A stretch of 28,296 nt of DNA, taken from IMG/VR virus record IMGVR_UViG_3300044614_000661, positions 1 through 28,296 of that record; one strand, 5' to 3'. Under the pieces are notes generated by a model, which did no database searches, had not been told where the DNA came from, and worked only from the letters and a program-made list of their open reading frames with translations. This document shows positions 1 to 28,296 of this stretch, one piece after another. Source of the DNA: a virus. A program made the position numbers and the translations under genes. Every line of letters begins with the position of its first letter. The first letter of the stretch is position 1.

Positions 1-75
1 GTTGATTTTCTTGCCATCCATAACAGCGCAGATAACCGCGAGGCATTTGAGCGCGGAGAAAGGAAACCATCATGA
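1..75 (+). CDS. C-terminal end of an unknown protein (partial, runs off left edge)
   Basis: Frame 1 is open from the first base to a TGA at 73-75 and encodes 24 residues ending ERGERKPS. The stop overlaps the next start codon as ATGA at 72-75, the same junction used by most genes downstream, which is the main reason to believe this is a real gene end. The fragment is hydrophilic and charged and carries no recognisable motif. Function is unknown. A chance open frame of this length is possible. Confidence 0.45.
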   Translation, partial: VDFLAIHNSADNREAFERGERKPS

Positions 76-326
76 GCGGAGATCACAACATGCACCAGAA
101 ACTTTCAACAGCCGACTACCACGCTTGGCTGGACAGCCCATTGACCAAAGCCCTCAAGCAGTCGCACCAGACTGAGATAGATGCAATTGTGAAAGACTCT
201 GACCGAGCGTTTGACCTGCTGCGCCGCGCAGAGACAGAGATGCGCTACGCAGGATGGAACAAGTACGAGACAGACAACAGCGCCCGCAACGGCGTGTACG
301 AGCAGATCGTGGGGTTTTTGAAATGA
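72..326 (+). CDS. hypothetical protein, 84 aa
   Basis: Small soluble protein, mostly predicted helix, with no signal peptide or membrane segment and no family I recognise. The ATG at 72 is chosen because an AAAGGA ribosome site lies just upstream with good spacing and because it forms an ATGA overlap with the preceding open frame. A second in-frame ATG at 90 is possible. The gene ends in another ATGA overlap with the next gene, so it is the first complete member of the coupled early operon. Its role is not inferable beyond 'early phage protein'. Confidence 0.6.
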   Translation: MSGDHNMHQKLSTADYHAWLDSPLTKALKQSHQTEIDAIVKDSDRAFDLLRRAETEMRYAGWNKYETDNSARNGVYEQIVGFLK

Positions 327-541
327 AAGAAGACATCATCCGCATGGCGCTGGATGCTGGTATTTTGTGGTCGACAGATCAAGCCGCTACGCTTGAACGC
401 TTTGCCGCCCTTGTCGCAGACCGCTGCGCCGAGATCGCTGAAGAGGCCGAGCCGTACCAAGCCGCTGATCTGATCCGCAAAGCGTTTGCCGTGGACCCCA
501 TGCCCTTGTTTTACGACTGGCCCGGAGGATGGAAAAAATGA
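323..541 (+). CDS. hypothetical protein, 72 aa
   Basis: Encodes an acidic, Ala/Glu-rich small protein containing a helical stretch (residues about 15-45, LERFAALVADRCAEIAEEAE). The reading frame is open further upstream to 254, but the ATG at 323 overlaps the previous stop as ATGA and matches the operon pattern, so it is preferred. The pattern of a short N-terminal segment followed by a helix rich in 'FAxLVADRCAEIAEE' resembles many small phage proteins of unknown role. No catalytic or binding motif is visible. It overlaps the start of the Cys-rich gene by four bases. Confidence 0.6.
   Translation: MKEDIIRMALDAGILWSTDQAATLERFAALVADRCAEIAEEAEPYQAADLIRKAFAVDPMPLFYDWPGGWKK
524..528 (+). promoter_or_regulatory. 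ribosome binding site GGAGG for the Cys-rich gene
   Basis: GGAGG lies immediately before an ATG at 529, too close to serve it, and nine bases before an in-frame ATG at 538, which is a normal spacing. The 538 ATG also makes an ATGA overlap with the upstream stop. This decides the start of the next gene. Confidence 0.55.
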
Positions 542-1137
542 AAGGCAGAGGTTACGACACACACTACAAGCAGACCCCGCCACCCATTGGCGGGTTTGTG
601 GTTGAACGCGCTCAACTAACTACAGTTGCAAGAAATAAATCGAAGCTGCCGTTTAACTGTGATCACTGCGGCATACCCTTTGAAAAATATGCTTGCTGGG
701 CAAAACGCTCAACACACCACTACTGTGGCCGCGCATGCGCTAACGCTGCGAGGTTGGTGCGTATCCCAAAAGAGTGTGTGGTGTGCAAAGCGGAAATGCT
801 GCTGACGCCAGCCGATTACCCAAGATTGTCAGCCTGTTCAAAACTGTGTATGCGTAAGAGGAGAACATCAACAAACATAAACATGCGGTCGTCACCCGAC
901 TACAGAGCTATAGTCAATCGCTTGAAAAAGAACGCGGTGTGTGCGGTGTGCGAAACAACAAAAGGTCCTTGGATTGTGCGGGGCACAAAGCTGTGGGTAC
1001 AAGACGGTCTTTCTTGCGCGGATGGGACCGACGCTTATCTGGTGTGCAGGAATTGTCACTTGAAAGCCACGCAACCTCTGGCAAAAGCATCAACGTACAT
1101 GACTGACAGATTCAAGTACTACAAGGAACGCGAATGA
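538..1137 (+). CDS. Cys-rich zinc-knuckle protein, possibly HNH-type nuclease, 199 aa
   Basis: The protein carries successive cysteine pairs: CDHC, CGRAC, CVVC, CSKLC, CAVC and a final CRNCH. This implies two or three structural zinc sites. The last pair followed directly by His resembles the terminal CxxCH of phage HNH endonucleases, but no clear catalytic Asp-His pair is visible, so nuclease activity is inferred weakly. The gene is visibly richer in A and T than its neighbours (for example around 610-640 and 860-890), which suits a recently acquired or selfish homing-type gene. Start at 538 rests on the GGAGG site and ATGA overlap; 529 would add three residues. It could alternatively be a DNA- or RNA-binding zinc protein. 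Confidence 0.6.
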   Translation: MKGRGYDTHYKQTPPPIGGFVVERAQLTTVARNKSKLPFNCDHCGIPFEKYACWAKRSTHHYCGRACANAARLVRIPKECVVCKAEMLLTPADYPRLSACSKLCMRKRRTSTNINMRSSPDYRAIVNRLKKNAVCAVCETTKGPWIVRGTKLWVQDGLSCADGTDAYLVCRNCHLKATQPLAKASTYMTDRFKYYKERE

Positions 1138-1319
1138 AGTGCCCACTGTGTGGAGGACCAACGGATGTCATGCAAACAAAATCAATCGACGGTGTCCCAA
1201 TCAGACGCCGACACTGCTACAACGACCACACGTTCCAAACCAAGGAAGTCCCGATCAACGAACCCAAACCAAAGCGAAAACTTCGCACGAAGCTGGCCAT
1301 TCCAGAGGGTGGACGGTAA
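1134..1319 (+). CDS. NrdR-like zinc ribbon protein, 61 aa
   Basis: The N-terminus reads MKCPLCGG, followed by a polar stretch, GVPIRRRHC and an acidic/aromatic end (residues about 1-38). This resembles the DNA-binding zinc ribbon of the repressor NrdR (CPxCG, then IRRRRxC). C3, C6 and C28 are clear ligands and H32 probably replaces the usual fourth cysteine. The ATP-cone domain that senses nucleotides in NrdR is absent; a basic, Lys/Arg/Pro-rich tail follows instead. It may be a stand-alone phage DNA-binding protein acting on host or phage promoters, or simply a structural zinc peptide. ATGA overlap with the previous gene. Confidence 0.6.
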   Translation: MKCPLCGGPTDVMQTKSIDGVPIRRRHCYNDHTFQTKEVPINEPKPKRKLRTKLAIPEGGR

Positions 1320-1320
1320 G

Positions 1321-1389
1321 ATGCTTGAGCGGGCGCACAAGCAAGCGCAGAAGCAGGCGATAGCCGACGCTGAGCCGGCGCCGTTCTAG
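1321..1389 (+). CDS. possible micro-protein, 22 aa
   Basis: A short open frame begins two bases after the previous stop and encodes MLERAHKQAQKQAIADAEPAPF. A purine-rich GAGGGTGGA lies upstream at about the right distance. It fills an otherwise empty 79-base gap in an operon where gaps are rare. The peptide would be a single charged helix. The same frame is also open upstream across the zinc-ribbon gene, so it could be noise; treat it as tentative. Confidence 0.3.
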   Translation: MLERAHKQAQKQAIADAEPAPF

Positions 1390-1398
1390 GAGCCGCGC

Positions 1399-1683
1399 AT
1401 GGCCGCCACGCCCGAGGTCAAAGTCAAAAAGCAAATCCGTAAACTGCTCGATGCAGCAGGCGCTTACTACGCCATGCCCATCGGCACAGGCTACGGCAAC
1501 TCAGGCGTGCCCGACTTCGTCATCTGCCACAAAGGCCGCTTCATTGCGGTCGAGGCCAAGGCAGGCAGCAACAAACCAACCGCACTGCAAGAGCTGCATC
1601 TGGCACGCATCCGCGCCGCTGGCGGCATCGCCCTTGTCATCAACGAGACCAACATGGACACACTACAAAAGGAGTTGATATGA
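1399..1683 (+). CDS. VRR-NUC domain nuclease, 94 aa
   Basis: The whole protein is one VRR-NUC domain of the PD-(D/E)xK superfamily. Visible residues are E6 in the first helix, G36-V-P-D39-F, E52-A-K54 and Q64, which form the metal-dependent catalytic core. Stand-alone VRR-NUC proteins are common in phages and are related to structure-specific nucleases such as FAN1, so a role in cutting branched or flapped DNA during replication or recombination is likely. The neighbourhood (DNA polymerase, SNF2 helicase) fits. A GGAG site precedes the ATG and the stop overlaps the next gene as ATGA. Substrate is inferred, not seen. Confidence 0.9.
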   Translation: MAATPEVKVKKQIRKLLDAAGAYYAMPIGTGYGNSGVPDFVICHKGRFIAVEAKAGSNKPTALQELHLARIRAAGGIALVINETNMDTLQKELI

Positions 1684-1973
1684 ACACTATCACCACAAGC
1701 AAAGAGCAAGAGGCAGAGATCGAGCGCATCATTGCCAAGCTCGACGACGATGAGCGCATGCACCTGCGCTCTGTTTTCTACGCCCTCACCCGCTGCTACG
1801 ACAAAGAAGGCACTGACTCTGCCGTGGTCATCTTCGGTACTGCCGACAGCGTTGAGTCGTTTGCAATGCTCAACTGCGACAGCATGGCAGCCGCACGGCT
1901 GATGGAGGGAGCCAACGATTTTTTAGGATACCTCAACACAAAAGACGCACCACCCAAGGAGATGTTTAATTGA
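1680..1973 (+). CDS. hypothetical protein, 97 aa
   Basis: Soluble acidic protein with a helical N-terminus (residues 8-40, EAEIERIIAKLDDDERMHLR) followed by a segment with beta character (SAVVIFGTADS) and a helix. No known family recognised. Start is fixed by an ATGA overlap with the VRR-NUC gene. The end contains the AAGGAG ribosome site of the polymerase gene and overlaps it by four bases, so its translation is probably coupled to polymerase synthesis. Confidence 0.65.
   Translation: MNTITTSKEQEAEIERIIAKLDDDERMHLRSVFYALTRCYDKEGTDSAVVIFGTADSVESFAMLNCDSMAAARLMEGANDFLGYLNTKDAPPKEMFN
1956..1961 (+). promoter_or_regulatory. ribosome binding site AAGGAG for the TTG-started DNA polymerase
   Basis: AAGGAG ends eight bases before a TTG at 1970-1972 that is in frame with the polymerase. 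The adjacent GTG at 1974 is out of frame. The TTG overlaps the preceding TGA as TTGA, mirroring the ATGA junctions elsewhere, so the rare start codon is well supported. Confidence 0.65.
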
Positions 1974-3940
1974 GTGCACCTTATCAACGCATCGTCAGCA
2001 TTGACTTTGAAACGCGCTGGGACAAGCGCGACTACACACTATCGAAACTAACCACAGAGGAGTACATCCGTGACAAGCGGTTCAAGGCATTTGGTGCTTG
2101 CATCCATGAGTATGGAGGAGACACCGCTATACAGTGGTATCGAGGAGATGAGCTTCCTAGAATCTTGGGGACTTACGACTGGAGCAAGACAGCCGCCCTC
2201 GCCCATAACGCACAGTTCGATGTTTCGATCCTTGAGTGGCGCTACGGTATACGGCCCGCGTTCATCTTCGACACCCTATCAATGGCGCGTGCTTTACGCG
2301 GCGTGGAGGTTGGCAATTCCCTCGCAAAACTCGCCAGCGATTTTGGTCTTCCCGAAAAAGGGCGAGCCGTACATTCGACGGACGGACTCGCAGAGATTGA
2401 TAAAGATGTGGAATCTGAACTTGCCGATTACTGCAAGCACGACGTATATCTCTGCGAACGGATTTTCGAGCGGCTGGTTGAAAACTACCCCAAGTCGGAG
2501 CTGCGGCTCATCGACATGACCCTCAAGATGTACACCCGCCCGGTGTTGCAGCTTGACAGGACGATGCTGATCGAGGCGCTCACTGAAGAGGGCAAGCACC
2601 GTGAGGGGCTGCTGGCCAAGCTGGGGGTGGAGGAGTCGGAGCTTGCATCGAACCCTAAGTTCGCTGCGCTGCTGTGGAGCATGGGCGTAGCCCCACCAAG
2701 GAAGGTCAGCAAGACCACGGGCCAACTGACGCTGGCCCTGGCCAAGAACGACGCCCTGTTCCAAGCACTGCTCAACGGTGAGAACGAGGATGTGGCCACC
2801 CTGTGCGAGGCCCGGCTCAAGGTCAAGTCCACCACCGAGCGCACCCGTGCGCAGCGGTTTCTGGACATCTCCCAGCGCGGCGCACTGCCCGTGCCCCTGT
2901 CCTACTACGGTGCCAAGTCGGGCCGGTGGACGGCGGCCAAGGGCTCGGCCATCAACATGCAGAACCTCAAGCGCGGCAGCTTCCTGCGCAAGGCCATCAT
3001 GGCCCCGGAGGGATACCAGCTTCTGGTGGGTGACCTTTCGCAGATCGAGCCCCGGGTGCTGGCGTGGCTGTCGGACTACGAGGAGTTGTTGAACATCTTC
3101 CGCTCGGGCCAGGATGCGTACGCCCAGTTCGGTGCGCAGATGTTCGGCATCCCCGGCATGACCAAGGACAGCCACCCAGACCTGCGTCAGTCGGCCAAGA
3201 GCGCGTTGCTGGGGTGTGGGTATGGCCTGGGGTGGGCGAGCTTCGCCTCGCAGCTTCTGGTGGGCTTCCTGGGCGCACCGCCCGTGCGCTATGACAAGGC
3301 GTTTGCCAAGAAGTTGGATGTGACCTCCGAGTACATCGAGCGGTTCATCGGCTGGGAGGACAACGTCAAGAAGCTCCAAGAGATTCCCCACACCTGCACC
3401 GAGCGGGAGCTGCTGGTGCACTGCGTGGCGGCCAAGAAGATCATCGACATCTACCGGGCCACGGCCCACCCCGTGGTGAGCTTCTGGGACATGTGTGACC
3501 GCTTACTAACTAAGTCCCTTGCCGGTGGCGAAGAGGTGGTGTATAAATGTCTGACGTTCCGCAAGAACGAGATCGTGCTGCCAAACGGCATGTCTTTGCT
3601 GTACCCTGACCTGCGCCAAGTCACCGACAAGGAGACCAAGCAGAAGAACTGGGTCTACGGCGAGGACGAGACCAAGCTGTATGCTGGCAAGATCACCAAC
3701 AACGTGACCCAAGCGTTGGCGCGGATCGTGATGACGGACGGGATGCTACGTACTTCGAAGAAGTACTTTGTGGCAGGCACAGTGCATGATGAGCAGATCG
3801 TCGTGGTGCCCGACGAGGAAGTGGCTGACGCTAAGACTTGGGTCTTGGCGCAGATGACAGTAGAGCCTAAGTACATGCCGGGGATTCCCCTGGCCGTTGA
3901 GGGTGGCGCACACCGCAGATATGGACTTGCAAAGAAATGA
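1970..3940 (+). CDS. family A DNA polymerase with 3'-5' exonuclease, 656 aa
   Basis: Replicative phage polymerase of the Pol I family without the 5' nuclease domain. The proofreading exonuclease occupies about residues 8-170: Exo I D12-F-E14, Exo II NAQFD84, Exo III YCKHD158. The polymerase domain shows motif A GDLSQIE (D355), motif B R406QSAK410 followed by GCGYG (Y418), and motif C VHDE (H606, D607, E608). All catalytic carboxylates are present, so it should be active. The length is typical of compact phage enzymes. Translation starts at TTG 1970 after a good AAGGAG site. It sits in the middle of the early operon and overlaps both neighbours by four bases. The TTG may lower its output relative to neighbours. 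Confidence 0.96.
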   Translation: MSAPYQRIVSIDFETRWDKRDYTLSKLTTEEYIRDKRFKAFGACIHEYGGDTAIQWYRGDELPRILGTYDWSKTAALAHNAQFDVSILEWRYGIRPAFIFDTLSMARALRGVEVGNSLAKLASDFGLPEKGRAVHSTDGLAEIDKDVESELADYCKHDVYLCERIFERLVENYPKSELRLIDMTLKMYTRPVLQLDRTMLIEALTEEGKHREGLLAKLGVEESELASNPKFAALLWSMGVAPPRKVSKTTGQLTLALAKNDALFQALLNGENEDVATLCEARLKVKSTTERTRAQRFLDISQRGALPVPLSYYGAKSGRWTAAKGSAINMQNLKRGSFLRKAIMAPEGYQLLVGDLSQIEPRVLAWLSDYEELLNIFRSGQDAYAQFGAQMFGIPGMTKDSHPDLRQSAKSALLGCGYGLGWASFASQLLVGFLGAPPVRYDKAFAKKLDVTSEYIERFIGWEDNVKKLQEIPHTCTERELLVHCVAAKKIIDIYRATAHPVVSFWDMCDRLLTKSLAGGEEVVYKCLTFRKNEIVLPNGMSLLYPDLRQVTDKETKQKNWVYGEDETKLYAGKITNNVTQALARIVMTDGMLRTSKKYFVAGTVHDEQIVVVPDEEVADAKTWVLAQMTVEPKYMPGIPLAVEGGAHRRYGLAKK

Positions 3941-4128
3941 ACGATTCGATTTTGATTGACTACGCAGCATCGCTCATGGAAGTTGAGCGTTTGGCCAAGG
4001 GTGTTCATCACGCGTGCCTGGAGCGTGACTATGAGGAAGCGCAGGAACAGGCGATGGCAATGCTCGTGGAAGCGAGGCTCACATTGCAGACATTACGACA
4101 CATGCATCAAAAGGAGAAAGAAAGATGA
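3937..4128 (+). CDS. hypothetical helical protein, 63 aa
   Basis: Almost entirely predicted helix, with heptad-like spacing of Leu/Ala/Met and many charged residues (EVERLAKGVHHACLERDYEE). It could form a short coiled coil or a small adaptor for the polymerase encoded just upstream, but nothing in the sequence proves that. ATGA overlaps at both ends tie it to the polymerase and to the metallopeptidase-like gene. No family recognised. Confidence 0.6.
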   Translation: MNDSILIDYAASLMEVERLAKGVHHACLERDYEEAQEQAMAMLVEARLTLQTLRHMHQKEKER

Positions 4129-4433
4129 AGCAACTGGTATTGCCCAAGAAAGTACAGGTGGGCAGCAAGTGGTACAGCGTCGATGTGGTTGAGTCGATGC
4201 GCAGGAAGAGTGAGATCGGTCGTATCACCTACGACACGCAAAAGATCGAGCTGGCCCGGCGCACGCACCACGGTGTGCCGTTCAGGTTGTCGGCACTGGA
4301 GGAGACGTTCTGGCATGAGCTGACCCACGCCATCCTGCACAGCATGGGCGAGCATGAGCTCAACAACCGCGAGCGGTTCGTCGAAGAGTTCTCTCTGCGA
4401 CTGGCCCGAGCAATACGTACAGCGAGGTTTTGA
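4125..4433 (+). CDS. HExxH metallopeptidase-like protein, 102 aa
   Basis: Contains the zincin signature H64-E-L-T-H68 in a helix (EETFWHELTHAILH), with a downstream acidic pair E87-E88 that could supply the third zinc ligand, as in ImmA/IrrE-type minimal zincins. The N-terminal half looks like a short beta sheet (residues 3-45). The size suits single-domain phage zincins. A target cannot be read from sequence; candidates are a host regulator or defence protein, or a phage protein being processed. AAAGGAGAAAG precedes the ATG, which also overlaps the previous stop. Confidence 0.75.
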   Translation: MKQLVLPKKVQVGSKWYSVDVVESMRRKSEIGRITYDTQKIELARRTHHGVPFRLSALEETFWHELTHAILHSMGEHELNNRERFVEEFSLRLARAIRTARF

Positions 4434-4434
4434 T

Positions 4435-4701
4435 ATGGCACGCAAAATGAAGATGACCCACGCAGAGCATGTCGAGTTGGCAAAACAACTCGTGCCCGCG
4501 TTTGCCCTTATACAGGCCGCAGCTTTTAAAGTTACAAGCAAAAACAACTTGACCAGCAGAGAGGGAAGAAAAATGATGCTGCTTCGCAAGCACATAGAAG
4601 CTGCGCGTTATGCGCTCGACAGTGCGTACCACGCTGTGACTTCAAACGAAGAGTTTTCGCAGGCAGGGCACATTTACTACAACACGGGCCCCACGCAATG
4701 A
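4435..4701 (+). CDS. hypothetical protein, 88 aa
   Basis: The frame is open from 4354 but that part overlaps the metallopeptidase gene; the ATG at 4435, one base after the previous stop and behind GAGG, is the likely start. The protein is basic at the N-terminus (MARKMKM) and largely helical, ending in a short aromatic tail. No recognised motif. Base composition is more AT-rich than the flanking nuclease gene. It overlaps that gene by ATGA. Confidence 0.55.
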   Translation: MARKMKMTHAEHVELAKQLVPAFALIQAAAFKVTSKNNLTSREGRKMMLLRKHIEAARYALDSAYHAVTSNEEFSQAGHIYYNTGPTQ

Positions 4702-5366
4702 AGACAGTCACTTGGTCGCACAGCTCCCTCAAGGACTACGAGGGCTGCCCTCGCAGATACCACGAGGTCAAGGTGCTCAAGAACTACCCGTTCAAGGACA
4801 CCGACGCAACGATCTACGGCAAGGAGTTACACACGGCAGCGGAGCTGTACATCAAGGAGGACACGCCCCTGCCGCCGCAGTTTGCGTTCTTGCAAGGAAC
4901 GCTCGATGCGCTCAAGGCCAAGCCGGGCAGGAAACTGTGCGAGCACCAGATGGGTGTGACCAAGGACTTGAAGCCTTGCAAGTTCATGGACAAGGAGGTG
5001 TGGGTGCGCGGCATTGCCGACCTGCTCATCATCGACGACGAGAACCTCACGGCCAAGGTGGTGGACTACAAGTCGGGCAACAACAAGTACCCAGACCGCG
5101 AGCAGCTCAAGCTCATGGCGCTGATGGTGTTCGCCCACTTCCCCCACATCCGGCGCGTCTCTGGGGCGCTGCTGTTCGTGGTCAAGGAAGACATCGCCAA
5201 GGCCAGCTTCATGGTGGGCGAAGCCGAGGAGTACTGGTGGGACTACAGAGAGCGCGTGGCTCGCATCGAGCAGGCGCATGAGACCGGGGTATGGAACCCC
5301 AAGCCGACACCGTTATGCGGTTGGTGTCCGGTGACAACGTGTGAACACAATCGCAAGAGAGGTTGA
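4698..5366 (+). CDS. Cas4/AddB-like PD-(D/E)xK nuclease with Fe-S cluster, 222 aa
   Basis: RecB-family nuclease domain. C17 (GCPRRY) near the N-terminus and C207, C210, C215 at the C-terminus are arranged like the four cysteines holding a 4Fe-4S cluster in Cas4 and AddB. The nuclease core shows H45 (GKELH), D108 (GIADLL), D123-Y-K125 (VVDYKSG) and a following Q-containing helix. Known relatives resect or trim DNA ends. In a phage replication operon it probably processes ends for recombination or degrades host DNA; a CRISPR role is not supported because no cas genes or arrays are present. ATGA overlap with the previous gene. Confidence 0.88.
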   Translation: MKTVTWSHSSLKDYEGCPRRYHEVKVLKNYPFKDTDATIYGKELHTAAELYIKEDTPLPPQFAFLQGTLDALKAKPGRKLCEHQMGVTKDLKPCKFMDKEVWVRGIADLLIIDDENLTAKVVDYKSGNNKYPDREQLKLMALMVFAHFPHIRRVSGALLFVVKEDIAKASFMVGEAEEYWWDYRERVARIEQAHETGVWNPKPTPLCGWCPVTTCEHNRKRG

Positions 5367-5367
5367 G

Positions 5368-5643
5368 ATGACTGCGCCCATACACCGAAAGAAAGCAAAA
5401 AACGCATTTACAGTCGGGCTATCCCCCGATATGCGCACCCTGCACATCAAGATACTGGATTTTGAAGCGATGTGCAGACCTTCCACCCGCAAGGATGTGC
5501 ACGAAGCGGTAGTGCAGCACCTTAGTCGGCTACAGAAATTTGCTCAAACCATTTCACAAGGAGTCAACCATGACACAGACCAACGGCAAACGCAATTACA
5601 AACACGCCTACAAGCTGCAGAAGGCCAGCGGCGAGACCACTGA
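5368..5643 (+). CDS. hypothetical protein, 91 aa
   Basis: An AGAGAGG site six bases before the ATG at 5368 favours this start over a GTG at 5341 that would overlap the nuclease gene. The middle (residues 14-60) looks like mixed alpha/beta; the last 30 residues are Gln-rich and overlap the start of the HNH gene by 74 bases, unusually long for this operon. The C-terminal part may therefore be unconstrained. No family recognised. Confidence 0.5.
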   Translation: MTAPIHRKKAKNAFTVGLSPDMRTLHIKILDFEAMCRPSTRKDVHEAVVQHLSRLQKFAQTISQGVNHDTDQRQTQLQTRLQAAEGQRRDH

Positions 5644-5806
5644 CCAACTGGAGCGGCAGAAGGCTCGCAGGCTCTACGACAAGCAGGGCATCGACCGCAG
5701 CGGCAAGGACATCGACCACAAGGTGCCACTGCGCAAAGGAGGCAAGACATCCCCAGGCAACCTGCGCCTTCGCAGCAAGAGCGCCAACCAAGGAGACAAC
5801 AAATGA
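5570..5806 (+). CDS. small HNH endonuclease, 78 aa
   Basis: Minimal HNH nuclease: D49-H50 with the sequence IDHKVPLRKGG, then N64-L-R and a final N73, the usual beta-beta-alpha-metal layout. The N-terminal 40 residues are basic and helical and likely bind DNA. A longer frame starts at a TTG (5540), but AAGGAG at 5558-5563 is correctly spaced for the ATG at 5570. No zinc-binding cysteines are present. Such free-standing phage HNH proteins are either homing nucleases or part of the DNA-processing set; both are possible here. ATGA overlap with the next gene. Confidence 0.82.
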   Translation: MTQTNGKRNYKHAYKLQKASGETTDQLERQKARRLYDKQGIDRSGKDIDHKVPLRKGGKTSPGNLRLRSKSANQGDNK

Positions 5807-6060
5807 TGTTTGAACAATGGTGGGCGAACATCTCGCCCGCTGAGCAAAAGCTGATCGGTATCAACAACGCCTACTTCGTTTGGACGGAGGCCCGCAGACA
5901 AGCGCCAAGCGTCTTGTTCCTCAATGGCTTTCACCTGTGCCGCTCTGATGACGAGCTGATCATCATGCGCACCAACGGCCCGAGTGAAGGCGAGGGCGGC
6001 AGGTTCAACCTCAAAGAGTTTGAAGAGATGGTCAATGAGTTTTTCAACAAGAACTTCTAA
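5803..6060 (+). CDS. hypothetical protein, 85 aa
   Basis: Small protein rich in aromatic residues at its start (MMFEQWW) with a central beta-like stretch and a helical, acidic C-terminus. Two consecutive ATGs at 5803 and 5806 are possible; AAGGAGACAAC upstream serves both, and the first gives the ATGA overlap with the HNH gene. No family recognised. It precedes the helicase gene by 16 bases. Confidence 0.6.
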   Translation: MMFEQWWANISPAEQKLIGINNAYFVWTEARRQAPSVLFLNGFHLCRSDDELIIMRTNGPSEGEGGRFNLKEFEEMVNEFFNKNF

Positions 6061-6076
6061 GCACAGGAGAAAGTAA

Positions 6077-7636
6077 ATGGAGATAGTTGAGGACAAGGCA
6101 GTCGTCTTCAGAACGCGTAACCCAGACAAGTACCAGATCATCCCCAAGCACAAGGTGCTTGACCAAGACGGCGATACCTACAAGATCGCCGTGTACTGGG
6201 GGCTCGATGAGGTGCGGGTGCTGCGCAACCTGGGGGTCAAGGATGTGCCTTCGCCCATCACACGGCGCTACAACTGGCCAGGGCGCTACAAGCCTATGGC
6301 GCACCAGATCGACACTGCATCGTTCCTGACAGTGCACCGCAAAGCCTTCGTGTTCAACGACCCGGGCACGGGCAAGACACTGTCGGCGCTGTGGGCTGCA
6401 GACTACCTGATGCAGCGTGGGCTTGTGCGGCGTGCGCTTATCTTGTGCCCGCTGTCGATCATGCACAGCGCCTGGATGGGCGACCTGAACAACTCAATCA
6501 TTCATCGCTCTGCCATCGTCGCGCACCACGCGCAAGCTGCCAAGCGCATCGAGATGATCCAGTCGGACTATGAGTTTGTGATCTGTAACTACGACGGGCT
6601 CAACCTGATCGCAGAAGAGATCAACGCAGACGGCAGGTTCGACCTCATCATCGTCGATGAGGCCAACGCATACAAGACGATGACCACAAAGCGGTGGAAG
6701 ACGCTCAAGTCGATTGTGCGCCCAGACTCGTACCTGTGGATGATGACGGGCACGCCAGCATCGCAGTCGCCCGCTGATGCGTACGGTCTGGCCAAGCTGG
6801 TCAACCCGACAGGAGTGCCGCAGTTCTTCACGGGCTGGCGCGATCAGGTCATGTACAAGCTCACGATGTTCAAGTGGGCCCCCAAGCCCACGGCCAAGGA
6901 CGATGTGTACAACGCGCTGCAGCCAGCCATACGGTTCACCAAAGAGCAGTGCTTGGACCTGCCGCCTGTGATGACGCTCACACGCGAGGCTCCGCTGACC
7001 CCACAGCAGAACAAGTACTACAACTTGCTCAAGGAGCAGATGCTGGTGCACACGGCAGGGGAGACCATCACAGCGGTCAACGCCGCTGCTGGTGTAAGCA
7101 AACTCCTACAGATCAGTTGCGGTGCGGCCTACACGGACGAGAAAGAAGTGGTCGAGTTCGATGCTGCCCCACGCCTTGGCGTCATCGAGGAGGTGCTGGA
7201 GGAGACCGAGCGCAAGGTCATCATCTTCGCCATGTTCCGCTCCAGCATCGACACCATCCACACCTACCTGACCAAGAAGGGCGTTGCTGCCGAGGTCATC
7301 CACGGCAGTGTGAGCGCGACCAAGCGCGGCGACATCATCCACAGGTTCCAGACGCAGCCCAACCCCAGGGTGCTTATCATGCAGCCGCAAGCAACGGCAC
7401 ACGGGATTACCCTTACCGCAGCCGACACGGTGGTTTTCTACGGCCCGTTGATGTCTGTTGAGCAGTACATCCAGTGCATCGCACGCGCTGATCGCAAGGG
7501 CCAGACCAGCGACAAGGTCACAGTGGTGCACATCCAGAGCTCCCCCATCGAGCGCAAGATGTTCAAGGCGCTGGCGGCCCGCGTCGATGACAACGACCTG
7601 CTCACGGCCATGTTTGAGTCGGAGATCAGATCATGA
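6077..7636 (+). CDS. SNF2-family DNA helicase/translocase, 519 aa
   Basis: Superfamily 2 ATPase with both RecA-like lobes. Walker A is DPGTGK100T, motif II is V-D194-E-A-N (DEAN in place of DEAH), motif III is T224-G-T-P, and motif VI is R470-A-D-R473-K-G-Q. The VEQYIQCIARADRKGQ pattern is typical of SNF2 proteins. At 519 residues it is a compact phage version; an N-terminal segment of about 70 residues precedes the helicase core and has no known domain. Likely roles are DNA or protein-DNA remodelling during replication or recombination. AGGAG lies upstream of the ATG. A candidate promoter follows the gene. Confidence 0.93.
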   Translation: MEIVEDKAVVFRTRNPDKYQIIPKHKVLDQDGDTYKIAVYWGLDEVRVLRNLGVKDVPSPITRRYNWPGRYKPMAHQIDTASFLTVHRKAFVFNDPGTGKTLSALWAADYLMQRGLVRRALILCPLSIMHSAWMGDLNNSIIHRSAIVAHHAQAAKRIEMIQSDYEFVICNYDGLNLIAEEINADGRFDLIIVDEANAYKTMTTKRWKTLKSIVRPDSYLWMMTGTPASQSPADAYGLAKLVNPTGVPQFFTGWRDQVMYKLTMFKWAPKPTAKDDVYNALQPAIRFTKEQCLDLPPVMTLTREAPLTPQQNKYYNLLKEQMLVHTAGETITAVNAAAGVSKLLQISCGAAYTDEKEVVEFDAAPRLGVIEEVLEETERKVIIFAMFRSSIDTIHTYLTKKGVAAEVIHGSVSATKRGDIIHRFQTQPNPRVLIMQPQATAHGITLTAADTVVFYGPLMSVEQYIQCIARADRKGQTSDKVTVVHIQSSPIERKMFKALAARVDDNDLLTAMFESEIRS

Positions 7637-7646
7637 AAGGAGGCAC

Positions 7647-7674
7647 TTGCAAAAGCCAAAAACCCGTGTAAACT
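7647..7674 (+). promoter_or_regulatory. weak candidate sigma70-type promoter before the coiled-coil gene
   Basis: TTGCAA (7647-7652) and TAAACT (7669-7674) are separated by 16 bases in the only sizeable gap (72 bases) of the early operon. Each hexamer matches four of six consensus positions. It could restart transcription for the ssDNA-binding protein and primase genes. The match is weak and may be chance. Confidence 0.25.
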
Positions 7675-7708
7675 GTCCAACGCTTGACAAAACAACAGGA
7701 GAAAGCAC

Positions 7709-8119
7709 ATGACCGACACTGAAGATGAGGTGGTCCCCATCGACCGCCTCGTGAAAATCCACACCAAGATCAAATCGCGCATCGACGCGCTGACCAAAGA
7801 GTACGACACTGCGGTGGAGCAGCTCAAGGCTCAGCAAGACGAGGTGCGCTTTGCCATCAAAGACAAGATGAAAGCCCTCGGGCTCAAGTCTGTCAACACA
7901 TCTTACGGGACGGTTTCCCTCTCGACTAAGGTGCGCTACAACACGCAGGACTGGGACTCGTTCAAGAAATTTATTCTTGAGCACCAAGTCGTCGATCTGC
8001 TGGAGAAGCGCATCGCACAGACGAACATGGCGACCTTCCTGTCAGAGAACCCGGGTGTTGTTCCACCCGGTTTGAACTCGCACACCGAGTTCGAAATTCG
8101 TGTAACCAAGTCCAAGTGA
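7709..8119 (+). CDS. coiled-coil phage protein, Gp157-like architecture, 136 aa
   Basis: Residues about 10-58 form a charged coiled coil (IKSRIDALTKEYDTAVEQLK). They are followed by a beta-rich part with GLKSVNTSYGTVSLS and a C-terminal domain ending in a beta strand. This layout resembles siphovirus Gp157 and similar phage proteins found beside ssDNA-binding and recombination genes; Gp157 itself has been linked to phage resistance. The resemblance is in architecture, not proven homology. CAGGAGAAAG precedes the ATG. It directly precedes the ssDNA-binding protein gene, suggesting a shared role in handling single-stranded DNA. Confidence 0.65.
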   Translation: MTDTEDEVVPIDRLVKIHTKIKSRIDALTKEYDTAVEQLKAQQDEVRFAIKDKMKALGLKSVNTSYGTVSLSTKVRYNTQDWDSFKKFILEHQVVDLLEKRIAQTNMATFLSENPGVVPPGLNSHTEFEIRVTKSK

Positions 8120-8126
8120 GTTAACC

Positions 8127-9101
8127 ATGAGCAATATCACGCTTTTTAACGCCTCCAATGTCCCCGCCTTCGCTCGCAACAACGAGCTGTCTGAAACTGC
8201 CAAAGCCCTGACGGGCGGCGGCGCTGGTGCCTCGACCAAACGCATCTCCATCAAGGGCGGCGTGTTTCGCCTTGTCTCTGGTGGCAAAGAGATCGCGTCG
8301 ATTGATGACCGCCACCTCGATGTGGTTGTCGTCAAGGCAGCGCCCAAAGTCAGCCGCATCTTCTACGCAGGTGCGTACGACCCAGACAAGATCGCCGGTC
8401 CCGACTGCTGGAGCAACGACGGCGAGAAGCCCGACGCTTCGATCAAAGAGCCGCAGAACAAGACCTGTATGGGTTGCCCCCAGAACGAAGCAGGGTCGGG
8501 CAACGGCAACAGCCGCGCCTGCCGCTTCCAACAGCGCCTTGCTGTTGTGCTGGCCAACAACCCCGAGGGTGATGTGCTGCAGCTTACGCTGCCCGCAACG
8601 TCGATCTTCGGCAAGGAAGATGGCGACAAGCGCCCGCTGCAAGCGTACGCACGGTTCCTAGCTGCGCAGACCCCGCCGGTCAACCCCGAGCAGATCGTCA
8701 CCCGCATGAAGTTCGACACCAAGGCCGAGAGCCCCAAGCTGTTCTTCACGCCCGTGCGCTGGTTGGAGGATGCCGAGTACGAGTCTGTCACGCGGCAGGC
8801 TGAGAGCGACGATGCCAAGCGTGCGGTGGTCATGACGGTGGCCCAGGCCGATGGGGTCAAGCCCAAGGCAGCGCCGATGGATATCCCTGGCAAGCCGACG
8901 CAGGCCAAGGCCGCGCCCAAGGTCGATGCTGAAGACGACGAGGACGAAGCCCCAGCGCTCAAGGCCAAAGCCCCCAAGGCCAAGCCGGTGGCGTCTGAGG
9001 ACGACGAGCCAGAGGTGCGCAAGGCTCCGTCCAAGGAGACCGCTGTCCCCGCCAAGAAGTCCAAGCTCGCTGATATTGTCAGCGACTGGGACGACGAGTG
9101 A
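8127..9101 (+). CDS. probable single-stranded DNA-binding protein, 324 aa
   Basis: The N-terminal 220 residues form a beta-rich domain interrupted by a Cys loop (C94, C114-x-x-C117, C132) that probably binds zinc. The remaining 100 residues are a low-complexity linker rich in Lys, Ala, Pro and Asp/Glu that ends in the acidic tip DIVSDWDDE. A folded DNA-binding core plus a flexible linker plus an acidic tip is the hallmark of phage and bacterial SSBs, and the zinc loop recalls gp32-like proteins. Position between a Gp157-like gene and the primase-helicase supports it. No residue proves DNA binding, so the call rests on architecture and context. High expression is expected. Confidence 0.72.
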   Translation: MSNITLFNASNVPAFARNNELSETAKALTGGGAGASTKRISIKGGVFRLVSGGKEIASIDDRHLDVVVVKAAPKVSRIFYAGAYDPDKIAGPDCWSNDGEKPDASIKEPQNKTCMGCPQNEAGSGNGNSRACRFQQRLAVVLANNPEGDVLQLTLPATSIFGKEDGDKRPLQAYARFLAAQTPPVNPEQIVTRMKFDTKAESPKLFFTPVRWLEDAEYESVTRQAESDDAKRAVVMTVAQADGVKPKAAPMDIPGKPTQAKAAPKVDAEDDEDEAPALKAKAPKAKPVASEDDEPEVRKAPSKETAVPAKKSKLADIVSDWDDE

Positions 9102-9107
9102 TCTACA

Positions 9108-9127
9108 GGGGCGGCGCAAGCCGCCCC
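9108..9127 (+). terminator. GCAA-loop hairpin after the ssDNA-binding protein gene
   Basis: A perfect 8-bp GC-only stem (GGGGCGGC / GCCGCCCC) closes a GCAA tetraloop, six bases after the stop codon of the SSB-like gene. No T-tract follows, so it is not a standard intrinsic terminator. It may attenuate transcription, block 3' exonucleases to stabilise the upstream mRNA, or limit ribosome access to the next ATG at 9136, which lacks a Shine-Dalgarno sequence. Confidence 0.55.
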
Positions 9128-9135
9128 CCAACACA

Positions 9136-9414
9136 ATGTCTTATTCGCAAAAAACAATCGACGCTGTCCTAGCAGCGCCCAAGACCCCGGGCAACCAGCT
9201 CGGGCGATGGGCCATCCACCTTGACTTTCCCGTGACCAGAATCGCGCAAGCACTTGGCGTCACCCGGCAGACCGTGTACAACTGGTTCATGGGCAAAGAC
9301 GTTTTCGTCGCGTATCAAAATCGCGTGGAGTTGCTACTAACAATCATGAAGTCCTCACGCACCGCTGATGAGGCATGGAGAAAAATATGTCACGAGTACA
9401 ACTTGCCAACATGA
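9136..9414 (+). CDS. helix-turn-helix DNA-binding protein, 92 aa
   Basis: A helix-turn-helix is visible at residues 32-53 (VTRIAQALGVTRQTVYNWF), typical of Cro/XRE-like phage regulators. The rest is helical. The frame is open upstream through the SSB gene, but ATG 9136 is the first start after it. There is no Shine-Dalgarno sequence; a C-run from the preceding hairpin occupies that place, so translation may be low or regulated. A role as a repressor of early genes or as a replication-initiation factor is inferred. No paired divergent repressor gene is present in the window, so a lysogeny switch is not supported here. Confidence 0.75.
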   Translation: MSYSQKTIDAVLAAPKTPGNQLGRWAIHLDFPVTRIAQALGVTRQTVYNWFMGKDVFVAYQNRVELLLTIMKSSRTADEAWRKICHEYNLPT

Positions 9415-9548
9415 CAGACGAGGAGCTCCTGCGCTACGCGTACATGGAGAACGACGATGCCCTGGTGCAAGAGATGTGCGCACGCATTGCCCGACTGCTC
9501 GATGAGAATGCCGAGCTCAAAGTACAACTGAAAAGCCAAACCCACTAA
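9387..9548 (+). CDS. small acidic leucine-zipper-like protein, 53 aa
   Basis: Open frame overlapping the end of the HTH gene. It encodes MSRVQLANMTDEELLRYAYM, then an acidic stretch and a helix ARIARLLDENAELKVQL with leucines at heptad spacing. GGAG at 9377-9380 suits the ATG at 9387. A second ATG at 9411 makes an ATGA overlap with the HTH stop and would give 45 residues, so the start is uncertain. Similar short 'TDEELL' proteins are common in phages and have no known function. Confidence 0.55.
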   Translation: MSRVQLANMTDEELLRYAYMENDDALVQEMCARIARLLDENAELKVQLKSQTH

Positions 9549-9568
9549 CCCCAGCGCCAAGGAGCCTT

Positions 9569-12529
9569 ATGACACCGCTTGAGTTTCTAGCGGAGGTTCT
9601 GCCGTCGCCGGGTAACGGGTTTTACTGCGCGGCTGAGCTTACAAACAAGAAGTCACACGTTTATGGGGAGACGTTAGAAGAGATCATGCCCGCCATTGAG
9701 AAGTGGGCAAAGCAGGGCTACGACACATATTTCGCGCTGGGCACGTTTGGCACGAACAAGGACCGCACCAAGGAGAACATGCATGCCAGCCAAGTGCTGG
9801 CCGTAGACCTTGACTGCAACCACCCCAAGGATATCCCCGACGAGAACGGCGTCATCAAGACCAAGTCGTACCCCAGCGCCAAGGCTGCCGCTGCTGCACT
9901 GCACAAATTCTGCGAAGACTCCGGGCTGTCGTCCATAGGCGACCCCTGGCTCGTCCACTCAGGCGGCGGCATACACGCATACTGGCCGCTCACGGACATG
10001 ATGTACAAGGAGGACTGGTTCCCCCTGGCCAAGCGGTTCAAGGAGATGTGCTTCAAGCACGGGTTGCAGATCGACGCGGCTGTGACGGGCGATGCCTCCC
10101 GCGTGCTGCGCGTGTTCGACACGACCAATACCGGCATCAAGAACGGCAAAGCCGTACGCGGCGCAACCAAGGTGCGGTTCATATCCCAGGGCGACCGCTT
10201 CGCCGTGGACGACATCGATGCTGTGCTGACAGCCCAGGGGTTCGGCAAGGACTTTGTACGCCCCCGTCCCTCAAGCGCCCTGGCCCTGCCCGGGCAGAGG
10301 CCGACCAGTGTCAACCCTCTTTCTGCAACAGCGCAGGCCATCATCGGCAACAGCGTCACGCGGTTCAAAAAAATCCTGCTCAAGACCAAAGACGGCAGCG
10401 GCTGCGGTCAGCTCAAGCACTACGTGGAGAACGCAGCCGAGGATGGCATGGAGCCGCTGTGGCGTGGCCTGCTCAGTTGGGCCAAGGTCTGCGTCGATGG
10501 TGACAAGGCTGCGGTCTGGCTCAGCGACCTGCACCCGTACGATCATGACCGGATGCACCGCAAACTCGCTGAGATCAAAGGCCCGTACTCGTGCGAAGCG
10601 ATGGACGATGCCAACCCCGGCGTGTGCGGCGGCTGCCCGCACCGTGGCAAATTCACCAACCCGTTGGGCTGGGGCCGCGAGATCAACGCGGTCACCGAAG
10701 CTACGCAGATTGAAGTCCAAGTCGAAGACGCGCCAGCACAGAAACTCTACCGCCCCGAGCCACCACGCGGCTACGCGTTTGGCAGGTACGGCGGGGTGTT
10801 CATCGAGAAGGAAGAAGAGGATGGCGACGGCAACACGATAAAGCGCCAGCACATGCTGCTGCCCTACGACCTGTTTCCCGTGGACATTCTGAACAACAAC
10901 GGCGTGCACGAGGTCCACATGCTGGCCGTGCGCAAGGAAAAGATACAGGAGGTGCTTGTCCCCCAGAAAAGCATCGCAGCCAGAGACGACACGCTCAAGC
11001 ACTTGGCCAGCCAAAACATCTTGGCCGCGTTCGGCTCGGGCAATGACAAGAACCTTTACGAATACGTACGCGCAAGCGTGGAAAAAATGAGTACCGAAAA
11101 ACTACCCGTAGTGATCCCCAGCGCCTACGGCTGGCAGGATGACGACAGCTTCGTGTTCAACAGCGCCATCTACAAGGCCGGTGCCGAGCCCGTGCCCGTG
11201 CCTATCCCGGGGCTGGAGAACATCGTCAACAACACCAAGCCCACCGGCTCGCTCGATGCGTGGAAAGAAGTCATCAACATGATGGTGCGCCGCAAGCTGT
11301 GGAAGCACCTGACGGCGTTTCTGGCTGGCATGTCGTCACCCCTGATGCGCTTCACGGGCCTGTTCGGCGTCACCATGCACTGTGCCTCGGCCGAGTCGGG
11401 TACTGGCAAGTCGCTGGCGCTGGACACAGCCGCCTCCATCTGGGGCCACCCGATCCACTACCGCACAGGCTCTGGCACATCAGCCGTGGCCATGCAGCAG
11501 CGCCTGGGACACCTGCGCAGCCTGCCGCTTGTCACCGACGAGATCACGACCAACAACCGCAACGACTTTGAGTGGTTCCCTGCCTTCCTCTTCAGTATGT
11601 CCGAGGGACGCGGCAAAGAGCGGATGGAGTCGGGCACCAACCGCGAGCGGTTGAACCTGTCTACCTGGGCAGCGTTTGCGCTGATGTCATCGAACCGGCC
11701 AGCCGTGGACTACCTGACAAGCGTGCGGCAGCACTCATCTGAGGGCGAGTTGCGCCGCCTCATCGAGATTTCGATGGACGAGAAGCTGCACTGGGACGCC
11801 GCTGAGATCGAGATCATCAAGTCCTTGCAGCACAACTACGCCGTTGCTGGTGATGTGCTGAGCCGCTACTTCGTCAACAATCTGGACTACATCAGCAAGC
11901 TCGTGCCCAAGACCGTGGCGCAGATGTACAAGGAGTTCAACGCCCCCAACGATGAGCGGTTCTGGATGGCCGGTGCCGGGGTCATAGTCGCTGCTGGCAT
12001 CCTGTGCAACAGCCAGCACACGGGGCTTGCCGACATCCCGCTGCAAGAGATCATCAAGGTGCTCAACGACACGTTCGTGAGCCAGCGCCAGAGCATCGTG
12101 AGCGGCAAGCGCACCGCCGAGGATGTGCTCAACGCCTACATTCAGGAGTACCAGGGCAAGTTTGTGGTGGTCAAGTTTGGCGAGAAGACCGGCGTCCTGG
12201 CGGCGTTCAGTGACGGCTCCATCGTTGGCAAGAACACCACACGCGCTGAGATCATGGGCCGCGTCGAGCACGGCGTCGGTGGTGGCGGCGTGGACTTCTA
12301 CATCGAGGAGCGGCTGCTGCGGGCGTACTGCTCGGCCATGAGCTTTAGCTACAACACCTTCCGCGAGCAGATATCCAAGCAGTTCATCACCAGCTTCATG
12401 CAGCGCAAGGACATGATGGCCAAGACGGACGGGCCGCCCATGCGGGTCAACGCCGTCAAGATCACACGACGCGCCGACGACATAGACGATGTCATCCTAC
12501 AGCCGCTTGTTCCCGTGGCGATCCGTTGA
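9569..12529 (+). CDS. primase-polymerase-like / DUF927 ATPase fusion, 986 aa
   Basis: Likely the replicative primase-helicase. Residues about 1-220 look like an archaeo-eukaryotic primase/RepB-type domain: D80-L-D82 (metal), SGGGIH136AYW, and D175ASRVLR181 are the three expected motifs. A putative zinc knuckle follows (C342, C353-G-G-C356, H358). Residues about 430-850 match the DUF927 pattern, including the GWQDDDSFVF strand, Walker A ESGTGK614S, Walker B D657-E658 and a downstream R-rich GELRRLIE segment. Primase plus P-loop motor in one chain is a known design of phage and plasmid replication proteins. It ends the early operon apart from one small gene. AAGGAG lies close upstream. Helicase activity and polarity are inferred. 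Confidence 0.85.
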   Translation: MTPLEFLAEVLPSPGNGFYCAAELTNKKSHVYGETLEEIMPAIEKWAKQGYDTYFALGTFGTNKDRTKENMHASQVLAVDLDCNHPKDIPDENGVIKTKSYPSAKAAAAALHKFCEDSGLSSIGDPWLVHSGGGIHAYWPLTDMMYKEDWFPLAKRFKEMCFKHGLQIDAAVTGDASRVLRVFDTTNTGIKNGKAVRGATKVRFISQGDRFAVDDIDAVLTAQGFGKDFVRPRPSSALALPGQRPTSVNPLSATAQAIIGNSVTRFKKILLKTKDGSGCGQLKHYVENAAEDGMEPLWRGLLSWAKVCVDGDKAAVWLSDLHPYDHDRMHRKLAEIKGPYSCEAMDDANPGVCGGCPHRGKFTNPLGWGREINAVTEATQIEVQVEDAPAQKLYRPEPPRGYAFGRYGGVFIEKEEEDGDGNTIKRQHMLLPYDLFPVDILNNNGVHEVHMLAVRKEKIQEVLVPQKSIAARDDTLKHLASQNILAAFGSGNDKNLYEYVRASVEKMSTEKLPVVIPSAYGWQDDDSFVFNSAIYKAGAEPVPVPIPGLENIVNNTKPTGSLDAWKEVINMMVRRKLWKHLTAFLAGMSSPLMRFTGLFGVTMHCASAESGTGKSLALDTAASIWGHPIHYRTGSGTSAVAMQQRLGHLRSLPLVTDEITTNNRNDFEWFPAFLFSMSEGRGKERMESGTNRERLNLSTWAAFALMSSNRPAVDYLTSVRQHSSEGELRRLIEISMDEKLHWDAAEIEIIKSLQHNYAVAGDVLSRYFVNNLDYISKLVPKTVAQMYKEFNAPNDERFWMAGAGVIVAAGILCNSQHTGLADIPLQEIIKVLNDTFVSQRQSIVSGKRTAEDVLNAYIQEYQGKFVVVKFGEKTGVLAAFSDGSIVGKNTTRAEIMGRVEHGVGGGGVDFYIEERLLRAYCSAMSFSYNTFREQISKQFITSFMQRKDMMAKTDGPPMRVNAVKITRRADDIDDVILQPLVPVAIR

Positions 12530-12698
12530 CCGTAAGCACGGGTTCTTTGTGCCCTGCCTGAACACAGAAGAAGTGCGGCAAGCAGGGCTCAAGGAAGCCC
12601 TGCGCTGCCGTGTCTTCGACGCCCAAGCCAGTACCCGCATCAGGAACGGCAGGCTTGGGGTGTGGTTCTATCGGGCTACCTCAAAGGGAGAACGATAG
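12489..12698 (+). CDS. hypothetical conserved phage protein, 69 aa
   Basis: The segment HGFFVPCLNTEEVRQAG, continuing to GRLGVWFYR, is a pattern I recognise from small phage proteins of unknown function that are compact and mixed alpha/beta. The listed ATG overlaps the primase-helicase gene by 41 bases and has no clear ribosome site; TTG at 12507 is an alternative, and the conserved part begins near residue 16. The gene ends inside the 3' end of the giant virion gene on the other strand (18-base overlap). An 8-bp stem lies in its coding region at 12582-12603. Confidence 0.6.
   Translation: MSSYSRLFPWRSVDRKHGFFVPCLNTEEVRQAGLKEALRCRVFDAQASTRIRNGRLGVWFYRATSKGER
12582..12603. terminator. inverted repeat near the convergent operon junction
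   Basis: GCAGGGCT and AGCCCTGC form an 8-bp perfect stem with a six-base loop, about 90 bases before the overlapping tails of the two opposing operons. There is no T-run on either strand. It is the only candidate structure for stopping convergent transcription, but it lies in coding sequence and may be incidental. Confidence 0.25.
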
Positions 12699-15600
12699 CT
12701 GCACGGTCTTGTCGGCTACGTCCCTGATCTCTTTGGCCACCGCGATCTTGAGCTTGCGGATTTGATCGAGCTGCTTGCGCTTTTCTTCTGGTGACAGGTC
12801 CGACGCCTGGATGGCCCGCTCAGCCGCAACCAACTGGTTCATGTTGGACTTGAACTCCTTGGCCAGCTCTGCTTGTAGGAACTCGTTACCCCGGCGCTGC
12901 AGCAGCGCCTTGGCCTCGGCCATGCGGCCTTCTTCCACAAGCTTCTCGTAGGTACGCTCGACCTTCTGCGCGTCGTTCATGCGCTCGTACATGCTGTTGG
13001 TGATACCGCCTGCGTCGTTGGGCTGGAACGCCCCGCCCACAATCGGGTACTCCGACAGCCGTTTGACGGCTTTCTCCGGGGACTCGCCGGGAGGCACGCC
13101 CACACTGAGCGCATGCAGGAACGCCAGCCCCACCGTGCCCGTGTAGCCGCGCACCAAGTTCTCAAAGACGATGGGTGATGTGCCCGTCACTTGGCCAATG
13201 AGCTTGGACATCTCGGCGGTGTTGTTGCGGAACTGCTCCTCGGGCAACAACCCCTTCTCCCGCGCAGACAGGATGTCGCGCCCTGTGTAGAACGACTTGC
13301 CCAACCCCGCCTCGATGGCGGGCTTCATGGCCTGCGGGATGCCGTAGCTGGAGCCGCCAGGGATAGTCTGCAGCACGATCTGCTTGAACGCCTTGACCGC
13401 CTGCTCGCCGCCATGATCGTCAAGCATAGAGTTGACCAACGCCTCGGGCAGCGCCTTGAAGATGTAGCCAATCTCAAACGGGATGGGCACACGGATCGGC
13501 TCATCAACGCCAGGGATGCGCACAAACCACTTGCCGTACTTCTGGTCAGCCTCAGCGTTCTTGTACGCCTCGTCGTCCTGCATCATGATCGCGTAGACGA
13601 TGGATGCCGCCGCCATCATGCCGCCTCGCTGCAACAGCTTCTGGCGAATCTTGAGCTTGTCGTTAAAAATCATCTGCCCCGTCATCGCCTTGTACAGCAC
13701 GTTCAAGCCCTGAATCTGGGCGTTGAAGAACGGGATCAGCGCGTTGGCAATGTGGATGCTGGGGCTGGCACCGCGCTTGTTGAAGTTCATGGACTCCAGC
13801 GCCAGGAGCGTGGCCTCCATCTCCGACATGCCCTGCTCGATGTAGCTGTTGTACTGGGCCCGGCGAGTCAGGGAGTCCGCCGACATTGCCACTGCCTCTG
13901 CTTTGGCCAGCAGGTTCATCCAGCCGGGCTTGCCGTCCGCAATACCACGCAGGATCATGGCCATGTCGTCTGCGCCGCCAGTAAACTGCTGGCCCCCGGT
14001 GATGCCCCGGCGCTCCAGGGTTTCTGCAGCCGGTTTGCCAATCTGCCTGAGCGCACCCAACACAGGCGTGAAGTTGGCACCAGCGGCTATGGGCGCGGCC
14101 AAGGAGTCGCGGAACAACTGGTTGGCAACGTACATCGGAGACAGCGTCACGCCCTTGCGCAGAAGCTGCGCTGGGATGGCCAGCGCCCGGAACAGGAACG
14201 GCATCTGTGTCGGGATGCCCTCCATGCCCTTTACCAGAATATCGGCTGGAACGCCCGTATCAAATTCCTTATTGCCGATTTTGACCTTCTCCGTGGCCAG
14301 CACGGCGTAGCGGTCCTCCCCGTCCACCTTGAACTGAACAACGTCCGGGCCCGCTGCTTTGCGCACCAGCTTGGCGGCGCTCAGGTCAAGCAGCTCAAAC
14401 ACCGCGTTCTTGGTGGCAAGGTTGCGCATGCCCATGTCGATGAGCATGTTGGTGTTCTGCACCGAGCTGGTCATGAAGTCCAAGATCGGTTGATCGCCGC
14501 CAACCAGCTCCTGCAAGTAGGGTTGCTCCTTGATTGAGCCGATCCTGATGGGGGTCTCGTTGCCGATCAACAACTCGGCAACGCCGTTGCGTTCCCGGTA
14601 GAACGGGATGTAATCGTTCTCAGCCAGCAGACGCGTAGCAGTCCGTTTAGACAGCGCCCCGGTCTCCACAACGAAATTGATCAGGTTGCGGTTGTACTCG
14701 TTGTACTCGCCGCGTGCCTTGTCGAATATAGCTTTGAGCTCGGGGTTGCCATTGACCACGCTAAGCGCACTGTCCAGATCAGCGCGGGTGACACCCTCGC
14801 CAAAGTTGAGTGACTCAAACCCTTTGTTGTCGGCACGAATCCCGGCCATGTATGCAGTGAACAGGCGGTTGACAGCTTCGCCGTTGCCCACCATCGGGCT
14901 GGCATCCCTGAGCGTCTCCACCACACCCTTGATGCTCGGCCCTTCCTGGGCCTCGATCACACGCTCGACCTTGCCGTCCTTGCGCGTCTTCTCCGCAATG
15001 ACAGGCGCTCCGGTGCCCACGGCTTGCGACACCATGTTCATACGTTGGTCGTACATGCGCAGGTAGTAGATCATCTGCGAGCCTTGCAGCTCTGGCATGT
15101 ACTTGCGCAGCCGCTCATACCCAGCGAAACGGTCCACCAGTTGGGTCTCAAGGCCGAGGAATCCGCCAGAGGCGGCACGCACACGCTCGTTGACGCCGCG
15201 CTGCTTGGTCACAAACGGGTCGAGCTTGCCAACCGCATCCTTCATTTCAGAGGAAGCAAACTCCGGCTTGCGCATGGACAGCCGCTCTGTTGTAGCCCTT
15301 GTCGGACGAGGCACAGTCAGCATCAGCGCGTCTGCTGCAGCCAGCGTAGCCTCCAGCATGGTGGACGGCGTATCGACCCCAATGGTCCTGAGTATGCTGT
15401 TCTTGAACGCTGTCCACATGTTTTTCAGCGTCCACTTCTTGCCCTGCATGTACCGTTGTACTGCGGGGTCAGACAGCGCATCCGACACAAACTCGCTCAA
15501 ACTCTCCTTGGCGTTGTCGTTAGGCGCAGCCGCATCGGCAGCGTAAGCCTCATACAACGCTTTGAGTTCCCGCTTGGCATTGAGCTGCGTTTTTGTAAGC

Positions 15601-18600
15601 ACATCTTCAGAAGTGCGCAGAACGCGTTCCGTGGCTGCGTGCACGCCCTCGTGCAGAATCGTCTGTTCGTTCCGCCCAGAATCGGCGTCAAGTGCAATGT
15701 GCGAGCCGTCAACGGCAGCCGCGCCAAAAACCGCACCGCCCTGGTCGTTGCGCAAATCTTTGACGACGTAAACGCTGGTGTTGCCAAGCAAACCTTTGAG
15801 CCGCTCAGCCACCGCCCTGTTCAGCGGAGTTTTAGATGTTGCAGCAATGTCTGCCATCAAAGACGCGGCGCTCTTTTTCGGATCGACCTCAACGCGTGGT
15901 GCGTCGTTAATCTCCGTGGCCACTTGATACAGCGTCTTGACTTCTGGAAGTTTTTCTTCCCGCCCAACAAGCGACCGCCCTTCAGCTTTGGCTGTTTGCT
16001 CGGTGCCACTAAATGTTTTGGTGACCGTCTCAACCTTGGCCGGGAACATCTCAGCGGTGCGCTCAGTTACATCGGGCATGATGAACAACATGCCGCCATT
16101 GAGCGAGTCGGCATTGGGTGCCAACTTGTCCACAAACATTTCTTTTGTGGTGTTGATGCAGCCGTAGCTGACGCGGTTGTCCGTAGCTTCTGGCGATTGC
16201 AGCCGCCCAAGCCGGTTTTCTTTCAGGTTGCCTAGATACACCGGATGTATGGCAACGTACCCCGTGCTGTCAAACGTCTCAAGCAAGTTGAACGAAGTGC
16301 CGTAGAAATCATCCTTAGAGACTTCCAACGTAAAGCGTCCGGCAGGGGTGATCTTGGGGCCGCCCTCAAGCGACGACTTACCCAACACATCGCCAGCGTC
16401 TTTGCCCATGAGCGCAGGGCCTTGCACCAACAAGCTGCCGTCGTTGTTGAAGAAGTGAATTGCGCCGTTGACCTTGTCCACAATACCAAAGCCCTTGCCA
16501 GAAGCCTTGGCGGTGGGGGCCATGTTCTCGTAGACCATCTGCGCCAGGGGGCTCATTTTTTCACGCGCAGCAGCAGGCACAGCGGCCTTGATGCTGACCG
16601 TTTCCGTGAGCGTCTGGCTATACGCCTTGGGCAGATCGAAGCTGAAGTTTGTGGCGCTGAACTGCGGGTTGAAAACCATCGCAGCCGCAAGCACACCCTC
16701 AGACATTTTCTTGACAATGTTGCGGATGCCCCGAGCAACCGCCTTACCGCCGTTGTTGACCATGTCAACAATATCTGCGCTCAGTTTGGCGATAAAAGTC
16801 TTGCTGCGTTTCTTTACGCCGTAAGCGGCCTCAAGTTTTGCAACGTCTTCCGCTGCCAGCGTGCCAACCTGCTGGCGCAAAACAGTTTCGTTTACAGGGC
16901 CGATAGGCGCGGGCTGCTCGCTTGTTTTTGCCAAGTCGTCGGCTGCCGTTTTTTCAAACGCTCCCGCAACAGCACTAGGGTAACTAACACCTAAGATGCC
17001 TCCGACAGTAGACTGCGTATCAACAATTTTTTGAGCTTCTGCCGCCAATGCGCCTTCGCGCTCTACATCTATACGCGCAGCGGCTAACTCGCGTTGCATT
17101 GCTTGTTTTTGCGCTTCCAAATCGGCAATTAAAACTACGTTGGGGCGTTGACTACGCCGCAACGCATCGAGCCGGATGTCAAGATCGGCAAGCTGCATCC
17201 TGATGTTGGCTTCAAGACGTTCTTTAGCCGCCAGTATTTGCTGCTGTTGTTGCAGCTCCTCTACAGCCAACTGCGTTGTGGTTTTTTCTGGTTGCTGGGC
17301 CGCACGTTCTTTAGCCGCAATATTGCCAGCAGCCTGCAGCTGCTTTGACGTTTCCGTCTTGGTTTTGCCACCCTGCACTATCTTAGAGCGCGTGCTGAGC
17401 TTGCGCTCCTCAGTCGTACCTGCCACACCAGTGCGGATGTTGCCTGCAGTGCGTGTGGGCCGAACAACGGGCCCCACTTTGCGAGCACCCAAACGCTCAC
17501 CTTCTTCTGCCGCAGCGGTTTCGGGCCTGCCAACGTCTGCCAGTGCTTTGCGAGTAATACCAAACTTGGCCGAACGCTGCGCCATAAGGCGTTGCAGTTC
17601 TTTAAAGGACTTCCGCAGCTCGCGCTTCCTTGAGTCAAGCGTGCTCGCTTTGATTCCCTTTTCTTTAAGCGAAACTTTTTGGTTCTCAATGTTTTGCTCA
17701 ACCTTGGCAATGCGCTTGTCAATGGCTTGCGTACGCGCCTTCTGCACTTCTGGGTCGTCAGAAAAAAGTGCTTCCAAATCAGCTTTGCGTTCTTCAAGCG
17801 TAGCCAAGTTGCTTTGTGCCGTGGCCTTGTCGCGCTCGTAAGTTGCAATGTCATTGGTGAAACGCTCAATACCTTTTGCAAAACGCTCACGCGCTTCGCG
17901 CAGCGGGGCCAGTGCAACCATTGCTGACTGCTGCTCCAGCTTAGCCTTAAAACTGCGCGGGCGCTTTTTGTTGGCGGCTTCAACCTGCGCAATTTCTCTA
18001 TCAATGCCCTTGAGCGCGCTCTCAGCTTCTGCAATTTGCTGTTGCACGTATGGAATGGCTTCGTCTGCCGCAGCAATCAGCGCCTCAAGTTCCCCACGCG
18101 TTTCTTCAGCCGTGCCAAGCTCTTCTATCAATGCGCGTCGTTTTTCAAACGAAACACGCTCACCAGCAAAACTGGATGGGTCACGACCAACGGCTTCAAG
18201 CAGACGTTGCCGCTGAGCATCCCGTTCCTGGGTTTGCGCAGCGGTCTCGGGTTTTTTAGCGCGTGTTTCCGTGCGTTGACGGTCAAACGCGAACAGCGCT
18301 TTTACCGGGGCGGCAGCTTCATTGAGTTCCGCTTCGGCTTCGTCGCGTTGCCGTATAAGCGCTTTTTCAGCGTCCGTTGATGCCCGCAGCACTTCTACTA
18401 CGTCTATCGTTTCGGCAATGCGGTTAGGGATTTCCGTGCGCGTAAGGCCCAGCTCTGCTTCCAGCTTTTCAATCTCGTCCAAACGCGCTTGTTGTTTGGC
18501 TGCCAACGCCTTGAGTATTTGCTGAGCCTCTTGTGCCTGTTGCCGTGCGTCAAGAATTTCGTCGCGGTTTTCCGCAGCTTCTATCTGGTTGTTACGCGCT

Positions 18601-21600
18601 TCTTCAAGCGCAAGCCCTGCGTTAATTAGTTTTTCACCCGTCGCATCTATTTTGGTTGCTTGTACTTGGATTTGCGCATCCAAAGTGGCTGCGGTTTTTA
18701 AGTACTGCTGGATAGCAACATCATCTTTGCGCGTGTCAAAAAATACGTCGTACAGTTCTTTGTGCGCTTTTGCAAGCTGCTCGTTAAAAGCGCCTTGTTG
18801 CCCGCTTTCTTTAAACTCTTGCATCGTGCGAGCAAGATTACGCGGGTCGTTGCCAAAATCTTCTTGAAAAGATTTATACAGTTTCTGGCGAGCGCGTTTT
18901 ATGCGCCGCTGCACTCTGTGTAGTTTCTCAATAGCCGAGACTTCACGGTTTGAAAACACTTGATTGTTGCGCAGCATTGCCGCCGTCAGTTTTTCTTCCG
19001 CTTCTACGGCAGCCTCAAACTGGTTTTGTGCCTTATCAAACTCCTTGAGCAGCGGCTCCAGTTCTTTGCGCAACGGCGCTTCTAGCTCGGCCATGCGCTT
19101 GCGCAACTCACGAAGAGTGCGTTGTGCTTCGTTAAGCGCACGCACCTCTTCTGCTGCATCAGCAGCAGACATTTCCTTTAGCGTTTTAAGTTCCCCGCGT
19201 TTTCCAACGTGCATGTCCCGCACACGCTTGTCAAGCGCAACAACTCGGGCTTTAAGTGCGTCAAGCTTTGACAGGTAAAGCGCTACACGAAACGCAAACG
19301 GTTTGACCCGCTGCTCAAGTCGATCTATTGTTGGTCGCGCCAAACCAATGGCAGACCGCATCTCTTGCAGCGCGTCTGATGCAAGATAGCGTTTGAGCTC
19401 CGCATAGCTGCCAAAAACGGGCGAAGTGACGGCCTCATACTCAGGCTCAAAACTAACTTGGCTAAATGAGCCCGCTGTAACGGGCACCGGCTTGGCCTCT
19501 GTCTCAGGAGCTTCTCGCCGCAATTTGCGGCCGGGGCCTAACGGCAGTCCAAGCTGCTCTTGGTTTGACAGCTTGGCCTGCTCAACCCTTTGCAGCGCAT
19601 CGCGTATTGCCTGCGTCTTGTCCGTTGGAACAGTAGCGGGGTCACGCGCCAAGTCGTAGAGCCAGCTCGACACATCCTGTCGAGTCTCGGGGCGCAGCAT
19701 CATGCGCACGTTGTCGCCAATGGCCTCCAGCAGGCGGCGCTGCTCTGGGCTGTGCGTCTGGGGGTCTTTCGACAACTCGCGGCTAAGCTGCGCCTCTGCA
19801 GTATTAACACTTACCTCGCTGGGCGTGAACGTGCGCGTATACCCAGGGGTCTGCGCGGCGGCAATTGCGTTTGTCCGTAACTCTTCCAGCCCCTCACGGA
19901 TAGATTGCGCGGCAGCAAACGGACTGCCAAAAGTCTGCCGACCCGGAACACGAGACTCAACCGTCGGATAGCCTGTGCCGGGCACTTCATCGGTACGAAA
20001 TTTGCCTGTGCGAGTTTGGGCGGGTACAAAAACGTCTTTGCCCTTTTGAGACAGGTCGCGGGTATCTCCAAACCGTTCGGTCAGTTCTCGCAGCAGCTCG
20101 TTAGCGTTGCGCGTGATGCCACGCGTCTCGTCTTCACTAAGCGGCTCTGTGCGCGATTGGCGGATGTCCATGAGCAAGCCAGCGATCAGCCGTTCTTTTG
20201 CGGCGTCCAACTGTTCTTGCTTTGCGGCCCCTCTGTTGAACCGATTGATCAGATCAACAATTTCAGAAAACGCGTCAGCACGGCTTTCCGAACCGACCTG
20301 TTGCAGCGCAACAGAGAGCGGCGTCTGGCCTGCGCCCATTGCTTGGCCTAACGACCTTTGCGCTTTGGCTTCCAGATCGTCAATCTGCTCTTCGCTGTAG
20401 CCTTGCGCACTTAACGCCTCACGCTGCTCGCCATTGAGGATAAATTTTTGCTGGCTGCGTGCAACGCGCATTGCGTCGGCTTCGTCTCTTTTATCTACTG
20501 CTCGCAAGCTATTGATGATGGACTCGGCTGCGTTGCGATCACCGGAAGCCCTAGCAATGCGCAAATCAGCAAGCAGCTCGCGGCGTGTTTTTAGTGCCGC
20601 ACCAAGCACCGTCTTTTGTGCGGACTGCCCAAACATCTCACCCTGCGCTGACACATCCGTAGGAAATCGCCGTCGTCCCATCTCGGCAATTTCAGCGGCG
20701 GTTTGGCCCTCGCGGCGATCAAAGTCGATGGCTTCCAAATCTTGCAGATACGCCTCGTAGTCCGGAGCCCTGCGCTTGCCTACAACTTTTTTGGGCAGTT
20801 GTCCTGCCAAGTCTTCCACACGCGGTGCCAACGATTGCTCGCCCCGCTGTTTTAACTGCAGCCTGATCGCGTCTATGACTGCGTTTCTTTCTGAACGCGA
20901 CAGCCCAGGCAGCGGCGTGTCAGGCGTAATCCGCGCCGCCATGCTCGGGTTTTGCATCAGATACGACACATACTCCGTGGTGGTAGGCGGCAAGTAGCTG
21001 CCAATCCGTGCGGCGTCTAGCGTTTGTGCAACATATTGATCGACGGCGGACGACGTAGCAGTGGAAACGGGTGCTGGCATGTTGGCCAGATAGGGCACTT
21101 CCTCTTGCGCTGGGCGCTCAGCTTCTGGTTGTGCCTGTGCCCCCGCTTGCGCAAGAAAATAGTCTTCGGGCGACATGCCCGCAATACGCGCTCTTTCTGC
21201 CTGCTGTGCCACCACGCCCTTGAGCGTGTTGTACTCTTTGGCGTCGTCCTCGAGCGTGTCATTTAGCGCATCAAGTTCTTTCTTTCGCTCTTTGTACGCT
21301 TGCCGAACATCGGGGGTGGCATCGTTGCCGGGCTTTTTCAATGCCGCACGGGCTTGAACAAAGGCATCTCTGCGGGTCTCATAGTCCGCAACAAACTGCT
21401 GTGCATAGGCGGGGTCGGCTTTGCGTGCTTCTTCAGCGGCGCGGGCGGCGTCTGCCTCCGCACGGGCCTGGGCAATCTCGTCGGCTGTGCCTGCTTTTGA
21501 GGCGCGTCGTCCCAGCGCCAAGTCCAACAACCCCTGCGCCATAGCGCCCACAGCACCACCGTATGCAGCAGACTCGCCTACCTGCTCGATGATGGCTTGC

Positions 21601-22301
21601 TCGGGTTTGTAGATGCCCTTGGCGATCAGGTTCTGGGCAATCTGTGCTGCGGCTTCCTGCGCCGCCTCCTCCCCGCCTGCTGCCGCAATGCGTTTGATCT
21701 GGGCAGCAGCCCCCGCTTTGACGGGATCGCTCAAACGTCCCAGAATGCGCAGGGGCGCAAACATCTCGGAGACGCCCACCACAGCGCCCAGCGCAGTGGC
21801 TGTGCCACGCTGATCAGCAGTGGCGCTGTCTTGCTCAGCCCTTGTCCGGGCTTCGCCCGCTCCAGCACCCGTACCGAGCGCGGCCATGCCGACGCGACCA
21901 GCGATACCCGCCGGGCCAAGTGCAAAAAATGGGATAGTAGAACCACCCGCCTCGCCAAGCTTACGGCCAACCGCTTCTTCGTACCCAGGGGCAGCAGCAA
22001 ACGGCGCTTTGGCAGCGCCAGCAATCTCCGCAATGCGCTTGCGGGCGCTCTCTTCCATGTCCTGGGGCAACAGCGAAGATGCGCCAACTGCCGCGCTTTC
22101 TACCAACCCTACAGCGCCGGGAGCCAACCCTTTGAAGAACTCACGGACATTGCCGCCAAACGTGGTCTCAGGCTTGGCCGCCGGTTTGGCACCGAAAGCT
22201 TCTGGATACATCCGCTGGGCCCGGAGCCAAGCGTCTTGCGGCGACTCCCCCGCCCTGATAGTTACAGAAGTCCCGTCGGGTAGAGGCAGATATTGCGCCA
22301 T
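12681..22301 (-). CDS. giant multidomain virion protein with L,D-transpeptidase and zincin motifs, 3206 aa
   Basis: One uninterrupted frame of 9.6 kb. The first 35 residues carry the PDGT...SPQDAW...YPEAFG motif common at the N-termini of phage virion proteins. Residues about 50-270 are Gly/Ala-rich with weakly hydrophobic stretches and a GEEAAQEAAAQIAQ segment typical of large phage polyproteins, possibly membrane-interacting. Residues about 990-1750 are coiled coil. Residues about 1935-2085 hold an L,D-transpeptidase motif (H2019, S2045-Y-G-C2048). H2217-E-x-x-H2221 with E2270 forms a zincin site. Residues about 2354-3206 resemble the LPD38-like C-terminal regions of phage polyproteins. Likely an internal virion protein ejected into the host, acting on the cell wall and the DNA channel. 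ATG 22301 has only a weak GGA site; a strong hairpin lies upstream. Last gene of the leftward operon. Confidence 0.85.
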   Translation of the reverse strand: MAQYLPLPDGTSVTIRAGESPQDAWLRAQRMYPEAFGAKPAAKPETTFGGNVREFFKGLAPGAVGLVESAAVGASSLLPQDMEESARKRIAEIAGAAKAPFAAAPGYEEAVGRKLGEAGGSTIPFFALGPAGIAGRVGMAALGTGAGAGEARTRAEQDSATADQRGTATALGAVVGVSEMFAPLRILGRLSDPVKAGAAAQIKRIAAAGGEEAAQEAAAQIAQNLIAKGIYKPEQAIIEQVGESAAYGGAVGAMAQGLLDLALGRRASKAGTADEIAQARAEADAARAAEEARKADPAYAQQFVADYETRRDAFVQARAALKKPGNDATPDVRQAYKERKKELDALNDTLEDDAKEYNTLKGVVAQQAERARIAGMSPEDYFLAQAGAQAQPEAERPAQEEVPYLANMPAPVSTATSSAVDQYVAQTLDAARIGSYLPPTTTEYVSYLMQNPSMAARITPDTPLPGLSRSERNAVIDAIRLQLKQRGEQSLAPRVEDLAGQLPKKVVGKRRAPDYEAYLQDLEAIDFDRREGQTAAEIAEMGRRRFPTDVSAQGEMFGQSAQKTVLGAALKTRRELLADLRIARASGDRNAAESIINSLRAVDKRDEADAMRVARSQQKFILNGEQREALSAQGYSEEQIDDLEAKAQRSLGQAMGAGQTPLSVALQQVGSESRADAFSEIVDLINRFNRGAAKQEQLDAAKERLIAGLLMDIRQSRTEPLSEDETRGITRNANELLRELTERFGDTRDLSQKGKDVFVPAQTRTGKFRTDEVPGTGYPTVESRVPGRQTFGSPFAAAQSIREGLEELRTNAIAAAQTPGYTRTFTPSEVSVNTAEAQLSRELSKDPQTHSPEQRRLLEAIGDNVRMMLRPETRQDVSSWLYDLARDPATVPTDKTQAIRDALQRVEQAKLSNQEQLGLPLGPGRKLRREAPETEAKPVPVTAGSFSQVSFEPEYEAVTSPVFGSYAELKRYLASDALQEMRSAIGLARPTIDRLEQRVKPFAFRVALYLSKLDALKARVVALDKRVRDMHVGKRGELKTLKEMSAADAAEEVRALNEAQRTLRELRKRMAELEAPLRKELEPLLKEFDKAQNQFEAAVEAEEKLTAAMLRNNQVFSNREVSAIEKLHRVQRRIKRARQKLYKSFQEDFGNDPRNLARTMQEFKESGQQGAFNEQLAKAHKELYDVFFDTRKDDVAIQQYLKTAATLDAQIQVQATKIDATGEKLINAGLALEEARNNQIEAAENRDEILDARQQAQEAQQILKALAAKQQARLDEIEKLEAELGLTRTEIPNRIAETIDVVEVLRASTDAEKALIRQRDEAEAELNEAAAPVKALFAFDRQRTETRAKKPETAAQTQERDAQRQRLLEAVGRDPSSFAGERVSFEKRRALIEELGTAEETRGELEALIAAADEAIPYVQQQIAEAESALKGIDREIAQVEAANKKRPRSFKAKLEQQSAMVALAPLREARERFAKGIERFTNDIATYERDKATAQSNLATLEERKADLEALFSDDPEVQKARTQAIDKRIAKVEQNIENQKVSLKEKGIKASTLDSRKRELRKSFKELQRLMAQRSAKFGITRKALADVGRPETAAAEEGERLGARKVGPVVRPTRTAGNIRTGVAGTTEERKLSTRSKIVQGGKTKTETSKQLQAAGNIAAKERAAQQPEKTTTQLAVEELQQQQQILAAKERLEANIRMQLADLDIRLDALRRSQRPNVVLIADLEAQKQAMQRELAAARIDVEREGALAAEAQKIVDTQSTVGGILGVSYPSAVAGAFEKTAADDLAKTSEQPAPIGPVNETVLRQQVGTLAAEDVAKLEAAYGVKKRSKTFIAKLSADIVDMVNNGGKAVARGIRNIVKKMSEGVLAAAMVFNPQFSATNFSFDLPKAYSQTLTETVSIKAAVPAAAREKMSPLAQMVYENMAPTAKASGKGFGIVDKVNGAIHFFNNDGSLLVQGPALMGKDAGDVLGKSSLEGGPKITPAGRFTLEVSKDDFYGTSFNLLETFDSTGYVAIHPVYLGNLKENRLGRLQSPEATDNRVSYGCINTTKEMFVDKLAPNADSLNGGMLFIMPDVTERTAEMFPAKVETVTKTFSGTEQTAKAEGRSLVGREEKLPEVKTLYQVATEINDAPRVEVDPKKSAASLMADIAATSKTPLNRAVAERLKGLLGNTSVYVVKDLRNDQGGAVFGAAAVDGSHIALDADSGRNEQTILHEGVHAATERVLRTSEDVLTKTQLNAKRELKALYEAYAADAAAPNDNAKESLSEFVSDALSDPAVQRYMQGKKWTLKNMWTAFKNSILRTIGVDTPSTMLEATLAAADALMLTVPRPTRATTERLSMRKPEFASSEMKDAVGKLDPFVTKQRGVNERVRAASGGFLGLETQLVDRFAGYERLRKYMPELQGSQMIYYLRMYDQRMNMVSQAVGTGAPVIAEKTRKDGKVERVIEAQEGPSIKGVVETLRDASPMVGNGEAVNRLFTAYMAGIRADNKGFESLNFGEGVTRADLDSALSVVNGNPELKAIFDKARGEYNEYNRNLINFVVETGALSKRTATRLLAENDYIPFYRERNGVAELLIGNETPIRIGSIKEQPYLQELVGGDQPILDFMTSSVQNTNMLIDMGMRNLATKNAVFELLDLSAAKLVRKAAGPDVVQFKVDGEDRYAVLATEKVKIGNKEFDTGVPADILVKGMEGIPTQMPFLFRALAIPAQLLRKGVTLSPMYVANQLFRDSLAAPIAAGANFTPVLGALRQIGKPAAETLERRGITGGQQFTGGADDMAMILRGIADGKPGWMNLLAKAEAVAMSADSLTRRAQYNSYIEQGMSEMEATLLALESMNFNKRGASPSIHIANALIPFFNAQIQGLNVLYKAMTGQMIFNDKLKIRQKLLQRGGMMAAASIVYAIMMQDDEAYKNAEADQKYGKWFVRIPGVDEPIRVPIPFEIGYIFKALPEALVNSMLDDHGGEQAVKAFKQIVLQTIPGGSSYGIPQAMKPAIEAGLGKSFYTGRDILSAREKGLLPEEQFRNNTAEMSKLIGQVTGTSPIVFENLVRGYTGTVGLAFLHALSVGVPPGESPEKAVKRLSEYPIVGGAFQPNDAGGITNSMYERMNDAQKVERTYEKLVEEGRMAEAKALLQRRGNEFLQAELAKEFKSNMNQLVAAERAIQASDLSPEEKRKQLDQIRKLKIAVAKEIRDVADKTVQLSFSL
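12684..15242 (-). other. C-terminal LPD38-like region of the giant protein
   Basis: Residues about 2354-3206. Segments such as QLLRKGVTLSPMYVANQLFR and FNKRGASPSIHIANALIPFF, and helical spans between them, match the pattern of the large polyvalent protein-associated domain found at the ends of phage giant proteins. The biochemical role of that domain is not established; a scaffold or translocation function in ejection is inferred. Confidence 0.6.
15312..15854 (-). other. zincin (HExxH) domain of the giant protein
   Basis: Residues about 2150-2330. ILH2217EGVH2221AATE is a classical metalloprotease helix, and ESLSE2270FVSDAL downstream supplies a fitting third zinc ligand, as in other peptidase-like domains inside phage polyproteins. 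It may cleave the giant protein itself, or a host envelope or defence protein. Confidence 0.7.
16047..16499 (-). other. L,D-transpeptidase (YkuD-like) domain of the giant protein
   Basis: Residues about 1935-2085. The domain opens with beta-like strands (FGIVDKVNGAIHFF, then PALMGKDAGD and GGPKITPAGRFTLEV, the KxTPxGxF element of the family) and closes with AIH2019P and RVS2045YGC2048IN. The nucleophilic Cys and the upstream His are both present. Tyr replaces the usual His in the SHGC signature, a variant I recall from proteobacterial L,D-transpeptidases. Confidence 0.8.
17052..19334 (-). other. central coiled-coil region of the giant protein
   Basis: Residues about 990-1750 are dominated by Glu/Lys/Arg/Ala/Leu heptads (for example LEERKADLEAL and AKVEQNIENQKV) interrupted by short Pro/Gly/Thr-rich linkers around residues 1590-1640. 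This predicts a long rod or several helical bundles. The DNA here is visibly less GC-rich than the 3' third of the gene. Confidence 0.7.
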
Positions 22302-22333
22302 GATGCATCCAAATTGTGCGGCTACGAGATTTT

Positions 22334-22361
22334 CGCCTGTGCAGGCCGATCTGCACAGGCG
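22334..22361. promoter_or_regulatory. perfect 11-bp hairpin upstream of the giant gene
   Basis: CGCCTGTGCAG and CTGCACAGGCG flank a six-base loop inside the 78-base gap before the giant gene. On the transcribed (-) strand it is preceded by ATTTT and followed by AAAAT, which can extend the stem across a bulge, but no U-tract follows, so it is not a canonical terminator. Possible roles are mRNA 5'-end protection, processing, or control of giant-protein synthesis. Confidence 0.6.
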
Positions 22362-22379
22362 TCGGGAAAATTCTACGCT

Positions 22380-24107
22380 TTATGAACGCGCTCCGCCAGG
22401 GCCCGGCGCACTCTGCGCAGCAGGCGTCGTCATAACCTGAATCCGTTGCCTAATGTACGCAGCCAGTGCGGGGTCCGTCTGCTCAAGAATCTTCAGCTTC
22501 ATGGGGTTCTTGGCATAGTCTGCCACAAGAGCGGCTTCGTTTTTGGTTCCCACTTGCGAGCGCAGTTCTGCCAACCGCGCAGCCGCGTCGGCTTGCTTTG
22601 CCGCTGTTTCCATCGTGGCAATCCGCTCTTGTGTTGATAGCTGTGCAGCGGTGCGCAGGCCCGAGCTCTCCTGCTCCCTGGCTGAGCGTATATTGGCCGC
22701 TTCAATCTGCGCGAGGCCAAGTCTTTCAGCAGACCCTGCCGCTGCTTTATCCGTAAGCATTTTTATGCCTGCATTTGTAAGCGCGGTGGCTTCGTTCGTT
22801 TGCCGCCCAAATTCCGTGCGCCATGCGTTTATTGAGTCGCGCTTGCCGTCTAGAATGATCTTGTTTCCATCGCGGCGCAAAGCACTGCGCTGTTGATTGT
22901 CAAGAATCCCCTCGCTGCGCCGCGCCGTCTCGATGCGCTCAAGGCCGTCTTCAATGCGCTCACGGGCAGTCTGCAGCTTCTCAAGTCCTTCGGTGTATCC
23001 GCGCAAACCAACCTGCGCCCCAGCGCCGATGTTTTGCAACGCGGAACGGGACGAGCCGCTCATGATGGCTAAGCCTGCTTGTATCGCCGCCAGTGGGCCA
23101 AGGTCTTTCTCTTGCTTGACAAGCTTTTCTTCCCGGGCCTTAAGCCGCGCCTCTTGCTTTTCGCCAAGCAGCCCCCGCTCTTTAACTTCGCGTGCATGTG
23201 CAGCCTGCTCTTGGGCATTTTGGAACGCGGCCAGATTGATAAGCTCTTGTTGCTGCTCCGCCTGCGGATCAACGACGTTCTCAGGCTTGACTCTGTTGTC
23301 GGCGTAGAGTTTTTGAATTTGCTCAAGCGTTGGGAATGTCGCTTGGCTGGGCTCAAAGTTGACGGGTACTGCCGTAACCGGCTGCATCAACCTATCAATC
23401 AAAGGGTCTCGCACAGCGGCGGGTGCCGGAGCGGGTGCAGGAGCACGCGCAGGGGCGGGTGCAGGAGCACGCGCAGGGGCGGGTGCAGGAGCACGCGCAG
23501 GGGCGGGTGCAGGAGCGGGTGCAGGGGCGGGTGCAGGAGCGGGATCAGCAGCCATTGGCCCCGCAGCAGTAGGCGCACCAAACGCGGCGCGATTAGCTCC
23601 CGAGGCGGACATTTCTGTTTGATACGTTTGCTCGGCGGACCGTAGCGCAGCCTGCGCAGTTGCCAATTCTTGCTGCGCCGCCTGAAATCCTGCAGGGTCT
23701 TGTTGCCGTTGCCGCAACCCGTAGGTATACAACTTCTGTTGCGCAGCTTGTGCGCGGGCGCGGGCGGCATCGAGCAAACCCCCACTTTGATACCGCTCAA
23801 CCGGGCCGCCCTCGTCAAACGCGACGATGCCGCCGTCGGCAAAGTTCATGTCACCTGCGGGGAGTTGTGCGATGCCGATGTCCTCGGGCATGGGGGCGGC
23901 CATGCTTTGGATCGCTTGGTCCACAACTTTGGGCTGCTCAGGGGCGTTGGCCTGAGCAGCGATCTTCATTTTTTCCCGGCGTTTGGCCTCCGACAAGGCC
24001 AGCGCCATGATGTAGGGGTTGTCCTTGTTTGCCTTTGCGTACTCCTGCAACGCCGTGTCCGGCTGCAGCCGACGAAGCATTGAAGTGATTTGATTGACGT
24101 TGAGCAT
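22380..24107 (-). CDS. predicted internal virion protein with Pro-Ala hinge, 575 aa
   Basis: The N-terminal 110 residues are helical and end in the glycine motif FADGGIVAFDEGGP (residues 89-102), which I associate with virion proteins of plankton phages. A helical part follows, then a Pro-Ala hinge (residues about 189-230, repeated APAPARAP) encoded by a 24-bp DNA repeat. The C-terminal half is helical or coiled-coil, with the recognisable LQNIGAGAQVGLRGYTEGLE and ArgGlu-rich repeats. The likely role is a structural or ejection protein acting with the giant protein encoded next. GGGGGTCTGAG precedes the ATG. The stop lies 78 bases before the giant gene. No enzymatic motif seen. Confidence 0.7.
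   Translation of the reverse strand: MLNVNQITSMLRRLQPDTALQEYAKANKDNPYIMALALSEAKRREKMKIAAQANAPEQPKVVDQAIQSMAAPMPEDIGIAQLPAGDMNFADGGIVAFDEGGPVERYQSGGLLDAARARAQAAQQKLYTYGLRQRQQDPAGFQAAQQELATAQAALRSAEQTYQTEMSASGANRAAFGAPTAAGPMAADPAPAPAPAPAPAPAPARAPAPAPARAPAPAPARAPAPAPAPAAVRDPLIDRLMQPVTAVPVNFEPSQATFPTLEQIQKLYADNRVKPENVVDPQAEQQQELINLAAFQNAQEQAAHAREVKERGLLGEKQEARLKAREEKLVKQEKDLGPLAAIQAGLAIMSGSSRSALQNIGAGAQVGLRGYTEGLEKLQTARERIEDGLERIETARRSEGILDNQQRSALRRDGNKIILDGKRDSINAWRTEFGRQTNEATALTNAGIKMLTDKAAAGSAERLGLAQIEAANIRSAREQESSGLRTAAQLSTQERIATMETAAKQADAAARLAELRSQVGTKNEAALVADYAKNPMKLKILEQTDPALAAYIRQRIQVMTTPAAQSAPGPGGARS
23419..23543. repeat. 24-bp tandem repeat encoding a Pro-Ala hinge
   Basis: Three perfect copies of a 24-base unit occupy 23431-23454, 23455-23478 and 23479-23502, with degenerate partial copies on both sides. 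The unit is a multiple of three and encodes APAPARAP in the overlapping protein, so copy-number change would lengthen or shorten the hinge without a frameshift. Confidence 0.9.
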
Positions 24108-24108
24108 C

Positions 24109-25191
24109 TCAGACCCCCATCTTCATCAACGCCAGCTCGTTCAGACCAGCGCGTGGCATTTCGTCTTCTTTGACAGTGCCGCCTTTTTTGCGGTTCATCA
24201 AGCCGTATGCACCTGCGCCTGCCAGACCAAGACCTGCGATCTGCGAGCCAATGCTTGGCGGTGCAGCGTACATTGTGTTGACCGTACCCATCGGCGTGCC
24301 GCGCAGGATGTTCGACATGAACTCCAACTGCTGGTACGGATACCGCTGCTGGTTCATAAAGTCTTGGTAGTTCTGGCTAAGCTGCTGTTGCTGCTGTTGC
24401 TGCTGTTGCGTGCCGTACAGGTTCTGGAGTTTGTTGATGTCCATGCCCTGTTGGAACTGCTGACCGCCCAACTGTCCCAGTTGCCCCGCACCTTGCAGCG
24501 CAGTTTGTAGACCTTGCAAACCCAAACCAGCGCCGTATTGGCGGGACTGCTCACGAAGCTGTTGCTCTCGGGCAAAGTTCTGCTGCGCCTGCTCAAAGGC
24601 AGACATCAGGCCACGAGCGCGGATGTCACCCTGCTGCATTCCCAAATTACGCTGGCGCTCTGCTTCGACAATTGCTTGACGGCCCCCGCCAAAAGCCCCG
24701 GCACGAGTTGCTTGCGCCTGATCGGCAACCCGCTGCATCTCAGACGAACGCTGGGCTTCACGGAGCTGGGGCTCCATCGCCATCTCGACGAACGGGTTCA
24801 TGTACTGCGCGGCGCGGCCAGCAGTGAACTGCCCCATCTGATAGGGGTCGTAGCCGGTCCCAAGCGCACCCATCGTGGCAGCACCTGCCAGTTGCCCAGC
24901 TTGAGCGCCAAGCTGAGAGGGTTGCATGCTTGCAGCGTTTTGGAACGACTGCTGTTGCATGGGGGAGAAACCCGCAACCTTTTCGCCGCCATAGGTCTGA
25001 TACGGGTTTTGATTGATGTCTGTCAGCGCAGCCGCTTTGCCAAGCGTCTCTTTGGCATACGGCTTGGCCCACTCTGGCAGATCAGAAACTTGTGTTTGTG
25101 ATGGGGCTGCTGAAGAGCCGCCGCTATCCAAATACAGGCCAAAAACGCCCGACCGGCGGAAGGACTCAAGGATAAATTTAATGGGGGTCAT
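24109..25191 (-). CDS. predicted virion protein, Gln-rich, 360 aa
   Basis: The middle carries YMNPFVEMAMEPQLREAQRS and RAGAFGGGRQAI (residues about 130-180), a pattern I know from phage internal virion or tail proteins whose function is not defined. The region from about 200 to 300 is Gln-rich, with nine consecutive Gln encoded by a 9-bp repeat. The C-terminus has a short hydrophobic segment (IAGLGLAGAGAYGL) followed by NRKKGGTVKEDE. The architecture suits a membrane- or channel-associated ejection protein. AAGGAG with seven-base spacing precedes the ATG. It overlaps the upstream gene by 14 bases and is followed by the next gene after one base. Confidence 0.7.
   Translation of the reverse strand: MTPIKFILESFRRSGVFGLYLDSGGSSAAPSQTQVSDLPEWAKPYAKETLGKAAALTDINQNPYQTYGGEKVAGFSPMQQQSFQNAASMQPSQLGAQAGQLAGAATMGALGTGYDPYQMGQFTAGRAAQYMNPFVEMAMEPQLREAQRSSEMQRVADQAQATRAGAFGGGRQAIVEAERQRNLGMQQGDIRARGLMSAFEQAQQNFAREQQLREQSRQYGAGLGLQGLQTALQGAGQLGQLGGQQFQQGMDINKLQNLYGTQQQQQQQQQLSQNYQDFMNQQRYPYQQLEFMSNILRGTPMGTVNTMYAAPPSIGSQIAGLGLAGAGAYGLMNRKKGGTVKEDEMPRAGLNELALMKMGV
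24382..24408. repeat. 9-bp tandem repeat encoding nine glutamines
   Basis: CTGCTGTTG is repeated three times without error. On the coding (-) strand it gives Q9 in the Gln-rich virion protein. It is in frame, so slippage would change only Gln number. Confidence 0.85.
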
Positions 25192-25630
25192 TTAAGTGCT
25201 CCTTGCGGTAGTCGTCAAACCGCTCGTAAAACATGGCCTTCCAGACTTCCGGCAAAACTTCTTTCGCTTTCTCTGCGCCTAAACACACATGGACCGCATA
25301 AGCAACGATATTGCCAGCCGCGTAGCGCAAGCTGTGCGCAATCTCGATCCCGTGCGGGTCTTTGGCTTTCTCAAAAGCGTTGGCGGTCTCATACGACGAA
25401 ACCACCACCAACCACATGGGCAGAATCTGATCCTGAATAGCGCGGTAAAACGGATTGGCGGGGAGGTACACCAGACAAGTCAAAAAAGCGCGGTTGATAT
25501 CGTCGGCGCTTACGGGCTTGTCCCGGTCGATCATGTCGTCCCATGTGTGCGCCAGATTTACAAACGCACGGTACATGTTCAGGGCGTCTTGATTGCCCCC
25601 AAACCACTCCAGTTTCCCTTGATCTTTCAT
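25178..25630 (-). CDS. hypothetical all-helical protein with DDMID motif, 150 aa
   Basis: Appears all-alpha. Near residue 30 it carries AHTWDDMIDRDK, an aspartate-rich motif that superficially resembles the DDxxD of isoprenoid-synthase-fold enzymes. The second metal motif of those enzymes is not evident, and the protein is less than half their size, so no such function is claimed. Its place among virion genes suggests a small structural or chaperone protein. It starts in an ATGA overlap with the upstream gene and overlaps the downstream gene by 14 bases. Confidence 0.6.
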   Translation of the reverse strand: MKDQGKLEWFGGNQDALNMYRAFVNLAHTWDDMIDRDKPVSADDINRAFLTCLVYLPANPFYRAIQDQILPMWLVVVSSYETANAFEKAKDPHGIEIAHSLRYAAGNIVAYAVHVCLGAEKAKEVLPEVWKAMFYERFDDYRKEHLNDPH

Positions 25631-27036
25631 GCTGGCAGGTACTTATCAGAGCGAGTATTCTTAGCCACCTTGCCTTTGCCGGTGGTTTTGCCCCGAGCCC
25701 GTTGCACACGATCCATCATGGCGTAGAGCTTACGCGCACCAGCCTCGGTCGAGCCATTGCCCAACTCAGAGACGATGCGGGCTGGAATCACAAACTCGCC
25801 GTCCGCAAGCCGTGCGGGGCGCTTGCGCCCAATTACTGCGGGGATAGAGTCAGACACCCCATCACCAGGGCCGCGCAGCAGCCTGCCGCCGTCAGAGTAG
25901 TCGCCAAGGTGGGACACGCCACCAGCGGCGTACATCTGCGCACCATTAACCGCGCTCATCATGGCATCGTTGCGATCAGACATGCGCTCAACCGGCAGGT
26001 CCATCAACCCACCATCAGCAGCCAACCGGGTGTAGCTGGGTTGGAAATACCTGTATTCGCCCACATCCCCCATGCGCGTTGGAGGCATCTCACGATTGGG
26101 GTTGTAGGCAAAGCGAAATTGTTCGGTGTCTGGCGGAGCATTAACAGCTTTTTGCTCTTGGAACATTAGTGGGGCTGCAGCGGCGAGACCAAATTTCAAG
26201 TTGTCTTTATTAAGCAACAACGAAGGCTTGTCGTAAATGGCTTTGAAACCCGTCGCAAGCGGATTTTCCCTTGCTTGCTGCGTGGCTTGCGAAAACGGGG
26301 ATTGCGCGGTGCCTTTCAAACTACTGGCATATTCGCGTGCGTTTTGTGCGATTTCGGCGTCAGACAACCCCATAGCGCGCATTTGCTCGTAGGAAAACGC
26401 GCCGTTAGTGGACACCATAGGGGCTGTTGCAACCGGGGGTGCAACAGCGGGGGTAACAGGCGCTATGGGAGGTGCGGCAGCAGTGGCGGCCCCTCCGGGA
26501 AAACCGCCCATTGGATCAACCATACCTTGTAGATACGCAGGTGGCGTAGCAGCAACGGGGGCAGCGACTGGAGCAACCGGGGCAACAGGAACGCCGGACG
26601 GAATAAGCGCTTGCTGCGCTGCCGTATTACCTGCTGCCGCAGCTTCTGCGGCGGCCATATTGCTTGCTGCTGCATTGCCCGCGCCCGCCACAGACCCCAT
26701 CAAGCCCGCGCCCCCATAAGCGCCCAGGCCCGCCATCAGACCTTTTTTCAGACTGCCCGTAGCCACAGTGCCTAAAGCGCCTGCGGCAAGACCGGCCTGC
26801 ATTGCGGTAAGGCCAAACCCCGCAGGGCCAAGCGCAATGCCAGCAATCATTGGGAGAATACTGGACAAAAAGCCAGCTTCAGGCAGGCCCGTCTGGGGGT
26901 TGATTGTCAGCGATCCACCGTGCGCACGCGCTAACGCTTGCAGCCCCGCGACTTCTTTCGGGGCCATGTGGACGAGCATTGTGTCCGGCCCCCGACCACG
27001 GGCAGCCATATCTTGGGCAAGAACTTGTAGGCTCAT
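25627..27036 (-). CDS. conserved plankton-phage virion protein with hydrophobic core, 469 aa
   Basis: The N-terminal part (residues 20-60) contains VHMAPKEVAGLQALARAHGG and SLTINPQTGLPEAGFL, a block I recognise from uncultured marine and freshwater phages. Residues 55-125 are strongly hydrophobic and Gly/Ala-rich and may insert in membranes. A Pro/Ala/Val-rich low-complexity span follows. The C-terminus (residues 387-450) has GPGDGVSDSIPAVIG and LADGEFVIPARIVSELGNGS, another shared block. ATG 27036 behind GAGG is preferred over a TTG at 27093 that would overlap the upstream gene. A tail or ejection role is inferred from context and hydrophobicity. No enzyme motif. Confidence 0.7.
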   Translation of the reverse strand: MSLQVLAQDMAARGRGPDTMLVHMAPKEVAGLQALARAHGGSLTINPQTGLPEAGFLSSILPMIAGIALGPAGFGLTAMQAGLAAGALGTVATGSLKKGLMAGLGAYGGAGLMGSVAGAGNAAASNMAAAEAAAAGNTAAQQALIPSGVPVAPVAPVAAPVAATPPAYLQGMVDPMGGFPGGAATAAAPPIAPVTPAVAPPVATAPMVSTNGAFSYEQMRAMGLSDAEIAQNAREYASSLKGTAQSPFSQATQQARENPLATGFKAIYDKPSLLLNKDNLKFGLAAAAPLMFQEQKAVNAPPDTEQFRFAYNPNREMPPTRMGDVGEYRYFQPSYTRLAADGGLMDLPVERMSDRNDAMMSAVNGAQMYAAGGVSHLGDYSDGGRLLRGPGDGVSDSIPAVIGRKRPARLADGEFVIPARIVSELGNGSTEAGARKLYAMMDRVQRARGKTTGKGKVAKNTRSDKYLPA

Positions 27037-27070
27037 TGGGGCCTCACGAGAAAGGGGTTGATCGAGTCTA

Positions 27071-27706
27071 TCATAGGGGGAGCGCGGAGACAAATGTCAT
27101 TGTTGCCACCACAGACTGAGTAGACGGCTTAGTCGGTGTGCCGGAAGCGGCAAGGTGCTGAATGGACACGGCGGCGTTAGGCACAGACCAATAGATTTCT
27201 ATGTACTGACCCGCCGTCATACTTAAAAAATAATTCCAACCAACAATTGCGTGTCCATCCGTACCTCCGTGCCTGCTTGGAATAGATACAAAGCCAGTTG
27301 ACCCCGATATATCTACCCCGCTTTGTTTTAGCCAGATGTAAACATCTTGAACATTAGAGTCTGTGTTTATAAACTGCGCACTAAACTGCAAGTTGTAAAT
27401 GCCCGCAGTGGCTACCGTGATTTTAGAACTTGAAATGCTTACACCATTGTTAAAATCCGTGGTGTTTAGCGTCATCAACGTGGCTACGTTTGCGGTAGTG
27501 GTCTGGTCTTGATCGCTGGAAAACGCGCCATACGGAACGGATAAAGTGTTTAACTGCCCCAGGATGTTGTCGAGTCGGTTGAAGTACAGACGCAGAACGT
27601 CAGCAAACTGATCGTGATACCGCTTCTCGTACTCCGTGGGCGCGGTCGGCAGACGAGGCGCAACGACTCGGTTGAGTTCAAACTCTGATGTGACGATCAG
27701 GGTCAT
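27071..27706 (-). CDS. C1q-like beta-sandwich virion protein, 211 aa
   Basis: The first 55 residues are helical, including FADVLRLYFNRLDNILGQL, a linker often found in plankton-phage tail proteins. Residues about 60-211 show alternating strands (GIYNLQFSAQF, GQYIEIYW and a final VVATMTFV) typical of the C1q/TNF-like jelly-roll used for trimeric decoration or receptor-binding proteins. No transmembrane segment. GAAGG precedes the ATG, which directly follows the upstream stop. Likely a head fibre, decoration or tail-tip protein; which of these cannot be decided here. Confidence 0.7.
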   Translation of the reverse strand: MTLIVTSEFELNRVVAPRLPTAPTEYEKRYHDQFADVLRLYFNRLDNILGQLNTLSVPYGAFSSDQDQTTTANVATLMTLNTTDFNNGVSISSSKITVATAGIYNLQFSAQFINTDSNVQDVYIWLKQSGVDISGSTGFVSIPSRHGGTDGHAIVGWNYFLSMTAGQYIEIYWSVPNAAVSIQHLAASGTPTKPSTQSVVATMTFVSALPL

Positions 27707-28296
27707 TTAACGCCTTCCGTCAGGACGTACGTCGAGCGACGGGACACCCAACTGCCAGTTGACCCCGAGTCCATCTGAACTGACTTTGAACGCCATTTGC
27801 CGACCACGGATGCGCGTGTAAACAATCTGGGTGAACTGCTGCACCGTGTAGTTACGCTGGGCCTGATAGTTCTGCGTACTGGTCACAGTCGGAGTACCTG
27901 CGGCGCTGTAGTTGGCACCGGGGTTCTGCCGTGGGCGCAAGGTGAAGGTCACTGCCGGGTTGTTGACGTACGACCCATCAAACGTGATGTCGGGGATCAT
28001 GCGCCATGCAAAGCCGTAGTTGTGCCCATCACCAATGTCAAAGTCGGCAGACTGGATGAAGCAGGAGATTGGGCTGGGCGGATTGGTGGTGCCATCATCC
28101 ACGCCGTTCTCGTGATAGAGCAACTGCCCGTTGTAAGTTGTGGCCGTGGGGAAGTCCCTCAAAGGCGTATCCAGCCACGCCGTGCGCGACAGATTGCCAT
28201 ACGACCAGATGCGCTCCAAGTGGTTGTAGATGACGTACCTATCAATCACCGTTGAATTGGCCGAGCAGTAGAACCACCAGATTTCGTTGTAGCCCT
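27707..28296 (-). CDS. head-tail or tail protein, C-terminal part (partial at right edge)
   Basis: The frame is open to the window edge, so about 195 residues of a longer protein are visible. The piece NEIWWFYCSANSTVIDRYVI followed by YNHLERIWSYG and RTAWLDTPL repeats the pattern of beta-propeller-like phage connector/tail proteins (a blade with an 'IWW(F/Y)YxS' strand and a short turn). The remainder is beta-rich. A GTG at 28249 is only an internal codon, not the true start. Position at the upstream end of the leftward virion operon is consistent with a connector or tail component. Confidence 0.6.
   Translation of the reverse strand, partial: GYNEIWWFYCSANSTVIDRYVIYNHLERIWSYGNLSRTAWLDTPLRDFPTATTYNGQLLYHENGVDDGTTNPPSPISCFIQSADFDIGDGHNYGFAWRMIPDITFDGSYVNNPAVTFTLRPRQNPGANYSAAGTPTVTSTQNYQAQRNYTVQQFTQIVYTRIRGRQMAFKVSSDGLGVNWQLGVPSLDVRPDGRR

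Follow-up and report, generated by a model that had tools for sequence, protein, structure and literature searches.

The question raised by this locus is what role a perfect hairpin plays in the short leader of a giant phage gene. The window (the whole stretch of DNA analysed, 28,296 bases) is virus record IMGVR_UViG_3300044614_000661, for which there is no completeness estimate. Its replication genes run rightward and encode polymerase A, an SNF2-type helicase, a PD-(D/E)XK nuclease and a primase/helicase-like protein, and its virion genes run leftward. The product of the giant gene matches Pfam LPD38 (2.2e-29, residues 2910-3088) and, weakly, a PHROG of virion RNA polymerase (residues 145-377). 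Its C-terminal third matches giant proteins of many phages in tblastn, the relatives including the 'large polyvalent protein' of Planktothrix phage Pag-Yong1. Between the stop codon of the preceding gene and the ATG of the giant gene there is a gap of 78 nt on the - strand. The features discussed below are as follows.

12681-22301, - strand: giant gene encoding a large polyvalent / ejection-type protein of 3206 aa
22299-22301, - strand: ATG start codon of the giant gene
22308-22310, - strand: weak Shine-Dalgarno sequence GGA, duplex energy -3.1 kcal/mol
22312-22317, - strand: conserved ACAATT box, one base after GCCG, between stem 2 and the Shine-Dalgarno sequence
22319-22322, - strand: GCCG, 3' strand of stem 2 (S2), its 3' end 17 nt from the ATG; compensated in other lineages
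22323-22333, - strand: loop 3 of the pseudoknot, AAAATCTCGTA, 11 nt
22334-22344, - strand: 3' arm of stem 1, CTGCACAGGCG, perfect inverted repeat
22345-22350, - strand: apical loop ATCGGC, its CGGC (22345-22348) supplying the 5' strand of stem 2
22351-22361, - strand: 5' arm of stem 1 (S1), CGCCTGTGCAG, perfect inverted repeat with covariation
22370-22375, - strand: -10-like box TAGAAT, separated from the stem by 8 nt; RNA predicted to start at about 22362-22364
22380-24107, - strand: upstream gene of the virion operon, 575 aa

The 575-aa product has no family match; it contains an Ala-Pro-(Arg) repeat of about 40 residues (23421-23546, - strand). It is worth adding some observations on the giant protein and its downstream end. 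The first 40 residues of the giant proteins, MxQxLPLPDGxxVxIREGETP...YPEAF, are conserved (22176-22301, - strand; alignment A1) and precede differing sequence (L122, L124, L125 and L128-L130 against the rest); they are perhaps a virion-targeting domain that moves together with the leader. The motif SYGCINTT (16146-16163, - strand), in a stretch spanned by phrog_38499, presumably resembles an L,D-transpeptidase (YkuD) active site. Beyond the 3' end of the giant gene, between it and the convergent primase-like gene, lies an 8-bp inverted repeat, CCCAAGCC/GGCTTGGG (12622-12659), which a covariance model matches only weakly (E 0.79) and which, judged by eye, is perhaps a bidirectional transcription end.

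The hairpin and its covariation

The first-pass annotation described a perfect 11-bp hairpin at 22334-22361, in the leader gap upstream of the longest gene, and this description is exact: the hairpin has 11 pairs and a 6-nt loop at precisely these coordinates, and it lies within the 78-nt gap. The window has no other perfect stem that reaches 11 bp and encloses a loop of 3-12 nt, and 40 dinucleotide shuffles of the window produced one such stem in total. The hairpin was also said to lack a terminator U-tract, and indeed none follows the stem on either strand. A suggested extension of the stem by a flanking ATTTT/AAAAT pair fared less well. It is present in the window and in the minimum free energy fold, but the leaders of relatives, compared by eye, do not keep it, and because its 5' half overlaps the -10-like box it is probably absent from the transcript.

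Relatives were collected from IMG/VR using as queries the ejection-protein gene, the N-terminus of the giant protein and two alignments of N-termini, which gave loci L003-L050, L051-L130, L185-L264 and L303-L353. Leaders were cut by script upstream of the homologous ATG; there were 93 distinct leaders at first, and 109 distinct 80-nt leaders after enlargement.

Covariation in relatives had been put forward as a check on the hairpin, and stem 1 does covary strongly, both in an alignment of 35 leaders and in 19 pairs of sister sequences. The alignment (A3), made with MAFFT from sequence and fitted to no structure, holds 35 sequences from 49 candidates and omits the AAAGU and GACCC types of stem 2 (L067, L083, L092, L206, L209 and L218). 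Double-sided changes occur in 10 of its 11 pairs, and the covariation score is 0.501, whereas shuffles score 0.194 and slid registers 0.10-0.21. The sister-pair comparison, in which each pair contributes nine base pairs and every sequence is used at most once in order to lessen the effect of relatedness, gave 17 compensatory double changes, 10 pair-preserving single changes and 9 breaks; slid registers gave 0-1 double changes and 18-21 breaks. The arm sequences themselves differ almost wholly between lineages. RNA folding was also proposed as a check. When whole leaders are folded without pseudoknots, the result is not clearly better than for shuffles, with z values of -2.2 for the window, -0.95 for L059, -1.21 for L124 and +0.54 for L083.

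A second stem between loop and downstream strand

The loop sequence CGGC pairs with GCCG 11 nt downstream. This is the pairing of the main class of leaders, in which GCCG stands just ahead of ACAATT. Taken alone, the 4-bp stem 2 of the window is within chance (p = 0.13). Across the relatives, a strict parse was applied that demands at least 7 pairs for stem 1 and, for stem 2, at least 4 Watson-Crick pairs and an end 11-20 nt away from the ATG. Among the 109 distinct leaders 58 pass, compared with 15 among 1090 dinucleotide shuffles. Once 24 gapless or unclassed leaders are set aside the count is 57 of 85, and among those 24 it is a single one, L264, a gapless leader whose match we take to be chance.

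Stem 2 is compensated in several ways. GACC/GGUC is found in 7 leaders, with extended forms in L083, L092, L218 and L344; other types are AAAGU/ACUUU (3 leaders), GUCGGC/GCCGAC (2), and UCGGC/GCCGA, CCGGU/ACCGG and UCGGUC/GACCGA (1 each). When loops and partners were swapped among nine classes, in a test that left out 15 of the 69 leaders, the observed complementarity was reached in 2 of 20000 permutations. For five variant classes of stem 2 the comparisons with shuffles combine to p = 1e-4 (Fisher), the single classes being weak (0.005 to 0.25). L019, L247 and L006 were considered as further variants and are not counted as pseudoknots; they have too short a loop 3 or an alternative hairpin.

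The geometry was measured in a set of 48 leaders (18 names omitted). Loop 1 is 1-2 nt long in 42 of them, loop 2 is 0 nt in 36 and loop 3 ranges from 4 to 16 nt; stem 1 has about 11 pairs and stem 2 has 4-7. The stem pairs in this set comprise 345 Watson-Crick, 44 G-U and 43 other. Given that the pairing of the loop with the downstream strand is compensated across lineages, the element is best described as an H-type pseudoknot. Comparison thus finds both a loop paired with a flanking strand and compensatory changes in that pairing, and the conclusion that the hairpin is stem 1 of a conserved H-type pseudoknot, with coaxial geometry, is well supported by the aligned leaders.

The element appears to be specific to its place. 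A covariance model gave a strong match in 44 of 49 phage records, a single one in each and at the giant polyvalent/ejection gene; these records were chosen as carriers of the leader, so that the count speaks for copy number and place and not for prevalence, and the E-values of the model are rough. No extra strong copy was found by the model elsewhere in the 49 records, G024 having only an antisense echo beside its strong match, and the records lacking a strong match (G009, G018, G020, G038 and G039) carry the AAAGU or GACCC types of stem 2. Three DNA-pattern scans of IMG/VR gave 30 of 54, 7 of 8 and 7 of 22 matches at the giant gene. Among the other 40 matches no comparable stem with pseudoknot was seen except an 8-pair stem (L161) and a 7-pair stem (L150), both of which we read as G+C-rich chance and reject as further copies.

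No Rfam 15 family reaches its gathering threshold in the whole window or at the loci of 15 relatives, and a search of 22200-22480 with E up to 10 gave one irrelevant match, L31-Firmicutes, outside the element. Two scans of genome contigs for a host yielded no relative, and a literature search found no description of such a pseudoknot in the leader of a giant gene. Few pseudoknots have been documented in the leaders of phage mRNAs; a 2010 review describes that of T4 gene 32 as perhaps the sole viral example in translational autoregulation (PMC3014915). What is seen here is a widespread, strongly covarying pseudoknot linked to the giant ejected proteins of phages.

Promoter-like and translation signals

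Among 48 lineage representatives, chosen after 9 of 69 leaders were left out, 39 have a box with at least 5 of 6 matches to TATAAT within the 20 nt that precede the stem. The same threshold is reached in 507 of 4800 shuffles (10.6%) and in 7 of 465 upstream coding 20-mers (1.5%). In 55 of 60 leaders, 3-10 nt separate the -10 box from the start of the stem. A perfect TTGACA stands 18 nt upstream in L125, L129, L253 and L256, and TTGACA was seen by eye in L340-L343 and L351; the window's own -35 is weak (CTGGCG, 3 of 6). Since the -10-like box lies directly upstream, the transcript probably begins with the pseudoknot, the predicted RNA starting at the base of the stem.

On the other side of the pseudoknot, ACAATT is exact in 48 of 69 leaders, compared with 0.8% of shuffles, and it is kept where stem 2 has changed (L121, L263 and L048); the leaders are related, and neither these box counts nor those for the Shine-Dalgarno sequence are independent. 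The first-pass annotation had pointed to a weak ribosome site downstream of the hairpin, and we agree: the only such sequence is GGA, at -3.1 kcal/mol. None of 44 pseudoknot leaders has a Shine-Dalgarno duplex of -5 kcal/mol or lower, as against 56% of 117 ATG-started upstream ORFs at the same loci (Mann-Whitney p = 1.8e-7, the rows being related). The gapless relatives have a stronger Shine-Dalgarno sequence (n = 22, median -6.15, p = 0.0017). No significant difference was found between pseudoknot leaders and 15 leaders with a hairpin only (p = 0.14).

The distance from the end of stem 2 to the AUG is 16-18 nt in 41 of 48 leaders, and its standard deviation is 1.45, as against 2.76 for the length of loop 3. 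The comparison of leaders therefore shows that this spacing, the ACAAUU box and a weak or absent Shine-Dalgarno sequence are conserved together. The 30S footprint extends about 20 nt upstream of the AUG, and stem 2 would therefore abut a bound subunit. The three conserved features (spacing to the AUG, ACA box and weak Shine-Dalgarno sequence) together point to a role in translation initiation. The earlier suggestion of an RNA element specific to this junction, and not a terminator, is supported in view of the covariation, the single strong copy per record and the presence of a U-tract in only 8 of 47 relatives; the pseudoknot, the promoter-like box and ACAATT had been overlooked, and the processing or stabilising role that was suggested is now less favoured than one in translation.

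Possible roles of the leader

The function that we tentatively propose, at a little under an even chance and by analogy with known systems, is that the 5' pseudoknot of a separate giant-gene transcript acts with ACAAUU as a leader on which the 30S subunit docks, probably with the help of ribosomal protein S1. The giant-gene RNA would begin at the foot of the stem, from a host promoter of the sigma-70 type immediately upstream; the coaxial pseudoknot, together with the adjacent single-stranded ACAAUU, would then dock the 30S subunit, probably through S1, and this docking would compensate for the weak Shine-Dalgarno sequence. Such a leader would give the 9.6-kb gene an initiation signal and a dose of its own, separate from the upstream virion operon. 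Leaders that have a gap, a -10 box and a simple hairpin without a pseudoknot do exist (for example L225, L229, L241, L243 and L249), and hence the giant gene can be expressed without the pseudoknot.

The closest model for docking is the tisB mRNA, in which a pseudoknot at the 5' end is required for S1 and 30S binding, S1 being a protein that binds H-type pseudoknots (PMC7708055). The E. coli tisB +42 mRNA and the giant-gene leaders both have an H-type leader pseudoknot at the 5' end (predicted for the giant gene) beside a single-stranded stretch, and an initiation signal that is poor alone. Their dimensions differ: tisB has S1 9, S2 5, L1 0, L2 2 and L3 3, whereas the giant-gene leaders have S1 about 11, S2 4-7, L1 1-2, L2 0 and L3 4-16. 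The tisB ribosome-binding site is sequestered and about 100 nt away, an arrangement that the giant-gene leader does not share, since stem 2 ends 17 nt from the AUG and the Shine-Dalgarno sequence is weak. In addition, tisB encodes a cellular toxin and has an antisense RNA, whereas the giant gene belongs to a phage and its S1 binding is putative. As to the box, another report states that ACA upstream of a Shine-Dalgarno sequence enhances translation and occurs in S1-selected pseudoknots (PMC3879156). By sequence, the giant-gene leader likewise has ACA directly upstream of its Shine-Dalgarno sequence, conserved across relatives as in yifK and dppA; it differs from these in following a pseudoknot and in being fixed as ACAAUU, and its activity as an enhancer is putative.

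It is somewhat doubtful, although worth stating, that promoter, 5' pseudoknot and ACAAUU form a phage-wide module that would replace the Shine-Dalgarno sequence, recruit 30S and S1 to the giant polyvalent ejection gene alone, and move with its conserved first 40 codons between otherwise differing giant proteins. The leader offers a clean test case for the question whether natural mRNAs use S1-binding pseudoknots and ACA boxes in place of a Shine-Dalgarno sequence.

The stem might instead serve the stability of the RNA, the pseudoknotted 5'-terminal stem shielding the very long giant-gene mRNA from decay by RppH and RNase E. The 5'-terminal stem-loops of ompA and papA protect their mRNAs from 5'-end-dependent decay, and a stem at or near the 5' end is likewise predicted for the giant gene; to our knowledge, no pseudoknot has been described in them. 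Few nucleotides would be unpaired at the 5' end, to judge from the distance of 3-10 nt between box and stem, other lineages retain the -10 box and a plain hairpin without a pseudoknot, and the element sits on the longest gene. Protection of the 5' end explains neither the compensation of stem 2 nor the 16-18 nt from stem 2 to the AUG, kept while loop 3 varies, nor ACAATT with the weak Shine-Dalgarno sequence, and we consider it unlikely as the function of the leader.

Less likely again is a translational operator, at which a phage protein, perhaps the giant protein or another virion protein, would bind the pseudoknot and repress initiation. A 5' H-type pseudoknot upstream of the ribosome-binding site of one gene, in one copy per record, would suit such a role, for which the 2010 review offers the precedent of gene 32 in T4, T2 and RB69 (PMC3014915). 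Like the giant-gene leader, this is a phage mRNA with a 5' H-type pseudoknot of coaxial stems upstream of one specific gene. In gene 32 about 67 nt, including A+U-rich repeats, separate the pseudoknot from the AUG, whereas the giant-gene leader has only the 17 nt CACAATTTGGATGCATC, with no UUAA(A) repeats between pseudoknot and ribosome-binding site; gene 32 is autoregulated by a single-strand-binding protein (gp32), and sequence, gene and phage group all differ. Moreover, unlike a protein site, the pseudoknot has little fixed sequence outside its paired positions and the loop CGGC (itself variable), and the analysis found no candidate binder.

One could also read the 11-bp palindrome as DNA, as the operator of a dimeric repressor immediately after the -10 box. 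Spanning about +1 to +28 of the predicted promoter, it lies where repressors frequently bind, and operator half-sites, too, can co-change. Such an operator is nevertheless highly improbable, because the palindrome's centre covaries with a second strand lying 4-16 nt farther downstream, G-U pairs are frequent inside the stem, and the arms are almost completely different between lineages. Termination or attenuation of transcription at the border of virion operon and giant gene is, if anything, slightly more improbable: the stem is G+C-rich and at least 5 T occur in the 8 nt after it in 8 of 47 distinct relatives (e.g. L245 and L222), but the U-tract is missing in the window and in the other 39, on which ground an intrinsic terminator is rejected, and spacing and stem 2 would be unexplained. 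A hairpin promoter of the N4 virion-RNA-polymerase type, prompted by the weak PHROG match, was also considered and set aside, as the loop-to-downstream covariation and the -10 box favour an RNA element.

Some lineages have a plain 5' hairpin or no leader before the giant gene, and among distant cultured relatives those of Vibrio, Achromobacter and Pelagibacter have almost no gap there. In L225, L229, L241, L243, L249, L228, L231 and L259 there is a -10 box and a 5' hairpin with no clear pseudoknot, several of them with a stronger Shine-Dalgarno sequence (TAAGGA). In L055, L057, L119, L222, L245 and L042 a T run follows the stem in loop 3, and stem 1 in these lineages might also be a weak terminator of the upstream operon. 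A different phage gene (MQLDFLSYTE...), found by pattern at L284 450-486, L288 11047-11083 and L298 3009-3045, has a leader hairpin GTCGGCTAGGA/TCCTAGCCGAC, without a pseudoknot, followed by ACAATT just before the ATG. Finally, the giant-gene leader of the distantly related cultured Escherichia phages PTXU04 and Pondi is 41 nt long and contains an 8-bp hairpin whose 3' arm includes the Shine-Dalgarno-like GGGGGAG (L266 7833-7855 and L299 1848-1870, respectively); this is possibly a switch that sequesters the Shine-Dalgarno sequence, in a tractable phage.
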